From positions 124,001 to 188,000 of the forward strand of contig JAFEBU010000027.1 in the NCBI GenBank assembly GCA_018242505.1: a stretch of DNA of 64,000 nucleotides. Reading direction: 5' to 3'. The position numbers were made by a program, and so were the translations under genes. The stretch comes from Pseudomonadota bacterium. GTDB lineage: Bacteria; Pseudomonadota; Alphaproteobacteria; Reyranellales; Reyranellaceae. Every line of letters starts with the position of its first letter. The first letter of the stretch is position 1. Under the pieces are notes generated by a model, which had not been told where the DNA came from, did no database searches, and saw only the letters and a program-made list of their open reading frames with translations. Shown here piece by piece: positions 1 to 64,000 of this stretch.

Positions 1-24
1 CTTCAACTCGCTGAAACTGCAATC

Positions 25-1044
25 ATGAGCAAACCGCATATCCATGTCCTTGCGCTCGGCGGAACCATCGCCACGCGTCCCGATGTCACCGGCGCCATGC
101 AGATGGGGCTGGGCGCCGACGACCTCGTGGCGGCTGTGCCACTGCTCGCCAAGATCGCCGACATCGAGGCGGAGACCGTGTCGCGCGTCGGCAGCCATTC
201 GCTTTCCTTCGACCAGATCCATGCGCTCGCGGCCAGGATTCGCACGCTCAAGGCGGACGGCGTCGTGGTGACCCAGGGCACCGACACGCTGGAGGAGACG
301 AGCTTCCTGCTCGACCTGCTGCTCGATCTCGAAATTCCCGTGATCGTGACCGCGGCGATGCGCAATCCTGCGCTCACCTCGCCCGACGGCCCGGGCAACC
401 TGCTGGCCGCGGTGCGGGTGGCGGCCGACCCTTGGGTGCGGGCGCATGCGAATGCGCTCGGCGTCGTGGCAGTGATGCTGGACGAGGTCTACGCAGCGGC
501 GGACGTACTGAAGGTCCATCCGACGCGACTGAACGCCTTCGCCTCGACCCAGACCGGACCGCTGGCGGCGCTGGTCGAGGACCGGATCGTGCCGCTCGCC
601 CTGCCGGTGCGCGACGCGCTCGTCGCGGCGCGTCGGCGGCTGGGCGATGCGGCGAGGGGCCAGGCGTCACCGGTCGCGTTGCTCTGGATGTCGCTCGACG
701 AGCCGGGATATCTGATCAATGCATTGCTCGCTGCACCCGATCGTCTCGGCTATCGCGGTGCGGTGGTCGCTGCCATGGGCGGCGGCCACACTCCGGAGCG
801 AGCAACGGACAGCGTCGTGCGGCTCGCCACCGAATTGCCGACCGTCGTTGCGCCGCGCGCCGGCGGTGGCCCGCTGCTGGAAAAGACCTATGGCGGACCG
901 AGCTCGGAGATCGCCTTGCGCAAGGCGGGCCTGATCTGGGGCGGCAGGCTGCATCCGCTGAAGGCGCGTATCCTGCTCGAAACATGCCTTCGGGCCAGTC
1001 TCGATCGTCCGGCGATCGCCGAGGTGTTCTCCGCTTGGAATTAG
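25..1044 (+). CDS. L-asparaginase family protein
   Basis: Asparaginase-family amidohydrolase that should release ammonia from L-asparagine or a related amide in the cytoplasm. The 339-residue length is normal for the family. GGTIAT at residues 12-17 supplies the nucleophilic Thr14, and TQGTDT at 83-88 supplies the second Thr/Asp pair of the active site. No signal peptide is visible, which argues against a periplasmic form. The ATG lies 24 bases into the window, so promoter and upstream partners are out of view. Its stop overlaps that of the convergent DUF983 gene in a shared TTAG. The exact substrate cannot be told from sequence. Confidence 0.9.
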   Translation: MSKPHIHVLALGGTIATRPDVTGAMQMGLGADDLVAAVPLLAKIADIEAETVSRVGSHSLSFDQIHALAARIRTLKADGVVVTQGTDTLEETSFLLDLLLDLEIPVIVTAAMRNPALTSPDGPGNLLAAVRVAADPWVRAHANALGVVAVMLDEVYAAADVLKVHPTRLNAFASTQTGPLAALVEDRIVPLALPVRDALVAARRRLGDAARGQASPVALLWMSLDEPGYLINALLAAPDRLGYRGAVVAAMGGGHTPERATDSVVRLATELPTVVAPRAGGGPLLEKTYGGPSSEIALRKAGLIWGGRLHPLKARILLETCLRASLDRPAIAEVFSAWN

Positions 1045-1424
1045 GCTCTGGCCCGCTTCGCCGCAGCGAAGCCATGCATTCCCATCTGCCACTGCAGGGC
1101 GACGATCAGACCCTTGATCGGCTGGAGCAAACCGACACCCAGGCCCAGGACCAGCGGCGCCCACAACGTGGTGTGCAGCCAGTAGGGCGGCGAGTAGGCG
1201 ATCTCGACCCACATCGCGAGCGGCACGACGATGTGACCAACCAGGACGATCACGAGGTAAGCGGGAAAATCATCGGCGCGGTGATGGTGGAAGGCTTCGC
1301 CGCATATCTCGCAGCGGTCAGCGACCTTGACGAAGGCGCGAAACAGGTGGCCTTCGCCACAGGCTGGGCATCGACCGCATAAGCCGCGCATCAGCCAGTT
1401 GCCGCGAGTCGCAGGAATCGTCAT
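1041..1424 (-). CDS. DUF983 family membrane protein
   Basis: 127-residue DUF983 protein of unknown function. Near the N terminus, CPAC and CEIC form two CxxC pairs (a zinc-ribbon-like knuckle). Two hydrophobic segments follow that should span the inner membrane. I start it at the ATG at 1424 because AAGGA lies a few bases upstream; a further in-frame start at 1472 would run into the divergent promoter. It is convergent with asparaginase and divergent from the MocR-type gene, so it may share control elements with the latter. Confidence 0.82.
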   Translation of the reverse strand: MTIPATRGNWLMRGLCGRCPACGEGHLFRAFVKVADRCEICGEAFHHHRADDFPAYLVIVLVGHIVVPLAMWVEIAYSPPYWLHTTLWAPLVLGLGVGLLQPIKGLIVALQWQMGMHGFAAAKRARA

Positions 1425-1448
1425 GGGACCATCCTTCGTTGGTGCGGC

Positions 1449-1477
1449 TTGAATATCCGTACAATACGCCATACAAT
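1449..1477 (+). promoter_or_regulatory. Probable sigma70-type promoter of the MocR gene
   Basis: TTGAAT at 1449-1454 and TACAAT at 1472-1477 are separated by 17 bases, close to the housekeeping -35/-10 consensus. Transcription would begin around 1484, just ahead of the ATG at 1501. The -10 box is itself the second copy of a TACAAT direct repeat (first copy 1460-1465). Inferred from sequence only. Confidence 0.5.
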
Positions 1478-1504
1478 CAAGGACAAGACAGGCAATTTGT
1501 ATGG
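1469..1504. promoter_or_regulatory. Candidate MocR autoregulatory operator
   Basis: CCATACAA at 1469-1476 is repeated as its inverted complement TTGTATGG at 1497-1504, the latter overlapping the start codon at 1501. A TACAAT direct repeat (1460-1465, 1472-1477) overlaps it. MocR/PdxR regulators commonly bind repeated sites close to their own promoter, so repression of the adjacent gene is a reasonable inference, not shown. Confidence 0.4.
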
Positions 1505-2877
1505 ATTGGCGACCTACACTCAGCGACCGTCGCGGCCCGATCTATGAAAACATCGTCGATGCCCTGGCAGCCGATATCGATTCGGGCCGGCTTCATCGCG
1601 GCGAGCGCCTTCCCACCCATCGTGCGCTGGCCGATGCGCTTGGCGTCGATCTCACGACGGTCACCCGCGCCTATAGCGAGGCGCGACGCAGGGGATTGAC
1701 CGAGGCCCGGGTGGGGCAGGGTACGTTCGTCGCCGAAAGCCGCACCCGCGCCCCGCGCTCGGCTGCCGCGGGCATCGAGTTCGACCTGTCGATGAACCTG
1801 CCGCCGGAGCCGATCGAGGCCGATCTCGAGGGCCGGATCATGCGCGGCCTGGAGGCCTTGCGGCATGACTACGGCATCACCGATTTCCTGAGCTACCAGC
1901 AGCCGAGCGGAAGCGAACGCGATCGCGGCGTCGCGGCGGACTGGCTGCGACGGCGCGTACGGACCGCCAAAGCGGCGACGCTGCTGATTTCGCCCGGCAC
2001 GCAGACGGCGCTCGTCGGCCTGCTGCTCACTCTCGCCAAGCCGGGTGAGACGGTGCTGGTCGACCGGCTCACCTATCCGGGGATCAAGGCCGCCGCTGCG
2101 GCCGTCGGCGTGCGTCTGCGAGGCATCGAGGCCGATGATCGTGGGATGATCCCCGCCGCGCTCGACGAAGCCTGCAGGCGCCACGCAGCCAAGGCGGTGT
2201 ATCTCATTCCCACGCTGCACAACCCGACGACGGTCACGATGACGCAGGCGCGGCGCGAGGAACTCGCCGCCATCATCCGCAATCGCAATCTGGTCCTGAT
2301 CGAGGACGATGCCTACGGCAGCCTCGAACCCAAGGCGCAGCCGATCGCCACGCTCATTCCCGAGCGCAGCTACCTTGCCGCGGGCTTCTCGAAATGCATC
2401 GCTCCCGGATTGCGCGTGTCGCTTGTGCTGGCACCCGATCGGACCGCGGCAGCGTCGCTTGGAAATGCACTGCGTGCCGTGGCCCAGATGCCGGTGCCGC
2501 TGACGGTTGCACTCGTGCTGCGATGGCTGGCCGACGGTAGTGCCGACGCCATTATTGCCGCCATTGCCGCCGAAGCCGCGGCGCGACAGAAGCTCGCGGC
2601 CAAGGCCCTGTCCGGACAGATCTACAAGGCTCATCCCAAGGGTCACCATCTGTGGCTTGCGCTGCCGTCGGCGTGGAACCGCGTCGAATTCGCGGCCCAT
2701 ATCCAGCGACAGGGACTTGCCGTCGTCACCAGCGATAGCTTTAGTGTCGACGGTGCATCCGAGCATGCGATCCGCGTCGCGCTCGGAGTGGCCCGAAACC
2801 GTACTGACTTGGTCGCTGCCCTGGACGTCCTCGCGATTGCCTTGAAGGCGCCTGCGTCAGCGTCCCGCATCGTCTAA
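1501..2877 (+). CDS. MocR-type GntR/aminotransferase transcriptional regulator
   Basis: 458-residue PdxR/MocR-type protein. An N-terminal GntR winged helix (about residues 15-70, with SGRLHRGERLPTHRALADALG) is fused to a fold-type I aminotransferase domain. The PLP lysine should be the one in GFSKC near residue 298. Such proteins sense PLP or an amino compound and regulate, rather than catalyse. The ATG at 1501 sits under a good promoter with repeats that could be its own operator. The bd-oxidase genes begin 28 bases after its stop on the same strand, so it could be cotranscribed with them. Confidence 0.88.
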   Translation: MDWRPTLSDRRGPIYENIVDALAADIDSGRLHRGERLPTHRALADALGVDLTTVTRAYSEARRRGLTEARVGQGTFVAESRTRAPRSAAAGIEFDLSMNLPPEPIEADLEGRIMRGLEALRHDYGITDFLSYQQPSGSERDRGVAADWLRRRVRTAKAATLLISPGTQTALVGLLLTLAKPGETVLVDRLTYPGIKAAAAAVGVRLRGIEADDRGMIPAALDEACRRHAAKAVYLIPTLHNPTTVTMTQARREELAAIIRNRNLVLIEDDAYGSLEPKAQPIATLIPERSYLAAGFSKCIAPGLRVSLVLAPDRTAAASLGNALRAVAQMPVPLTVALVLRWLADGSADAIIAAIAAEAAARQKLAAKALSGQIYKAHPKGHHLWLALPSAWNRVEFAAHIQRQGLAVVTSDSFSVDGASEHAIRVALGVARNRTDLVAALDVLAIALKAPASASRIV

Positions 2878-2904
2878 CATCGATCCTGCGATTGAGATGG
2901 CAGC

Positions 2905-4308
2905 ATGTTCGAAGCCCTTGACGCTACTCTGCTGGCCCGGCTGCAGTTCGCCTTCACCGTTTCGTTCCATTTCGTCTTCCCGTCGTTCACGATCGGGCTC
3001 GCGAGCTATCTTGCGGTGCTGGAGGCGATGTGGCTGGTGACGGGCCGCGAGGTCTATCTCAATCTTTTCAAGTATTGGTTGAAGGTCTTCTCGCTGGTGT
3101 TCGGAATGGGCGTGGTGTCGGGCATCGTCATGTCCTACCAGTTCGGCACGAACTGGTCGGTCTATTCGCAGAAGGCGGGCCCGGTCGTCGGACCGTTGAT
3201 GGCCTACGAGGTGCTGACCGCCTTCTTCCTCGAGGCGGGCTTCCTCGGCGTCATGCTGTTCGGCATGAACCGCGTCGGCCGCGGCCTGCATTTCGTGGCG
3301 ACGCTTGCCGTCGCGGTCGGGACCCTGCTCTCGGCCTTCTGGATCCTCGCCGCGAACAGCTGGATGCAGACGCCGGTCGGCCATACCATCGCCGCCAATG
3401 GCCAGTTCGTGCCAGCCGACTGGTGGCAAATCATCTTCAATCCGTCTTTCCCCTATCGGCTGCCTCACACCGTCGCCGCGTCCTATCTCACCACGGCGCT
3501 GGCTGTGGGCGCAGTCGCGGCCTGGCATTTGTTGCGCGGGCAGAAAGGCGAGGGCGTGCGGGTCATGTTTTCGATGGCGATGGGCATGATCACGGTGACA
3601 GCCCCGATCCAGATCCTGCTTGGCGATCAGCACGGCCTGAACACGCTCGAATACCAGCCGGTCAAAGTGATGGCGATGGAAGGCCACTTCGAGAGCCATC
3701 CTGACGGCGCGCCTCTGATCCTGTTCGGCCTGCCGGATCAGGAGGCCGCGAAAGTGCGCGCCGAGATCGCTGTGCCCAAGCTTTCGTCGCTGATCCTGAA
3801 GCACGCGCTCGATGCGCCGCTCAAGGGTCTGGACACGGTGCCACGCAGCGAGTGGCCGCCGGTGGCGATCGTGTTCTGGTCGTTCAGGATCATGGTCGGG
3901 CTCGGCCTGCTGATGTTGCTGCTGGGCGCATGGAGCCTGCTCGCACGCCTGTGGCGTGGCCTATACGACTGGAAGTGGCTGCATCGTCTCGCCCTGGCTA
4001 TGGGGCCGGCCGGCTTCGTCGCGGTGATCGCGGGTTGGGTGACCACCGAAGTCGGTCGCCAGCCCTACACGGTCTATGGCCTGCTGCGCACGGCTCAGTC
4101 GGTATCGCCGCTGGATGCGCCGGCCGTCGGCACGTCGCTGGTCGCTTTCATCGTTGTCTATTTCATCGTGTTTGGCGCGGGCATTTTCTATGTCCTGAAA
4201 CTGATGGGCCAGACGCCGCACGAGGGCGAGCCGGGCCCCGAGGCTGTGCCGAGCCACGCCGCCGGCATCACGCCGGGTCCTGCCGTCTCTGCAGGCCGGA
4301 GGACGTAG
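2905..4308 (+). CDS. cydA: Cytochrome bd ubiquinol oxidase subunit I, cyanide-insensitive type
   Basis: 467-residue inner-membrane quinol oxidase subunit with about nine membrane segments. It oxidises ubiquinol and reduces oxygen without pumping protons. His22 in SFHFVFPSF matches the conserved heme ligand near the N terminus. GWVTTEVGRQPYTVYG (from about residue 376) is the quinol-side signature and resembles the CIO subclass. The periplasmic Q-loop looks short, also as in CIO. It is followed two bases later by subunit II and then by a DUF2474 peptide, the usual CIO operon. It allows respiration at low oxygen or when heme-copper oxidases are inhibited. Confidence 0.93.
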   Translation: MFEALDATLLARLQFAFTVSFHFVFPSFTIGLASYLAVLEAMWLVTGREVYLNLFKYWLKVFSLVFGMGVVSGIVMSYQFGTNWSVYSQKAGPVVGPLMAYEVLTAFFLEAGFLGVMLFGMNRVGRGLHFVATLAVAVGTLLSAFWILAANSWMQTPVGHTIAANGQFVPADWWQIIFNPSFPYRLPHTVAASYLTTALAVGAVAAWHLLRGQKGEGVRVMFSMAMGMITVTAPIQILLGDQHGLNTLEYQPVKVMAMEGHFESHPDGAPLILFGLPDQEAAKVRAEIAVPKLSSLILKHALDAPLKGLDTVPRSEWPPVAIVFWSFRIMVGLGLLMLLLGAWSLLARLWRGLYDWKWLHRLALAMGPAGFVAVIAGWVTTEVGRQPYTVYGLLRTAQSVSPLDAPAVGTSLVAFIVVYFIVFGAGIFYVLKLMGQTPHEGEPGPEAVPSHAAGITPGPAVSAGRRT

Positions 4309-4310
4309 GC

Positions 4311-5318
4311 ATGACGATCGCCTTCGATCTGCCCATCGTCTGGGCCTTCATCATCACCTTCGCGATCTTCGCCTATGTCGTGATGGACGGTTTCGATCTC
4401 GGCACCGGCATCCTGTTCCCGTTCTTCGACGCCGGGCAGGAGCGCGATCGCGCCATCAATTCGATCGCGCCGGTATGGGACGGCAACGAGACCTGGCTGG
4501 TGCTGGGCGGCGGCGGGCTGATGGCGGCATTCCCGGCCGCCTACGGCATCATCCTGTCGGCGCTCTACACGCCGATCATCGCCATGCTGCTGGCATTGAT
4601 CTTCCGCGGTGTCGCCTTCGAGTTCCGCTGGCGCAATCCGCGGCATCGCAAATACTGGGATACGGCTTTTGCGCTGGGCTCGACCGTGGCTGCCCTGGCG
4701 CAAGGCATCACGCTCGGCGGCCTGCTGCAGGGCATCGCCGTGCGCGACAATGCTTATGCCGGCGGCTGGTGGGATTGGCTGTCGCCGTTCAGCCTGCTGG
4801 TCGGCGTGAGCCTGGTTGCCGGCTATGCGCTCCTGGGCGCGACCTGGCTGATCATGAAGAGCGAGGGGTCGCTCCGGGACCATTGCCAGCGCCTGGCGCT
4901 TCGACTCGGCATCGCCACCATTGCCGGCATGGCCGCGGTGAGCGCGGCCACGCCGTTCCTCAGTAACGACTATGCCACGCGCTGGTTCGCTTGGCCGCAG
5001 GTCCTGTTCACGGCGCAGGTGCCGCTTCTGGTGGCGATCGCCTCGATTGCGTTCTTCTTCGCGCTGCGGTTCAGGCACGACCATTGGCCGTTCCTGATCG
5101 CGCTTGCCTTGTTCGCGCTCGGCCTCGCTGGCCTCGGCGTCAGCCTCTATCCCTATGTCGTGCCGCGCGCCGTCACGATCTGGGATGCTGCCGCGCCCTC
5201 GGCCAGCCTGCAATTCATGCTGGTCGGTGCGGCGATCATGGTGCCGATCATCCTCGCCTATACCGGCTATGCCTACTGGGTGTTCCGCGGCAAGACCGGT
5301 CACGAGGGCTATCATTGA
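4311..5318 (+). CDS. cydB: Cytochrome bd ubiquinol oxidase subunit II
   Basis: 335-residue CydB-type membrane subunit, partner of the preceding CydA. It starts at the ATG at 4311, two bases after the cydA stop. Typical CydB sequence VMDGFDLGTG lies near residue 25, and WDGNETWLVLGG near residue 57. About eight hydrophobic segments are visible. The length and content match cyanide-insensitive oxidase subunit II. Tight spacing indicates translation coupled to cydA. Confidence 0.93.
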   Translation: MTIAFDLPIVWAFIITFAIFAYVVMDGFDLGTGILFPFFDAGQERDRAINSIAPVWDGNETWLVLGGGGLMAAFPAAYGIILSALYTPIIAMLLALIFRGVAFEFRWRNPRHRKYWDTAFALGSTVAALAQGITLGGLLQGIAVRDNAYAGGWWDWLSPFSLLVGVSLVAGYALLGATWLIMKSEGSLRDHCQRLALRLGIATIAGMAAVSAATPFLSNDYATRWFAWPQVLFTAQVPLLVAIASIAFFFALRFRHDHWPFLIALALFALGLAGLGVSLYPYVVPRAVTIWDAAAPSASLQFMLVGAAIMVPIILAYTGYAYWVFRGKTGHEGYH

Positions 5319-5331
5319 GGAGTGATTGCTG

Positions 5332-5433
5332 ATGCCGTCCGCCCGGCAGTGGCTGTGGTTTGTGGGTCTGTGGGCCGCTGGCGTCGGCGTTGTGGCGCTG
5401 GTTGGTTATGGCATCCGTCTGTGGCTGAAGTAG
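5332..5433 (+). CDS. DUF2474 small membrane protein, third subunit of the bd oxidase
   Basis: A 33-residue reading frame beginning MPSARQWLWFVGLW and ending GIRLWLK. It has one hydrophobic helix with a positively charged N terminus, matching the DUF2474 family found directly after CIO-type cydAB. It starts 13 bases after the cydB stop, with TGAGGAG as ribosome binding site. By analogy with CydX it may stabilise the oxidase complex in the inner membrane; that role is inferred. It is short enough to be skipped by standard gene calling. Confidence 0.8.
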   Translation: MPSARQWLWFVGLWAAGVGVVALVGYGIRLWLK

Positions 5434-5464
5434 CTGCTCGACATGCACCGTGACGTTCGCGTTG

Positions 5465-5833
5465 CTATGTCGTGAGGCGTGTCGGCCGGCAATTCCAGGC
5501 CAGCGGCCGGCCGGTGCCGAAATTTTCCCGCAGGGCCGCAAGATCATCGCGACCGCTCCATTGCACCGAGGGATCGGTATAGCGGAAGCCGTCGCCACCG
5601 GGCTGATATTCCATGCGCCATGTCCTGTTCTCGAACGTGACCGTCGCCCGGTTCTTGGCATAGACCACGCGGACTTCCTTGTGATTCTCGCAGGCATAGG
5701 CGATGCCACGCGGCACCAGATCGTCAGGAGCTGGCCGCGCGATGGACGCCGGGGCCGTAACTGCCGCGCCGTGCTGCGTGCAAGCGCCCAGGGGCGCGAC
5801 GAGCATGAGAACGGCAGCCGGCAGAGGACGCAT
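5465..5833 (-). CDS. Putative MliC-like lipoprotein
   Basis: 122-residue putative lipoprotein. Residues 1-18 form a signal peptide ending in the lipobox LGAC, so Cys18 would be acylated. The rest resembles the membrane-bound inhibitor of C-type lysozyme fold: YACENHKEVRVVYAKNRATV, then the charged or aromatic strand pattern and a late Cys (AWNC) that could pair with the Cys of YAC. I use the ATG at 5833 because GGAAGGA lies ten bases upstream; an upstream ATG at 5854 is less well placed. Family assignment is moderate, since the domain is short and divergent. Confidence 0.6.
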   Translation of the reverse strand: MRPLPAAVLMLVAPLGACTQHGAAVTAPASIARPAPDDLVPRGIAYACENHKEVRVVYAKNRATVTFENRTWRMEYQPGGDGFRYTDPSVQWSGRDDLAALRENFGTGRPLAWNCRPTRLTT

Positions 5834-5961
5834 CGAACGATATTCCTTCCACATGTTTCGGGGAGCGCGAGCTTAGCGAGCTTGTGAGGCGGAGCAACGC
5901 TTCCCAGCCCGCTGCCGCCTGCGCATACTGCCGCGCCTGCTTCGAGCCAAGGGGGAGAGGG

Positions 5962-6756
5962 ATGCCGCACCTGAAATTGCGCGACGGCGCTGAACTCTAC
6001 TACGACAAATTGGGCAGCGGCCCGCCGCTCTTCCTCGTTCCCGGACTGGGCGGCGACAGTCGCTTCTGGGGCGACAATGTCGCGGGACTCGCCAAAACAT
6101 TCACAGTGGTGGTGCACGATCACCGCGGCACGGGGCGCAGCTCGCTATCGCGGATCGATTACAGCGTCGGACAGATGGCCGACGACGCTTTGCAGCTCAT
6201 CGAGGCGCTGGGCTTCGACAAGGTCCATTGGTGCGGCCATTCGACCGGCGGGGCGATGGGCCAGGTGCTGGCGATCGAACATCCGGAACGCATCGACCGG
6301 CTGGTGCTGAGCGCCACCTGGGCCAAGACCGACACATTCTTCCGCCGCCTGTTCGAGGCGCGTTCGCAGATATTGCGCGAACTGGGACCGGAAGCCTACC
6401 TGAAGGCGAGCGCGCTTGCGCTCCACATGCCGGCCTGGATTCGCGACCATGATGCCGACCTCGCGACGGCCGAGGCCAAAGCCAAGGAAACCATTCTGAT
6501 TCCCGAGATCGTGCTGTCCCGCATCGCCGCCATCGTGGCGCATGACCGGCGCGAGCAACTCCAGAAGGTGCGATCGCCGGCCCTCGCCATTTGCGCGCGG
6601 GACGACATGGTGACGCCGCTCTATTTCACGGAAGAGCTGGTGCGCCTGATCCCGCGGGCCCGTGCCTATATTCTGCCCGACGGCGGCCATCTCTATCCCA
6701 ACGTGCATGGCGCCGAGTTTCGACGTGTAATGACCGCCTTCCTGCTGGAGTCCTGA
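5962..6756 (+). CDS. Alpha/beta fold hydrolase
   Basis: 264-residue alpha/beta hydrolase resembling 3-oxoadipate enol-lactonase-type enzymes. The nucleophile elbow GHSTGG lies near residue 94. The acid is probably in CARDDMVTP, and the catalytic His in DGGHLYP. No signal peptide. The ATG at 5962 follows GGGAGAGGG. Its stop lies one base before the M20 amidohydrolase start, so the two form an operon with the DsbA-like gene. Substrate unknown; an ester or lactone upstream of the amidohydrolase step is plausible. Confidence 0.82.
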   Translation: MPHLKLRDGAELYYDKLGSGPPLFLVPGLGGDSRFWGDNVAGLAKTFTVVVHDHRGTGRSSLSRIDYSVGQMADDALQLIEALGFDKVHWCGHSTGGAMGQVLAIEHPERIDRLVLSATWAKTDTFFRRLFEARSQILRELGPEAYLKASALALHMPAWIRDHDADLATAEAKAKETILIPEIVLSRIAAIVAHDRREQLQKVRSPALAICARDDMVTPLYFTEELVRLIPRARAYILPDGGHLYPNVHGAEFRRVMTAFLLES

Positions 6757-6757
6757 C

Positions 6758-7939
6758 ATGCCCGCCAAGATCGAACCGAAGATTGCAGCTTTTGCCGCCG
6801 AGCTGACTGCTATCCGTCGCGACATCCACGCTCATCCCGAGCTTGGCTTCGAGGAGGAGCGGACCTCGAAGATCGTCGCCGGCAAGCTCAAGGAATGGGG
6901 CTGCGAGGTCACCACCGGCATCGGCAAGACCGGCGTCGTGGGCACGATCCGCGTCGGCAACAATCCCAAGGCGATCGGACTGCGTGCCGACATGGATGCG
7001 TTGCCGATGGACGAGCACAATACCTTCGATCACCGCAGCCGCCACGAGGGGCGCATGCATGCCTGCGGCCACGACGGCCATACGACCATGCTGCTGGGCG
7101 CGGCCAAGTATCTTTCGGACACGCGAAACTTCGATGGCACGGTGCATTTCATCTTCCAGCCCGCCGAGGAAGGTCGCGGCGGCGCCGAAGCGATGGTGAA
7201 GGACGGGCTGTTCGACAAGTTTCCCTGTGAGCAGATCTTCGGGATGCATAACCGGCCCAAGCTCGATGTCGGCAAGTTCGCCATCCGCTCGGGCCCGCAG
7301 ATGGCGGGCGGAGGCCTGTTCGACATCAAGATCACCGGCAAGGGCGCGCACGGCGCACGGCCTGAATCGGGTATCGATCCCGTCATCATCGCGACGCAGA
7401 TCATCTCGGCGCTGCAGAGCATCGTGTCGCGCAACGTGGCGCCGCTCGATTCGGCGGTGATCTCGGTGACGCAGATGCATGCCGGCGACGCCTATAACGT
7501 GATCCCGCAGGAGGCGGTGCTGCGTGGCACCATCCGTGCCTTCCGCAAGGAGACGATGGCGCTGATCAAGGAGCGCATCGAGACGATCTCCCGCGGCATC
7601 GCCAAGACCCTGGGCGGCACGGCGGAACCTGACGTGCGCGTCGTCTTTCCGCCGCTGGTGAACGACAGGGATTCGGTGAAGTTCATTTCCGATGTCGCCG
7701 CCTCGATCGTGGGCGAGGAGAACATGAATCGCGAGGGACCTTACGTGATGGCGTCCGAGGATTTCTCCTACATGCTGGAGAAGGTGCCCGGCGCCTTCAT
7801 CAACATCGGCAACGGCGGTGGAGAGGGCGGTTGCGAGGTCCACAATCCGGGCTACGACTTCAACGACGAGATCATCACACTCGGCGCCACCCTGTGGTCG
7901 CGCGTGGTGGAGACGAAATTGGCGAAGGACGCGAGGTAG
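6758..7939 (+). CDS. M20 family metallo-amidohydrolase (hippurate hydrolase-like)
   Basis: 393-residue M20D peptidase/amidohydrolase that cleaves N-acyl amino acids or similar amides. Metal ligands are visible in MHACGHDGH near residue 100, followed by PAEEGRGG near residue 137 with the catalytic Glu pair. A late His lies in CEVHNPGYDFND. The start at 6758 lies one base after the upstream hydrolase stop. It is cytoplasmic (no signal). The operon suggests sequential hydrolysis of one compound class. Confidence 0.88.
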   Translation: MPAKIEPKIAAFAAELTAIRRDIHAHPELGFEEERTSKIVAGKLKEWGCEVTTGIGKTGVVGTIRVGNNPKAIGLRADMDALPMDEHNTFDHRSRHEGRMHACGHDGHTTMLLGAAKYLSDTRNFDGTVHFIFQPAEEGRGGAEAMVKDGLFDKFPCEQIFGMHNRPKLDVGKFAIRSGPQMAGGGLFDIKITGKGAHGARPESGIDPVIIATQIISALQSIVSRNVAPLDSAVISVTQMHAGDAYNVIPQEAVLRGTIRAFRKETMALIKERIETISRGIAKTLGGTAEPDVRVVFPPLVNDRDSVKFISDVAASIVGEENMNREGPYVMASEDFSYMLEKVPGAFINIGNGGGEGGCEVHNPGYDFNDEIITLGATLWSRVVETKLAKDAR

Positions 7940-7962
7940 CATCCATCGAGCAGGAAGCGACA

Positions 7963-8568
7963 GTGACCGAGATCACGCTCTGGTCCGATTATGTGAGTCC
8001 CTACGCCTTCGTTGCGAAGGCGTGGGCCTATCAGCTCGAGGACGACTACGAGGTCGCGCTGAACTGGCAACCCTATACGCTCGACATCGCCTCGTTCCAG
8101 GGCTCGGTCGAGGCGCGCGATCCGCATCACTGGCGGCGCGTGCGCTATGCCTACATGGATGCGCGCCGCTTCGCCAACAAGCAGGGCCTGACACTGATGG
8201 GCCCGAAGAAGATCTACTTCGCCCGTCCCATCAATGCCGGCATGCTCTATGCCCAGAAGCATGGCGTGTTTCGCCAATACAACGATCTTGCCTTCGATCG
8301 CTTCTGGCGCCGTGCCGTCGATCCGGAGAACATCGAGGCGATCGAGTCGCTTCTGGCGGAAGCCGGGGCACCTGCAGGCTTTGCCGCTTTCCTCGCCGGC
8401 GAGGGCGGGGCGGAGCACGATCGTCTACGCAACGTGGCGGAGGCCTCGGGCGTTTTCGGAGTGCCGACCTTCGTCTTCGAGGGCGAGCTCTTCTGGGGCG
8501 GCGATCGTATCGGGCTGTTGCGCGAGCGACTTGGCGAGAAAGGCATCAACCGCCGGTACGCCGCCTGA
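7963..8568 (+). CDS. DsbA family protein (2-hydroxychromene-2-carboxylate isomerase-like)
   Basis: 201-residue thioredoxin-fold protein of the DsbA/HCCA-isomerase group. In place of CxxC it has SPY in SDYVSPYAF near the N terminus, as in glutathione-dependent HCCA isomerases. FGVPTFVFEGELFWGGDR near the C terminus is the cis-Pro loop typical of the family. I start it at the GTG at 7963 preceded by AGGAAG. Third gene of the 5962-8568 operon. It may isomerise or conjugate an aromatic intermediate using glutathione; the specific reaction is unknown. Confidence 0.8.
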   Translation: MTEITLWSDYVSPYAFVAKAWAYQLEDDYEVALNWQPYTLDIASFQGSVEARDPHHWRRVRYAYMDARRFANKQGLTLMGPKKIYFARPINAGMLYAQKHGVFRQYNDLAFDRFWRRAVDPENIEAIESLLAEAGAPAGFAAFLAGEGGAEHDRLRNVAEASGVFGVPTFVFEGELFWGGDRIGLLRERLGEKGINRRYAA

Positions 8569-8606
8569 ACGGGGCAGGGTCGGCTGTCCCCGAGACGGGA
8601 CGGGCG

Positions 8607-9139
8607 ATGGCGAAATCGGTGATGAAACCGCGGCGCAAAGCGCGCCTTCCAGTGACACCCCGGATGGATCGACTGCGCAAGCGCGCGCTGATCGTGGTGG
8701 CCGACAGCGCCCGCGCTCGCTTCCTCGAACCGGGCCAGGACACGCGCAAGCCCACGAGCCGGCTCGACCTGCTCTCGCCCGCCAGCCGCCGCCTGATCCG
8801 TGCACTCGTCACCGACAAGCCCGGCCGTAGGTTTCGCACCGCCGGCGACAGGATGCGGCATGCCTACGCGCAGGCACACGATCTGCGCAAACTCGAGAAG
8901 CGCAGATTTATCGAGTTGGTTGCCGCAATGCTCGACAGATCTGCGAGCGCGGCGAGTTCGACCGACTGGTGCTCGTGCTGCCGAGCCGCAGCCTGGGTGA
9001 AGTGCGTGCACTTCTGTCATGGCGCGTGCGCAGGATGGTCGCACACGAAGTTCCGAAAGATCTGACCGCGTCCACGCCAAAGTCGCCGAAGCGCGCCCTT
9101 GCCTCGGTTCTGCCGCCCGCGGTGGTATCGCAAGCCTGA
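8607..9139 (+). pseudogene. Frameshifted host-attachment (Host_attach/baeRF-like) protein gene
   Basis: Two adjoining frames together spell one member of the host-attachment family. From the ATG at 8607 the first frame reads ALIVVADSARARFLEPG, then DKPGRRF and HAYAQAHDLRKLEKRRFIELV, up to MLD at 8928-8936. The second frame continues from about 8939 with ICERGEFDRLVLVLPSRSLG, then MVAHEVPKDLT, and stops at 9137-9139. Joining them needs a one-base deletion (or two-base insertion) near 8937. If uncorrected, the first frame runs into unrelated residues to 9065. This is either a real disabling mutation or a single assembly error. Confidence 0.72.
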
Positions 9140-9157
9140 CGTATTCGACCCGGCTCG

Positions 9158-9538
9158 TTAATCCGGCCTGTCGATCGTGCGCTCGACGCGCTCGCGCAGG
9201 GTCTTCACCTCGCCGCGTTGCTTCTTCGCCCGGTCCGTCAGGAGGCGCTTGGCGCGTCGGAACGCGTCGTTCACGGCGAACTGAGGGATCGCATACCGAT
9301 CATCCGCTTGTGGCGTCTGGTCGATGTCGATGTTGATACCGCCAGGCAAGATTATGTGGACGTTGACGCGATAGAGGTTGTTGGTGCGGTGATGCCGGTC
9401 GGGGATCTGCACGATGACATGGCAGGCCGTCATTCGCCCATGAAGCTTCTCCAGGCTCTCGACATGTTCACGGATGAAGCTGTCCAGCGCATCGCTGGTT
9501 TCGCCTCCCTGGAAGGTCACTCTCAGCGGCGTTTCCAT
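9158..9538 (-). CDS. HPF/RaiA (sigma-54 modulation)-like ribosome-associated protein
   Basis: 126-residue protein with the short HPF/RaiA beta-alpha-beta-beta-beta-alpha fold. LRVTFQGGETSDALDSFIRE leads into helix 1, CHVIVQIPDRHHRTNNLYRVNV forms the central strands, and DAFRRAKRLLTDRA is helix 2. Such proteins bind the 30S decoding region and hibernate ribosomes under stress. It lacks the C-terminal dimerisation domain of long HPF. I use the ATG at 9538, with AGGGGGAT six bases upstream, rather than the one at 9544, which would abut the ribosome binding site. It is convergent with the broken host-attachment gene. Confidence 0.72.
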   Translation of the reverse strand: METPLRVTFQGGETSDALDSFIREHVESLEKLHGRMTACHVIVQIPDRHHRTNNLYRVNVHIILPGGINIDIDQTPQADDRYAIPQFAVNDAFRRAKRLLTDRAKKQRGEVKTLRERVERTIDRPD

Positions 9539-9599
9539 GCTCATCCCCCTGAGCTTGTTCAGCTTTCGGTAAACGCCACGAGAGAAGACGGGTTGCCGG

Positions 9600-9845
9600 C
9601 TATTCTGCGGCTACCATTCGCGCGTCCGCCTTCGGCGGCTGCACGACTCGATGGGTCACCATGCGGCTATGCAGGGTACGGACCGTGTCGCTGCCGCGAC
9701 TGACGCAGAGCCAGGGAAAGAGGCCGTGCACGAAGCAGGCAAGACTGCCGACAAGCATACGGCCGCCGAAGCCGAACGCCATGCCCATGTGCTGGAGATA
9801 GGTCTCGTTGACCGAGGCGGGATGGTCGGTAAAGCGCCGCAACAT
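9600..9845 (-). CDS. DUF6356 family protein
   Basis: 81-residue small membrane protein. FTDHPASVNETYLQHMGMAF at the N terminus and GSLACFVHGLFPWLCVSRGSDT in the middle match the DUF6356 pattern (FxxHPxSVxExYxxHM, a hydrophobic segment, then HxxxP). One likely membrane helix. Function unknown. No clear ribosome binding site is visible before the ATG at 9845. It lies upstream of the HPF-like gene on the same strand with a 61-base gap and could be cotranscribed. Confidence 0.7.
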   Translation of the reverse strand: MLRRFTDHPASVNETYLQHMGMAFGFGGRMLVGSLACFVHGLFPWLCVSRGSDTVRTLHSRMVTHRVVQPPKADARMVAAE

Positions 9846-9937
9846 GGAAAGAAGTCTAGGGGCGAATGAAAGAAAACGGGTTGCAAGGTTTGCGTCGCTG
9901 ACGGCAGTATTGAGAATTGATTTCCAAGAGAGCGGGC

Positions 9938-10417
9938 ATGGTAGCGAAATTATCGCTTGATTCCTTCGACCGGAAGATTCTGGATTGCTTGCAGGACGAT
10001 TCGGACATGCCGTTGGCCGAGGTGGCGAAGCGGGTGGGACTTTCGACCACGCCCTGCTGGCGGCGCATCAACCGGCTCAAGGAGGAAGGGATCATCCGTG
10101 CGCGCGTGGCCTTGCTCGACCGCAAGGCGGTGAATGCCGGCGTCACGGTATTCGTGGCCGTGCGTACCGCGCAGCACAATGCGCAGTGGCTGGCGCGCTT
10201 CGCCCGGGCGGTGGCGTCGTTTCCGGAAGTGATGGATTGCTATCGCATGAGCGGCGAGATCGACTATCTGATCCGCCTGGCGCTGCCCGACATCGACGCC
10301 TACGACGCCTTTTACAAGCGCCTCATCGCCAGGATCGAACTGTCCGACGTCACGTCCATGTTTGCCATGGAGGAGATCAAGTCCACGACCCGGCTGCCGC
10401 TCTCCTATCTGCCGTGA
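9938..10417 (+). CDS. Lrp/AsnC family transcriptional regulator
   Basis: 159-residue AsnC/Lrp-type regulator. N-terminal HTH: DRKILDCLQDDSDMPLAEVA then KRVGLSTTPCWRRINRLKEEG. The C-terminal RAM ligand-binding domain contains VMDCYRMSGEIDYLIRL. Start placed at the ATG at 9938; a TTG at 9917 in frame is possible and would add seven residues. It probably senses an amino acid. The next gene downstream is a 2-hydroxyacid dehydrogenase, a plausible target. Confidence 0.88.
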   Translation: MVAKLSLDSFDRKILDCLQDDSDMPLAEVAKRVGLSTTPCWRRINRLKEEGIIRARVALLDRKAVNAGVTVFVAVRTAQHNAQWLARFARAVASFPEVMDCYRMSGEIDYLIRLALPDIDAYDAFYKRLIARIELSDVTSMFAMEEIKSTTRLPLSYLP

Positions 10418-10534
10418 TCCGAAAGCGATTGCCTCGCGAAACGGGGTCGCGGCGATGTGCGGCACTCGAACTGGCTTCGCGACGCGGCTGCCCCTAGGAT
10501 CGCGTCCGTCCGAATCAAGATCGCAGGGGGAACG

Positions 10535-11533
10535 ATGCCCACGGGCCCGAATTCCGGCAAGAACCGAAAGAAAGTCCTGATCGTTGGCCGCATGCCGCAA
10601 GCTGGTCTCGATGTGTTGAAGAAGCGCGACGATGTCGACTACGAGATCCTGATCGACGATTCGGTGCCGGCGCTGCATCCCAAGCTCAAGGACGCCAATG
10701 CCGTGACGCTGGGCGCCACCCCCTTTCGCCAGGCCGAGCTCGATGCAGCGCCAGGCATGATGGTCGTGGCGCGACTCGGCGTCGGCTTCGACGCGGTCGA
10801 GATTCCCGCGCTCAACAAGCGCAAGATTCCACTCATGACCACCGGCATCGCCAACTCGGTCTCGGTCGCCGAGCATGCGATGTACATGATGCTGGCGGCG
10901 GCGCGGCTCGTGAAAAAGTATGACCGCTTTGTACGCGAGGGCGGCTGGGGGCAGCGGCTGTCCGAACTGCCGGCCGATCTTTCCGGCAAGTCGGTGCTGG
11001 TCGTCGGCATGGGACGCATCGGCTCTCGCACCGTGAAGCGTTGCGTCGCCTTCGACATGGAGACCTACGTGCTCGATCCCAACCTCTCCGAGGCCGAAAT
11101 CAAGAAGGCGGGCGCCATCAAGGTGACCGACCTCAAGGCGATCCTGCCCAAGGTCGATTTCGTGTCGGTTCATTGCCCCAAATCGCCGGAGACGGTGAAC
11201 ATGTTCAATGCAGAGACGCTGGCGCTGATGAAGGCTGACGCATTCCTGGTGAACACCGCCCGTGGCGGCATCGTGAACGAGGAGGCGCTCTATACGGCCC
11301 TGAGCACGGGCAAGCTGCGCGGCGCCGGGCTCGATGTGCTCGACCGCGAGCCGCCCGACCCCAAGAACAAGCTCTTCACGCTCGAAAACGTGATCTTCAG
11401 CCCGCACATGGCCGGCGTCACCAAGGAGGCGAGCGACCGCATGGCCGTCACCGCCATCGAGAACATCCTGTCGGTATTCGACGGCCGGCCGAACGCCGCC
11501 AATGTCGTGAACAAGGAAGTGCTGTCGTCCTAG
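10535..11533 (+). CDS. D-2-hydroxyacid dehydrogenase (SerA-like)
   Basis: 332-residue NAD-dependent D-isomer 2-hydroxyacid dehydrogenase. The nucleotide-binding loop is GMGRIGSRT, preceded by VLVV. The catalytic triad is Arg in NTARGGIVNE, Glu in DREPPD and His in FSPHMAG. It lacks the ACT domain of long phosphoglycerate dehydrogenases. The ATG at 10535 follows CAGGGGG. A cytosolic reductase of a 2-keto acid or a phosphoglycerate dehydrogenase are both possible. It lies 117 bases after the AsnC gene. Confidence 0.87.
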   Translation: MPTGPNSGKNRKKVLIVGRMPQAGLDVLKKRDDVDYEILIDDSVPALHPKLKDANAVTLGATPFRQAELDAAPGMMVVARLGVGFDAVEIPALNKRKIPLMTTGIANSVSVAEHAMYMMLAAARLVKKYDRFVREGGWGQRLSELPADLSGKSVLVVGMGRIGSRTVKRCVAFDMETYVLDPNLSEAEIKKAGAIKVTDLKAILPKVDFVSVHCPKSPETVNMFNAETLALMKADAFLVNTARGGIVNEEALYTALSTGKLRGAGLDVLDREPPDPKNKLFTLENVIFSPHMAGVTKEASDRMAVTAIENILSVFDGRPNAANVVNKEVLSS

Positions 11534-11544
11534 CGCACGGGAGA

Positions 11545-11991
11545 GTGTCGACCCTTGTCAGACGTCGATGTCCAAGACCGATCGATCCCGCGACAGCCAA
11601 GTATCTCCGATGCCATTGGTTTGGGAGTGTTCAGGAGCTTCCCGACCTCGAGTTGCAGCGGCGCATGTGGCTCGATTTGACCAATGCCAACCCGCATTGG
11701 TCGTATCTCGAGTTCACGTGCTCCTGTCCCGATGAAGACCAGCTTGCCTCCGCTTATACGGGAGGTTGGCTGGCTGAGTGGGAGTTTGAACTGCCGCGTA
11801 GCCTCGGAGACACCATTGATTCGTATTCGGCGCCGGGGGACGACGACTACAACCACGAAGCGATACTAAGCGATCCAGCTTGGCACACTCTTGTGGAGGC
11901 GGCTGAGCGGACACGACAGCAATTGCTTGCCGCCATCGTGGATACTGATGAGCGCCGTAGTCTTCTCGGTACCGTCGCTCCCGACTGTTGA
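11545..11991 (+). CDS. Hypothetical protein
   Basis: 148-residue open frame from a GTG at 11545. I recognise no family. It is rich in Trp and acidic residues (NANPHWSYLEFTCSC, GGWLAEWEFELP) and has no signal or membrane segment. Its GC content is visibly lower than that of its neighbours, suggesting later acquisition. The start is weak: GGGAGA touches the GTG, and the next methionine is residue 41. It may be a truncated gene. Confidence 0.45.
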   Translation: MSTLVRRRCPRPIDPATAKYLRCHWFGSVQELPDLELQRRMWLDLTNANPHWSYLEFTCSCPDEDQLASAYTGGWLAEWEFELPRSLGDTIDSYSAPGDDDYNHEAILSDPAWHTLVEAAERTRQQLLAAIVDTDERRSLLGTVAPDC

Positions 11992-12012
11992 CAGAGGGGG
12001 ATGCACAGAGGC

Positions 12013-12231
12013 TTAACCCGGCAGCAGATCCTCGATCTCGGCATCGGTCGGGAAACGACCGGTCTTGCTGCGGGTGTATTTCAGGGTGCCGTCGACAGAT
12101 ACGTCGAACTGGCCGGATTTACCGGGGCGCAGCTCGATGTCGGCGGCGCCCATCTTCTCGAGGCGTTCCCTCACACGGAGGGCTTGCGGCTTGTAGCCTC
12201 AAGCGCCGCAATATTCGATCAGGACCTTCAT
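12013..12231 (-). CDS. SelW-like selenoprotein (Rdx family) with in-frame UGA = Sec
   Basis: 72-residue Rdx/SelT-SelW-SelH-fold redox protein if the UGA at 12201-12199 is read as selenocysteine. It begins MKVLIEYCGAUGYKPQALRV, giving C8-G9-A10-U11, the CxxU redox motif of SelW; animal SelW has the same YCGAUGYKP. After the UGA the frame stays open with family-like sequence (RERLEKMGAADIELRPGKSG, FDVSVDGTLKY, KTGRFPTDAEIEDLLPG) and ends in TAA at 12015-12013. A hairpin 16 bases after the UGA fits a bacterial SECIS. Read as stop, only ten residues would be made. It probably uses glutathione or thioredoxin as thiol partner. No strong ribosome binding site is seen. SelA/B/C/D are not in this window. 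Confidence 0.85.
12168..12182 (-). promoter_or_regulatory. Candidate bacterial SECIS hairpin
   Basis: Reading the minus strand, 16 bases follow the UGA (12198-12183). Then CCCTC (12182-12178), loop CGTGT (12177-12173) and GAGGG (12172-12168) form a five-pair stem. The loop carries a G in its first two bases and starts 22 bases after the UGA, inside the 16-37 window described for bacterial SECIS elements. Because it lies in coding sequence, it also encodes ALRVRE. Confidence 0.72.
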
Positions 12232-12278
12232 TCCGAAAAGGTGGGGCCTTAAGCTCCGCGCAACAAGGGGAATTTGTG

Positions 12279-13259
12279 ATGAAATACGGACCGCTTGGCC
12301 GCTCGGGCCTGATCGTGAGCCGCATCTGTCTGGGCGGTAATTCGTGGGGCGCCAAAGGACGCCGCGGCTGGGGCAAGTTCGACGAGGCGGAGGCGCCAAC
12401 CTATTTCAAGCACGCCCTCGATGTCGGCATCACCTTCTTCGATACCGCCGATACCTACAATTTCGGCCTGTCGGAGGAGATCATGGGGGCCACGCTCCTG
12501 AAGATGGCCAGGCGCGAGGAGATCGTGCTCTCCACCAAGGTCGGCATCCGCATGAGCCCGGTCGCCAACGACCAGGGCACTGGCCGCAAGCATCTGATGG
12601 CCTCGCTCGACGAGCAGCTGAAGCGCCTGCAAACCGACTATATCGATGTCTATCAGGTCCATCGCCTCGATCCGCACACGCCGATCGAAGAGACGATGTA
12701 CTCGCTCGACCAGATCGTGCGCTCGGGCAAGGTGCGCTACATCGGCGGCTCGACCATGCCGGCCTACAAGTTCGCGCAGATGGTGATGATCGCCGACTGG
12801 AAGGGCTATGCGCGGCCGATTGCCATGCAGAACCTGTACAATCTGATCCAGCGCGAGGAGGAGCGCGAGATGAACCGGCTCTGTCACGAGCAGGGCGTCG
12901 GGCTGATCCCGTACTCGCCGCTGGCGCGCGGCTTCCTCGCCGGCAATCGCAGCAAGGAAGGCGGCGGCGCTACCGAACGGTCGAAGAACGATGCGCAAGT
13001 CCAGCCCGGCACTTATCGCGACTGCGACTGGGAGGTGGTCGAGCGGTTGAAGAAAATCGCGTCGGCCCGCGGCTGCACGCCGGCGCAGGCGGCGCTCGCC
13101 TGGCTGCTGGCCAAGCCCTACATGGGTGCGCCGATCATCGGCGCCACCGATCTCGAGCAGCTCACATCGGCGGCGAAGGCGACCGAGATCGCACTCACAG
13201 CCGAAGAGTGCAATCGCCTCGAGGAGCCCTATCAGTTCCGCGTTTCGCCGGCGAACTAG
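12279..13259 (+). CDS. Aldo/keto reductase
   Basis: 326-residue NADPH-dependent aldo/keto reductase with a TIM barrel. DTADTYNFGLSEEIMG near residue 50 carries the catalytic Asp and Tyr. The Lys is in STKVGIRMS, and YQVHRLDPHTP is the His-containing strand. The ATG at 12279 follows CAAGGGGAA. It is divergent from the selenoprotein gene, with 47 bases between the starts, so the two may share a regulatory region. The stop overlaps that of the convergent MFS gene in a CTAG. Confidence 0.88.
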   Translation: MKYGPLGRSGLIVSRICLGGNSWGAKGRRGWGKFDEAEAPTYFKHALDVGITFFDTADTYNFGLSEEIMGATLLKMARREEIVLSTKVGIRMSPVANDQGTGRKHLMASLDEQLKRLQTDYIDVYQVHRLDPHTPIEETMYSLDQIVRSGKVRYIGGSTMPAYKFAQMVMIADWKGYARPIAMQNLYNLIQREEEREMNRLCHEQGVGLIPYSPLARGFLAGNRSKEGGGATERSKNDAQVQPGTYRDCDWEVVERLKKIASARGCTPAQAALAWLLAKPYMGAPIIGATDLEQLTSAAKATEIALTAEECNRLEEPYQFRVSPAN

Positions 13260-14449
13260 CCGCGCCGCTTCAGCGCGGCCGAGAACCATATGGCGAGGGC
13301 AGGCAGGAAGAGTGCCGCCGCCCAGAAGATCGGTGGGGCGCCGAAGCGATCGACGATGGGCGCCGCGATGGGCACGCCGACCGCCTGGCCGACGAACAGG
13401 CAGAGTGCAAACAGCGCCAGCGCCGAACCGCGCGCCTCGGGTGCCATCTGCGTGCCGTTGGTTTGCAGCGTGTTGTGCAGCATGTAGAAGGTGATGCCGA
13501 GCACGACGATGGCGGCGAAGGCCACGATGGCGTTGGGCGCAAGCGCCAGCGCCGCGAAGGCGAGACCCAGTCCGACCCCGCCCCACAGGCAGAGGCCGCG
13601 CTCGCCCAACAGCCGGACGAGATGCGGAGCGATGGTGACATAGATGAAGCCGCCGCTGCCGAAGGCCGCGACCGCAAGGCCGACGAAGGCGAAGCCCAGG
13701 CCGAACCGCTGGTGCAGGTCGGTCGCCACGAAGGTGAAGCAGCCCCAGAACATGCCGCCCTCCAGGGCGACGACGATGATCACCGTGCGCGCCCAGCGCC
13801 TGCGCAGTACCCCCAGCATCTGGCCCAGCATGGAGCCTTCGGCGCGTTTACCTGGTCGGGCGATCGCGGGCCGGGCGCGCAGGGTCGCCAGGAGCGCCGC
13901 GCCGGCCAGGAGATAGATCGCGGCCAGGATCCAGAATACGGCCCGCCAGCCGAGCCAATCGCCGGCGGCACCGCCCAGTGCTGCGCCGGTCGCCAGTCCC
14001 AGCGTCTGGCCGCTGAGGAAACGCGCCAGGGTCGCCTGACGCCGGTCGTAGCCGACATTGTCGCCGACCCAGGCCATGGCGAGAGGAATGATCGCGGAGC
14101 TGGTGACGCCGGTGAGGAAGCGCGTGGCCGACAGCATGGCGAGTGAGGTCGAGAGCGCGCTTGTCACGCAGCAGAGCGCCGCGCCGATGCAGGCGATGGC
14201 CACCACCGGCATCTTGCCGTAGCGGTCGCCGAACGGCCCGTGCACCAGCACGAACACGCCGTTGGCCAGCAGGAACAGCGTGGCCGCGATCGAGGCCTGG
14301 CCCACCGTGACGTCGAACTCGTGCGCGAGCTGAACCAGGAGCGGATCGACAATCCGCATATTGGCGGCGGACGCGAAAGCTGCGATCGACAGGAGGGCGA
14401 TGGCGAAGGAGGGGGCGGACTGCGAACCGCCGGCGGAAAGCGTGGACAT
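13256..14449 (-). CDS. MFS transporter
   Basis: 397-residue major facilitator with about 12 hydrophobic segments. GPFGDRYGKMPVVAIAC between segments 2 and 3 is the MFS motif A (GxxxDRxGR-like). It probably exports a small molecule (DHA1-like layout), but the substrate cannot be inferred. It starts at the ATG at 14449 and ends inside the stop of the convergent aldo/keto reductase. Confidence 0.85.
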   Translation of the reverse strand: MSTLSAGGSQSAPSFAIALLSIAAFASAANMRIVDPLLVQLAHEFDVTVGQASIAATLFLLANGVFVLVHGPFGDRYGKMPVVAIACIGAALCCVTSALSTSLAMLSATRFLTGVTSSAIIPLAMAWVGDNVGYDRRQATLARFLSGQTLGLATGAALGGAAGDWLGWRAVFWILAAIYLLAGAALLATLRARPAIARPGKRAEGSMLGQMLGVLRRRWARTVIIVVALEGGMFWGCFTFVATDLHQRFGLGFAFVGLAVAAFGSGGFIYVTIAPHLVRLLGERGLCLWGGVGLGLAFAALALAPNAIVAFAAIVVLGITFYMLHNTLQTNGTQMAPEARGSALALFALCLFVGQAVGVPIAAPIVDRFGAPPIFWAAALFLPALAIWFSAALKRRG

Positions 14450-14584
14450 CGGACCGCAGGCTTAGCGCAGATCGAGCGCGAGCCGCCACCGGCAGACGCA
14501 TGCCGCGTTTCCGCATGCGGCACGCCACTGGAGGCGGGAGCCCGCGCGAGGCTAGACTGCGGCGGAGCGATGGAGGGGAAGCAC

Positions 14585-15454
14585 ATGCAACGAACGCTGC
14601 AGCGTGTCGCCACGGGCTATGGCCTGATCGAGGGGCCGGTGTGGGATCCGGCCCGCGGACTTTATTTCAGCGATGTCCTGAACGGGGGCGTCCACTTGCT
14701 CGACCACGCGGGCACCGTGTCGCTTGTACTCCCGAAGCGGCGCGGCATCGGCGGCATGGCGTTGCACGCGTCGGGCGGCCTGGTCGTCGGTGGCCGCGAT
14801 ATCGCCTGGGCCTCGCTCTCCGACGGAAGCATGCGATCGCTGCTGTCGCTCGACTCGATTCCCGGTGCCACCGGCTTCAACGATCTCACGGCGGACCGGG
14901 CCGGCCGCCTCTATGTCGGCTCGCTCGCCTTCCGCGTGTTCGGCGGCGAGACGCCCAAGCCCGGGCATCTGCATGTCATCGATCTCGACGGCAGGATGCG
15001 CACGATCTCCGATGGCATCCTGCTCACCAATGGCCTCGGCTTCTCGCCCGATGGCCGCCAGCTCTTTCACAGCGACGCGCGCGCAAGCGTGGTGCGTGTC
15101 TATGAGGTCGGGTCGGACGGCGAGGTTGGATCGTGGAAATCCTTTGCGAACCTTGGTCCAGATGGTGTGCCGGACGGCTTGAAGGTCGCCAGTGATGGCT
15201 CGGTCTGGGTCGCCGATGCCCATGGTGGACGAGTGGCCGTGTTCAATGCCGACGGCACCCACCGCGAGGATATCGCGGTGCCGCTCCCCATGGTCACCAG
15301 CCTGTGCTTCGGCGGCGACGATTTCCGTGATCTCTACATCGTCACCGGCTCGCGGGGCGGTCCGCACGACAACTGCGGCAGCATCTTCCGAACCCGGGTC
15401 GAGATCGCCGGCCTTGCTCTCTTTCCGGCGCGTGTTGCCCTGCCAGCCGCATGA
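14585..15454 (+). CDS. SMP-30/gluconolactonase family protein
   Basis: 289-residue SMP-30/SGL beta-propeller lactonase. GLIEGPVWDPARGLYFSDVL at the N terminus carries the metal-binding Glu. GFNDLTADRAGRLYVGS supplies the Asn, and NGLGFSPDGRQLFHSD and VWVADAHGG the Asn and Asp ligands. The ATG at 14585 is preceded by GGAGGGGAAG; an in-frame ATG at 14570 overlaps that site and is less likely. It ends with an ATGA overlap into a nucleotide cyclase gene, an unusual partner for a sugar-lactone hydrolase. Confidence 0.85.
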   Translation: MQRTLQRVATGYGLIEGPVWDPARGLYFSDVLNGGVHLLDHAGTVSLVLPKRRGIGGMALHASGGLVVGGRDIAWASLSDGSMRSLLSLDSIPGATGFNDLTADRAGRLYVGSLAFRVFGGETPKPGHLHVIDLDGRMRTISDGILLTNGLGFSPDGRQLFHSDARASVVRVYEVGSDGEVGSWKSFANLGPDGVPDGLKVASDGSVWVADAHGGRVAVFNADGTHREDIAVPLPMVTSLCFGGDDFRDLYIVTGSRGGPHDNCGSIFRTRVEIAGLALFPARVALPAA

Positions 15455-16668
15455 CGCCGACAGGGCTTGCCGAATGGCTGGTCGAGGCGGGCTTGCGCAA
15501 CCTGCCGCTCGAGGAACTGATCGACGGCTTTGCCCGTCGCCTGAACCAAGCGGGCGTCGTGACGGCGCGTCTGTTCGTCGGCATGAACACGCTGCATCCT
15601 TTGGTTCGTGCATACAGCGTCATCTGGGATCGCACGACGGGGCCCGCGACCCGTTTCGAATTCCAGCATGCCGAGATCGATGCGCCGATCATTTCACAAA
15701 GCCCCTTTTGGGCCATGTTGCGCGAAGGCATTGCGGAGCGACGGCTGGATCTGGCCCTTCCTGCCGTCGAAGGAGAGGCACCGCTCTTTGCCGAGTTGCG
15801 TGAGGCGGGGATGACCGACTGGCTTGGTCGAATCTTTCCATTCGGCGAGCTGGGAATTCAGGTCCAGGGATCCATCTCCAACGCGGGCGGGCGTCTTGGG
15901 CTTGCCTGCTCCATCAGCACCGATCGACCGGGCGGCTTCACGGCGTCGGATATCGGCACGCTCGCAGCTGTGCTTCCGCTCTTCGCGCTCGCGGTAAAGG
16001 CGATCACGCTGCGTACGATCGGCCAGCGGCTGCTTGCGGCCTATCTCGGCACCGATCCGGCGGCCCGTGTCTTCTCCGGCACGCTGCAGCGCGGCGAACT
16101 GCAGGGCGTGGAAGCCGTCCTGTTCTATGCCGATCTGCGCGGCTTCACCGAATTTACCGACAGGCTGCCGCCGCGTGAGCTTATCGGCCTGCTGGACAGT
16201 TGTTTCGATTGCATGGTGCGGCCGGTGACGCGGCGCGGCGGTGAGATCCTGAAGTTCCTGGGCGACGGATTGTTGGCGGTCTTTTCGACCGAATGGCGTC
16301 GGCGCGACGAGACGTGCGCGCTCGCCCTCACCGCCGCCAGCGAAGCGCTCGACCTGATGGACCTTCTGGCCGAGGAGCGGCACAAGGCCGGCCAACCGAC
16401 GCCGGGCCTCGACATCGCGCTTCATGTCGGCAAGGTGCTGTATGGCAATGTCGGCACGGATGCGCGACTCGACTTCACCGTGATCGGGCCTGCCGTGAAC
16501 GAAGCCGCGCGCATCGAGCTTTTGTGCAAGGAACTCGACCGGAACCTGCTGGTCAGCCAAACCTTCGCGGCGGCTGCCGAGAGCAGCCGCGACCATCTGG
16601 TCTCGCTCGGTCGCCACCACCTGCGAGGCGTGCGCGAGGAGACCGAGCTCTTTACGCTCGCAACCTAG
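15451..16668 (+). CDS. Adenylate/guanylate cyclase domain protein
   Basis: 405-residue class III nucleotide cyclase. Residues 1-190 form a GAF-like or regulatory region without membrane segments. The catalytic domain begins near residue 215: FYADLRGFTEF and FLGDGLLAVF give the two metal-binding Asps. KFLGDG gives the purine-contacting Lys, and DFTVIGPAVNEAARIE gives the adenine-specifying Asp plus the Asn and Arg. The active site looks complete and ATP-specific, so it should make cAMP in the cytosol. It overlaps the lactonase by four bases and is translated with it. Confidence 0.88.
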   Translation: MTPTGLAEWLVEAGLRNLPLEELIDGFARRLNQAGVVTARLFVGMNTLHPLVRAYSVIWDRTTGPATRFEFQHAEIDAPIISQSPFWAMLREGIAERRLDLALPAVEGEAPLFAELREAGMTDWLGRIFPFGELGIQVQGSISNAGGRLGLACSISTDRPGGFTASDIGTLAAVLPLFALAVKAITLRTIGQRLLAAYLGTDPAARVFSGTLQRGELQGVEAVLFYADLRGFTEFTDRLPPRELIGLLDSCFDCMVRPVTRRGGEILKFLGDGLLAVFSTEWRRRDETCALALTAASEALDLMDLLAEERHKAGQPTPGLDIALHVGKVLYGNVGTDARLDFTVIGPAVNEAARIELLCKELDRNLLVSQTFAAAAESSRDHLVSLGRHHLRGVREETELFTLAT

Positions 16669-16698
16669 CGGGACGCCCGGTGAGGGCGAAACACCCAG

Positions 16699-17862
16699 TC
16701 AGGCGTCGTAGATTGTCTTTTCGAAGGCATAGTAGAGCGGCAGAGATTTGGCGTCGGCGAAGGGCAGGACCTGCGTCGCATAGACGCCGCCAATGCCTTT
16801 CTTCTGATCGATCCAGTAGTAGGTGTTGGCAAGACCCGCCCAGGCAAGGCTTCCCGCGGATCGTCCGGTCGGCGCTTGAGCATTGTTGATCATGAAGCTC
16901 AGGCCCCATTGTTTCTCGACCCCGGGAAAGAACTCCGCGTCGTTGGAGAGCGGCGGGATCGCGGCCTTGAGCAGGCCGACCTTGCAGTCCCCCATGGCGT
17001 TCTTCGACATCTGCGCCACGGTCTCGGGCTTCAGCACCTGCTCGCCGCGATCGGACTTGCCCTGGTTCAGCATCATGCGCACGAACTTCAGGTAGTCGCC
17101 GGCGGTGCCGTAGAGCCCCCCGCCGCCCATCTCGAACTCCGGCTGCTGCGGGATCTCGAGTTCCATGTCCGGCGTGAGCGCGCCGTCGGGACCGCGATGA
17201 TGAATCTTGGCGAGCCGGCTGCGCATGTCGGGCGAGATGAAGAAGGCGGTGCTGTCCATTCCGAGCGGACCCAGCACATTGGCCTTGAGATACTGGCCAA
17301 GCTTCTGGCCGCTCGCCGCCTCGACCATCTTGCCGGCCCAGTCGATGTTGATGCCGTAGTCCCAGCGCTCGCCGGGATCGAAGGTCAGCGGCGTGGTGAG
17401 CGCCTTGTTCTCACAGCCGGTAATGCCGGGGATGCCCATCGCCTGCTGGTACTTCGCAATGTCGGGATTCCAGATCTCGTACGAGAAGCCGGCGGTATGG
17501 GTGAGCAGATGGCGGAGCGTGATGTCGCGACGCGGCTTGCGCATCCTGGGCTTGCCCGCGGCGTCGAAACCTTCGAGCACCTGGACCTCGCCGAGATAGG
17601 GAAGCACGGACTTGGCCGGTGCATCGAGGCCGAGCTTGCCGCGCTCGACCTGCTGCATCGCCGCCGTGCCGGTGATCGCCTTGGTCATCGAGGCGATCCA
17701 GACGACGGTGTCGGGCGTCATCTCGGTCGTCTGGCCCAACACGCGCTTGCCGAATCCGCCTTCGTAGGTTGTGCCTTTGGCGTCGGTCGCGACGGCAACG
17801 ACGCCGGGAACGTCGCCCTTGGCGACCGACTCTTTGAGCAGCTTGTCCACCGCAGCCTTCAT
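16699..17862 (-). CDS. Serine hydrolase, beta-lactamase class C fold
   Basis: 387-residue class C beta-lactamase/esterase-like protein. The SxxK motif is SMTK (VVWIASMTKAITG), the second motif YGIN (WDYGINIDWAGK) gives the Tyr, and a late GL/AGL strand replaces KTG. No signal peptide, so a cytoplasmic esterase or amidase is likelier than a resistance enzyme. The start at 17862 has AGGAGGA nine bases upstream. It resembles the serine hydrolase at 42086-43312 in overall plan. Confidence 0.82.
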   Translation of the reverse strand: MKAAVDKLLKESVAKGDVPGVVAVATDAKGTTYEGGFGKRVLGQTTEMTPDTVVWIASMTKAITGTAAMQQVERGKLGLDAPAKSVLPYLGEVQVLEGFDAAGKPRMRKPRRDITLRHLLTHTAGFSYEIWNPDIAKYQQAMGIPGITGCENKALTTPLTFDPGERWDYGINIDWAGKMVEAASGQKLGQYLKANVLGPLGMDSTAFFISPDMRSRLAKIHHRGPDGALTPDMELEIPQQPEFEMGGGGLYGTAGDYLKFVRMMLNQGKSDRGEQVLKPETVAQMSKNAMGDCKVGLLKAAIPPLSNDAEFFPGVEKQWGLSFMINNAQAPTGRSAGSLAWAGLANTYYWIDQKKGIGGVYATQVLPFADAKSLPLYYAFEKTIYDA

Positions 17863-17986
17863 GGCGTTCCTCCTGGATTGTACTGGTACTGGCCGAATTT
17901 GGGCACGCAGCGCGAAGCGGCACAAGCCGGTTGATCTTCTTTCGACGATCTTCTTTCGACCCGGCGGCGGCGCTATGCTCGTCGTC

Positions 17987-18748
17987 ATGAAACTCAAGGA
18001 TCGTGTCGCCATCGTCACCGGCGCGGCGTCCGGCATCGGCGCGGCCTCGGCGCGCCTGTTCGCGGCTGAAGGCGCACAGGTAGCGCTGGTCGACCTCGAC
18101 GAGAAAGGCCTGGGCCAGGTCGCGGCGGACATCGAAAGCCGTGGTGGCGAAGCTCTTCCCATTGCCGCCGATGTGAGCAACGCCGGCAAGGCGCGCGAGG
18201 GCGTCGGTCGGGTGATGGACAAATGGGGCCATGTCGATGTGCTGCTCACCGCGGCCGGCGTCTCGCTCGGCGGGACGGTCGACAGCCTCGATGAGGCGGT
18301 CTGGGACAAGACCTTCGCGATCAACGTGAAGGGGACCTATCTCTGGATCCATCACGCCATCCAACACATGATCGCTGCGCGCTCCGGCGCCATCGTGACC
18401 ATGGGATCGCAACTTGCCCAGTCGAGCCTGGGCAAGAACGCCGCCTACGTCGCGTCGAAGGGCGCGATCGCCTCCTTCACCAAGACCATCGCGGTCGATC
18501 ATGCGCGTCAGGGCATCCGCATCAATGCATTGATGCCGGGCGTCATCGACACACCGATGCCGGCGCGCTCGCTGCAGCGCCAGACCGACCCGGACGCGGC
18601 GCGGATGGTCTGGAAACAGCGCCATCCCATGGGCCGCATCGGCCAGCCGGAGGAGGTGGCGCGGGCGGCCCTGTTCCTCGCGAGCGACGACTCATCCTTT
18701 GTCACGGGTACGCTGCTGTTCGTCGACGGCGGCTGGACGGCGCACTGA
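17987..18748 (+). CDS. SDR family NAD(P)-dependent oxidoreductase
   Basis: 253-residue short-chain dehydrogenase: TGAASGIGAAS nucleotide loop, catalytic Ser in MGSQLAQSS, YVASK for the Tyr/Lys pair, and VDGGWTAH at the C terminus. I use the ATG at 17987 (MKLKDRVAIVTG); an ATG four codons upstream at 17975 is possible. Its stop is one base before the PhyH dioxygenase start, so they form a two-gene operon. Substrate unknown. Confidence 0.88.
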   Translation: MKLKDRVAIVTGAASGIGAASARLFAAEGAQVALVDLDEKGLGQVAADIESRGGEALPIAADVSNAGKAREGVGRVMDKWGHVDVLLTAAGVSLGGTVDSLDEAVWDKTFAINVKGTYLWIHHAIQHMIAARSGAIVTMGSQLAQSSLGKNAAYVASKGAIASFTKTIAVDHARQGIRINALMPGVIDTPMPARSLQRQTDPDAARMVWKQRHPMGRIGQPEEVARAALFLASDDSSFVTGTLLFVDGGWTAH

Positions 18749-18749
18749 C

Positions 18750-19592
18750 ATGCCGAAGAAGCTCACTCCCGACCAAATCTCCGCCTACGAGCGCGATGGT
18801 TATGTCTGTCCGGTCGATGCCTTTTCCGCCGACCGGGCGCGCACCTGGCGCGCCAAACTCGAAGCCTTCGAGCATGCCGAGGGCCGGAAGATGGGCCGCG
18901 GCCACAACTTCAAGCCCCACCTGCTGTTTCCATGGGTCGACGAGATCGTGCACGCCCCCGAGGTGCTCGACGCGGTCGAGGACTTGATCGGTCCTGATAT
19001 TCGATTGTTCCATTTGAGCGTCTGGCCCAAGGATCCGGGCTCGGGCACCTACGTGAGCTGGCATCAGGACGCGACTTACTTTGCGCTCGAGCCGGCTTGT
19101 CACGTCACGGCCTGGGTGGCGCTGACCGACGCGCCGATGGAAGCAGGCTGCATGGAAGTGGTGCCAGGCTCGCATAAGCTCGGTCAGTTGCGCCATGCCG
19201 AGATGCAGGATCCGGAAAACCTTCTATCGCGTGGACAGACGCTCGCGGTCGAGGTCGATCGTACCAGGACAGCCTACATGGCGGTGAAGGCCGGTCAGTT
19301 TTCGCTCCATCACACCCATCTCGTGCACAATTCGCGGCCCAACCGCTCCAGCGACCGGCGCATCGGGCTTGGCATCAGCTACATCCCGACCTCGGCGCAC
19401 TGCACGAGCAAGACGCGCGTCTCGGCCATGCTGGTGCGTGGAGAGGACCGCTACGGCCACTTCGACGACGAACGTCGCCCGGTCGTGGAGGCGGGTCCAG
19501 AGGAACGCGCCTTCCATGCCCACGCAGTGGCGACGTTCCGGCAGATGAACGCCGACGAAGCCGGCACCCAACGCTCGATCGTCAGACGCTGA
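18750..19592 (+). CDS. Phytanoyl-CoA dioxygenase (PhyH) family protein
   Basis: 280-residue Fe(II)/2-oxoglutarate-dependent oxygenase. The metal triad is visible as HxD in WHQDATYF and the distal His in HHTHLVHNS. The 2-oxoglutarate Arg is in DRRIGLGISYIP. It hydroxylates an unactivated carbon of a small molecule, and the paired SDR could oxidise the alcohol formed. It starts at 18750 right after the SDR stop. Its stop lies directly against that of the convergent S9 peptidase. Confidence 0.87.
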   Translation: MPKKLTPDQISAYERDGYVCPVDAFSADRARTWRAKLEAFEHAEGRKMGRGHNFKPHLLFPWVDEIVHAPEVLDAVEDLIGPDIRLFHLSVWPKDPGSGTYVSWHQDATYFALEPACHVTAWVALTDAPMEAGCMEVVPGSHKLGQLRHAEMQDPENLLSRGQTLAVEVDRTRTAYMAVKAGQFSLHHTHLVHNSRPNRSSDRRIGLGISYIPTSAHCTSKTRVSAMLVRGEDRYGHFDDERRPVVEAGPEERAFHAHAVATFRQMNADEAGTQRSIVRR

Positions 19593-21668
19593 TCAAGCGA
19601 GGTCTACCGCCCACAGTGCGAAGGCGTAGACGAGAGCGACTTCGTCGAGGCGGTCGAACCGGCCGGCCGCACCGCCGTGGCCCGCGCCCATGTTGGTGTG
19701 CAGCAGGATCGGGCCGCCCGAGGTCATGGTCGCGCGCAGGCGGGCGACCCATTTGGCGGGTTCCCAGTAGGTGACGCGTGGATCGGTGAGGCCCGCCATG
19801 GCGAGGATCGCGGGATAGGGCTTTGGCTGCACGTTATCGTAGGGCGAATAGGACAGAATGGTGCGAAAGGCCGCCTCGTCGGTGATCGGGTTGCCCCATT
19901 CGGGCCATTCGGGCGGCGTGAGCGGCAGTGTGTCGTCGAGCATGGTGTTGAGAACATCGACGAATGGCACCTCCGCGACGATGCCGGCGAAGAATTCGCC
20001 CGCCCGGTTGGCGATAGCGCCCATCAGCATGCCGCCGGCACTGCCGCCGTGCGCCACGATGCGCTTGGCCGATGTATATTTACGTTCGATCAGGGTGCGC
20101 GCGGCGGCAGTAAAGTCGTCGAAGGTGTTGGTCTTCTTCTCGCGCTTGCCGTCGAGATACCACGACCATCCCTTGTCGGCGCCGCCGCGGATATGGGCGA
20201 TGGCATAGACGAAACCGCGATCGACCAGCGACAGGCGGTTGGCATTGAAGGAGGCCGGCATCGCCATGCCGTAGGATCCGTAACCGTAGAGGAGCAGCGG
20301 GGAGCGGCCGTCAGGGACGAAATCCCGGCGATGCAGGATGGAGACGGGAACCTCGGCGCCGTCGTGGGACTTTGCCATGATGCGCGTCGTCGTATAGGCG
20401 GCGGGGTCGTGGCCGGACGGGATCTCCTGCCGCTTGCGCAGGATCCGCGTACGGCTCGCCATGTCGTAGTCGTAAACCTCGGCCGGCGTCGTCATCGACG
20501 AATAGACGAAGCGCACGGTGGTGGTATCGAACTCATAACCGCCGACGATATCGAGCGCATAGGCCGCCTCGTCGAAGGCGATGGTGTGCTCGCTGCCGTC
20601 CCGCAAATCGCGGATCACGATCGAAGGCAGAGCGTTGGCGCGCTCCAGGCGTACCAGATGGTTGGAATAGAGTTCGACACCCAGCAGGTAGACGCCCGAA
20701 CGGTGCGGGATGAATTCACGCCAGTTCTTTCGCACGGGAGAGGAAAGCGGTGCGGTGATGATGCGGTAGTCGATCGCACCGCCGTCGTTCGTCAGCACGA
20801 AAAGTTCGTCGCCGCGATCGGCGACGCTGTAGCGCACGCCTTTCTCACGCGGCGCGATCAGCCGCGGCTCTGCGTCCGGACGCGACAGATCGATGAGCCG
20901 CTGCTCGGACGTGTCGTGGTCGCCGCTGGAGACGACGCAGAAGCGGCCGCTTGCGCTCTCGTGGATATTCGTGAACCAGCCTGGATCCTGTTCCTCGTAC
21001 ACAAGAACGTCTTCGGATTGCTGCGTTCCCAGCCGGTGGCGGAAGACCTGCAATGGCCGGTGGTTGTCGTCGAGCCGGACGTAGAAGAAGAATGTCGAAT
21101 CGCTTCCCCAGACGACGCTGCCGCCGGTTTGCTCGACGATGTCCTGCATGTCCTCGCCGGTCGCCCACCGACGAACGCGAATCGTGAAGTATTCCGAGCC
21201 GCGCTGGTCGGCACTCCAGGCCTCCAGCCGATGGTCGGGCGAATGGCGCGTCCCGCCGAACTTGAAATAAGTGGAGGCCTTGGCCAGCGCGTCACCGTCG
21301 AGTGCAAGCTGGAAGTCGCCGCCACCCCGAGGCACGCGGCCGATCAGGGCGTGCTGGCCGCCTTGGCGATACTTCCAGAGATAGGCGTAAGGACCATCGG
21401 GCATGGGCACACCCGAATCGTCTTCCTTGATCCGGCCGCGCATTTCCGCGACCAGCGTCTTCTGGAAGTCCTCCGTAGGGGCGAGGACGGCCTCGGTGTA
21501 GCGGTTCTCGGCTTCCAGATATGACCTGATGTCCGGGTCGAGACGCAACGGATCGCGCAGCACCTCCTGCCAATTCTCGTCTTTCAGCCAGGCATAATCG
21601 TCGGTGAGCGTGACGCCATGCAGCGTCCGTCGCGACGGGCGCCGCGGCGCGGTCGGAGGCGACTTCAA
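19593..21668 (-). CDS. S9 family prolyl oligopeptidase (oligopeptidase B-like)
   Basis: 691-residue serine oligopeptidase. The N-terminal beta-propeller begins TLHGVTLTDDYAWLKDENW, and the catalytic domain is C-terminal. HGGSAGGMLMG carries the nucleophile, DPRVTYWEP the Asp and GAGHGGAAGRFD the His. It cleaves short peptides in the cytoplasm. No ATG fits the family N terminus; the TTG at 21668 does, eight bases after the stop of the upstream HpcH gene, so translation is probably coupled. Confidence 0.87.
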   Translation of the reverse strand: MKSPPTAPRRPSRRTLHGVTLTDDYAWLKDENWQEVLRDPLRLDPDIRSYLEAENRYTEAVLAPTEDFQKTLVAEMRGRIKEDDSGVPMPDGPYAYLWKYRQGGQHALIGRVPRGGGDFQLALDGDALAKASTYFKFGGTRHSPDHRLEAWSADQRGSEYFTIRVRRWATGEDMQDIVEQTGGSVVWGSDSTFFFYVRLDDNHRPLQVFRHRLGTQQSEDVLVYEEQDPGWFTNIHESASGRFCVVSSGDHDTSEQRLIDLSRPDAEPRLIAPREKGVRYSVADRGDELFVLTNDGGAIDYRIITAPLSSPVRKNWREFIPHRSGVYLLGVELYSNHLVRLERANALPSIVIRDLRDGSEHTIAFDEAAYALDIVGGYEFDTTTVRFVYSSMTTPAEVYDYDMASRTRILRKRQEIPSGHDPAAYTTTRIMAKSHDGAEVPVSILHRRDFVPDGRSPLLLYGYGSYGMAMPASFNANRLSLVDRGFVYAIAHIRGGADKGWSWYLDGKREKKTNTFDDFTAAARTLIERKYTSAKRIVAHGGSAGGMLMGAIANRAGEFFAGIVAEVPFVDVLNTMLDDTLPLTPPEWPEWGNPITDEAAFRTILSYSPYDNVQPKPYPAILAMAGLTDPRVTYWEPAKWVARLRATMTSGGPILLHTNMGAGHGGAAGRFDRLDEVALVYAFALWAVDLA

Positions 21669-21676
21669 GGATGGTC

Positions 21677-22528
21677 TCAGTAGTTGCCGGCAGCTTTGGC
21701 CACTGGCTTGGCCGCCGCCTCGGTCTTGCTTCCGAGCAGGCTCCGCATCTCTGCGCCCTTGGTGTCCCACCAGTCGGCGAGGATACGCACGTCCCAGCCG
21801 ATGCAGAAATGCTTCACGCCCATCTTGAGGTACTTTTCCGCGCCCGATGGATCGCGCAGCTCGACGCGCGGATGCAGGCCCTTCTTCAGCGCCATCTCGA
21901 TCGTTTTCTTTTCGGCATCCAGTACTTCGGGATCGCCATACTGCCCGGTCTTGCCGATGCTCATGGAGAAGTCCGAAGGACCGAACTGCACCATGTCGAT
22001 GCCCGGCACCGAAAGGATCGCGTCGAGATCATCCACGCACGATTTCTTCTCGACCATGATCGAGATCACGACGTCGTTCAGCGCGTCGACATAGGCGGGC
22101 TGGCCGCCTTCGCGCACCATGCCGACGTCGCGGCGCATGCCCACACCCAGCAACCCGCGGCCGCGCACGCCCTTGGCCATCGTCGTCTCGGCGCGCACGG
22201 CATTCACGGCCGCCTTGGCATCCTCGACCGTGCGGATGTCGGCAAACAGCACGCTCTGGAAGCCCGAACCAATCGCGCGCATCGCCTGGTGGGTATATTG
22301 CGTCTGCTCGATCTTGATCATGCCGCCCAGGTCCGCCACCTCGAAGGCGCGGCCGAGATTGTCGAGATCGTGCATGTCGAACGGCGCATATTCGGCCGTG
22401 AATTCGACATAGTCGTACTGGCCTGAATGGCCGATCAGCTCGACCAGGGTGGGCCAGCAGGAGAGGATGTGCGTGCCGACGGTCGGCTGTCCGGCAGTGA
22501 GACGTTCGCGAAGCAGGTTGCGGCGCAT
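21677..22528 (-). CDS. HpcH/HpaI aldolase/citrate lyase family protein
   Basis: 283-residue class II pyruvate aldolase of the HpaI type. VEFTAEYAPFD near residue 40, IKIEQTQ, VMVEKKSCVDDLDAI and VQFGPSDFSMSIG match metal- and substrate-binding loops of the family. It should cleave or form a 4-hydroxy-2-oxo acid, releasing pyruvate. A GGGGAAA site precedes the ATG at 22528. It is divergent from a D-2-hydroxyacid dehydrogenase, which might reduce an oxo acid product; the link is inferred from position. Confidence 0.83.
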   Translation of the reverse strand: MRRNLLRERLTAGQPTVGTHILSCWPTLVELIGHSGQYDYVEFTAEYAPFDMHDLDNLGRAFEVADLGGMIKIEQTQYTHQAMRAIGSGFQSVLFADIRTVEDAKAAVNAVRAETTMAKGVRGRGLLGVGMRRDVGMVREGGQPAYVDALNDVVISIMVEKKSCVDDLDAILSVPGIDMVQFGPSDFSMSIGKTGQYGDPEVLDAEKKTIEMALKKGLHPRVELRDPSGAEKYLKMGVKHFCIGWDVRILADWWDTKGAEMRSLLGSKTEAAAKPVAKAAGNY

Positions 22529-22588
22529 GGCATTTCCCCGGTAAGTGCGGTTGGCGTCAGTCTCGCATTTTGCGCCGGGGGAGTTCCA

Positions 22589-23557
22589 ATGTTTCCGTCG
22601 AAGGACCAGCTCACGATCTGTTTTGCGCACGCGGCCTACCAGATGAAAAGCCGGTTTGACGCCCGCCGCACCGGCATCAGGAACTTCGAGGTCCGGGCCT
22701 ATGACGAGCTGCAGAAGCGGATCGGCGAGGCCGACGTGGTCGTGGTTTCCGGTATGTGGAAGAACGACCTGATTGCGCATGCGCCCAAGCTGAAATTCGT
22801 CCAGTCCATCAGCTCGGGGATGGACCAGTATTCCAAGGAGCAGCTGGGCGCGAAGAAGGTGCGGCTGGCGAGCGCCGCGGGCGTCAATGCCCGCGCGGTG
22901 GCCGAGCATGCGATGGCCTTGATCCTGGCGGTGGCGCGACGCCTGCCGGAGGCGCGCGACAATCAGCACAAGAAGATGTGGCGCGGGATGATCGGCGATC
23001 TCGCCGAGCGCGAGGACGAGCTTGGGGGCAAGACGCTGCTGGTGGTGGGCATGGGCCGTATCGGCAGCCACCTCGCAAAACTCGCCAAGGCCTTCGACAT
23101 GAAAGTAGTCGGCATTCGCCGCAATCCGGCACAGGGCGCCAATGGCGCGGACTCCATCCACGCCATGACCGACCTGGTGAAGCTCGTCCCCGAGGCCGAT
23201 TTCGTGACGCTCACCTGCGCGCTCACGCCGGAGACGACCGGGCTCATGAGTGCAGCGGCGTTCGCGGCAATGAAGCCGTCGTCGGTGTTCGTGAACGTGG
23301 CGCGCGGCAAGGTGGCGGACGAGGCGGCGCTGATCGAGACGATGAAGGGCGGAAAGATCTGGGCGGCGGCTCTCGATGTCACGGCTGACGAGCCATTGCC
23401 GGCGCCGTCGCCGCTGTGGACGCTGCCCAACGTCTTCATCACGCCGCATACGGCCGGCGAGACGCGCCGCTACGAGGACAACGTCCTCGACGTCCTGATG
23501 GAGAATCTGGAGCGGCTGTGGCGCGGCGAGACGGTCTTGCGCAACCAGGTTCTCTGA
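22589..23557 (+). CDS. D-2-hydroxyacid dehydrogenase
   Basis: 322-residue NAD-dependent 2-hydroxyacid dehydrogenase distinct from the one at 10535-11533. It has GMGRIGSHLAK as nucleotide loop, Arg in NVARGKVADE, Glu in TADEPLP, and His in FITPHTAGETRRY. The ATG at 22589 follows GGGGGAG. Only 60 bases separate it from the divergent aldolase, so both promoters must be compact or overlapping. The next gene follows after 26 bases. Confidence 0.87.
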   Translation: MFPSKDQLTICFAHAAYQMKSRFDARRTGIRNFEVRAYDELQKRIGEADVVVVSGMWKNDLIAHAPKLKFVQSISSGMDQYSKEQLGAKKVRLASAAGVNARAVAEHAMALILAVARRLPEARDNQHKKMWRGMIGDLAEREDELGGKTLLVVGMGRIGSHLAKLAKAFDMKVVGIRRNPAQGANGADSIHAMTDLVKLVPEADFVTLTCALTPETTGLMSAAAFAAMKPSSVFVNVARGKVADEAALIETMKGGKIWAAALDVTADEPLPAPSPLWTLPNVFITPHTAGETRRYEDNVLDVLMENLERLWRGETVLRNQVL

Positions 23558-23583
23558 TCGAAGGTTGCATAGGAGGAATCGAC

Positions 23584-24165
23584 ATGGCCATCGCAGATCC
23601 CAATCGTACGATCCTGACGGGCGAGAATCCGTTCATCCGTCTCAGCGCGCGCGACGGCGATGCCAATTCGACCGATGCAAGCTTCTGGCGCATCCTGTTC
23701 TGTCCGGCTGGACCGGGGCATGTGCTCTACCTCAAGAGCGAGCTCACCGATGGGCACTGGTGCATCTATTCCGACAACATCGCCATGGCGCGCTGGCTGC
23801 AGAAGACGGTGCAGGGCATGCTCAATCCCGAGCTGAAGGATCTCACGATCCCGGTGACCGACGCCTCTTTCACGAAGTCGGGCGACCCGCGCTATTTCTG
23901 GACCGAGCACGTCTCGGCGACGGACGCCGAAATCGCGCTCACCTGGCACGATATCGGCGAACCGCTGCTCATCCATACGCAACCCAATGCGCAGCCCAAT
24001 CCCAGGCCCTACGGCGTCTGTACCCTGCTGGTGCCGGCGCTCGCCGCTCGACTGACGCTGAACGGGGCGCAGGCCAAGGGCCAACCCTGGCCGCGCGAAC
24101 GCGAGGGCCAGCCCTTCAGCACCTGTGCGCTTGCCTTTTCGGAGAGCTGGACCGAGCCACGCTAG
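23584..24165 (+). CDS. Conserved hypothetical protein
   Basis: 193-residue cytoplasmic protein with no domain I recognise. Distinctive stretches are SFWRILFCPAGPGHVLYLKS, TDGHWCIYSDNIAMARWLQ and YFWTEHVSATDAEIALTWHD. The ATG at 23584 has a good GGAGGAATCG site and follows the 2-hydroxyacid dehydrogenase closely, suggesting cotranscription. The coding pattern matches its neighbours, so I take it as real. Its stop overlaps that of the convergent LLM oxidoreductase in a CTAG. Confidence 0.75.
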   Translation: MAIADPNRTILTGENPFIRLSARDGDANSTDASFWRILFCPAGPGHVLYLKSELTDGHWCIYSDNIAMARWLQKTVQGMLNPELKDLTIPVTDASFTKSGDPRYFWTEHVSATDAEIALTWHDIGEPLLIHTQPNAQPNPRPYGVCTLLVPALAARLTLNGAQAKGQPWPREREGQPFSTCALAFSESWTEPR

Positions 24166-25175
24166 GTCGCGGGCGCGAAGCCGCCAGCTTGGGCGAGGAG
24201 CGTGTAGCTCTTGCGGCGGACGGCTTCGTCGTAGGTCCAGGTGACGACGGCCATCTCGTCGACACCAACCCGCTCCTTCAATTCGACGATGCGCGCCATC
24301 ACGTCTGCGCCGGTGCCGGCGAATGTCTCCTTGCGAAGCCGTTCCATCTTGATCTGCTCATGCGGTGCGAGCGTCGCCGCCGCGGCAACGTCGGGCGCCA
24401 CCAGCGGCCCCAGCAAGCCCTTGTCGCGGTTGATGCGAGAGAGGGCTCGTGACGTGAGATGGTACTGCGCCTCTTCCATGCTGTCCGCCGCGAGCGCCCA
24501 CACGCAGAGCGCCGAATGCGGCGCGGGGTGGCGCTCGCTCGGCCGGTAGCTCTTCTTGTAGAGTTCGATGGCGCGCTCGCCTCCGGCGCCATCGCTGAAG
24601 AACCAGGCAAAGCAATAGGGCAAGCCGAACAGGGCCGCGACCTGCGCGCCGTAGTCGGAGCTGCCCAGGATCCAGATCTCTGGCGAGGTCGGGCCATTGG
24701 GATAGGCCTTCACGGCTGCGAAGGGATGGCCCTGCACCAGCGGCTCGTTCTGCACCCAGGCCATCAGGTCGCGCACGTCGGCAGGAAAATGCTCGGGCCG
24801 CTCGTTGGCGGCAGGATTGAGGGCGAAGGCTGTGCGCCCATCCGAGCCCGGCGCGCGACCGAGACCCATGTCGATGCGGCCCGGTGCCAGCGCGTCGAGG
24901 ACGCGGAACACCTCGGCCACCTTGAACGGCGAATAGTGCGGCAGCATGATCCCGGCGCTGCCGATGCGGATGCGCTCGGTCGTGGCGGCGATCGCCGCCA
25001 TCACGATTTCCGGCGCGGTGCCTACGATGGTCGGGTGGTTATGGTGCTCCGATACCCAGAAGCGATCGTAGCCCAACTGCTCGCAATGGCGGGCCAGGGC
25101 CACCGTGTTGCGGATCGATTCTTCGTGCGGACGGCCGGCGATGGCGATCGATTGGTCGAGAACGGAAAGGCGCAT
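24162..25175 (-). CDS. LLM class flavin-dependent oxidoreductase
   Basis: 337-residue luciferase-like (bacterial luciferase/alkanal monooxygenase fold) flavoenzyme. The N terminus LSVLDQSIAIAGRPHEESIR, then YDRFWVSEHHNHPTIVGTAP and IRIGSAGIMLPHYSPFKVAE match the MsnO8-type subgroup. It uses reduced FMN or F420 to oxidise an unknown substrate. Its start at 25175 faces the VOC gene at 25236. Confidence 0.86.
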   Translation of the reverse strand: MRLSVLDQSIAIAGRPHEESIRNTVALARHCEQLGYDRFWVSEHHNHPTIVGTAPEIVMAAIAATTERIRIGSAGIMLPHYSPFKVAEVFRVLDALAPGRIDMGLGRAPGSDGRTAFALNPAANERPEHFPADVRDLMAWVQNEPLVQGHPFAAVKAYPNGPTSPEIWILGSSDYGAQVAALFGLPYCFAWFFSDGAGGERAIELYKKSYRPSERHPAPHSALCVWALAADSMEEAQYHLTSRALSRINRDKGLLGPLVAPDVAAAATLAPHEQIKMERLRKETFAGTGADVMARIVELKERVGVDEMAVVTWTYDEAVRRKSYTLLAQAGGFAPAT

Positions 25176-25235
25176 TGGTCAGGGAACTTAGGTCGTCCGT
25201 TCCGGTTGTCCACCCGTACCCAGAAGGAGGCTGCC

Positions 25236-25679
25236 ATGCCCAAGACCTCGTGCCGCGTCGTTGGCATTGACCACATCTCCATCAGGGTCAGCGATTACCG
25301 GAAATCGAAAGCCTTCTATTCCAAGCTGTTCACATTCCTGGGGTTCGAGATCTCGGATGAATATCCGGGCACGATCGGCTGGACCAACGGCAAGACCCGC
25401 TACTGGATCGCTGAAGCCGAGGGTCGCAAGACTCATGGGGTTGGCGATGTCGGCCTTCATCACTATGCCTTCCAGCTGCGCAATCGCCGCGACGTCGACG
25501 AACTCCAGAAGTGGCTCGAGGAGGAGGGCGCGCAGATCGTCGATCCCGCCGACGAGTATTACGAGGATTATTACGCCGTATTCTTCCTCGATCCCGACGG
25601 GCTGAAGCTCGAAGGCATGAAATATGGGGAGCTCACGGAGAAAAAGAAGAAATCTAGATCTTTGAAAAGAAAGGGATAA
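25236..25679 (+). CDS. VOC family (glyoxalase/dioxygenase superfamily) protein
   Basis: 147-residue single VOC module pair. GIDHISIRVSDYRKSKAFY gives the first metal His, GLHHYAFQLRNR the second His, and FFLDPDGLKLEGM the Glu. AAGGAGG precedes the ATG at 25236. The C terminus is a basic tail (KKKKSRSLKRKG), unusual for the family and encoded in AT-rich sequence, which may be a secondary extension. Function within the family (lyase, dioxygenase, resistance) is not resolvable. Confidence 0.82.
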   Translation: MPKTSCRVVGIDHISIRVSDYRKSKAFYSKLFTFLGFEISDEYPGTIGWTNGKTRYWIAEAEGRKTHGVGDVGLHHYAFQLRNRRDVDELQKWLEEEGAQIVDPADEYYEDYYAVFFLDPDGLKLEGMKYGELTEKKKKSRSLKRKG

Positions 25680-25689
25680 TTATCTCTTT
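25670..25689. repeat. AT-rich near-palindrome at the VOC gene stop
   Basis: AAAGGGATAA followed by TTATCTCTTT is a 10-base inverted repeat with only one G:T-type mismatch, centred on the VOC stop codon and followed by AAAAT. It could be a weak terminator for the VOC gene or an operator for the peroxiredoxin operon that begins at 25767. The surrounding 60 bases are much more AT-rich than the rest of the region. Confidence 0.4.
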
Positions 25690-25709
25690 AAAATAGTTCT
25701 GCGAATCAC

Positions 25710-25737
25710 TTGCAATTAAACCGAACGAGGTCATATT
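25710..25737 (+). promoter_or_regulatory. Possible promoter of the peroxiredoxin-ahpD operon
   Basis: TTGCAA at 25710-25715 and CATATT at 25732-25737, spaced 16 bases, are the best -35/-10-like pair ahead of the peroxiredoxin ATG at 25767. Each matches four of six consensus bases. No clear OxyR half-sites are seen. Confidence 0.3.
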
Positions 25738-25766
25738 GGAAACGTTCTAAAACTACGGAGCGTTTC

Positions 25767-26306
25767 ATGCTGACCATCGGCGACAAGTTTCCTTCTTTTG
25801 ACCTCAAGGCGGTGGTGAGCACCGATCCCAAGACCGCCTTCCGGCAGATCAACGACGCGTCCGACAAGGGCAAGTGGAAGATTGTCTTCTTCTGGCCGAA
25901 GGATTTCACCTTTGTCTGCCCGACCGAGATCGCAGCCTTCGGCAAGCTGAACGGTGAATTCAAGGACCGCGACGCCGTGGTCTATGGCGTCTCGATCGAC
26001 TCCGAATATGTGCATCTCGCTTGGCGCCAGAACCACGCCGATCTGAAGGCGCTGCCGTTCCCCATGCTGTCCGACCTCAAGCGCGAGCTTTCGGGCGCGC
26101 TCGGCATCCTCGACAAGGCCGAGGGCGTGGCGTTGCGCGCGACTTTCATCGTCGATCCCGAGGGCATCGTCCGCTTCGTGTCGGTGAACGATCTCTCGGT
26201 CGGCCGCAATCCGCAGGAAGTGCTGCGCGTTCTCGATGCGCTGCAGACCGACGAGCTTTGCCCGTGCAATTGGCAGAAGGGCGAAGAGGTCTTGAAGGCA
26301 GCCTGA
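25767..26306 (+). CDS. Peroxiredoxin (AhpC-type, two-Cys)
   Basis: 179-residue peroxiredoxin that reduces hydrogen peroxide and organic or nitrogen peroxides in the cytoplasm. The peroxidatic Cys is in FTFVCPTE near residue 48. The resolving Cys is in DELCPCNW near the C terminus. A TACGGAG site precedes the ATG at 25767. It is followed after 17 bases by an AhpD, which by the mycobacterial AhpC/AhpD model would be its reductant in place of AhpF. Confidence 0.9.
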
Positions 26307-26323
26307 GGAACAAGGAGCAGATC

Positions 26324-26875
26324 ATGTCACTCGATCTCCTGAAGGACCGGCTGCCGGACTATGCGCGCGACCTGAAGCTCAATCTGTCGAGCCTCGCGTC
26401 CGAGCAGCTTCTCACCGAGCAGCAGAAGGCCGGCAGCTTCATCGCTGCCGCGCTCGCGGCCAACCATGCGCCGACCACCAAGGCGGTGGTCGACGCCTTC
26501 GCGGGACAGCTCTCGCCGGAAGCGCTCAACGCCGCCAAGATTGCGGCCGCGCTGATGGCGATGAACAACATCTACTATCGCTTCGTGCACCTCGTCCCTG
26601 CGCCCGACTACAAGACCTTGCCGGCCAAGCTGCGCATGACCGCGATGGCCAAGCCCGGAGTCGACAAGGTCGACTTCGAACTCTGGTCGCTGGTCGTGTC
26701 CGCCGTGAATGGCTGCGGCATGTGCCTGGAGAGCCATGAAAAGGTCTGCCGTGAGCATGGTCTTTCGGCGGAGCAGATCCAGGCCGCGGTGCGGATTGCA
26801 GCGACGGTCCACGCCGTTGCCCGCACGCTCGGTGCGGAAGAGGCGCTTGTGCCGCAGCTCGCTCAAGCCGCCTGA
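26324..26875 (+). CDS. ahpD: Alkyl hydroperoxide reductase AhpD
   Basis: 183-residue AhpD-fold alkylhydroperoxidase. The redox CxxC is in [10 protein letters not shown], with the upstream Glu/His relay of the family ([14 protein letters not shown]). It should recycle the adjacent peroxiredoxin using a lipoamide- or thiol-linked donor. AAGGAG precedes the ATG at 26324. Full-length and intact. Confidence 0.9.
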
Positions 26876-26945
26876 CGGCTGCAAGCCTTGTCGCGTCACG
26901 GCATGCGGGCCAAACTCCGGCCGATTTCTGGATCCGGAGGGCCGC

Positions 26946-28448
26946 ATGTCGATGACCGCTACGCAATTGAAACCGCAGCCTACCGTCCCCGGCACCTACC
27001 AACCGAAGGGCATGCTGATCGGCGGTAAATGGGTCGGAGCCGCTTCAGGCGAGCGCTTTGCAGTCGAGAATCCGGCCAAACGCACGGCCATTGCCGAAGT
27101 GCCGCGCGCCGCCGCCGCCGATGTCGAGGCGGCGGTCGCCGCAGCCGATAAGGCCTTTCCCGCCTGGAAGGCCGTCGTGCCGCGTGAGCGTGGCAAGCTC
27201 CTGCTCAAGATCGCCGAGGCGATCGAGGCGCGCGCCGAGGAGCTCGCCCGCACCATTGCCCTTGAGACCGGCAACGCGCTCAGGACACAGGCGCGCGGCG
27301 AGGCCAAGCTCACCGCCGACATCTTCCGGTATTTCGGTGGGCTCGCCTCGGAACTGAAGGGCGAGACCGTGCCGCTCGGCGAGAACGTCCTCTCCTACAC
27401 GCGCCGCGAGCCGATCGGCATCGTCGGCGCCATCATCCCGTGGAACGCGCCGGTGATGCTGGGTGCGCTCAAGATCGCGCCCGCGCTCTGCGCCGGCAAC
27501 GTGATGGTAATGAAGGCGGCGGAGGATGCGCCGCTCGGCGTGCTGATGATGGCCGACATCTGCCAGGAGTTCTTGCCGGCCGGCATCCTGAACGTTTTGA
27601 CGGGCTACGGCCAGGAATGTGGCGGGCCGCTCGCCAATCACCCGAAGATCCGCAAGCTCTCCTTCACCGGCTCGACCGAGGTCGGCAAGGTGATCATGCG
27701 CGCCGCGGCCGAGCGCATCGTGCCTGTTTCGCTCGAACTCGGCGGCAAGAGCCCGTCGATCGTCTATCCCGACGTCGACGAGGACTGGACGGTGGACGGC
27801 ATCATCGGCGCCATGCGCTTCACCCGCCAGAGCCAGAGCTGCACCGCCGGTTCGCGGCTTTTCCTGCACGAGGATATTTTCGACTCCTTCCTGAAGAAGC
27901 TCGAGAAGAAGACGACCTCGCTCAAGATCGGAGATCCACTCGACGAGGCGACCGACATCGGCACCATCATCAACAACAAGCAGTACTCCAAGGTCTGCAA
28001 GTATGTGCAGGACGGCCTCGACCGCTCCGACGCCAAGCTGGTGTTCGGCGGCCTGCCGCCCAAGACCGGGCCCTTGAGCGAAGGTTACTTCACCATTCCC
28101 ACGGTGTTCGCCGACCGCTCCAACGACTGGCGGCTCGCGCGCGAGGAGATCTTCGGTCCGGTCCTGGTCGCCATCCGCTGGAGCGACGAAGCCGAGGCGA
28201 TCCGCATGGCCAATGACAGCCATTATGGCCTCGCGGCATATGTCTGGACGCACGACATCGGGAAGGGCCTGCGAGCGGCACATGCGATCGAGTCGGGTTG
28301 GGTGCAGGTGAACCAGGGCGGCGGCCAGACGCCCGGCATGTCCTATGGCGGCTTCAAGCAGAGCGGCATCGGCCGCGAATTCTCGCTCGAGGGCATGCTC
28401 GACAGCTTCACGCAAAGGAAGAGCGTGACGGTCAACCTCGCGGTGTGA
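26946..28448 (+). CDS. NAD(P)-dependent aldehyde dehydrogenase
   Basis: 500-residue class ALDH enzyme. The catalytic Cys is in QSCTAGSRLF, the general base Glu in LELGGKSPSIV, and the oxyanion Asn in IPWNAPVML. FTGSTEVGK marks the coenzyme site. It oxidises an aldehyde to the acid, with breadth unknown. The ATG at 26946 follows GGAGGG. It lies 70 bases after ahpD on the same strand and may extend that operon, detoxifying aldehydes from lipid peroxidation (inference). Confidence 0.9.
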   Translation: MSMTATQLKPQPTVPGTYQPKGMLIGGKWVGAASGERFAVENPAKRTAIAEVPRAAAADVEAAVAAADKAFPAWKAVVPRERGKLLLKIAEAIEARAEELARTIALETGNALRTQARGEAKLTADIFRYFGGLASELKGETVPLGENVLSYTRREPIGIVGAIIPWNAPVMLGALKIAPALCAGNVMVMKAAEDAPLGVLMMADICQEFLPAGILNVLTGYGQECGGPLANHPKIRKLSFTGSTEVGKVIMRAAAERIVPVSLELGGKSPSIVYPDVDEDWTVDGIIGAMRFTRQSQSCTAGSRLFLHEDIFDSFLKKLEKKTTSLKIGDPLDEATDIGTIINNKQYSKVCKYVQDGLDRSDAKLVFGGLPPKTGPLSEGYFTIPTVFADRSNDWRLAREEIFGPVLVAIRWSDEAEAIRMANDSHYGLAAYVWTHDIGKGLRAAHAIESGWVQVNQGGGQTPGMSYGGFKQSGIGREFSLEGMLDSFTQRKSVTVNLAV

Positions 28449-28452
28449 CCCC

Positions 28453-28529
28453 TCCGCCTGCTTCGCGGACACTCCCCACGTGAATGGGGAGGAAAGAAGC
28501 TCCGCCTCCCCAATTACATCGGGAGGCGG
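28453..28529. repeat. Intergenic cluster of three hairpins, probable bidirectional terminator
   Basis: Between convergent ALDH and amidase genes lie three inverted repeats: TCCGC/GCGGA (28453-28457 and 28465-28469), CTCCCCA/TGGGGAG (28472-28478 and 28485-28491) and CCGCCTCCC/GGGAGGCGG (28502-28510 and 28521-28529). TCCGC recurs just after the last stem. No T-run follows. The layout resembles dispersed palindromic intergenic elements of rhizobial-type genomes; at this site it could terminate both genes. Confidence 0.55.
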
Positions 28530-28557
28530 TCCGCAGGGCCAAAGGGAGGCATGAACC

Positions 28558-29979
28558 TCAGACCGGCACCCGCCGATGGAACTCCGTCACGCCCTGGTAG
28601 GCGTGGCCTATGCGGTAGAGCAGCGCTTCGTCGAACGGGCGACCGACCAGTTGCAGGCCGATCGGCGCGCCGTTCGAGTCGAAACCACAAGGCACCGAGA
28701 GCGCAGGAACGCCAAGGGTGTTGAACGGGCGGGTGAGTCCTGTGAAGCGGCCGACCATGCTGAGCGTCGCCGGTCCGCCTTTGGCTTCCACGTCCGTCTC
28801 CTCGATGGTCGGGATGGGGAAGGGAATGGCCGGCAGTACGACGGCATCGACACCGTCCATCGCCGTCGCCAGGAACTCCTTCACGAAGTGCCCGCGCAGC
28901 CGTAGCGCGTCGATGTATTGCGTCGCCGGAATGAAGAAGCCCGCCTCCATGCGCGTGCGCACCTGATTGGCATAGGCATCGGGTGTCTTCTCGAGCCACG
29001 GCCGGTGCATGGACGCGGCTTCGCATTTCACGATCACTTCAGCCGCACGGTAGAGCGCGGTGAAATCGGGCAGGGTCACCAGCGTGATGCGCGCGCCGAG
29101 CCTGCCGAGGGCATCGGCCGCGGCCTGCACCGCGGCGCCAACCTGTGCATCCAGCGATGCCGTGCCGTCGGCCGGCAAGGCGAGCCCGATCCTGAGGCCT
29201 GATGCGCCACCATCCAGCAGCGTCTCGTAGTCGGGCACCGGCTTCTCGCTGGTTGTCGAGTCCTGCGGATCATGGCCTGCGATCACGCTGAGCAGCCGCG
29301 CATTGTCGCGCACGGTGCGGGTGAGCGGGCCGACATGGTCGAGGCTCCAGGAGCGGGCGAGGGCGCCGGCGCGGCTTACGCGGCCGTAGGTCGCCTTCAT
29401 GCCGACCACACCGCAGGCGGACGCGGGCAGGCGGATCGAGCCGCCCGTGTCGGAGCCCAGCGCGCCATAGACCATGCGGGCGGCGACCGATGCGCCCGAG
29501 CCGCTCGAGCTGCCGCCGGTGACGCGCTTGTCGTCCCAGGGATTTCGGCAATGACCATGATGGACGTTGTGACCCGTCGGGCCGGCGGCGAACTCCGCCA
29601 TGTTCAGGAACCCCAGCTCGACCACGCCGGCGGCATCGAGCTTCTGCAGCACGGTCGCCGTCACCGGCGCACGCCAGTCGCGGCGGATCGCGCTGCCGCC
29701 CGTCGAGAGCTCTCCCTTGCGATAATACATGTCCTTGTGCGCCATTGGCACGCCATGCAGCGGCCCACGCCTGATGCCGGCGGCAAGTTCGGCATCCATG
29801 GCCTTGGCCTGGGCCAGTGCCTTGTCCGTGTCGAGGCGCAGGAAGGCATTGGTTCTGGGCTGCCAGGTCTCGATGCGGGCGAGACAGGCCTCGGTCGCGG
29901 CAACAGAAGTAACGCGGCGCGCTGCGATCGCTTCAGCGATCTCGCTGAGGTCGGCGAGCGCCAGATCTTCGTGCCTCAT
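28558..29979 (-). CDS. AtzE-like amidase (amidase signature family)
   Basis: 473-residue amidase-signature enzyme. The Ser-cisSer-Lys triad is complete: Lys in MAHKDMYYRKG, the cis-Ser in VTGGSSSGSG, and the nucleophile in SDTGGSIRLPAS. It overlaps by four bases (ATGA) the preceding small AtzG-like gene, the arrangement of biuret hydrolase AtzE with AtzG and of GatA with GatC. It probably hydrolyses a small amide or ureide in the cytoplasm; substrate unproven. Confidence 0.85.
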   Translation of the reverse strand: MRHEDLALADLSEIAEAIAARRVTSVAATEACLARIETWQPRTNAFLRLDTDKALAQAKAMDAELAAGIRRGPLHGVPMAHKDMYYRKGELSTGGSAIRRDWRAPVTATVLQKLDAAGVVELGFLNMAEFAAGPTGHNVHHGHCRNPWDDKRVTGGSSSGSGASVAARMVYGALGSDTGGSIRLPASACGVVGMKATYGRVSRAGALARSWSLDHVGPLTRTVRDNARLLSVIAGHDPQDSTTSEKPVPDYETLLDGGASGLRIGLALPADGTASLDAQVGAAVQAAADALGRLGARITLVTLPDFTALYRAAEVIVKCEAASMHRPWLEKTPDAYANQVRTRMEAGFFIPATQYIDALRLRGHFVKEFLATAMDGVDAVVLPAIPFPIPTIEETDVEAKGGPATLSMVGRFTGLTRPFNTLGVPALSVPCGFDSNGAPIGLQLVGRPFDEALLYRIGHAYQGVTEFHRRVPV

Positions 29980-30176
29980 TTCCGTGCCTCGCGCTCCAGA
30001 AGGCTCGGGAAGGTGAAAGGATCGTCGTCGAAGGTAAGCCACTCGGCAGCCGCCTGGCGCACGGCATCGTTCAATGCCGCAACCTCGGCGGCAAGTTCGC
30101 CCAGGCGCTTGTCGTCGTATCGCAATCCCTGGAGACCCGTCGCGATGCCGGCGGCTGTTCTGGTTTTTTCATCCAT
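29976..30176 (-). CDS. DUF4089/AtzG-like small protein
   Basis: 66-residue protein beginning MDEKTRTAAGIATGLQGLRY and containing RLGELAAEVAALNDAVRQAA, the helical AtzG/GatC-like (DUF4089) pattern, ending FTFPSLLEREARK. AtzG-type proteins wrap the amidase partner and are needed for its stability. AAGGAGAG precedes the ATG at 30176; an upstream in-frame ATG at 30194 lies inside the broken thioesterase gene and has no site. Its stop overlaps the amidase start. Confidence 0.75.
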   Translation of the reverse strand: MDEKTRTAAGIATGLQGLRYDDKRLGELAAEVAALNDAVRQAAAEWLTFDDDPFTFPSLLEREARK

Positions 30177-30186
30177 GGATCTCTCC

Positions 30187-31070
30187 TTACCCAAAGAGGC
30201 TCAATTTCCGCCGGGCGAGTCGCTCACGATCTTTTGCCGAGAAGGCCATGATCGTGCGAGCCTTCTGGTCGAACGTCATGCCGATCGCCTCGGCCGTTTC
30301 AGCGAGAGTGCCGACTCGGCATCGAAGGCGTAATGGGCAAGCTTCAGGACCTTGTCCGAGAAGTCGGCCAGACCGCTCAGGATGACGAGTAGATCACCCG
30401 CCCTAAGCCAGGCACGATAGGTGTGCAGCGTCTCAACGACCACCGTTCCCTCGCCGCGCTCCTGCATGGCGGCTCGGTCGAAGCCGAAATGGTTCCACAG
30501 CTGGGGTGCGGCATCGGAGTAGCGGCCGAACTGATGATGCGGCAGGAAAAGGCCATGCTCGTCGCATTCCGCCGGTTTGATCACGGTGCGGCCGACGGCA
30601 ATCAGGCCGATGCGCTCGGCGTCCTCGAGCCTGACAGGCCGCGCTTCGCGGCCGCGCGTTCCCCGGCATCTCGATCGTGGCGGCTTCGGCACACATACGG
30701 AATCCGTCGGACCATGGCGTGCTGCTGTCGACCTGTCGGCGGATCGTCGCGGCGAGGGAACCGTCCGCCGGGTTGCGCACTTCGTGATAAAGGACGAGAT
30801 CCTGCCGCCCGACCTCGACAGGCGCCGAGTGGACCTCGACGGAATCGACGAGGCGGAACTCCCGCAGGTAGCGAATATGGTCTCACCTGGGCGCACGACG
30901 ATGCCGGCGGCGCGTTGTGCCTGCGGTCCCAGGCCGAAGCAGTGAAGAAGGTGCGCTGAGGCTTCGTGGGCGAACTCGATATGGAATTGCACGTTCAGAT
31001 GGTCGTTCTCGTCGCACTGCCAAGTGTTCCCGGCGGTGGCGAAAGTCGGGATTAGACAGGGCTCCGGCAC
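30187..31070 (-). pseudogene. Thioesterase-family gene broken by three frameshifts
   Basis: Pieces in alternating minus-strand frames join into one two-domain acyl-CoA thioesterase-like protein. Frame one runs from the GTG near 31070: TFATAGNTWQCDENDHLNVQ to GIVVRPGE. Shift near 30880 to a frame with HIRYLREFRLVDSVEVHSAP and YHEVRNPADGSLAATIRR. Shift near 30640 to EDAERIGLIAVGRTVIKPAE, ECDEHGLFLP and FDRAAMQERGEGTVVVETL. Shift near 30308 to the tail ETAEAIGMTFDQKARTIMAF, ending at 30187. No single frame encodes the protein. The end overlaps the leader of the AtzG-like gene, so it once headed that operon. Confidence 0.65.
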
Positions 31071-31118
31071 TCGATACGCTCTCTGCAACCTGTGGATGGC
31101 CACCCCAAATGGCCGAAA

Positions 31119-31157
31119 AAGCCCCAGAAATCGACATTTTTCGTCGATTGGGGGCTT
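31119..31157. repeat. Two-helix hairpin upstream of the HU gene
   Basis: AAGCCCC (31119-31125) pairs with GGGGCTT (31151-31157), and inside it AATCGAC (31129-31135) pairs with GTCGATT (31143-31149) around a T-rich loop. A smaller GGCCA/TGGCC repeat lies just upstream. It sits between the decayed thioesterase and HU, with no gene under it. It could be a remnant terminator or an upstream regulatory structure for HU. Confidence 0.45.
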
Positions 31158-31258
31158 GCGAGGCCGCAATTCGTAGATAACCTTGGGCCCGCCGTCGCAA
31201 GCCTTGGGGCGTCAGGGCCCGCCGGCAGAACGATAAAATCGCAAGGGACCCCTCAACT

Positions 31259-31555
31259 ATGGCTACCAAACCCTCCACTCCTACCGTCCCGCTGTCCAAG
31301 GTCGCGGCTGAGCTGGCCGAGAAGACGGGCATGACCAAGAAGGACGCCACTGGCGCCCTCGACGAATTTGTCGGCTTGGTCGTGAAGCATCTCAAGAAGG
31401 GCAACAAGGTCCGCATTACGGGCCTCGGCATCCTTCAGGTGCGCAACCGTCCGGCGCGTATGGGTCGCAATCCGGCGACCGGCGAGGCAATCAAGATCAA
31501 GGCGTCGAAGAAGGTTGCCTTCCGTGTCGCCAAGGACCTGAAGGAAGCGATCTAA
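31259..31555 (+). CDS. HU family DNA-binding protein
   Basis: 98-residue histone-like protein that bends and compacts DNA. The body (LSKVAAELAEKTGMTKKDAT, then GNKVRITGLGILQVRNRPAR) and the arm sequence GRNPATGEAIKIKASKKVAF are canonical. The N terminus has an extra eight or so residues (MATKPSTPTVP). The ATG at 31259 is preceded by AAGGGAC. The gene stands alone between two decayed reading frames. Confidence 0.93.
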   Translation: MATKPSTPTVPLSKVAAELAEKTGMTKKDATGALDEFVGLVVKHLKKGNKVRITGLGILQVRNRPARMGRNPATGEAIKIKASKKVAFRVAKDLKEAI

Positions 31556-31845
31556 CTCATTGCAGTGAAGATCGAGGCGGGCTCGACGAAGGTCGGGTCC
31601 GCTTTTTTCTTGTCTTCAAGGGTCGGCATCGGGAGCGACGAGACCGGCCGGTCGCCGAGATGCTCCGGATCGGCGATCGTCTTGACTTCAACAATCCTGT
31701 CGCCGACGCGCATGAGGCGACGAGGAAGACATCCCGCACCGTACCGTCCGCCGCCGCCGCACCCAGCGTGAAATCGGCGACGCCGCCCAGGCGGGAGCGC
31801 CGAGCCTCGAAGTGCTCCGCCGAAGATTTTTTCGTCCATCTGTCA
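31552..31845 (-). pseudogene. Decayed reading frame, possibly PRC-barrel-like
   Basis: Two overlapping minus frames look like parts of one gene. One contains RLGGVADFTLGAAAADGTVR then DVFLVAS; the other carries on with MRVGDRIVEVKTIADPEHLG and KADPTFVEPASIFTAM, ending at 31552. Joined, they loosely resemble a PRC-barrel (a DG..RDV strand followed by RV..IVEV). A frameshift near 31705 separates them. The family call is weak; that the frame is broken is somewhat better supported. The 3' end overlaps the HU stop. Confidence 0.3.
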
Positions 31846-31912
31846 CTTCTCCTCGCCGCCATTCGTCAAGCCAGTGACGAACGATATCCACCCGATGCGA
31901 CAAGGAGACATC

Positions 31913-32371
31913 ATGAAAGCGCGAATGAACAACCCGGTTCTGGTCATTCCGGAAGCCCTGCACGCCCTGCTGGCCGTGGGGAAGGCCGCGAAGAAGGGCG
32001 GCCTGCCGCCGCAGACGACGATGCTGGTGCATCTGCGGGCGAGCCAGATCAACGGCTGCGGCCTTTGCGTCGATATGCACGCACGCGAACTCAAGGCGGC
32101 GGGAGCACCGGACGAGCGCATATACGCGGTCGCGGCGTGGCGCGAATCGCCCTACTTCACCGAGCCCGAGCGGGCGGCGCTTGCGCTCACGGAGGCGGCC
32201 ACGCGAATCGCCGATCGCGGCGACGCTGTGTCCGACGAGATCTGGGATGAGGCCGCCCGCCATTTCGACGAACGTGCGATGGCCTCTCTGCTGCTGGAGA
32301 TCGCCTTGATCAATACCTGGAATCGGATCAATGCCACGACCCGGCAACCGGCGGGATCGATCCCGGTCTGA
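31913..32371 (+). CDS. Carboxymuconolactone decarboxylase/AhpD-like protein
   Basis: 152-residue AhpD-fold protein with the CxxC motif in INGCGLCVDMHARELK, so probably a peroxidase or thiol redox protein rather than a decarboxylase. AAGGAG precedes the ATG at 31913. It is shorter than, and only distantly similar to, the AhpD at 26324-26875. No peroxiredoxin gene is next to it. Confidence 0.87.
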   Translation: MKARMNNPVLVIPEALHALLAVGKAAKKGGLPPQTTMLVHLRASQINGCGLCVDMHARELKAAGAPDERIYAVAAWRESPYFTEPERAALALTEAATRIADRGDAVSDEIWDEAARHFDERAMASLLLEIALINTWNRINATTRQPAGSIPV

Positions 32372-32491
32372 CACCGGGCCGACGGATCGGAAGGCATCCG
32401 CACAGCGGCACTGGTCAGAGGCGGCCACGCGGCATTTGTCGTCTTTGCCAAGCGTGATTGGAGGCTAGTATAGGCGTCAATCGCGCTTGGC

Positions 32492-33277
32492 ATGACCACC
32501 TTCGTCGTCCTCAAAGTTCTCAGCAGCCTGATCCTGCCGCCGGCATCGCTCGCGGTGGCGGCGATCCTGTGTCTTCTGCTGCTGGTCCTGCGCTGGCGGC
32601 GAGCGGCTGCGGTGCTGTTGGTGCTCGCTGTAGCCGAGACGATCATTCTGTCATTTCCGCCGGTCGGCGACGCCATGATGACTCATATCGAGGATCAGGC
32701 ACGCGCAGCAGCTGCGCCGCCGCGTTGTTGCTTCGACGCCATCGTCGTGCTGGGCGGCGGCATCGCGCCAGCCATTCCGCCCGCCCGGCCGTTTCCCGAC
32801 CTCAGTGACGGTGCCGATCGCATGTGGTTGGCGGCGAGGCTCTTTCGACAGGGCATCGCACCGCGCGTAATCGTGAGCGGCGGCGGATTCATGGCACTGG
32901 AGGACAAAGCGGCGACGACAGAAGCCGCCGCCATGCGCCTGTTCCTGATCGACCTCGGCGTGCCGTCCGAGGCGATCGTTTCGGAAAGCCGGTCGATCAA
33001 TACCATCGAGAACCTGCGTTACGTGCGCGGGATGGTCGGCGACAAGCGCGTGGCGTTGGTGACTTCGGCCTTCCACATGCCGCGCGCTCTGCGCATCGCC
33101 GCGCGCGAAAAGCTCGCCGTCTCGGCGTTTCCCACTGATTACCGCGCGCTGCGATCGACACGTCCGTTCTGGGAGAACTGGATTCCTTCGATGGAATCCC
33201 TTTCGATCTCTTGCCTGGCGCTGCGCGAGATCCTCGCGCTTGCGTTCGACTGGCGCATCGATGGGGAGGCCAAATGA
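32492..33277 (+). CDS. YdcF family (DUF218/ElyC-like) membrane protein
   Basis: 261-residue protein with two N-terminal membrane helices (about residues 10-60) followed by a DUF218 domain. DAIVVLGGG, VIVSGGGF and VTSAFHMPRAL are its signature strands. ElyC/SanA-type proteins act in envelope polysaccharide metabolism or vancomycin tolerance; the role here is unknown. It overlaps the NMT1-type binding protein gene by four bases, so the two are cotranslated. Confidence 0.84.
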   Translation: MTTFVVLKVLSSLILPPASLAVAAILCLLLLVLRWRRAAAVLLVLAVAETIILSFPPVGDAMMTHIEDQARAAAAPPRCCFDAIVVLGGGIAPAIPPARPFPDLSDGADRMWLAARLFRQGIAPRVIVSGGGFMALEDKAATTEAAAMRLFLIDLGVPSEAIVSESRSINTIENLRYVRGMVGDKRVALVTSAFHMPRALRIAAREKLAVSAFPTDYRALRSTRPFWENWIPSMESLSISCLALREILALAFDWRIDGEAK

Positions 33278-34296
33278 CAGGAGCCTGGCGGATCAGCCGG
33301 CGCGCGGCGTTGGGGCTCGGCGTTGCGGGACCGCTCCTGGCGCCGCTGGCGCGACGGCCGCGCGCGCAGACACTCGATCGCCTCAGCTTCAACACCGACT
33401 GGCGCGCCCAGGCGGAGCATGGCGGCTACTACCAGGCGGTGGCCGCCGGCATCTATCGCAAGTACGGCATCGACTGCGACCTGCGGCCGGGTGGGCCAAG
33501 CCTCAATATCAGCCAGCTCCTGCTGGCCGGCCGCGTCGACATGATCATGTCGAACAGCTACGAGGCTTTCACCTACCTGCGCGAGAAGGCGCCATTCTAC
33601 ACTATCGCGGCCATCTTCCAGAAAGATCCGCAGGTGCTGATCGCCCACCCTGGCTCGGGAGTGACCAGCTTCGACAAGCTCAAGGGCCATACGCTCCTGA
33701 TCGGCAATGGCGGCCGCATCACCTACTGGCCTTACCTGCGAAAGAAATACGGCCTCTCCGACAGCCAGCTCAGGCCCTATAACTTCAACTCGGCACCCTT
33801 CCTTGCCGATCCCAATGCCGTACAGCAAGGCTTCCTTTCGTCGGAGCCCTATTCGATCGCCAAGGCGCTGGGCAAGCCACCCGAGGTAATGCTGATCGCC
33901 GATGCAGGTTTCGGCGCCTATCAGGAGACGATTGCGGTCTCGCGCAAGCTGGCGATGGAAAAGAAGGACCTGATCCAGAGGTTTGTCGATGCGACGCTTG
34001 AAGGCTGGACGCAGTACCTGAAGGGCGGCCCGGAGATCGAGGCGGCGAATGCACTGATACGACGCGACAACCCGGATCAGACCGGTGATCGCATCCGCTA
34101 TGCCATCAAGGTGATGAATGAGCGGGGTATCGTACTGTCCGGCGACGCGCTCAGAAGTGGAATCGGCGCCATGAGCGACCGGCGCTGGCAGGACTTTTAT
34201 GCGCAGATGGTCGATGTCGAGGTCTTCCCCAAGGGGCTCGACGTGCGGCAGGCCTATACGCTTGATTTCGTGAACAAAGGCATTGGCAAACCGTAG
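33274..34296 (+). CDS. ABC transporter substrate-binding protein (NMT1/THI5-like)
   Basis: 340-residue periplasmic binding protein of the SsuA/NMT1 type. The N terminus ISRRAALGLGVAGPLLAPLA is a Tat-type twin-Arg signal, cleaved near ARRPRAQ. DRLSFNTDWRAQAEHGGYYQ opens the mature protein as in pyrimidine- or nitrile-related SBPs. ATGA overlap with the YdcF gene. No permease or ATPase gene is nearby, so it is an orphan relying on components elsewhere. It lies nine bases ahead of an acyl-CoA dehydrogenase. Confidence 0.84.
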   Translation: MTGAWRISRRAALGLGVAGPLLAPLARRPRAQTLDRLSFNTDWRAQAEHGGYYQAVAAGIYRKYGIDCDLRPGGPSLNISQLLLAGRVDMIMSNSYEAFTYLREKAPFYTIAAIFQKDPQVLIAHPGSGVTSFDKLKGHTLLIGNGGRITYWPYLRKKYGLSDSQLRPYNFNSAPFLADPNAVQQGFLSSEPYSIAKALGKPPEVMLIADAGFGAYQETIAVSRKLAMEKKDLIQRFVDATLEGWTQYLKGGPEIEAANALIRRDNPDQTGDRIRYAIKVMNERGIVLSGDALRSGIGAMSDRRWQDFYAQMVDVEVFPKGLDVRQAYTLDFVNKGIGKP

Positions 34297-34305
34297 GAGC
34301 GGGAC

Positions 34306-35469
34306 ATGTTCAAAGTGAGTGAAGAACACCAGATGCTGCGTGATCTGGTGAAGAAATTTGTGACGAACGAGCTCATCCCGCTCGAGAAGAACGTCCTCGA
34401 TCGTTTTGCCGCGGGGCAGCCGGCCGCGCTGTCCGACGAGGAGAACGCCAAGCTCTTCAAGCAGTGCAAGGATCTCGGCCTGTGGGCGCTCGACGTGCCG
34501 GAGGAGGTGGGTGGCGCCAACCTGCCCAACGTCGCGCTGGTCGGCGTCAACGAGGAGCTGGGCTATACGTGCGTGCCGTTCACCTTCCCGCCCGATTCGC
34601 CCAACCTGCACATGCTGCTGGCGACGGCCAATCCCGAGCAGCGCAGGAAATACCTCGAACCCTATGCGGCCGGCGAGACCGTGTCGGCCATCGCCATCTC
34701 CGAGCCCGGCGCCGGCGGAGACCCCGCAGGCATGAAGACCAAAGCGGTCAAGGACGGCGATCACTGGGTGATCAACGGCCGTAAGATATGGATCAGCCGC
34801 ATCGCCCGCGCCGATTTCACGATCGTCATGGCCGTGACCGATCCCAATCTCGGCTCGCGCGGCGGCATCACTGCCTTCCTGGTCGACAAGGGCACGCCGG
34901 GCCTGGTCGTGGCGCGCGCCATCCCGATGTTGGCCGGCCAGCGTACTTACGAGGTCGTGTTCGAGGATTGCCGCGTGCACGAGAGCCAGGTGCTGGGCCG
35001 CATCGGCGCCGGTTTCGCGCCGATGCAGCTTCGGCTCACCGTGCGTCGCCTGCAGATGGGGTCGTGGTGCATCGGCATGGCGCAACGCGCGCTCGACATG
35101 CTGTGCGCCCATGCCAACCAGCGCGTGACCTTCGGCCAGAAGCTCGCCGACCGTCAGGCAATCCAGTGGTGGGCAGCCGATGCGGCAACCAAGCTGCATG
35201 CATGTCGCCTCATGGTGATGGACGCCGCGGTGAAGCAGGACGAGGGCCGCGACGTGCGTATGGAGGCCTCGATGATCAAGGTCTTCGCCACCGAGATGGC
35301 GACCGAAGTGATCGACCATGCGCAGCAGGCCTTCGGCGCCATGGGCGTGACGCAGGAGCTACCGCTGTCGATGATGGCGCAGAAGGTGCGCACCATGCGC
35401 GTCTACGAGGGGCCGTCCGAAGTCCATCGCATGGTGATCGCGCGGCGCCTGATGGGCGCGGCGCGCTGA
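34306..35469 (+). CDS. Acyl-CoA dehydrogenase family protein
   Basis: 387-residue FAD-dependent acyl-CoA dehydrogenase. AIAISEPGAGGDPAGMKT is the FAD/substrate loop, RVTFGQKLADRQAIQWWAAD the helical core, and VYEGPSEVHRMVIARRLMG the C-terminal signature with the likely catalytic Glu. It introduces an alpha-beta double bond in an acyl-CoA and passes electrons to ETF. It follows the binding protein by nine bases, hinting at catabolism of an imported acid. Confidence 0.9.
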   Translation: MFKVSEEHQMLRDLVKKFVTNELIPLEKNVLDRFAAGQPAALSDEENAKLFKQCKDLGLWALDVPEEVGGANLPNVALVGVNEELGYTCVPFTFPPDSPNLHMLLATANPEQRRKYLEPYAAGETVSAIAISEPGAGGDPAGMKTKAVKDGDHWVINGRKIWISRIARADFTIVMAVTDPNLGSRGGITAFLVDKGTPGLVVARAIPMLAGQRTYEVVFEDCRVHESQVLGRIGAGFAPMQLRLTVRRLQMGSWCIGMAQRALDMLCAHANQRVTFGQKLADRQAIQWWAADAATKLHACRLMVMDAAVKQDEGRDVRMEASMIKVFATEMATEVIDHAQQAFGAMGVTQELPLSMMAQKVRTMRVYEGPSEVHRMVIARRLMGAAR

Positions 35470-35534
35470 GGTGCGTTGACATTCAGGCCAATGCAGGTTG
35501 ATCCTTTTTCACTCAACTCACGGAGCTACGTCTC

Positions 35535-36083
35535 ATGACCTACACGCTCGACGATTTCGTCAAGGACGCGCAGAAGGCCCTCAGGGCCCAGAATGGACCG
35601 TCGGGTCGCGGTGAGGTACGCGTGCTCCTGGAGAAGCTGCTGGCCAACAGGCAGTTCGTCGACCAGGCGGTGGGAGCCGATGCCCCCCTGGGGACGCGCA
35701 AGCTCTACGAGGACAAGGATCTCGGCTTCGTCGTGCTGGCGCATTGCAACGCCAAGCCGCACAAGAGCCCGCCGCACGATCACGGCAGCTCGTGGGCGGT
35801 CTACGGCCAGGCGATCAAGTACACCGACATGAGCGAGTATCGTCGCGTCGATCCTGGCACCGGTGCAGGCGAAGCGAAGCTCGAGCACGTCAGGAGCTAC
35901 CGCCTGGAGCCCGGCCATGCCGGCGTCTACGACGTGGGCGCCATCCACGCCATCGACTATCCTGAAGGCAGCCGCTTCGTGCGCGTGACCGGGCGCGATC
36001 TCGATTATGTCCAGCGGTTGAAGTTCGATACGACCGCCGGCAAGGCGATCACCATCGAGAGCGCGACTGCGGGCTCGGCGTAG
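35535..36083 (+). CDS. Cupin-type metal-binding protein (cysteine-dioxygenase-like)
   Basis: 182-residue double-stranded beta-helix protein. KSPPHDHGSSWAVYGQAIKY carries the HxH metal motif, and YDVGAIHAIDYPEGSRFVRV the third His, as in cysteine dioxygenase-like predicted metal enzymes. The N-terminal helices resemble those proteins too. CACGGAG precedes the ATG at 35535. Substrate not known; thiol or small-acid dioxygenation is a guess. Confidence 0.7.
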   Translation: MTYTLDDFVKDAQKALRAQNGPSGRGEVRVLLEKLLANRQFVDQAVGADAPLGTRKLYEDKDLGFVVLAHCNAKPHKSPPHDHGSSWAVYGQAIKYTDMSEYRRVDPGTGAGEAKLEHVRSYRLEPGHAGVYDVGAIHAIDYPEGSRFVRVTGRDLDYVQRLKFDTTAGKAITIESATAGSA

Positions 36084-36095
36084 GCGGCGCGTCCG

Positions 36096-37499
36096 CTACT
36101 TAGCGAAATCTTCGGCAGCGACGGCGAAATTCAGATTCTGGCCGACCTTCAGATAGAAGGTCGTGATGCCGAGCAGATGGCCTTCGGCGTCGAACAGGCC
36201 GCCGCCGGAGGAGCCCTGGGAGATCGCGGCAGTGGTCTGGACCAGGCGCCGGTCGTCGAGCGTGCGCTTGGACGAGACGATGCCCTCTGCAACCGTGAGT
36301 TCGAGACCCTGCGGCGTGCCGATCGTGATCGCGCGCTCGCCGACCTTGATGTCGTCATAGGGCCGGACGGCCACCCATTTGGCCAGCGGTGCCTCGGCCC
36401 GCAAGACGCAGCGATCGGCCTTCTCGTTGACCGAAACGACGCTCGCCGACAGCTGCTTCTTGTCGTGGGAGATGGTGACGCGCTCCTTGTCCTTCACGAC
36501 ATGGCAGTTGGTCAGCAGCTCGCGTTCGCTGATGGCCACGGCCGAGCCCAACCGTTCACCGGCGTCGACCTTGTAGACGGCGGCAGACGCCCTGTCGAAA
36601 ACCTGCTCGACACTGAGATTGCCCTCACCGCGCGTTTCGCGCTTGATCTCGCCGGTCTTGCCGGCATCATCGGTCTTCGCCGGCGACTTCGCGTCCGCCT
36701 TGGGAGGGCCCGAGATCGAGGCGACGTAGAAATCGCCGGCCGTCGGCGTCGGCGGCTCGATCTTGGGCTGCGCCAGCGACGTCGGGTTGAAGTTGTGGGC
36801 AATGCGCAGGCTATCGGCCATGGCCGAGAACAGAAGTTCCTGCTGGGCGACCTGGTTGCCGGGAATGTCGATTTCCGCCAAGACGGCGCCCGATGTGCCG
36901 CAACGTGCGTACAGGTAGTCGATCTGTCCGCTGCCTGCTTTGGCGGCCACGGCGAACCCGCCGGCATAGTAGGCTTGAAAGAAGGGACGCGCGAAACGCA
37001 GCACTCTCAAGTAGGTCTGAACCATCCTCGTGCAATTCAGGTCGCCGTATTGCACCGAGATAGTGTACCCGACGCTGCCCTCGAATTTGTAAAGGAGGGT
37101 GCCATCGGTGGGACGCGCCGCCACGAACTTCACGAGCTTGGTCGGCACACCGATCGAAAAGCCGATCGACTTGTCTTCGAGAGTGGTCCAGCCGAAAGCG
37201 TCACGCTGTTTCGCTCCCTCGGCCAGCAGTTCCGATTCCTGCTCGTCCTGCAGTTTTCCCGCGCTGGGGTAACCCTTCGACTTCTGCCAGCTCTGGACGG
37301 CATCGCGGAAGATCGTGATCGCATCGCCGCCGTTCATGATGCTGAAGTGACCGGTCCAGATCAGCGCACGACGGAGCTCGTCGCCAGTGATCTTGGCGGC
37401 GGGGAGCTCCTGGGCGGAGGCGCCGGCGGCGGACAGCAGCGCCAGACTGCCGGCGAGGGCGCAGAAGACGGGCCGAACGGCAGCGGGGATCGAAGGCAC
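36096..37499 (-). CDS. Trypsin-like serine protease (S1C-like) with N-terminal extension
   Basis: 467-residue exported protein. Residues 1-30 form a Sec signal cleaved after GASAQ. Residues 30-270 are an uncharacterised domain with paired Cys. The last 180 residues are a trypsin fold with His in LLTNCHVVKD, Asp in KADRCVLRAE and Ser in SQGSSGGGLFD. There is no PDZ domain, so it is not a standard DegP. I start at the GTG at 37499 with AGGAGGAG nine bases upstream. Periplasmic stress protease is the likely role. Confidence 0.82.
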   Translation of the reverse strand: MPSIPAAVRPVFCALAGSLALLSAAGASAQELPAAKITGDELRRALIWTGHFSIMNGGDAITIFRDAVQSWQKSKGYPSAGKLQDEQESELLAEGAKQRDAFGWTTLEDKSIGFSIGVPTKLVKFVAARPTDGTLLYKFEGSVGYTISVQYGDLNCTRMVQTYLRVLRFARPFFQAYYAGGFAVAAKAGSGQIDYLYARCGTSGAVLAEIDIPGNQVAQQELLFSAMADSLRIAHNFNPTSLAQPKIEPPTPTAGDFYVASISGPPKADAKSPAKTDDAGKTGEIKRETRGEGNLSVEQVFDRASAAVYKVDAGERLGSAVAISERELLTNCHVVKDKERVTISHDKKQLSASVVSVNEKADRCVLRAEAPLAKWVAVRPYDDIKVGERAITIGTPQGLELTVAEGIVSSKRTLDDRRLVQTTAAISQGSSGGGLFDAEGHLLGITTFYLKVGQNLNFAVAAEDFAK

Positions 37500-37507
37500 G
37501 ATGAGTG

Positions 37508-37535
37508 CTCCTCCTGCCGCGCATAATCGCGGCAG
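37508..37535 (-). promoter_or_regulatory. Hairpin abutting the ribosome binding site of the S1C protease gene
   Basis: CTGCCGCG (37514-37521) and CGCGGCAG (37528-37535) form an eight-pair stem around CATAAT. On the minus-strand mRNA it ends two bases inside the AGGAGGAG site (37515-37508) of the protease gene. It might modulate ribosome access or be a terminator of something upstream. Sequence-only inference. Confidence 0.35.
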
Positions 37536-37686
37536 AGGCGCCTTCGGCCAACGATCCTTCTGTATCAATCGCTTCCGGTTGCGACCACTGCCGAAGCGTC
37601 GTCGATATGAAAATCACGCGCCCGTCTGTGAAGGCTGCGGATCGCGGTAGCGACATCCCCGCAGCCCCCGGCGGATCGACCCGGCA

Positions 37687-38373
37687 TCATTGCATCCGGG
37701 CGGCTGCCTCGGCATTGGCCTTGCGCCGGCTCTCGAGCAGCGGCGCCAGCCGCTCACGAAGGCGCTGCACGCGCTCGGCTCCGGCTTTCTCCGGCGAACC
37801 CGAATCGAACGGTGGCTGCGGATCGTATTCCAGCATGAGCTGGATTGACCTGGCCACGTCCTCTCCGGCCAGCTCGGCCGCCACGGTGAGGCCGAAATCG
37901 ATGCCCGCGGTCACGCCGCCACCCGAGATGCGATTGCGGTCGCGCACCACACGCTCGGCCACGGGAATGGCGCCAAAATCCTTTAGCATGTCCCGCCATG
38001 CCCAATGACAGGCCGCACGGTAGCCCTTCAGCAGGCCGGCGGCGCCCAGCACCAGCGATCCGGTGCAGACCGAAGTCACATAGCGCGCGCCGGCCGCCTG
38101 CTTGCGCAGGAAATCGAGCGTCTCGGGATCGCCCATCAGCGCGACCTGACCGCCGCCGCCCGGCACGCAGATCACGTCGAGCGGCGGGCAGTCCGCGAAG
38201 CTGGTCGTGGGCACGATTGAAAAGCCGGCGTCGGTCGGCACCAGATCCCGCGTCTTCCAGATCATGTGCAGGGTGGCGTCTGGGACGCGCGACAGGACCT
38301 GTGCGGGACCGGTGGCATCGAGCTGCGTGACGTTGGGGTAGAGCAGGATGCCGATGTTCAGTGCTGCGGCCAT
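37687..38373 (-). CDS. DJ-1/PfpI family protein (isonitrile hydratase-like)
   Basis: 228-residue DJ-1/PfpI-fold enzyme. The nucleophilic Cys is in YVTSVCTGSLVLGAAG, followed by ACHWAWRDML, as in isonitrile hydratase (InhA of Pseudomonas). IGILLYPNVTQLDATGPAQ at the N terminus is also the InhA/AraC-accessory pattern. It is divergent from a GlxA-type regulator across an 83-base region with a strong dyad, suggesting it is the regulated target. True substrate unknown. Confidence 0.82.
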   Translation of the reverse strand: MAAALNIGILLYPNVTQLDATGPAQVLSRVPDATLHMIWKTRDLVPTDAGFSIVPTTSFADCPPLDVICVPGGGGQVALMGDPETLDFLRKQAAGARYVTSVCTGSLVLGAAGLLKGYRAACHWAWRDMLKDFGAIPVAERVVRDRNRISGGGVTAGIDFGLTVAAELAGEDVARSIQLMLEYDPQPPFDSGSPEKAGAERVQRLRERLAPLLESRRKANAEAAARMQ

Positions 38374-38419
38374 GGCGGTCTCCGTGATGAGGACAGCTCG
38401 TTTCTACGCGTCGGACGCC

Positions 38420-38456
38420 CTGGCAGAAATGACAAAGATCATTTATTCTCTGCCAG
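38420..38456. promoter_or_regulatory. Dyad operator between the divergent DJ-1-fold genes
   Basis: CTGGCAGA (38420-38427) and TCTGCCAG (38449-38456) form perfect arms. Inside them AAATGA (38427-38432) and TCATTT (38439-38444) form a second nested dyad. The right arm ends directly at the ATG at 38457. The position in the shared intergenic region and the length fit an AraC/GlxA autoregulatory operator. Confidence 0.5.
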
Positions 38457-39413
38457 ATGGCATTGCGCCCGCACCGAATCTTCATTCTGGCCTATGACGG
38501 CTGCCAGCTCCTCGACGTCACCGGCCCCGCCGCCGTGTTCGGCGCGGTCAACGAGGCGGTGCGACGGCAAGTCTATGACCTTGCGATCGTCTCGCCCGAT
38601 GGCGGCCCGGTCACCACCAACAGCGGCGTTGCGATCCAGGCCCGCCGCTTCGGCGGCCAGCCCGACACGCTTCTGGTCGCGGGCGGCTCGCGTGGCTTGC
38701 CGGCAGTGACGGCACGCATCGACCTCAGACGGTGGCTGCGGCGCGTGGCGCCACGTGCTGTTCGCTACGGCTCCGTCTGCACCGGCGCCTTCGTGTTGGC
38801 GGCCGCAGGCCTGCTCGACGGCAGGCGGGTGGCGACGCACTGGGCAAGCTGCAGCAAGCTGGCGCAGCACTATCCGGCCCTATCGGTCGATGCCGACGCG
38901 CTCTATGTCGTCGATGGCAAGGTCTGGACCTCGGCCGGCGTCACCACCGGCATCGACATGGCTTTGGCGCTGGTCGAGGTCGATCATGGTGCTGCCATGG
39001 CGAACCTGATTGCCCGCCACTTCGTGCTCTATGCGCGCCGGCCGGGCTACCAATCTCAATTCAGCCCGCTCCTGCAGGCCCAGACCAAGGCGGAAGCGCC
39101 GTTCGCCGACCTCATTGAATGGATGCAGTCGCATCTCGATGCGCCACTCGACGTGCCGGCGCTCGCACGCCGGGTCGGACTGAGCGAGCGGACTTTCTAT
39201 CGCAAGTTCACCGAGGCGACAGGCAAAACACCGGCGCAGTTCGTCGAGCGCCTGCGGCTGGAGGCGGCACGCACGTTGCTGGCCAGGAATCTGCCGCTGA
39301 AGGTGATCGCCGGCCGTGTCGGTCTCGGCTCCTCGGCGCGGCTCGGCGCGGCCTTCGAGCGCGGCTTCGGCATGGCGCCGTCGCTGTTTCGGGAGATGCA
39401 TCGGGCGGCGTGA
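38457..39413 (+). CDS. GlxA family AraC-type transcriptional regulator
   Basis: 318-residue regulator with an N-terminal DJ-1/PfpI-like domain (FILAYDGCQLLDVTGPAAVF, VCTGAFVLAAAGLLDGR) and a C-terminal AraC HTH pair (ALARRVGLSERTFYRKFTEA, then GRVGLGSSARLGAAFERGFG). The ATG at 38457 abuts the dyad, so translation starts at the very edge of the operator and the transcript could be nearly leaderless. It probably senses a metabolite with the DJ-1 domain and controls the divergent DJ-1 enzyme. Confidence 0.87.
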   Translation: MALRPHRIFILAYDGCQLLDVTGPAAVFGAVNEAVRRQVYDLAIVSPDGGPVTTNSGVAIQARRFGGQPDTLLVAGGSRGLPAVTARIDLRRWLRRVAPRAVRYGSVCTGAFVLAAAGLLDGRRVATHWASCSKLAQHYPALSVDADALYVVDGKVWTSAGVTTGIDMALALVEVDHGAAMANLIARHFVLYARRPGYQSQFSPLLQAQTKAEAPFADLIEWMQSHLDAPLDVPALARRVGLSERTFYRKFTEATGKTPAQFVERLRLEAARTLLARNLPLKVIAGRVGLGSSARLGAAFERGFGMAPSLFREMHRAA

Positions 39414-39629
39414 TCACATGCCGCCGCGGCCTCGACGGTTATCGCACGACGACGTTCCATCTCGTCGGTAGCTGCCTGTTCGGGTTGGGGCTGCAGGCGC
39501 AAGCTCGAGGATCAGGATGGCAAGGGAGATCAGCGGCAGAAGAGGCGTGGGCCCTGGCGCGATCGGGGAAGGCTGCGTCATTCCCTTCCGAGCACTACGA
39601 GATCGGCAGACATGCGTGAGGACTGACCC

Positions 39630-39761
39630 TCAGGCCGCTGTCTCCACGGCGGTACGGTGATTGTATTGCATCCGTTCCAGTGACTTGTCGCCGTCCACGG
39701 TCGTGACGCAGCCGCTCGCAGCGCCGGCCAGGAGGAGCAGGGGAAGAAGCTTCCGGAGCAT
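39630..39761 (-). CDS. Small lipoprotein
   Basis: 43-residue lipoprotein: MLRKLLPLLLLAGAASGC is a lipid signal with lipobox AASGC (Cys18), followed by a short hydrophilic tail ending YNHRTAVETAA. Start at 39761, five bases after the end of the DHA2 transporter on the same strand, so probably cotranscribed. Function unknown; similar tiny lipoproteins occur beside transporters. Confidence 0.6.
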   Translation of the reverse strand: MLRKLLPLLLLAGAASGCVTTVDGDKSLERMQYNHRTAVETAA

Positions 39762-39765
39762 GTCG

Positions 39766-41187
39766 CTACCGCTGCAATCGCATGCGCATACTGCCGATCG
39801 CCAACGCCGTGCCGGCGAAACCCGCGGCCAGCCAGAGGGCCGCATGGGCAGCGGTCGCCGCTTCTGTACCGCCCAACGAGAAATCGAACAGGCCGAAGAT
39901 CAAGGCCACAAGTGCCGCGCCCATGGTCTGGCCGAGCGTGCGCGTGGTCGCAATGATGCCGCCTGCGCTGCCGCTGCGATCGCGCGGCACGGCGTTTATC
40001 ATCAATCGATTGTTGGGCGCGGCAAAGATACCGAAGCCCGCGCCGCACAACATCAAGCGCCACATGATATCGGCTGTCGAAGGATGCTCCGGCAGGAGCG
40101 CCGAGAGCACGAGCCCGAGCGTCATGCTGCTGAGGCCAATCGCGCCGAGCACACCTGCATGATAGCGATCGGCGAGGCGGCCCGCGAAGGGCGCGATGGC
40201 GGCAAGTGCGGCGGGCCAGGCGGTGAGCAAGATTCCGGTATCGGTGGCGTCGCGTCCGAGCACGGTGTGGAAGAAGAACGGCAGGCTGATGTAGGCAAGG
40301 CCCTGCGCCACGAAGGTGCAGCTCGACGTCGTGATCGAGAGCGAGAAGAGCGGTCGCTTGAAGATGTCGATCGGCATCATCGGATGGGCAAGCCGGGTCT
40401 GTCGCCACACGAAGAGGATGCCCAGCACTGCAGCGCCACCCATCTCTGCCAGGATGACCGTCCGTGAATGGCCATGTGCCATGCCGTCGATGCCGAAGAT
40501 CAGGAGGCCGAAGGTCGTTCCTGACAGGATCGCCGAAAGAATGTCGAACGGATGATGTGCATGAGTCGTGCGCGGCAGGTAGCGCTCACCCAGGAAGAAC
40601 GACACGAGGCCGAGCGGGATGTAGACCGCGAACAGGATCGGCCACGACCAGATGGTGAGGAGCACGGCGCCGAGGCTGGGACCGGCGGCGAGCGTGGTCG
40701 CCACCACCGTGGTATTGAAGCCGAGCCCGCGTCCCAGCATGTTGCGCGGATAGATGGCGCGTACCAGCGCCGGCTGGATGGCCATCAGGCCGGCCGAGCC
40801 CAGCCCTTGAAGGGTCCGGGCGGCAAGCAGCCAGCCAAGCGAGGGGGCGAGCGTGCAGCCGACCGAGGCGATGCAGAAGAGCAGCAGGCCGGCGCGATAG
40901 ACATGGCGATAGCCGACGATGTCGCCCAGCGCCGCGAGCGGCAACAGGGACACCATCTGCGCGATCTGGCTGGCGTTCACGATCCAGATCGAGGTCCCGG
41001 CCGAAATATCGAGGTCCTGCGCGATATAGGGCAGCGCGAGGTTGGTCATGGAGTTGCTGAGCACCGCCATCGAAAGGCCGATGGTGATGGTGGCAACCGC
41101 AAGGAAGCGCGGCCGGCCGGGAGGTAGGCCGTCAGGAGAAGCTTGGATCGACGTGACGGGCGGAGCGACGGATGTCGAGTAGGGCAT
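39766..41187 (-). CDS. MFS transporter, DHA2 (EmrB/QacA-like) family
   Basis: 473-residue drug:H+ antiporter-type permease with about 14 hydrophobic segments. Motif C-like PSLGAVLLTIWSWPILF lies near the middle, and PLAALGDIVGYRHVYRAGLL is the motif A region. It probably exports hydrophobic compounds. It starts at 41187, four bases downstream of the TauD-type dioxygenase stop, so dioxygenase, transporter and small lipoprotein are one operon. Confidence 0.86.
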   Translation of the reverse strand: MPYSTSVAPPVTSIQASPDGLPPGRPRFLAVATITIGLSMAVLSNSMTNLALPYIAQDLDISAGTSIWIVNASQIAQMVSLLPLAALGDIVGYRHVYRAGLLLFCIASVGCTLAPSLGWLLAARTLQGLGSAGLMAIQPALVRAIYPRNMLGRGLGFNTTVVATTLAAGPSLGAVLLTIWSWPILFAVYIPLGLVSFFLGERYLPRTTHAHHPFDILSAILSGTTFGLLIFGIDGMAHGHSRTVILAEMGGAAVLGILFVWRQTRLAHPMMPIDIFKRPLFSLSITTSSCTFVAQGLAYISLPFFFHTVLGRDATDTGILLTAWPAALAAIAPFAGRLADRYHAGVLGAIGLSSMTLGLVLSALLPEHPSTADIMWRLMLCGAGFGIFAAPNNRLMINAVPRDRSGSAGGIIATTRTLGQTMGAALVALIFGLFDFSLGGTEAATAAHAALWLAAGFAGTALAIGSMRMRLQR

Positions 41188-41190
41188 CGC

Positions 41191-42066
41191 CTATTGCATC
41201 ACCGTCGGTGCATCGCCGCCGATGGTCGTGCGTTGCATCAGGCGTTTGTGCTTCACCGCGTCGTAGTGGGTGGCGCGGTGCAGGACGGCGCGATTGTCCC
41301 AGACGATCGCATCGCCCTCGCGCCAGGCATGCGAGAGCCGGAACTCGGGTTGATCGGCGCGCGCCGTCAGTTCGGCCAGCAGCGCCTCACCAGTCTCGCG
41401 CGGCCAGCCGACGATGAAGCCCGCGTGCGCGCCGATATAGAGCGCGCGCCGGCCGTTGATCGGATTGTCGCGGAACAGCCGCTGCTTCACCGGTGGCAGC
41501 TCGCTCAGCGCCTTGGCGCTGAGGATGCCCTTCTGGACGCGGTTGCGCGAATATTCCAGCGCATGCTCGGCGATCAGCGGCTCGATCGTCGCCTGCAGGG
41601 CCGGCGGCAGCGCGGCCCACGCCGCGCGCATGCACAGGAATTCCGTGTTGCCGCCCTCTGGCGGGCAAACGCGCGCGGTCAGGAGGGAGCAGAGCGAGGG
41701 AATGCGCTTGAACGAGGAGTCCGAGTGCCAGAAGTAGTTGGCCTTCTGGTAGATCATCCGCATGTCGTCGGGCGGGATCGGCTCGCCGGTCAGGATGTCG
41801 AGGTTCGATTGCCGCGCAAACTTGGTCCCGGCGGCGGGATTGGCGCTGCCGGTCGTCTCGAGTGGGCCGAAATACTCGCTGAATTGGATCTGCTTTTCGT
41901 CATCCATCGGCTGGTCGCGAAAGAGGAGCACGGAATGTTCCTCGAACGCCGCACGAATCGGGCCAAACTCGCGCGGGCTGAGGGGGCGAGTGATATCGAT
42001 ACCCGAGATCTCCGCACCGAAGAGCGGATGCAGCTTCCTGACGGTGATCGGCCCGGTGTTGCGCAT
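41191..42066 (-). CDS. TauD/TfdA family dioxygenase
   Basis: 291-residue Fe(II)/2-oxoglutarate oxygenase. GAEISGIDITRPLS is the family N terminus. The metal site is HxD in FWHSDSSF and the late His in VLHRATHYD. The 2-oxoglutarate Arg is in KRLMQRTTI. Such enzymes release sulfite, phenols or 2-hydroxy acids from substrates such as taurine or phenoxyacetates; which one applies cannot be told. It lies 19 bases downstream of a serine hydrolase on the same strand. Confidence 0.88.
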   Translation of the reverse strand: MRNTGPITVRKLHPLFGAEISGIDITRPLSPREFGPIRAAFEEHSVLLFRDQPMDDEKQIQFSEYFGPLETTGSANPAAGTKFARQSNLDILTGEPIPPDDMRMIYQKANYFWHSDSSFKRIPSLCSLLTARVCPPEGGNTEFLCMRAAWAALPPALQATIEPLIAEHALEYSRNRVQKGILSAKALSELPPVKQRLFRDNPINGRRALYIGAHAGFIVGWPRETGEALLAELTARADQPEFRLSHAWREGDAIVWDNRAVLHRATHYDAVKHKRLMQRTTIGGDAPTVMQ

Positions 42067-42085
42067 TCGCGTTGCTCCGCGTTGT

Positions 42086-43312
42086 CTAGTCCACGATCGC
42101 CTGATAGGTGAGCACGCGAAGCTCGCGGCGGATCGGGTAGGTCGAGGACGGCATGAGCTGGGTCAGCAGCACCACCGCCATGTCCTCGGCGGGATCGCAC
42201 CAGAAGGCGGTCGAGGCCGCTCCGCCCCAGGCATACTCGCCGGGCGTGCCGACGATATGCGCCTTGGCCGGGTCGATCATGACCGAGAAGCCGAGCCCGA
42301 AGCCGACACCGTTGTAGGTCGACTCGGAAAAGCGCGGCGTGCCCATGTCGGCCATGTCGCCGTTGAGATGGTTCATGGTCATGAGCTCTACGGTCTTGCG
42401 TCCGAGCAGCCGGGCGCCGTCGAGCTCGCCTTTGTTCAGCATGAACTTGCAGAAGCGGAGATAATCGGCCGCCGTCGAGACCAGGCCGCCGCCGCCCGAG
42501 TTCACCTTGCGCGGCTTGAGATAGCGGCTCCTGGCCGGATCGTCGATCAAGGCGAGCTTGCCGTCCGGGCTCGGCTGATAGTTGGCGGCAAGGCGTTCGT
42601 GCTTGGCATCAGGCACATGGAAATCGGTGTCGACCATGCCGAGCGGCTTTATGACCTTCTCGACGAGATACTTCTCGAACGGCTCGCCCGAGATCACCTC
42701 GACCAGGCGGCCGAGCACGTCGGTGGAGACGCTGTAGTTCCACGCCTTGCCGGGCTGGGCGATCAGGGGGAAGGTCGCGAGCTTGTCGACAAGTTCGGCG
42801 AGGCTGGTGTTTGCCGTCTGGAAATCGACGCCGTCCTTGGCGCGGTAGAGCGCATCGACGGGATTGCTCTCCATGAAGCCGTAGGTGAGGCCCGATGTGT
42901 GGGTCAGGAGATCGCGGAAAGTGATGTCGCGCTCGGCCGGCACCGACTCGATCTTGCCGCGACTGCCGCCGACAAATACCCGCATGTTCCGGAACGCCGG
43001 CAGGAATTTCGCGATCGGGTCGTCGAGCTGGAAGCGGCCTTCCTCGTACAACATCATGATCGCCGTCGAGGTGAGCGGCTTGGTCATGGAGTAGATGCGG
43101 AAGATCGTGTCGGGCCGGACCGGCTTGCTGCGCTCGACGTCGGCCTTGCCGTAGGCCTCGGCGAAGGCGAGTTCACCCCGGCGCATCACGCAGGTCACCA
43201 TGCCGGGAAGCCGCCCGCTATCGACCCAGTCCTTCATCCAATGGCCGATGCGCGCGAGCCGCGCTGCGGAAAGGCCAACCTGTTCGGGTGCGACGAGCGG
43301 CAGCGTGTCCAT
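42086..43312 (-). CDS. Serine hydrolase, beta-lactamase class C/EstB-like
   Basis: 408-residue esterase or beta-lactamase-like protein: SMTK in FRIYSMTKPLTST, Tyr motif YSVS in KAWNYSVSTDVLG, and the C-terminal WGGAAST near the substrate strand. No signal peptide, so a cytoplasmic esterase like EstB is likely. First gene of a minus-strand run into the dioxygenase and DHA2 transporter. Only 75 bases separate its start from the divergent SDR. Confidence 0.84.
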   Translation of the reverse strand: MDTLPLVAPEQVGLSAARLARIGHWMKDWVDSGRLPGMVTCVMRRGELAFAEAYGKADVERSKPVRPDTIFRIYSMTKPLTSTAIMMLYEEGRFQLDDPIAKFLPAFRNMRVFVGGSRGKIESVPAERDITFRDLLTHTSGLTYGFMESNPVDALYRAKDGVDFQTANTSLAELVDKLATFPLIAQPGKAWNYSVSTDVLGRLVEVISGEPFEKYLVEKVIKPLGMVDTDFHVPDAKHERLAANYQPSPDGKLALIDDPARSRYLKPRKVNSGGGGLVSTAADYLRFCKFMLNKGELDGARLLGRKTVELMTMNHLNGDMADMGTPRFSESTYNGVGFGLGFSVMIDPAKAHIVGTPGEYAWGGAASTAFWCDPAEDMAVVLLTQLMPSSTYPIRRELRVLTYQAIVD

Positions 43313-43387
43313 GGCGATCCTCCTCTTTCCCCCGCTAGACTAGCCCAGGACGAAGTATTCCAGGCACGCAAAAGACGGGAGGGTGCA

Positions 43388-44287
43388 ATGGCGAGATTGT
43401 GCGAAGGTCGGGTGGCAATCGTGACCGGCGGTGCCCGGGGCGTGGGCCGCGAGCATTGCCTGATGCTGGCCGAGCACGGCGCCAAGGTGGTCGTGAACGA
43501 CCTGGGCGGCGACCGTGCCGGCAAGGGCCACGATGTCGGGCCTGCTCAACAGGTCGTGAATGAGATCAAGGCCAAGGGCGGAGAAGCGGTCGCCAACGGC
43601 GACGATGTCTCCGACTGGAACGGCGCCAAACATATGATCGACCAGGCGATCCAGGCCTTCGGCAAGCTCGATGCGGTGGTGCTGAACGCCGGCATCCTGC
43701 GCGATCGCATGCTGGTCAATATGAGCGAGGATGAATGGGACGCGGTGATCAAGGTGCACCTCAAGGGCACCTTCGCACCGGCGCGCCATGCGGCTGCCTA
43801 CTGGCGCGATCTCGCCAAGCAGAAGGGCGGCCCGGTGGATGCCCGCATCATCACCACCACTTCGGTGTCGGGCATCTACGGCAATATCGGCCAGACCAAC
43901 TATGGGGCGGCCAAGGCCGGTATCGCCTCCTTCACCATCATCGCCGCACGCGAGCTCGGCCGCTACGGCATCACAGTGAACTCGATCTCGCCCTCGGCCT
44001 TCACGCGCATGACCGAGGATCTGCGGCAATATACCGAGGAGGACAAGAAGCGCCGCGATCCCAAGTGGATTGCGCCGGTCGCGACCTGGCTGGTGAGCGA
44101 GCAAAGCCGTGAGGTGACAGGCCGCGTTTTCCAGGCCGGCAACGGTATTTTCGCCGTTGCCGAGGGCTGGCATAAGGGCCCCGAGGTCGAGCAGATCATG
44201 GATCCCTACCAGGCCGGCAAGGTGCTGGGCGAGCTCGTCAAGAAGGCGCGCAAGAACGCTGGTATGAACGGCCTCGATCTCGACTGA
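43388..44287 (+). CDS. SDR family oxidoreductase (17-beta-HSD4-like)
   Basis: 299-residue short-chain dehydrogenase with VTGGARGVGREH nucleotide loop, NAGILRDRML, catalytic Ser in TSVSG and NYGAAKAGI for Tyr/Lys. The larger size and the VVVNDLGGDRAGKG loop place it near the hydroxyacyl-CoA dehydrogenase domain of multifunctional enzyme 2. GGGAGGG precedes the ATG at 43388. A Bug-type binding protein follows 23 bases later. Confidence 0.87.
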   Translation: MARLCEGRVAIVTGGARGVGREHCLMLAEHGAKVVVNDLGGDRAGKGHDVGPAQQVVNEIKAKGGEAVANGDDVSDWNGAKHMIDQAIQAFGKLDAVVLNAGILRDRMLVNMSEDEWDAVIKVHLKGTFAPARHAAAYWRDLAKQKGGPVDARIITTTSVSGIYGNIGQTNYGAAKAGIASFTIIAARELGRYGITVNSISPSAFTRMTEDLRQYTEEDKKRRDPKWIAPVATWLVSEQSREVTGRVFQAGNGIFAVAEGWHKGPEVEQIMDPYQAGKVLGELVKKARKNAGMNGLDLD

Positions 44288-44310
44288 TGCAGGCAAAGGA
44301 GCGGGTACTC

Positions 44311-45297
44311 ATGTTCACGATCAACCGCCGCGCGCTGCTGGCGGGCGGGATGGCTGCGGCCGCGTTTTCAAGCACTGCTGGAGCGCAGGTCCAGACGCAA
44401 GGCTGGCCGACCAAGCCGATCCGATGGGTCGTTCCCTATACCGCAGGCGGACTGACCGACGTCGTGACCCGGTTGACGCTCGAGAAGATGAAGGTCGGCC
44501 AGACCTTTGTGGTCGACAACAAACCCGGCGCGAACTCGTTGATCGGTGCCGAAGCTGTCGCCAATGCAGCTCCGGACGGCTACACCTTTCTGACGGTGAT
44601 CGCAGCACACGCCGCCAACAAGACGCTCTATGCCGGCAGGCTGAAGTTCGATCCGGTCGCAAGCTTCACCCCGGTGTCGTTGGTCGCCCTGGCGCCGATC
44701 ATGATTCTGGTGACCAACGATCTGCCGGTGAAAAGCGTCGGCGAGTTGATCGACTACGCCAAGAAGAATCCGGGCAAGATCTCGTTCGGCTCCTCGGGCG
44801 TTGGCTCGGCGGCACATCTCACCAGCGAATTGATCATGCAGGTGACGGGCACGCAAATGGTTCACGTTCCCTACAAGGGGACGGCGCCGGCGCTGGCCGA
44901 CCTCGCGTCCGGCAATCTTCAGATGCTGCTCGACGTGCCGATCGGCACCATGAGCCAGGTTCGTGCCGGCAAGGTCCGGGCGCTGGCCATGATGTCGAAG
45001 GAGCGCGTTCCCGGTGCCGACGATATCCCGACCATTGTCGAGTCGGGCGGCCCGCTGATCGAATCATCGAGCTGGGTGATGTTTCTCGCGCCGGCCGGCA
45101 CGCCCAAGGACGTGACCGACCGTCTTGCCGGCGAGGTCGCCAAAGCTGTGAAGGACGAGGCGCTCCGCAAGCGCCTGGCCGAACAGGCCGTGGCTCCCGT
45201 CGGAGCCACGCCTGCCGATACCGCCAAATTCCTGGCCGAGGAAGTCGAGAAATGGCGCAACGTGATCACCACCGCCGGAGTGAAGATCGAGGCCTGA
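44311..45297 (+). CDS. Bug/TctC family tripartite tricarboxylate transporter binding protein
   Basis: 328-residue periplasmic receptor. Residues 1-25 (INRRALLAGGMAAAAFSSTA) form a signal with a twin-Arg, cleaved near GAQVQ. WPTKPIRWVVPYTAGGLTDV opens the mature protein, and VDNKPGANSLIGAEAVANAAPDGYT is the ligand loop region of Bug proteins. TctA and TctB are absent here, as is common for Bug orphans. AAAGGAG precedes the ATG at 44311. It probably binds a carboxylate. Confidence 0.9.
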   Translation: MFTINRRALLAGGMAAAAFSSTAGAQVQTQGWPTKPIRWVVPYTAGGLTDVVTRLTLEKMKVGQTFVVDNKPGANSLIGAEAVANAAPDGYTFLTVIAAHAANKTLYAGRLKFDPVASFTPVSLVALAPIMILVTNDLPVKSVGELIDYAKKNPGKISFGSSGVGSAAHLTSELIMQVTGTQMVHVPYKGTAPALADLASGNLQMLLDVPIGTMSQVRAGKVRALAMMSKERVPGADDIPTIVESGGPLIESSSWVMFLAPAGTPKDVTDRLAGEVAKAVKDEALRKRLAEQAVAPVGATPADTAKFLAEEVEKWRNVITTAGVKIEA

Positions 45298-45302
45298 CAT
45301 CG

Positions 45303-45338
45303 GCGTGCGCCCGGCCGCTTATACAACCGGGCGCACGC
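45303..45338 (+). terminator. Strong hairpin after the Bug receptor gene
   Basis: GCGTGCGCCCGG (45303-45314) pairs perfectly with CCGGGCGCACGC (45327-45338), a 12-bp stem with a 12-base loop, starting five bases after the stop at 45297. There is no T-run, so factor-independent termination would be weak. It lies between convergent genes and could serve either strand. Confidence 0.6.
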
Positions 45339-45449
45339 TGCCAATGGGCGAGGCGACCGCTTCAGGGGGAGGCGCCTCTGGGAAGCAGCGCGCAACGGCC
45401 GGCATATTTCAAGGGCAGCCGGCAGTATCTAACTATAGCCGCGATCTAA

Positions 45450-46868
45450 TTATAGCCGCGCCAGCGTCTCGATCACCTTGGGTTGTGGCCACGTCCAGCC
45501 GCCGGCGCTTTCGTAGGCGCGCATTGCCCGCAGAACCAGATGATCGGCGCGAGGTGCACCGACCATCTGCAGGCCGACCGGCAGACCGGTCGCCGTGAGG
45601 CCGGCCGGCATAGAGGCGGCCGGCTGGCCGGTCAGGTTGAAAGGCAGCGTATAAGGTGCGCCCTTCGTCCAGCGCGGGAAGGCCTCGGAATTGTAGAGCG
45701 TATCGACAGAGGGCGCGGCAGTGGGCGTGACCGGGGCGAGCAACAGGTCGTATTTCCGGTACCAAAGCGCCAGGTCACGCGCGAGCTTCGATCTTGCTTC
45801 GTAGGATTTCGCGTAGTCGGCAAGCGTGATCGACATTCCCTTTTCGGCGGCGGCCCGGAAGCCGGGATCGAGCTTGCCGTGGAGCTGGCTCGGAATTTGG
45901 CGCAGGCGCGTGGCGAAGCTGCCGATCCAGAGCGGCTCAAAGAAGAGCTGCAGCGGCTCGATCAATGGTCCGACCTCTTCGACATGCGCTCCAAGCGCTT
46001 CGAAGCGTCGAGCCGCTGCAGCCACGAGGTCGCGAATCTCGGGGTCGGGCTTTACATGACCCAGATCGAGACTGAGCCCGACCTTCCAGCCGCGTACACC
46101 GTCGTCGAGGCCGATCGTGTAGTCGCGCCGGTCGGCCGGCAGGGAGCGCCAGTCGCGCGGATCGGGTCCGGCCGTGGCATTCAGGGCGAGGGCGCTGTCG
46201 AGGACGCTGCGTGCCAGCACGCCCTGGCTCACGACGTCGGCAAATGGCGAATCGGCCGGATATTGTGCGATGCGGCCGAAGGACGGCTTCAGGCCGACCA
46301 GACCGGCATGTGCGGCCGGGATTCGGATCGAGCCGCCGCCATCATTGCCGTGATTGAGCGGCGCTACGCCTGCTGCGGTCATTGTCGCCGCACCGCCCGA
46401 CGAGCCGCCAGGAGAATGCGCAAGGTTCCAGGGGCTGCGAGTCGTCCCCTGCAAGGGCGAATCGGTGAGGGCCTTCCAGCCGAACTCGGGAGTGGTCGTC
46501 TTGCCCAAGATCGGCATGCCGGCAGCGCGCAGCCGTGCCACGACCGGCGCGTCCTCGGCCGCAGGTGTCTCGTCCGTTGCATGCGAGCCGTATCGTGTGG
46601 GCCAGCCTTTCACGGTGGTCGTATCCTTGATTGAAGTCGGCACGCCATCCAGCGGCGAGGCGGGCATACCCGCCATCCAGCGCGCTTCCGAAGCCCGCGC
46701 CGCCTCGAGAGCACCCTCACGATCGATCAGGACGAGGAAATTAAGGTGCTGCTGCAAGCGGTCAGCCCGCTCCAGGATTTGCTGTGTAACTTCAACCGGA
46801 GAAAGGATTTTTTTGGAATAGCACCGGCCAAGCTCGGCGGCGGACGCCCAGATAAGATTGTCAGACAT
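45450..46868 (-). CDS. Amidase (amidase signature family)
   Basis: 472-residue amidase-signature enzyme with Lys in TSIKDTTTVKG, cis-Ser in SPGGSSGGAATMTA and the nucleophile in GNDGGGSIRIPAAHAG. It is related only at family level to the AtzE-like amidase at 28558-29979 and lacks a small AtzG partner. Start at 46868. It faces an MBL hydrolase across 230 bases of non-coding DNA. Substrate unknown. Confidence 0.86.
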   Translation of the reverse strand: MSDNLIWASAAELGRCYSKKILSPVEVTQQILERADRLQQHLNFLVLIDREGALEAARASEARWMAGMPASPLDGVPTSIKDTTTVKGWPTRYGSHATDETPAAEDAPVVARLRAAGMPILGKTTTPEFGWKALTDSPLQGTTRSPWNLAHSPGGSSGGAATMTAAGVAPLNHGNDGGGSIRIPAAHAGLVGLKPSFGRIAQYPADSPFADVVSQGVLARSVLDSALALNATAGPDPRDWRSLPADRRDYTIGLDDGVRGWKVGLSLDLGHVKPDPEIRDLVAAAARRFEALGAHVEEVGPLIEPLQLFFEPLWIGSFATRLRQIPSQLHGKLDPGFRAAAEKGMSITLADYAKSYEARSKLARDLALWYRKYDLLLAPVTPTAAPSVDTLYNSEAFPRWTKGAPYTLPFNLTGQPAASMPAGLTATGLPVGLQMVGAPRADHLVLRAMRAYESAGGWTWPQPKVIETLARL

Positions 46869-47098
46869 GCTTGTTCGTTTATCCCGCAGTGCAACAATGC
46901 CATGTTAGTTCCATCGTAGTTTCGACCGTGCCTGATCGGCCGTCGAGCCCTCTGTGAAGGGTCATTGCGCATCGTAGAAGCCGCCGGCCTGTGGCGCGCT
47001 GGTCGCTGCGTTCGGCTATCGAAAATCGATGAGCGTTCGCCTGTTCTGACGGCCCCGCTCCCCTTAAGCTCGCCGCCGAAACAAAAAAGGGGAAGGAC

Positions 47099-47986
47099 AT
47101 GGTCGAGCTGAAGCTGGGCGGCGCCACGATCACCCGTATCGAAGAAAGCTACGAGCCCAACTTCGAAGCCCGGATATTCTTTCCCGACTGGAACGCCGAG
47201 GTCGTGCGCGAGCACGGGGGCTGGCTCTCACCCAACCACTACGACGCAGCCTCGGGCTTCCTGAAGCTCAGCGTTCATAGCTGGCTGATCAAGATCGGCG
47301 GCAAGCGCATCCTGATCGATACTTGCGTCGGGAATCACAAGCCCAGGGCCCACCGGCCCAAGTGGCACATGATGGAAACCAAGTATCTCGAGCGGTTGGC
47401 GGCGGCAGGCGTGAAACCCGACGAGATCGACATGGTGATGTGCACGCACCTGCATGTCGACCATGTTGGCTGGAATACGCGGCTCGACAACGGTCGTTGG
47501 GTGCCGACGTTCAAGAACGCCAAATACGTCTTCAGCCAGGAGGACTACGACTTCTACCGCAAGCTCGACAGCGATCCCGAGAAGGGACCGGCAAATGGTG
47601 GCTCGTTCCGCGACTCTGTTCTGCCGGTGGTTGAGGCCGGCCTCGCACAGATGGTAACGGGGGCGGCATCTCTCGACGAGACGCTGAAGGTCGAACCCGC
47701 GCCTGGCCATACGCCCGGTACGATCGCCATCAAGTTCGAATCGAAGGGCGAGAGGGCGTTGTTCTGCGGCGACATCCTGCACCACGCGTTGCAGGTCTAT
47801 CATCCCGAGTGGAACAGCTTCGCCTGCCTGGACCAGGACAATGCGCGCAAGAGCCGGAGGGCATCGCTGGAGCATTGCGCCGGCTCTGGCGCGCGGCTGA
47901 TGCCATGCCATTTCGGGGCACCCTTCACTTGCCATATCGAGTCCAAAGCCGGCGGCTTCGCGCCGCGCTTCGACGGCGGTTTCTGA
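47099..47986 (+). CDS. MBL fold metallo-hydrolase
   Basis: 295-residue metallo-beta-lactamase-fold hydrolase. HLHVDHVGW gives the HxHxDH zinc site, PAPGHTPGT the next His, CGDILHH the bridging Asp, and MPCHFGAP the last His. The sequence is close in layout to AHL-lactonase or alkylsulfatase-type hydrolases, but the class is not certain. GGGGAAGG precedes the ATG at 47099. Two small genes follow on the same strand, suggesting an operon to 49169. Confidence 0.85.
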   Translation: MVELKLGGATITRIEESYEPNFEARIFFPDWNAEVVREHGGWLSPNHYDAASGFLKLSVHSWLIKIGGKRILIDTCVGNHKPRAHRPKWHMMETKYLERLAAAGVKPDEIDMVMCTHLHVDHVGWNTRLDNGRWVPTFKNAKYVFSQEDYDFYRKLDSDPEKGPANGGSFRDSVLPVVEAGLAQMVTGAASLDETLKVEPAPGHTPGTIAIKFESKGERALFCGDILHHALQVYHPEWNSFACLDQDNARKSRRASLEHCAGSGARLMPCHFGAPFTCHIESKAGGFAPRFDGGF

Positions 47987-48022
47987 CAGGCTTTTTCCAG
48001 GATTTTCGAGAAGGAGAAGAAC

Positions 48023-48349
48023 GTGATCTACGAAATGCGCGTCTATCGGTGCGTGCCCGGGCGGCTGCCGGCACTGCTCAATCGCTTCGCTAACATTACG
48101 CTGAAGCTTTGGGAGAAGCACGGCATCAAGCAGGCGGGATTCTTCACCACGCTGGTGGGCGAATCGAACCAGGAGCTGACCTATTTCCTGCAGTGGGATT
48201 CGCTCGCCGACCGCGAGAAGAAGTGGAATGCCTTCGCCGCTGATCCGGAATGGCTCACCAAGCGCGCGGAGACCGAGAAGGACGGCCAGATCGTGGCCAA
48301 CGTCTCCAACCAGTTCCTGGCACCGACGGCCTTCTCCTCGGTGAAGTAG
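48023..48349 (+). CDS. NIPSNAP family protein
   Basis: 108-residue dimeric alpha+beta-barrel protein of the NIPSNAP type. MIYEMRVYRCVPGRLPALLN and QELTYFLQWDSLADREKKWN are canonical strands. It is likely a small-molecule binding or degrading enzyme of unknown activity. GAGAAGGAGAAG precedes the start at 48023 (GTG). It lies 36 bases after the MBL gene and ten before the alpha/beta hydrolase. Confidence 0.85.
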   Translation: MIYEMRVYRCVPGRLPALLNRFANITLKLWEKHGIKQAGFFTTLVGESNQELTYFLQWDSLADREKKWNAFAADPEWLTKRAETEKDGQIVANVSNQFLAPTAFSSVK

Positions 48350-48359
48350 CCGTCAGGCG

Positions 48360-49169
48360 ATGCCCGTCGTTCCGACGGCCGATGGCGCGTTGCATTACGA
48401 CGCCATCGACATCACCGCGCCTTGGATGGGCAAGGGCTTGCCCATCCTGTTCCATCACGGGATCGGCAGCAGCGCATTGTTGTGGCGCGGGTGGTTCCCG
48501 GCGCTGATCGACCGCTATCCCGTCGTCGCCTTCGACATGCGCGGGTGCGGCCGCTCTTCGCGTCCGCCGGCCGATTTCAAATGGTCCCTGGAAGGCATGA
48601 TCGACGACCTGTTCGCGGTGGCAGACGCGGCGGGATTCGAGCGCTTTCACGTCGTGGGCGAATCGCTCGGCGGTACGGTGGCGCTTGCCGCGGCCATCAT
48701 GCGGCCCGACCGGGTGGCGACGCTCACGGTCAGCAACGGCGCGCATCTCGGGGCGTCGATCCAGCGCGTCGAGGTGTGGCGCGGGCAGCTCGATGACGGC
48801 GGCACTGCCGGTTGGTCACACGCTTTCATGCCCGATCGTTTCCAGCCCGGTACCCTCGATGCAGGAAGGGAAGCGTGGTTCGAGGCCCAGCAGGCCGAGT
48901 GGCCGCGCGACTCGATCCTGAAAGCGCTCGGCGTGCTGATCGGCACCGACCTTACGCCGCGGCTCGCGGAGATTCGTTGCCCGACGCTGGTGTTGCATCC
49001 TGACAGCAGTCCGTTCATTCCCGTGCCGGTCGTGGCCGAGTTGCATCGGCTGCTGCCCGATGCGCGCCTCAACATCATCGGCCCGGCGCGGCACGGTCTG
49101 CCTTTCTCGCACGCTGCACAATGCACGGGGCTGTTGCGCTCTTTTCTCGACACTCGCGCGACGGATTGA
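48360..49169 (+). CDS. Alpha/beta fold hydrolase
   Basis: 269-residue alpha/beta hydrolase. FHHGIGSSALLWRGWFPALI is the oxyanion region, GESLGGTVALAA the nucleophile elbow, LHPDSSPFIP the acid loop and ARHGLPFS the His. No signal. It follows the NIPSNAP gene by ten bases. Together with the MBL hydrolase it suggests stepwise degradation of an ester or lactone; the identity is not known. Confidence 0.85.
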   Translation: MPVVPTADGALHYDAIDITAPWMGKGLPILFHHGIGSSALLWRGWFPALIDRYPVVAFDMRGCGRSSRPPADFKWSLEGMIDDLFAVADAAGFERFHVVGESLGGTVALAAAIMRPDRVATLTVSNGAHLGASIQRVEVWRGQLDDGGTAGWSHAFMPDRFQPGTLDAGREAWFEAQQAEWPRDSILKALGVLIGTDLTPRLAEIRCPTLVLHPDSSPFIPVPVVAELHRLLPDARLNIIGPARHGLPFSHAAQCTGLLRSFLDTRATD

Positions 49170-49262
49170 CATCACCTTTGCGTGCCGCCGGCCGCCGCGA
49201 TCCACCATGCCTTCCGCAAGTACCTGGCGTCAGGGCTCACCGCGGGCGCGGTGAGAGGAGAG

Positions 49263-50555
49263 CTATGCCCGTGCCGGCTGGATCCCGGCCGGCGGGACGG
49301 CCCAATGGGCGAGCCGCTTGCGGTCGGCTTCGGGCCGGACGAACAGGAAACCGATCAGGCCGCCCGCGATCATCAGGCAACCCATGATCAGATAACCGAA
49401 CTCGTATCCCGCGGCCGGTGTGGCGGCGTCCTGGATGGCCTTGCCCATGACGAAGGGAGCGATGATGCCGGCCAGGGTATAGAACGCGCCTGATGTGGCC
49501 AGCATCGCCGCTCGCTGGGGATGCGGCGTCAGCTCGCTGACGATCATCGGCAGGACGACATAGACCGTGCTGCCGATTGCCGAGCCGAAGATGAGAAGGC
49601 CGAGATTGAGCGCCGGCGACGGCAGGCTGCCTACGAACGGCATGAGGCAGCCGCCCAAGATCAGGGTGACGGCGGGGAAAATACCGCGGGCGATGCGGCT
49701 CGAAACTCCGTTCGAACTCAGGCGCTGGGAAATGAAACCGCCGATCATCACGACGAAGAAGCCGAAGATCCACGGCAGGATGGTGAAGGTACCGGCCTCC
49801 TGCTGCGAATAGCCCAAGGCTTCGCGCAGATAGGAGGTGAACCAGGTGAGGCCGAGCGACAGGCCCCAGTAAGCCGAAAAGCACGTGCAGGCCGCCGCCA
49901 CGATGCTGGGGCAGGTCAACAGGTATCGGTACGGGATGCGGGCGTCATGAGAGGCACCATCCGCAGGCCGGTCGACCAGCGTCCCTTCTCTACCGAAGAT
50001 CAGCCATGCCACCGCCCATAGCAGTCCGGCGATGCCGAGAGCGCCGAAGGCCCAGTGCCAGGAGTAGCGCAGGATGATCCAGTTGAGCACCGGAACGGTG
50101 ACGATGACGCCGAGCGCGGAACCTTGGGCGAGGATCGCTGTCGGTAGGCCGCGCAGCTTGTCGGGAAACCACTTGTAGGTCGCATGCACGGCCACGGCCG
50201 CGGCCGGTCCTTCCCCTATGCCGAGGACGATCCGGCACGCCATCAGCACTTCAAGGTTCACGGTCGCCAGCATGGGGAACTGGACCAGGGACCAGATGAC
50301 GGCCATCACCAGCAGGACCCAGCGGGCTCGTATCCGGTTGGCGACAAAACCGACCACGACGGCCGACGCCGCAAAAAGGAAGAAGAAGGACGAGGCGAGG
50401 AGGCCGTATTCCTCCTGGCTCAAATTCAGCTCCTCCGAGATCGGCCCCTTGGCGAGGCCGACCACGACCTTGTCGCCGAAGTTGATCAGCATGAAGAGGA
50501 ACAGGAGTCCGGTAATTTTCCAGGCGCCCTTCAGCGGGCGATCTTGAACCGTCAC
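49263..50555 (-). CDS. MFS transporter (anion:cation symporter-like)
   Basis: 430-residue major facilitator with about 12 segments. LINFGDKVVVGLAKGPISEE at the N terminus and NRIRARWVLLVMAVIWSLVQ match the ACS family (phthalate or hexuronate permeases). It probably imports an organic acid by proton symport. Start at 50555. A terminator separates it from the ABC binding proteins upstream. Confidence 0.85.
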   Translation of the reverse strand: MTVQDRPLKGAWKITGLLFLFMLINFGDKVVVGLAKGPISEELNLSQEEYGLLASSFFFLFAASAVVVGFVANRIRARWVLLVMAVIWSLVQFPMLATVNLEVLMACRIVLGIGEGPAAAVAVHATYKWFPDKLRGLPTAILAQGSALGVIVTVPVLNWIILRYSWHWAFGALGIAGLLWAVAWLIFGREGTLVDRPADGASHDARIPYRYLLTCPSIVAAACTCFSAYWGLSLGLTWFTSYLREALGYSQQEAGTFTILPWIFGFFVVMIGGFISQRLSSNGVSSRIARGIFPAVTLILGGCLMPFVGSLPSPALNLGLLIFGSAIGSTVYVVLPMIVSELTPHPQRAAMLATSGAFYTLAGIIAPFVMGKAIQDAATPAAGYEFGYLIMGCLMIAGGLIGFLFVRPEADRKRLAHWAVPPAGIQPARA

Positions 50556-50668
50556 GTGGCGTTACTCCCTCAGCCCACTCATTTGGGGCTGTACCGTCAT
50601 AAGACAGGGGCCCTTTCCCGTTCGCAAGTACGCAGGTCGGAGAAACGCGCAAGCGGTGCTGCAAATAG

Positions 50669-50693
50669 AAAGGGCGCCCGATGGGCGCCCTTT
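50669..50693 (-). terminator. Bidirectional-looking rho-independent terminator
   Basis: AAAGGGCGCCC (50669-50679) and GGGCGCCCTTT (50683-50693) form an 11-bp stem with a three-base loop. On the minus strand it lies 22 bases after the first binding-protein gene and is followed by TTTCTATTT. On the plus strand it is followed by TTC. It should end the binding-protein transcript. Confidence 0.75.
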
Positions 50694-50714
50694 TTCAGAA
50701 GAGGTGTAGAGGGC

Positions 50715-51941
50715 TCAGTCCTTGATGAGCGGGCAATGGCCGTCCTTGAGCGGACGGTAGGCCTTGTCGCCGGGCACGGTGGCGATCAGCTTGTAGATGT
50801 CGTCCTTGCCCTTGGATTCCGCCGGCGACTTCACCTGGAACAGGTACATGTCGCGGATCAACCGGCCATCCTCGCGCAGCTTGCCGTTCTTGGTCATCAT
50901 GTCGTTGACCGGCATCTCGCGCATCTTCGCCATCACGGCCTTGGCATCGTCGGTGCCGGCGGCCTGCACGGCTTTCAGGTAGTGCAAGGTCGAGCTGTAG
51001 ACGCCGGCCGTCAGCATGCTCGGCAGCTTGTCCTTCTTGGCGCGGAAGCGCTTGGTCCAGGCGCGCGTCTCGTCGTTCAGGTCCCAGTAGAACGACTCGG
51101 TCAGCACCAGACCCTGCGCCACGGGAAGGGTGAGCGACTGCACGTCGGTGGCGAAGACCAGAAGGCCAGCCAGCTTCTGGCCGCCCTTGACGATGCCGAA
51201 CTCTCCAGCCTGTTTGATCGAGTTGATCGTGTCCTGGCCGGCATTGGCGAGGCCGATCACCTTTGCCTTCGATGCCTGGGCCTGCAGCAGGTAGGAGGAG
51301 AAGTCCTGTGTGCTCAGCGGATGGCGGACGCTGCCCAGCACCTTGCCGCCCGCAGCTTTCACGACCGCCGTGACATCACGCTCCAGCGCATGGCCGAAGG
51401 CATAGTCTGCGGTGAGGAAGAACCAACTGTCGCCGCCGGCCTTCACCATCGCGGCACCCGTCACATGGGCCAGCGCATAGGTGTCGTAAACCCAGTGGGC
51501 GCCGGTCGCCGAACATGCCGGTCCCGTGAGGTCGGCCGAGGCGGCGCCGGTGTTGATGTCGATCAGGCCCTTTTCCTGGCTGATCTTGCGCACCGCCAGC
51601 GCCACGGAAGAGGTACCGAGACCCGTGATCATCTTCACGCCGTCGACGTCGTACCATTTGCGCGCAATGGCGGCGCCGACATCGGGCTTGGTCTGATGAT
51701 CGGCCGACAGGATCTCGATCGGGCGACCCAGCACCTTGCCACCGACATCCTCGACGGCAAGCTGCATGGCCTCGACCTCGCCAGCGGTCAGGTCGCCGTA
51801 GACGCCCGAAAAGCCTTCCATCACACCGATTTTGAGCGGTGCCGGCGCTTGCGCCTGGGCGATGGCAGCAAGCCCGATGATGGTGAGTCCCACGCCCGCC
51901 GCAACAGCGGCCCCAAGCCGGGCAATGACTGGAATTTTCAT
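50715..51941 (-). CDS. Branched-chain amino acid-type ABC substrate-binding protein, copy 1
   Basis: 408-residue periplasmic LivK/type-I binding protein. A Sec signal (about residues 1-30) ends near AQAQAPAP. APLKIGVMEGFSGVYGDLTA opens the mature fold. The two-lobe layout is seen in VDDVGGKVLG-type sequence and HPLSTQDFSSYLLQAQASKA. It is roughly three-quarters identical by eye to the next upstream protein. Both sit divergent from livGFHM and probably feed the same permease. Ligand unknown: amino acid, amide or aromatic acid. Confidence 0.88.
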   Translation of the reverse strand: MKIPVIARLGAAVAAGVGLTIIGLAAIAQAQAPAPLKIGVMEGFSGVYGDLTAGEVEAMQLAVEDVGGKVLGRPIEILSADHQTKPDVGAAIARKWYDVDGVKMITGLGTSSVALAVRKISQEKGLIDINTGAASADLTGPACSATGAHWVYDTYALAHVTGAAMVKAGGDSWFFLTADYAFGHALERDVTAVVKAAGGKVLGSVRHPLSTQDFSSYLLQAQASKAKVIGLANAGQDTINSIKQAGEFGIVKGGQKLAGLLVFATDVQSLTLPVAQGLVLTESFYWDLNDETRAWTKRFRAKKDKLPSMLTAGVYSSTLHYLKAVQAAGTDDAKAVMAKMREMPVNDMMTKNGKLREDGRLIRDMYLFQVKSPAESKGKDDIYKLIATVPGDKAYRPLKDGHCPLIKD

Positions 51942-52044
51942 GCTCTTTTATCTCCCTGATGCGGCTTCGCCGCAGACGACGAAACTTAACGCTGTGTGCT
52001 GGAATATGCCAAGTCCGGGCCGAGACCCTCCCCCGTCGGGCAAT

Positions 52045-52078
52045 GGACCGGAAGACGTCGGTGGACGTCTTCCGGTCC
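52045..52078. terminator. 15-bp perfect hairpin between the paralogous binding-protein genes
   Basis: GGACCGGAAGACGTC (52045-52059) pairs fully with GACGTCTTCCGGTCC (52064-52078) around GGTG. It lies 15 bases after the stop of copy 2 and 104 bases before the start of copy 1 on the minus strand. No T-run follows. It could attenuate read-through from copy 2 into copy 1, or protect the 3' end of the copy 2 message. Confidence 0.6.
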
Positions 52079-52092
52079 GCGAGCGACAGGAC

Positions 52093-53316
52093 TCAGCTCT
52101 TGATCAGCGGGCAGTGCCCATCCTTCAACGGACGATAGGCTTGGTCGCCGGGCACGGTGGCGATCAGCTTGTAGATGTCGTCCTTGCCCTTGGATTCCGC
52201 CGGCGACTTCACCTGGAACAGGTACATGTCGCGGACCAGCCGGCCGTCCTCGCGCAGCTTGCCGTTCTTGGTCATCATGTCGTTGACCGGCATCTCGCGC
52301 ATCTTCGCCATGACCGCCTTCGGGTCGTCGGTGCCGGCGGCCTGCATAGCCTTGAGATAGTGCAACGTGGCGCTATAGACGCCGGCCGTCGTCAGGTTCG
52401 GCAGCTTGTCCTTCTTGGCGCGGAAGCGCTTGGTCCAGGCGCGCGTCTCGTCGTTCAGGTCCCAGTAGAACGCAGTGGTCAATACCAGACCCTGCGCCAC
52501 GGGCAGGCCGAGCGACTGGACGTCGCTTTCGAAGACAATCAGGGCCGTCATGCGCTGGCCGCCCTTCACGAGGCCGAACTCGGCGGCCTGTTTGATGGCA
52601 TTGACCGTATCCATGCCGGCATTGGCGAGACCGACGATCTTTGCCTTGGAGGCCTGGGCCTGCAGGATGTACGAGGAGAAGTCCTGCGTGCTCAGCGGGT
52701 GCTTGACGCCGCCCAGTACCTTGCCGCCGGCCGCTTGGACGATCTTGGTGGTCTCATCCTCCATTGACTTGCCGAAGGCATAGTCGGCGGTGATGAAGAA
52801 CCAGGTATCGCCACCGTCCTTCACGATGGCATTGCCGCTTACGTGCGCCAGTGCATAGGTGTCATAGACCCAGTGGGCGCCCGTGGCCGAGCAGGCGGGA
52901 CCCGTGAGATCGGCCGACGCCGAGCCGACATTGAGGTCGATCTGGCCTTTTTCCTGCGCCACTTTGCGTACCGCCAAGCCCACCGAGGAGGTGTCAAGGC
53001 CGCTGATCATCTTGACGCCCTCGTCGTACCAGCGGCGAGCGATGCCCGCCGCAACGTCCGGCTTGTTCTGATGGTCGGCCGACACGATCTCGATCGGGCG
53101 ACCCAGCACCTTGCCGCCCACGTCGTCGACGGCGAGTTGCATGGCCTCGACCTGTCCTTGCGCGACGTCGGCATAAACTCCCGACAGGCCGGCCAGCACA
53201 CCGATTTTGAGCGGCGCGGGGGTCTGGGCCTGGGCGATCGCGGCGATGCCGACGACGGTCATGCCCACACCGGCCGCCAGCAACGCACCTAGCCGGACAA
53301 CGTTCGAAACTCTCAT
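52093..53316 (-). CDS. Branched-chain amino acid-type ABC substrate-binding protein, copy 2
   Basis: 407-residue paralogue of the binding protein at 50715-51941. The signal ends near AQAQTPAP, and APLKIGVLAGLSGVYADVAQ opens the mature protein. I use the ATG at 53316, preceded by GGGGAGG at a good distance; in-frame ATGs at 53325 and 53349 overlap or precede that site. It is first in the minus-strand transcription unit, divergent from livG with 168 bases between. Differences from copy 1 are concentrated in the N-terminal ligand-facing half, so ligand range may differ. Confidence 0.88.
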   Translation of the reverse strand: MRVSNVVRLGALLAAGVGMTVVGIAAIAQAQTPAPLKIGVLAGLSGVYADVAQGQVEAMQLAVDDVGGKVLGRPIEIVSADHQNKPDVAAGIARRWYDEGVKMISGLDTSSVGLAVRKVAQEKGQIDLNVGSASADLTGPACSATGAHWVYDTYALAHVSGNAIVKDGGDTWFFITADYAFGKSMEDETTKIVQAAGGKVLGGVKHPLSTQDFSSYILQAQASKAKIVGLANAGMDTVNAIKQAAEFGLVKGGQRMTALIVFESDVQSLGLPVAQGLVLTTAFYWDLNDETRAWTKRFRAKKDKLPNLTTAGVYSATLHYLKAMQAAGTDDPKAVMAKMREMPVNDMMTKNGKLREDGRLVRDMYLFQVKSPAESKGKDDIYKLIATVPGDQAYRPLKDGHCPLIKS

Positions 53317-53484
53317 GCCAAGCATCCTCCCCACATGCAGCAGCATCACATTGGGCTCTGTTTAGCGTCTCCTCGCTGTCTGTGCCAAGGGGCGTTGCCG
53401 GTGCGGAAACAAGCCCGGGACACACTCGCGCTGGACATCGCGGCAAAGCTTCGATTTATTCGCGACACCGCAAAGGGAGAGCGG

Positions 53485-54243
53485 ATGGCCAAAGAAGAAG
53501 CAATTCTCGAGGCAACAGGATTGACGAAGGAATTCAAGGGTTTCGTGGCGGTAAAGAACGTGAATCTGTGCGTTCGCCGCCATACGATCCATGCATTGAT
53601 CGGCCCCAATGGCGCCGGCAAGACGACCTGCTTCAATCTTCTCACCCACTTCCTGACGCCGACCTCGGGCCGCATCCGCTTCAACGGGCGGGAAATCACC
53701 GGCAACTCGCCTGCGACCATCGCGCGCATGGGATTGGTGCGGTCATTCCAGATCTCGGCCGTGTTCCCGCATCTCACCGTGCGGGAGAACGTACGGGTCG
53801 CGCTGCAGCGAAAGCTGCGCAACTCGTTCCATTTCTGGCGCTCAGGGCGGGTGCTGAACAGCCTCGATGCGCGTGCGCTCGAACTGGTCGAAGCGGTAGG
53901 ACTCGGAGCCATGGCCGAGCTTCCGGCTGTCGAACTGCCGTACGGTCGCAAGCGAGCGCTGGAGATCGCGACCACGCTTGCCCTCGACCCGGAGATGATG
54001 CTGCTCGACGAACCGATGGCAGGCCTTGGTCACGAGGACATCCAGCGCATTACCGCGCTCATTCGCTCCGTCGCGCAAAATCGTACCGTGTTGATGGTCG
54101 AGCACAACATGTCGGTCGTGGCCGATCTTTCCAACACGATCACCGTTCTGGCACGCGGCGAGGTGCTGGCGGAAGGACCGTACGAGGCTGTCTCGAAGAA
54201 TCCGCAGGTCGTCGAGGCCTATGTCGGAACCGGCCATGCGTGA
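53485..54243 (+). CDS. livG: ABC transporter ATP-binding protein, LivG-type
   Basis: 252-residue ATPase of a branched-chain amino acid-type importer. Walker A GPNGAGKTT, Walker B MMLLDEPMAGL, H-loop VEHNMSVV. The signature LPYGRKRALEIA is a variant of the usual LSYGxQR. GGGAGAGCGG precedes the ATG at 53485. First gene of livGFHM; it overlaps livF. Confidence 0.9.
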   Translation: MAKEEAILEATGLTKEFKGFVAVKNVNLCVRRHTIHALIGPNGAGKTTCFNLLTHFLTPTSGRIRFNGREITGNSPATIARMGLVRSFQISAVFPHLTVRENVRVALQRKLRNSFHFWRSGRVLNSLDARALELVEAVGLGAMAELPAVELPYGRKRALEIATTLALDPEMMLLDEPMAGLGHEDIQRITALIRSVAQNRTVLMVEHNMSVVADLSNTITVLARGEVLAEGPYEAVSKNPQVVEAYVGTGHA

Positions 54244-54940
54244 CGCGCTTCTCAAGGTCGATCGGCTGGAGGCCTGGTACGGCGAATCGCATATCCTGCA
54301 CGGTGTCGGTTTCGAAATCGGGCGCGGCGAACTGGTCACGCTGCTCGGTCGCAATGGCGCCGGCAAGACGACGACCTTGCGCTCGATCATGGGCATTGTC
54401 GGCAAACGCAAGGGCTCGGTGCAATTCGACGGTCAGGAAACGGTGAATCGTTCGTCCGACACAATCGCCCGGCTCGGCATTGCCTATTGCCCCGAGGAAC
54501 GGGGCATCTTCTCGAGCCTCAACGTGGAGGAGAACCTTCTGCTGCCGCCGCCGGTCAAGCCGGGTGGCATGGGCTTGAAGGAGATCTACAGCCTCTTTCC
54601 CAACCTCGAGGAGCGTCGCCGCAGCCAGGGCACGAAGCTTTCCGGCGGCGAGCAGCAGATGCTGGCGATCGGCCGTATTCTGCGCACCGGCGCCAACCTG
54701 CTGCTGCTCGACGAGCCGACCGAGGGCCTGGCCCCGGTGATCGTGCAGCGCATCGGAGAGATCATCCGTCAGCTCAAGCAGCGCGGCTTCACCATTCTGC
54801 TGGTGGAGCAGAATTTCCGCTTCGCCGCAATGGTGGCCGACCGCCACTATGTGATGGAGGACGGCCGCGTGGTCGACATGATCGCTGCCGCCGACGTCAC
54901 GCAAAGTATCGACAAGCTGCAGACCTATCTCGGAGTTTGA
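54236..54940 (+). CDS. livF: ABC transporter ATP-binding protein, LivF-type
   Basis: 234-residue LivF ATPase: Walker A GRNGAGKTTT, signature LSGGEQQML, Walker B LLLLDEPTEGLAP, H-loop VEQNFRFA. Start at the ATG at 54236, overlapping the livG end by eight bases; an in-frame ATG at 54221 is a second possibility. It pairs with LivG on the cytoplasmic side of the importer. Confidence 0.9.
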   Translation: MRDALLKVDRLEAWYGESHILHGVGFEIGRGELVTLLGRNGAGKTTTLRSIMGIVGKRKGSVQFDGQETVNRSSDTIARLGIAYCPEERGIFSSLNVEENLLLPPPVKPGGMGLKEIYSLFPNLEERRRSQGTKLSGGEQQMLAIGRILRTGANLLLLDEPTEGLAPVIVQRIGEIIRQLKQRGFTILLVEQNFRFAAMVADRHYVMEDGRVVDMIAAADVTQSIDKLQTYLGV

Positions 54941-54947
54941 CCGCGCG

Positions 54948-55829
54948 ATGCTCGATATCTTCAGTATCCCGCTGCCGGCGCTGTTCGGTCAGCTCTTGCT
55001 TGGGCTGATCAACGGCGCTTTCTACGCCATGTTGAGCCTTGGCCTCGCGGTCATCTTCGGCATGCTGAACGTGATCAACTTCACGCACGGCGCGATGTAT
55101 ATGCTGGGCGCCTTCGCCGCCTGGCTGATGCTGACGAATCTTTCGATCCCGTTCTGGGCGTCGCTGGTGCTGGCCCCGCTGATCGTCGGCTTGTTCGGCA
55201 TCGTGATCGAGCGCCTTCTCCTGAAGCGCATCTATCATCTCGACCATCTCTACGGCTTCCTGCTCACTTTCGGTCTGGCGCTGGTGATCGAAGGGCTGTT
55301 CCAGTGGAGATGGGGATCCTCGGGCGCGCCCTATCCGGCGCCGATTCCCGGCGGCTACAACCTCGGCTTCATGTTCATGCCGGCCTACCGCGGCTTCGTC
55401 GTGGTGGCGGCGTTGGTGATCTGCCTTGCCACCTGGTACGGCATCGAGCGCACGCGGCTCGGCGCCTATCTGCGCGCCGCCACCGAGAATCCCACTCTGG
55501 TGCGCGCCTTCGGCATCAACGTGCCGCGCCTCATCACTCTGACCTACGGGCTGGGCGTCGCTCTTGCCGCACTGGCCGGCGTGCTGGCCGCGCCGATCCA
55601 GCAGGTCTCGGCGTTGATGGGCTCCAACCTCGTGCTGGTGGTCTTTGCTGTTGTCGTGATCGGCGGCATGGGTTCGATCATGGGCTCCATCGTCACCGGC
55701 TTCGGCCTCGGCCTGATCGAGGGCCTCACCAAGGTCGTCTATCCCCCGGCCTCCAACACCGTGATCTTCGTCGTCATGGCGATCGTGCTGATGGTGAAGC
55801 CGGCGGGACTGTTCGGGCAGAGCAAATGA
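54948..55829 (+). CDS. livH: Branched-chain amino acid-type ABC permease, LivH-type
   Basis: 293-residue inner-membrane permease with about eight hydrophobic segments. GLINGAFYAMLSLGLAVIFG near the N terminus and AVVVIGGMGSIMGSIVTGFG near the C terminus (the ATPase-contact EAA-like loop) are typical. It starts seven bases after livF and overlaps livM by four. Confidence 0.91.
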   Translation: MLDIFSIPLPALFGQLLLGLINGAFYAMLSLGLAVIFGMLNVINFTHGAMYMLGAFAAWLMLTNLSIPFWASLVLAPLIVGLFGIVIERLLLKRIYHLDHLYGFLLTFGLALVIEGLFQWRWGSSGAPYPAPIPGGYNLGFMFMPAYRGFVVVAALVICLATWYGIERTRLGAYLRAATENPTLVRAFGINVPRLITLTYGLGVALAALAGVLAAPIQQVSALMGSNLVLVVFAVVVIGGMGSIMGSIVTGFGLGLIEGLTKVVYPPASNTVIFVVMAIVLMVKPAGLFGQSK

Positions 55830-56761
55830 CCAATCAGCGCTTCCTCCTGGCCGCAGGGCTGATCGTACTGGCGCTGATCGGGCCGTTTTTCGTCTATCCG
55901 GTGTTCCTGATGACGGCGCTCTGCTTCGCGCTGTTCGCTTGCGCCTTCAACCTCTTGCTGGGCTATGCCGGACTGATGAGCTTCGGCCACGCCATGTTCT
56001 TCGGCATGGGCGGCTATCTCTTCGGTTACGTGGTGAAGACGGTAGGCCTTCCGCCCGAGGTCGGGCTGCTGGCGGGCGTCGGCACCGCAGCGCTGCTCGG
56101 CCTTGCAACGGGGGTGCTGGCGATCCGCCGCCAGGGCATCTACTTCGCCATGATCACGCTCGCCTTCGCGCAGATGGTCTATTTCATCTGTGTGCAGGCG
56201 CCGTTCACCGGCGGCGAGGACGGACTGCAGGGCATTCCACGGCGGCCGCTGCTGGGCGGCTTGATCCAAATCACGGACGATCGCACGCTCTACTATGTGG
56301 TGCTGGCGATTTTCCTGTTCGGTTTCGCCGCCATCAATCGCTTCATCAATTCGCCGTTCGGCCAGGTACTGAAGGCGATCCGCGACAACGAGCAGCGTGC
56401 GCTGTCGCTCGGCTATGAAGCAGACCGCTACAAGCTCCTGGCCTTTGTGCTTTCGGCATCGCTTGCCGGTCTCGCCGGCGCCACCAAGGCGATGGTGCTC
56501 CAGTTCGCCACCCTGACCGACGTGAGCGCCGGCATGTCGGGCGAGGTCGTGCTGATGGCGCTGGTGGGCGGGCTCGGGACCATCCTCGGTCCGGTGCTCG
56601 GCGCGTTTATCATTGTCGCCATGCAGAACTATCTCGCCTCGTTCGGTGAGTTCGTCCTGGTGATCCAGGGCGCGATCTTCGTCGTGATCGTGATGGCCTT
56701 CCGCAAGGGCCTGGTTGGCGAGATCGGCGACTGGTGGCGTGGCCGCCGCAAGGCGAGCTGA
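55826..56761 (+). CDS. livM: Branched-chain amino acid-type ABC permease, LivM-type
   Basis: 311-residue permease partner of LivH. NLLLGYAGLMSFGHAMFFGM and AIRDNEQRALSLGYEADRYK are conserved, and MALVGGLGTILGPVLGAFI is the coupling region. ATGA overlap with livH. Last gene of livGFHM; the importer is complete with the two divergent binding proteins. Confidence 0.91.
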   Translation: MTNQRFLLAAGLIVLALIGPFFVYPVFLMTALCFALFACAFNLLLGYAGLMSFGHAMFFGMGGYLFGYVVKTVGLPPEVGLLAGVGTAALLGLATGVLAIRRQGIYFAMITLAFAQMVYFICVQAPFTGGEDGLQGIPRRPLLGGLIQITDDRTLYYVVLAIFLFGFAAINRFINSPFGQVLKAIRDNEQRALSLGYEADRYKLLAFVLSASLAGLAGATKAMVLQFATLTDVSAGMSGEVVLMALVGGLGTILGPVLGAFIIVAMQNYLASFGEFVLVIQGAIFVVIVMAFRKGLVGEIGDWWRGRRKAS

Positions 56762-57076
56762 CCCGCCCTCTTTCACGGCGGCGGGGTGTTGCCTTACTCC
56801 GCCATATCTTTGGTCAAGCGTATCTTCCGCTGAGGTCTTGAGCCGCCGCGGGCCGCCAGACTTCGCGCATTGTTCATCGCCAGGCGCATTGGCCATCGGT
56901 GGCGACGAACGGGGAACGGCTCCGAACTGAAGTTGCGAATCACCACGTCGCTGTAGCCCGTTGCCTGCGCCGCCTGCCCGCCCCGCCATGTCGCGGAAGG
57001 CGTAGGGCATGGTCACGGTCGAGACGGCGCTGCCCAACCCGGTCGGCGCCGTCCGGGGCGTTCTGGGCGAGAGGGA
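56762..57076. other. Gap without a recognisable gene
   Basis: 315 bases between livM and a small minus-strand gene. Frames exist on both strands but carry no family resemblance I can name. One minus stretch, STVTMPYAFRDMAG, reads like coding sequence and may be a remnant of a lost gene. No promoter or terminator of note. Confidence 0.4.
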
Positions 57077-57316
57077 TCAGCGCAGGCTGCCGGCGGGCTT
57101 GGGCGGCTCAACCATGTCGTTGCAGTTGGTCGCGCGAGTCATCAGGCAGTCCTGAATTCGCGACACGTCGCGCAGCCTCTCGAACAGGAAGATTCCGGAA
57201 ACGACCAGGGCGGCCAGGACGGCCAGCGCTACGAGGCTCTTTTTGCGCGCGACCTTCTCGATCTCTTCCTCGTCCTGCTCGAGGTATTCTTCCTTCTCGT
57301 ATCGACCTTGGATCAT
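57077..57316 (-). CDS. Small single-pass membrane protein
   Basis: 79-residue protein with an acidic N terminus (YEKEEYLEQDEEEIEKVARK), one membrane helix (SLVALAVLAALVVSGIFLF) and a short C-terminal part with two Cys (IQDCL, TNCND). Start at the ATG at 57316, 11 bases after the RND pump stop, so likely the last gene of the pump operon. Unknown function; an accessory peptide like AcrZ is a possibility only by position. Confidence 0.6.
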   Translation of the reverse strand: MIQGRYEKEEYLEQDEEEIEKVARKKSLVALAVLAALVVSGIFLFERLRDVSRIQDCLMTRATNCNDMVEPPKPAGSLR

Positions 57317-57327
57317 GTGCGGCTCGC

Positions 57328-60300
57328 TCAGTCGGCGGCACGCGACCCGGTATCCGCCGGACTCTCGGAGATCGCGGGGATGGTGGCGGGGATCTCGCCG
57401 GTAGGCCGACGGCGCTTGCCGCTCAGCCAGTGGGCGAAGCGGTCGAAGTAGAGATAGACGACAGGCGTCGTGTAGAGGGTGAGCCACTGCGAGACCAGAA
57501 GGCCGCCGACGATGGCAATGCCGAGCGGGCGCCGCAGCTCCGATCCGGCGCCTTGTCCGATGGCGATCGGCAGACCGCCGCCGATCGCGGCGAAGGTCGT
57601 CATCATGATCGGCCGGAAGCGCAGCAGACAGGCTTCGTGGATCGCCTCGAGCGGACTCTTGCCCTGCTCGCGCTCCGCCTCGAGGGCGAAGTCGATCATC
57701 ATGATGGCGTTCTTCTTGACGATGCCGATCAACAGGATGATGCCGATCAAGGCGATGACGCTGAGATCGTAGTGGAACAGCATCAGCGCCAGCAGCGCGC
57801 CGACGCCGGCCGACGGCAGTGCCGACAGGATCGTGATCGGATGCACGTAGCTCTCGTAGAGCATGCCGAGCACGATATAGACGGCGAGGATGGCTGCGGC
57901 GACCAGGAACGGCGTCGAGGCAAGCGATGACTGGAAGGCCTGGGCCGTGCCCTGGAACGAGCCGTCGAGCGTGATCGGCGTCTTGAGCTCGTTCTGCATG
58001 TTCTTGATCTTCTCGACCGCATCGCCGAGGGCGACACCGGGCGCAAGATTGAACGAGAGCGTGACGGCCGGGAACTGGCCCTGGTGGCTGACAGTGAGCG
58101 GCGCGATCCGGTTCACGAAACGGGCGACCGTGCTGAGCGGCACCTGCGCGCCACCGGTGCCTGCAATGTAGATGCGGGACAGGGCGGTGGGGTCGGTCTG
58201 GAATTCAGGCTGGACCTCGAGCACGACCTTGTATTGGGTCGCCGAGGTGTAGATCGTGGCGACCTGGCGCTGACCGAAGGCGTCGTACAGGGTCTGGTCG
58301 ATCTGGGCCAGCGACAGGCCGAGCCTGGACGCGGTATCGCGGTCGATATCGATGGCGATGTGCGGCGAGGCGATCTGCTGGTCTGATGCCACATCCTGCA
58401 GCTCCGGCATCTTGGCCATGTGCTGCTCGATGATTGGCGCCCAATGGTTGAGCTCTTCGGAGTCGGTCGAGGTGATGGTGTACTGGTATTCCGTCTTTGC
58501 CAGCCGCCCGCCGACATTGATGTCCTGTCCGGCCTGCATGTAGTACTTCACGCCCGGCACCGTCGCCACCTTGGGGCGCAGGTTCTGGATGATCTTCTGT
58601 GCGGAGAGTCCGCGTCGCTCGCTGAAGGGCTTGAGCTGGATGAACATGCGCGCCGTATTCTCGGCCGAGTTGCCGGCGGTCGCGCCGACGAAGCCAACCA
58701 CGCCCGAGACGCCCGGTTCCTCCTTGATGATGGCGGCGAGCTTGTTCTGGATGTTCGCCATCGCGTAGAAGGAGATGTCCTGCCGGGCCTCGGCCTGGCC
58801 GAAGATGAAGCCGGTGTCCTGCTCGGGGAAGAACCCCTTGGGGATCGTGATGTAGAGGTAGCCGGTGACGAAGATCAGCGCGATCGTCGACATGAGCGTC
58901 AGGAACTGGTGGCGGAACACCCACCGCAGGCCGCGGTCGTAGAAGCGCACGACCGCTTCGAAGGCGTTCTCGCACATCTGGTTCAGCCGTCCGCGCTTGT
59001 GATGGGATTCGCGCTTCAGGAACTGCGAGCACATCACCGGCGTCAGCGTGAGCGAGACGAAGGCGGACATGCAGACCGCGACCGTCACAACCACTGCAAA
59101 CTCGCGGAACAGCCGGCCGACGATGCCGCCCATGAACAGGAGCGGAATGAACACGGCAATCAGCGAGAAGGTAATCGACACGATGGTGAAGCCGATCTGC
59201 CCCGCGCCCTTCATGGCGGCGTCGAACGGGCGTTCGCCTTCCTCGATGTAGCGGACAATGTTCTCGATCATCACGATCGCATCGTCGACCACGAAGCCGA
59301 CGGCGATTGTGAGGCCCATCAGCGACAGGTTGTCGATCGAGTAGTCGCAGAGATACATCACGCCGAACGTGCCGATGAGCGCAAGCGGGACGGTGATGCT
59401 GGGGATGATCGTCGCCCACATGTGGCGCAGGAAGATGAAGATGACCAGCACGACCAGGGCGACGGTCACGAGCAGGGTGAACTGGACGTCCTCCACTGAA
59501 TCGCGGATCGACTGCGAGCGGTCGGACATCAGGTCGACATGCACGGTCTGCGGGATCGAGGCGAGCAACCGGGGCATCATCGCCTTGACCTTTTTGACGA
59601 TCTCGACCGTGTTGGCGCCGGGCTGGCGGTAGATCAACAGCAGCTCGGCGCGCTTTCCGTTGTACCAGGCGCCGGTGCGCGGCGACTTGGTGGCGTCGAT
59701 CACGTCGCCGATGTCCTGCAGCTTGACCGCTGCTCCGTTCCTGTAGGCGACGATGATGTTGCGGAAGGCGGCCGCGTCGAACAGCTGGTCGTTGGTGTCC
59801 AGCATGACCGAGAGGTGCTCGTTTTCGAGGTTGCCCTTGGCCTGGTTGAGGGTCGCACTGCCGATCGCGCTGCGTACGTCTTCCAGGGAAATGCCGCGCG
59901 AGGCGAGCGCGGCCGGATTGGCCTGGATACGCACCGCATAGTCCTGCTGCCCGGCGACGAATACCTGCGACACGCCAGCCACGGCGGAAATCTTCTGCGC
60001 CAGGATCACGAACGCGTAGTTGTCGACCTTGTATATCGGCAGGTCGTCGGAATAGACCGCGTAGATCAGGACGGCGCGGTCGGCCGGATTGACCTTGCGG
60101 TAGGTCGGTGGGTTGGGCAGGTCCTTGGGCAGCAGGCCGCTGGCGGCATTGATCGCGGTCTGAACATCGGTCGCGGCGCCGTCGATCTTGCGGTTGAGAT
60201 CGAACTGCAGGGTGATCGATGTGCTGCCGAGCCCGCTGGTCGAGTTCATCGAGGCGAGGCCGGGAATTGCCGCGAACTGCTGCTCGAGCGGGGTGGCCAC

Positions 60301-60486
60301 CGACGAGGCCATCGTCTCCGGGCTTGCACCCGGCAGCGAGGCGCTGACGGTGATGGTCGGGAAATCGACGTTGGGCAGGGCCGAGACCGGTAGCAGGTCG
60401 TAGGTCGCGGCGCCGAATACCAGCAGCCCGAGCATCATCAGCGACGTTGCGATCGGCCGCTTGATGTAGGTTTCGGAGATGTTCAT
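57328..60486 (-). CDS. Efflux RND transporter permease subunit (AcrB/MdtB-like)
   Basis: 1052-residue inner-membrane RND pump. Twelve membrane segments flank two large periplasmic loops. GFVVDDAIVMIENIVRYIEE carries the paired Asp proton relay. The N terminus MNISETYIKRPIATSLMMLG and GFFPEQDTGFIFGQAEARQD are typical of MdtB/C and OqxB-type multidrug pumps. It starts eight bases after the adaptor stop. No outer-membrane channel gene is in view, so TolC must come from elsewhere. Confidence 0.92.
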   Translation of the reverse strand: MNISETYIKRPIATSLMMLGLLVFGAATYDLLPVSALPNVDFPTITVSASLPGASPETMASSVATPLEQQFAAIPGLASMNSTSGLGSTSITLQFDLNRKIDGAATDVQTAINAASGLLPKDLPNPPTYRKVNPADRAVLIYAVYSDDLPIYKVDNYAFVILAQKISAVAGVSQVFVAGQQDYAVRIQANPAALASRGISLEDVRSAIGSATLNQAKGNLENEHLSVMLDTNDQLFDAAAFRNIIVAYRNGAAVKLQDIGDVIDATKSPRTGAWYNGKRAELLLIYRQPGANTVEIVKKVKAMMPRLLASIPQTVHVDLMSDRSQSIRDSVEDVQFTLLVTVALVVLVIFIFLRHMWATIIPSITVPLALIGTFGVMYLCDYSIDNLSLMGLTIAVGFVVDDAIVMIENIVRYIEEGERPFDAAMKGAGQIGFTIVSITFSLIAVFIPLLFMGGIVGRLFREFAVVVTVAVCMSAFVSLTLTPVMCSQFLKRESHHKRGRLNQMCENAFEAVVRFYDRGLRWVFRHQFLTLMSTIALIFVTGYLYITIPKGFFPEQDTGFIFGQAEARQDISFYAMANIQNKLAAIIKEEPGVSGVVGFVGATAGNSAENTARMFIQLKPFSERRGLSAQKIIQNLRPKVATVPGVKYYMQAGQDINVGGRLAKTEYQYTITSTDSEELNHWAPIIEQHMAKMPELQDVASDQQIASPHIAIDIDRDTASRLGLSLAQIDQTLYDAFGQRQVATIYTSATQYKVVLEVQPEFQTDPTALSRIYIAGTGGAQVPLSTVARFVNRIAPLTVSHQGQFPAVTLSFNLAPGVALGDAVEKIKNMQNELKTPITLDGSFQGTAQAFQSSLASTPFLVAAAILAVYIVLGMLYESYVHPITILSALPSAGVGALLALMLFHYDLSVIALIGIILLIGIVKKNAIMMIDFALEAEREQGKSPLEAIHEACLLRFRPIMMTTFAAIGGGLPIAIGQGAGSELRRPLGIAIVGGLLVSQWLTLYTTPVVYLYFDRFAHWLSGKRRRPTGEIPATIPAISESPADTGSRAAD

Positions 60487-60494
60487 GGGCCGGG

Positions 60495-61670
60495 TCAGCC
60501 GGCCTTGTCGGGCGCGGGTGCGGAGTCCGGCGTCGGCTGGTCGATCCGGACATGCGAACCGTTGACGAGACGGTACTGGCCGTCGAGCACGATCTTCTCG
60601 CCCGCAGCGACGCCCTTGCCGATGACGGCCAGACCATCCTGCTGCGACACCATCTCGATATCCCGCCGTTCCACGGTCATGTCGGGCTTCACGATGTAGC
60701 CGTAATAGCCGTTGGGGCCTTGCATGATGGCGCGCCGCGGTACGGTCGTCGCATCCTTCTGAACGGACAATTGCAGGCGCACATTGACGAATTCGCCCGG
60801 CCACAGCCGCTCGTCCTGGTTCGCGAAGCTTGCTTTCAGCCGCAGCGTTCCGCTCGATGTGTCGATCTGGTTGTCGACCAGCGTCAGTTCGCCTTCGGCC
60901 AGCTTGAAGGTGTCGTCGGCGCTGTAGGCGAGCACTTTCAGCGGGTGCGCCGCCTGGTTCTTGCGCAGGCGATGGTTCGCATATTGGGGAATGGTGAAGT
61001 TGACGTAGATCGGCTTGATCTGCGTGATCGTGACCAGGTTGGTTCCCTGGCTCGCCTGGATCAGATTGCCGAGATCGACGAAACGTTGACCGGTCCGACC
61101 GTCAATCGGCGCGCGGATGTCGGAATAGGCGAGGTTGAGCTTCGCCGTGTCGATCTGGGCCTGGTCGGCCGCGATCGAGCCTTTCAACGCCTCGACCGTT
61201 GTCTTCTGCTGGTCGTAGGTTTGCCGCGATTGGAAGCCCGAGCCGATCAGCTTGCTATAGCGGTCGAGATCGAGCTGGGCGCCGGCAAGCTGGGCCTCGT
61301 CGCGCTGCTTGGCGGCCTGGGCCTGTTCGAGCAGGGCCTGGTAGGGTCTCGGATCGATCTGGAACAGCGGATCCCCGGTCTTCACGTCCTGGCCTTCCTT
61401 GAAGGTGATCTTGACGATCTGGCCGTCGACACGACTCTTCACCTGGACCGTCTTGTAGGCTTGGACCGTCCCGATGCCGCGCACGATAATGGGGACATCC
61501 TGCTTCTCGGCAACGGTCACGGTGACCGGCACGATCGGGCCTGACACGGGCGATGCCGCTGCGCGCGCCTTTTCCCGTCCCATCTCTTCTATCAGGAAAT
61601 AACTGCCGGCCAGCACCGCCACGACCGTCACGACGGCGGCAATTCTCGACGATCTCTTCACACCCGCCAT
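60495..61670 (-). CDS. Efflux RND transporter periplasmic adaptor subunit
   Basis: 391-residue membrane-fusion protein. The N-terminal helix (IAAVVTVVAVLAGSYFLI) anchors it. VQVKSRVDGQIVKITFKEGQ is the lipoyl half-motif, QAKQRDEAQLAGAQLDLDRY the coiled-coil hairpin, and SDIRAPIDGRTGQR the second lipoyl half. I choose the ATG at 61670, with GAAGGGA eight bases upstream, over a GTG at 61715 and an ATG at 61700. It couples the RND pump to an outer-membrane channel. Confidence 0.88.
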   Translation of the reverse strand: MAGVKRSSRIAAVVTVVAVLAGSYFLIEEMGREKARAAASPVSGPIVPVTVTVAEKQDVPIIVRGIGTVQAYKTVQVKSRVDGQIVKITFKEGQDVKTGDPLFQIDPRPYQALLEQAQAAKQRDEAQLAGAQLDLDRYSKLIGSGFQSRQTYDQQKTTVEALKGSIAADQAQIDTAKLNLAYSDIRAPIDGRTGQRFVDLGNLIQASQGTNLVTITQIKPIYVNFTIPQYANHRLRKNQAAHPLKVLAYSADDTFKLAEGELTLVDNQIDTSSGTLRLKASFANQDERLWPGEFVNVRLQLSVQKDATTVPRRAIMQGPNGYYGYIVKPDMTVERRDIEMVSQQDGLAVIGKGVAAGEKIVLDGQYRLVNGSHVRIDQPTPDSAPAPDKAG

Positions 61671-62194
61671 CCAGAAATCCCTTCGCACCCGCCCGTACAT
61701 GCCCCGGCCTGCCACCGGTCAGTCGTCGACATCGCTTGCACACATCTGCGATTCGACGAGCTCTTTACCCCCATCCCCGGCATTTTATCTCCGATTGAGA
61801 GCCGCTTATGGCCGGGTGACGAAGAAGAGGCGGTTCAAACGTCACAAACATGTGAGCAGCAGCCGTTTAGCTTAGCAGGTCGGCCGTATTCGTGCCTCGC
61901 CAAACTGTGTGGCCGCGCCGCCTCCGGAATAGTCCTCTGAGCCATGGCCCGACTTACCGGCAGGCGACAAAAGCGAAATGGATCAGGGCCTTATGCGTAA
62001 CCGCCGCTTCGTATCGTCAGCTTCCGGCGATGAAGGACCGGATCTCGCAAGGGGTGACTTTTGAGGAGCATCTGAGCAACACCCGGTCTTCGCTTGTTGG
62101 TGCCGTGAAACCTACGAAACGAGATTGCGCAGATTGCAACATCGCCGCGTTACCGGTCGTACTCAAAATGGCGCCACCGATCGTGGAGGGTGCA
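61671..62194. other. Upstream region of the RND operon, no clear gene
   Basis: About 520 bases. The first 200 must hold the promoter of the minus-strand RND operon; I see no convincing -35/-10 pair. From about 61890 a plus frame is open into the small membrane protein, but residues ahead of 62195 look non-coding. No hairpins of note. Confidence 0.4.
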
Positions 62195-62374
62195 ATGTAC
62201 CAAGTCACCGGCGCCGCCGCTTTCGTCTTTGCCGCAGTTGGATTCATCCGGTGGGGAGACCCGATCGTGGCAAGTCTGCTCGTCGTCTGTGCCATTGTGT
62301 GGGGTGCGGCGACGCTTGTTCCGCTTCGGGATGTGCATCTGCGCAAGCGCGACTCCATCCTGCGGCTGGAATAG
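62195..62374 (+). CDS. Small membrane protein, two helices
   Basis: 59-residue protein beginning MYQVTGAAAFVFAAVGFI, with a second hydrophobic stretch ASLLVVCAIVWGAATLV and a basic tail HLRKRDSILRLE. GTGGAGGG lies four bases ahead of the ATG at 62195, a good ribosome binding site. I recognise no family. The frame is open upstream to 61892, but the well-placed site and the hydrophobic pattern favour this short form. Confidence 0.55.
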   Translation: MYQVTGAAAFVFAAVGFIRWGDPIVASLLVVCAIVWGAATLVPLRDVHLRKRDSILRLE

Positions 62375-62380
62375 CTCCAA

Positions 62381-62424
62381 CCGCCGGCTGCTGTCTTCTG
62401 GGGGGGCGGCAGCCGGCGGATTGG
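62381..62424 (+). terminator. Strong hairpin after the small membrane protein
   Basis: CCGCCGGCTGC (62381-62391) pairs with GCAGCCGGCGG (62409-62419). CCAA (62377-62380) can extend it to TTGG (62421-62424) across one bulged A. It starts a few bases after the stop at 62374. No T-run; probably a 3'-end structure. Confidence 0.5.
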
Positions 62425-62916
62425 GATTTGTCCCCTGGCCGATCCCGTGGTCAGGTCCGCGACATGGTGCTCGACAAGGAACGAGTAGAGGATCGCCACC
62501 GGTGCCGAGCCAGGAGCGCGGCCGCCATGGGTTGGCTTCGATAGACCGGGCGGTGAGGCGGGCAGAAGCGTCACGTCGGGTCTGAAAGCCTGCCAACAAA
62601 CGAGCGTTGCCGGTGCCATTTCCCGGAGTGCCGGCTGATGGAGGTCGTTCTCCGGCGTCTCGATACAGGTCCATCGTCGAATGCCAGATGGCCCGAAAGC
62701 GCTGAGAGAGCGTCGGGTGAGGCGCATTCCCGCCATGGCGACCGATGGGATGATGCGCTCTGGATGAAAGTGTGGATTAGGGGCGCCATCAATCAAATTC
62801 GGGGCGATGGCAATCCAGGCTTGCTCTCGATTGTAGTAACGTCGCCGCTGGAGCAACCCCGCCGGCGCGATGGCGCGCCTCGCAGTCGGGGCGCCAGGGT
62901 GCGTGGAGGACAAGAG
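62425..62916. other. Gap without a recognisable gene
   Basis: About 490 bases ahead of the aminotransferase. A long minus-strand frame covers most of it but has no family resemblance and continues antisense through the small membrane gene, so I do not call it. The promoter of the aminotransferase should lie in the last 100 bases. Confidence 0.4.
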
Positions 62917-64000
62917 ATGAGCGTGCGCGCGGGTCGCGAGTTTCTAGCCATACCAGGACCAACGACGGTGCCCGACGAGGTGCTCAACGCGATGCACCGT
63001 CCCGCGGTCGACATCTATTCCGGACCGCTGCTGGCCCTGACCGAGAGCCTGCTCGGCGACGTGGCTCGGCTGTTCAAGACCGATGGCCGCGCCTACATCT
63101 ACATTGCCAACGGCCACGGCGCCTGGGAGGCGAGCCTCACCAATGTCCTCAGCAAGGGCGACAAGATCCTGGTGCTTGAGAGCGGCCGCTTCGCTGTCGG
63201 CTGGGGCGAAAGCGCCCGGCGCATGGGTGTCGAGGTGGAGATCCTGAAAGGCGATATGCGTCGCGCCGTGCGGCCGGCCGAAGTCGAGGCGCGGCTCAAG
63301 GCCGACAAAGGCGGGACCATCAAGGCCGTGCTGGTTGCGCAGATCGACACTGCCTCGGGTGTAGTCAACGACATCGCCGCCATCGGCGAGGCGGTGCGCG
63401 CGGCCAAGCACGACGCGCTGCTGATGGTCGACACCGTGGCGTCGCTCGGCTGCATGCCCTTCGAGATGGATGCCTGGCGCGTCGATGTCGCTATGTCGGG
63501 CTCGCAGAAGGGCCTCATGACTCCGCCGGGCCTGGGTTTCGTCGCCGCCAGCGATCGCGCCCGCGAGGTGCATAAGAAGGCCGGCCTGCGAACCCCCTAC
63601 TGGGATTGGACGGATCGCGAAGGCGACCAGCATTACCAGAAATATGCCGGCACGCCGCCCGAGCATCTACTGTTCGGCCTGCGCAAGGCACTCGACCTGT
63701 TGTTCGAGGAAGGTCTTGAGAACGCCTTCCGGCGCCATCAATTGCTGGCGGAGGCGGTGCGTCGCGCCGTCGGGATCTGGGCCGAGGGGCAAGCGATCGG
63801 CTTCAATATCATCGAGCCTGGCGAGCGCAGCGACACCGTCACCGCCGTGTTGATGAATGGCGGGCACGATCCGGAGGCATTGCGCGCCTACTGCCGGGAG
63901 AAATGCGGTGTGACGCTGGGCCACGGGATCGGCGACCTTTCCGGCAAGGCCATCCGCATCGCCCACATGGGCCACGTGAACGCGCCCATGATCCTGGGCA
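62917..64000 (+). CDS. Serine-glyoxylate-type aminotransferase (class V), cut by window end
   Basis: At least 361 residues of a class V PLP aminotransferase, running off the window end. FLAIPGPTTVPDEVLNAMHR opens it, IYIANGHGAWEASLTNVLSK follows, MVDTVASLGCMPFEMDAW is the PLP Asp region, and SGSQKGLMTPPG has the PLP Lys. These match alanine/serine-glyoxylate aminotransferases, which convert glyoxylate and serine to glycine and hydroxypyruvate. GTGGAGGACAAGAG precedes the ATG at 62917. Given the usual size of about 400 residues, only a short C-terminal part is missing. Confidence 0.88.
   Translation, partial: MSVRAGREFLAIPGPTTVPDEVLNAMHRPAVDIYSGPLLALTESLLGDVARLFKTDGRAYIYIANGHGAWEASLTNVLSKGDKILVLESGRFAVGWGESARRMGVEVEILKGDMRRAVRPAEVEARLKADKGGTIKAVLVAQIDTASGVVNDIAAIGEAVRAAKHDALLMVDTVASLGCMPFEMDAWRVDVAMSGSQKGLMTPPGLGFVAASDRAREVHKKAGLRTPYWDWTDREGDQHYQKYAGTPPEHLLFGLRKALDLLFEEGLENAFRRHQLLAEAVRRAVGIWAEGQAIGFNIIEPGERSDTVTAVLMNGGHDPEALRAYCREKCGVTLGHGIGDLSGKAIRIAHMGHVNAPMILG

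Follow-up and report, generated by a model that had tools for sequence, protein, structure and literature searches.

A predicted SelW-like selenoprotein of the Rdx family, with a conserved in-frame UGA and a covarying SECIS hairpin, in the alphaproteobacterium Reyranella

SelW-like selenoproteins have been known in bacteria since at least 2005 (PMC1088965). They rank among the most abundant selenoprotein families in the Sargasso and GOS data sets (PMC1088965; PMC2398784), and a 2022 review lists them among bacterial selenoproteins (PMC9312934). The SelW of Campylobacter jejuni has been characterized by ribosome profiling and proteomics, which revealed translation past the UGA and a full-length protein (PMC11955535). 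These four reports support the statement, made in an earlier note on the DNA described here, that bacterial SelW-like proteins exist. In a 2006 survey, fdhA was the only selenoprotein gene in the alphaproteobacterial, betaproteobacterial and pseudomonad selenocysteine (Sec) users examined there (PMC1794560). Our search of the open-licence literature found no paper that names a selW-like gene in Reyranella.

The window, a stretch of 64,000 nucleotides (positions 124,001 to 188,000 of contig JAFEBU010000027.1, assembly GCA_018242505.1), carries such a gene on its minus strand at 12013-12231. It consists of 72 codons and a TAA, with the ATG starting at 12231, the TAA at 12015-12013 and an in-frame TGA at 12201-12199. 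The TGA is codon 11 and forms a CxxU motif with Cys at codon 8, in the context YCGAUGYKP. With the TGA read as U, the product is MKVLIEYCGAUGYKPQALRVRERLEKMGAADIELRPGKSGQFDVSVDGTLKYTRSKTGRFPTDAEIEDLLPG. The strand, coordinates, UGA position and motif given in the earlier note matched exactly on re-reading. The translation matches the Pfam Rdx family (PF10262) with an E-value of 5.4e-16 and 59 bits (cut-off 22.6), and it scores 43.9 bits against NCBIfam CXXU_selWTH (TIGR02174), above the cut-off of 34.2. The C8-G-A-U11 motif follows a strand at residues 2-8 and precedes a helix at 14-26, an arrangement that belongs to the Rdx fold. By sequence, the PDB matches are mouse selenoprotein W (2npb), human C17orf37 and Atu0228. 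An AlphaFold model built with 26 aligned homologues as input has a mean pLDDT of 94.7, and a structure search with it returned 23 PDB chains at E ≤ 0.001, of the Rdx/SelW type, mouse SelW and MIEN1 among them. The predicted fold thus agrees with the Rdx/SelW structures. Atu0228 (PDB 2fa8), a Cys-type alphaproteobacterial Rdx protein, has the same fold as the model, with a TM-score of 0.87 to 2fa8_C.

The Reyranella gene resembles other bacterial SelW-like selenoproteins (PF10262, CxxU) in its motif, its length of ~70-80 residues, its Rdx match and a SECIS just past the UGA, and differs from them in its host, an alphaproteobacterium of the genus Reyranella. C. jejuni SelW (CJnc60, NF041051) belongs to the same family and shares the same UGA decoding. 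The Reyranella protein scores 72.3 bits against NF041051 (the SelTWH_Campy equivalog), below the cut-off of 88, and is therefore a relative of C. jejuni SelW and not a member of that equivalog.

The gene stands alone between two oppositely read neighbours, and this order is kept across Reyranella. An aldo/keto reductase gene (12279-13259, plus strand; Pfam Aldo_ket_red, E 1.5e-71) lies divergently 47 bp upstream, with related frames in 46 loci. A D-2-hydroxyacid dehydrogenase gene (10457-11533, plus strand; Pfam 2-Hacid_dh_C, E 1.1e-58) lies convergently on the other side, with related frames in 41 loci. These neighbours say little about the function of selW. Between selW and the dehydrogenase gene there is also a 148-codon frame at 11545-11991 (plus strand) with no Pfam match. 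Promoter and terminator scans found nothing. The strand opposite selW holds an 83-codon ATG frame (12001-12252, plus strand) that is open and has open counterparts in 42 loci, and it could be proposed that this is the real gene, with the Rdx frame as its by-product. Openness is what one expects of any frame antisense to a conserved, G+C-rich gene, and the family match, the relatives of solved structure, the predicted fold and conservation beyond the genus all belong to the Rdx frame. We give the antisense frame practically no chance of being the real gene.

Conservation of the UGA and of the frame behind it supports the Rdx reading. Relatives were fetched from the genome collection with peptide patterns that leave out codon 11. 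We retrieved 66 of them, mostly from Reyranella; the others are betaproteobacterial, Binatota and deltaproteobacterial, with one from a planctomycete. R. massiliensis (locus L024) and R. soli (locus L037), both in culture, are among the carriers. Codon 11 is TGA in all 66; stop-free Rdx genes also occur in Alphaproteobacteria. The frame past the UGA is kept in nearly all of these loci, far beyond the genus, and pN/pS after the UGA is 0.26 in the Reyranella set. Across the order Reyranellales, 54 of 76 genomes have an Rdx gene, and each of these 54 genes contains exactly one in-frame stop, a TGA; a stop-free Rdx gene was seen in none of them. The gene was not found in the remaining 22 genomes, so selW is dispensable or has been lost in places. 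In the standard code the UGA would be a true stop, as in the neighbouring gene at 9917-10417, which ends with TGA, and the locus would then encode a 10-residue peptide or be a pseudogene with a decayed remnant downstream. The conservation past the UGA already refutes this reading, and a single TGA at the same codon throughout, followed by a covarying hairpin, also speaks against it; the chance that it is right is extremely slight. The frequent stops in orthologous loci that the earlier note named as grounds for rejecting the gene did not turn up. Nor did its other two grounds, a genome lacking selB or selC and homologues with neither U nor C at position 11. Its view that the gene is real is upheld by the 66 TGA-containing loci, the protein conserved past the UGA and the covarying hairpin.

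Two of the retrieved sequences are unusual. One selW-like copy (locus L072, 1284-1400) loses its frame after codon 24, which may reflect gene breakage or an error of assembly. In a Planctomycetota metagenome-assembled genome (CANEYR010000004.1; locus L073, 3001-3255), a distant Rdx frame has TGA at codons 8 and 11, so that its motif is UxxU instead of CxxU; a single strong hairpin, GCGCAGCG-GGTCT-CGCTGCGC, lies 3' of the second TGA. Because few branches of the protein tree are starred and its resolution is poor, we make no claim of horizontal transfer. A search of plasmids returned nothing but a distant Thermomicrobium Rdx.

The putative SECIS apical hairpin lies at 12168-12182 on the minus strand, with the stem CCCUC (12182-12178), the loop CGUGU (12177-12173) and the closing strand GAGGG (12172-12168). 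The earlier note had the stem and loop right (CCCTC/GAGGG around CGTGT) and placed the start of the hairpin 22 bases after the UGA; it is the loop that starts there (12177), and the stem starts 17 bases past the last UGA base (12182). In a gapless alignment of 67 sequences the pentaloop is always nGnnU, with the second-position G and the final U both invariant: CGTGT occurs in 51, AGTCT in 8, CGGGT in 6, and AGGTT and GGTCT in one each. Distant relatives have stems such as GCGGCC/GGCCGC, CTTCC/GGAAG and CAGCG/CGCTG in place of CCCTC/GAGGG. Among the 52 distinct sequences, 87.8% of stem cells are paired, compared with 39-55% in slid registers, and 30 cells are doubly changed, compared with 5.0 ± 1.9 in shuffles. 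Eight of the 67 members have a single C-A mismatch in the stem. Constraint is also seen at the codon level in the 42 close relatives, where synonymous variation is nil in four of the five hairpin codons; against the other degenerate codons the Mann-Whitney p is 0.003, a value that is descriptive, since related genomes share ancestry. The Arg21 codon is AGG in all 42, whereas across five genes of the neighbourhood AGG accounts for 5 of 119 Arg codons. The position of the hairpin relative to the UGA and its loop G, along with the invariant U and the covariation, are what is expected of a bacterial SECIS element.

Support for the hairpin is comparative and does not come from single-sequence stability: the fold energy of a 45-base segment gives a z-score of -0.96, which is not significant. 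The minimum-energy fold contains a possible outer helix (12159-12201, minus strand), in which UGAGGC (12201-12196), including the UGA itself, would pair with GCCUCG (12164-12159). We considered this helix as part of the SECIS. It is paired in 78.5% of cells, with two pairs changed on both sides, weaker than the inner stem; it is kept mainly within Reyranella and poorly outside the genus, and we did not retain it. Rfam gave no credible match at the selW locus. A covariance model made from the selW hairpins had selW as its sole significant match in the host genome and missed the hairpin of fdhA; it is too specific, and therefore unfit, for listing the selenoproteome.

The host has complete Sec machinery, as the earlier note had supposed. 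The genes selA (565 bits), selB (451 bits) and selC (71 bits) lie in a row on one contig, on which ARAGORN also calls a tRNA-SeC, and selD (438 bits) is on another contig of the same genome. A selC gene nested in selB has been reported for some Alphaproteobacteria (PMC8124441; PMC9312934). This arrangement is absent from the host genome, where selB ends ahead of selC. By its sequence, a formate dehydrogenase alpha subunit gene, fdhA (G000:C75:14299-17346; locus L117), appears to encode the second selenoprotein of the host; its frame holds a single TGA, and the SECIS-like hairpin GGCC-AGTCT-GGCC comes after this codon. The fdhA and selW hairpins share the loop type, with AGUCU in the former and CGUGU in the latter.

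The link between the TGA form and the Sec machinery extends across the class. In a sample of 385 genomes drawn across Alphaproteobacteria, Rdx genes were found in 46: 28 with TGA, spread over 13 families, 17 stop-free and one with TAA. A selA match above the cut-off is present in 27 of the 28 TGA-form genomes and in one of the 17 stop-free genomes (Fisher p ~4e-10, descriptive given the shared ancestry). The one TGA-form genome without selA is 77% complete. Against Rdx, the stop-free genes score 94-117 bits and the TGA-form genes 43-66; most of the stop-free genes are in genomes that lack selA. We presume them to be of the Cys type from this high score and their likeness to Atu0228. Two Reyranellales drafts, G042 and G033, have the TGA form and no selA or selB match above the cut-off. 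G033 is 60% complete; G042 has a strong tRNA-Sec (72.4 bits), and the contigs that carry its machinery are therefore probably absent from the draft. An in-frame TAA interrupts one high-scoring, Cys-type Rdx gene (G410:C179:1227-1448) of an alphaproteobacterial genome with selA and tRNA-Sec.

The Cys-type genes of other Alphaproteobacteria imply that a Cys product could work, and the UGA might then be read as another amino acid, either as Cys through tRNA-Sec at low selenium or by near-cognate Trp readthrough. Against this stand the SECIS-like hairpin and SelB-type machinery conserved alongside the UGA, the co-occurrence of selA with the TGA form, and the failure to see a stop-free gene among the 54 Rdx genes of 76 Reyranellales genomes. 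We consider it very improbable. Reading as selenocysteine, by comparison, is almost certainly correct. As the ribosome reaches the UGA at codon 11 of selW, SelB carrying Sec-tRNA(Sec) would bind the hairpin, the loop of which begins 22 bases downstream, and selenocysteine would be incorporated. The product would be a thioredoxin-like protein of 72 residues with the redox pair Cys8-Gly-Ala-Sec11. The frame, homology, fold, invariant UGA, covarying hairpin and complete host machinery form the computed basis of this assignment, and from them we infer that Sec is actually inserted at codon 11. The CxxU motif, the fold and the likeness to SelW suggest that the protein likely has a thiol/selenol redox role, linked to glutathione or thioredoxin.

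The Reyranella gene belongs to the already known SelW (Rdx) family and widens its range to a bacterial group in which it has been overlooked. Gene callers end the frame at the UGA and so easily miss it. What is modestly new is a SelW-like TGA gene in 13 alphaproteobacterial families, set against the fdhA-only picture of the 2006 survey. The SelW-like protein is probably a second, widely kept alphaproteobacterial selenoprotein beside FdhA, which in Reyranellales has been kept in the Sec form only (54 of 54) or lost outright (22 of 76 genomes without a match), and not converted to Cys. This pattern suggests that Cys cannot easily replace Sec here. The finding corrects the view of Alphaproteobacteria as fdhA-only selenocysteine users. 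The presence of Sec-type and Cys-type Rdx subfamilies in one class also provides a clean natural comparison, which bears on why some proteins retain selenocysteine.
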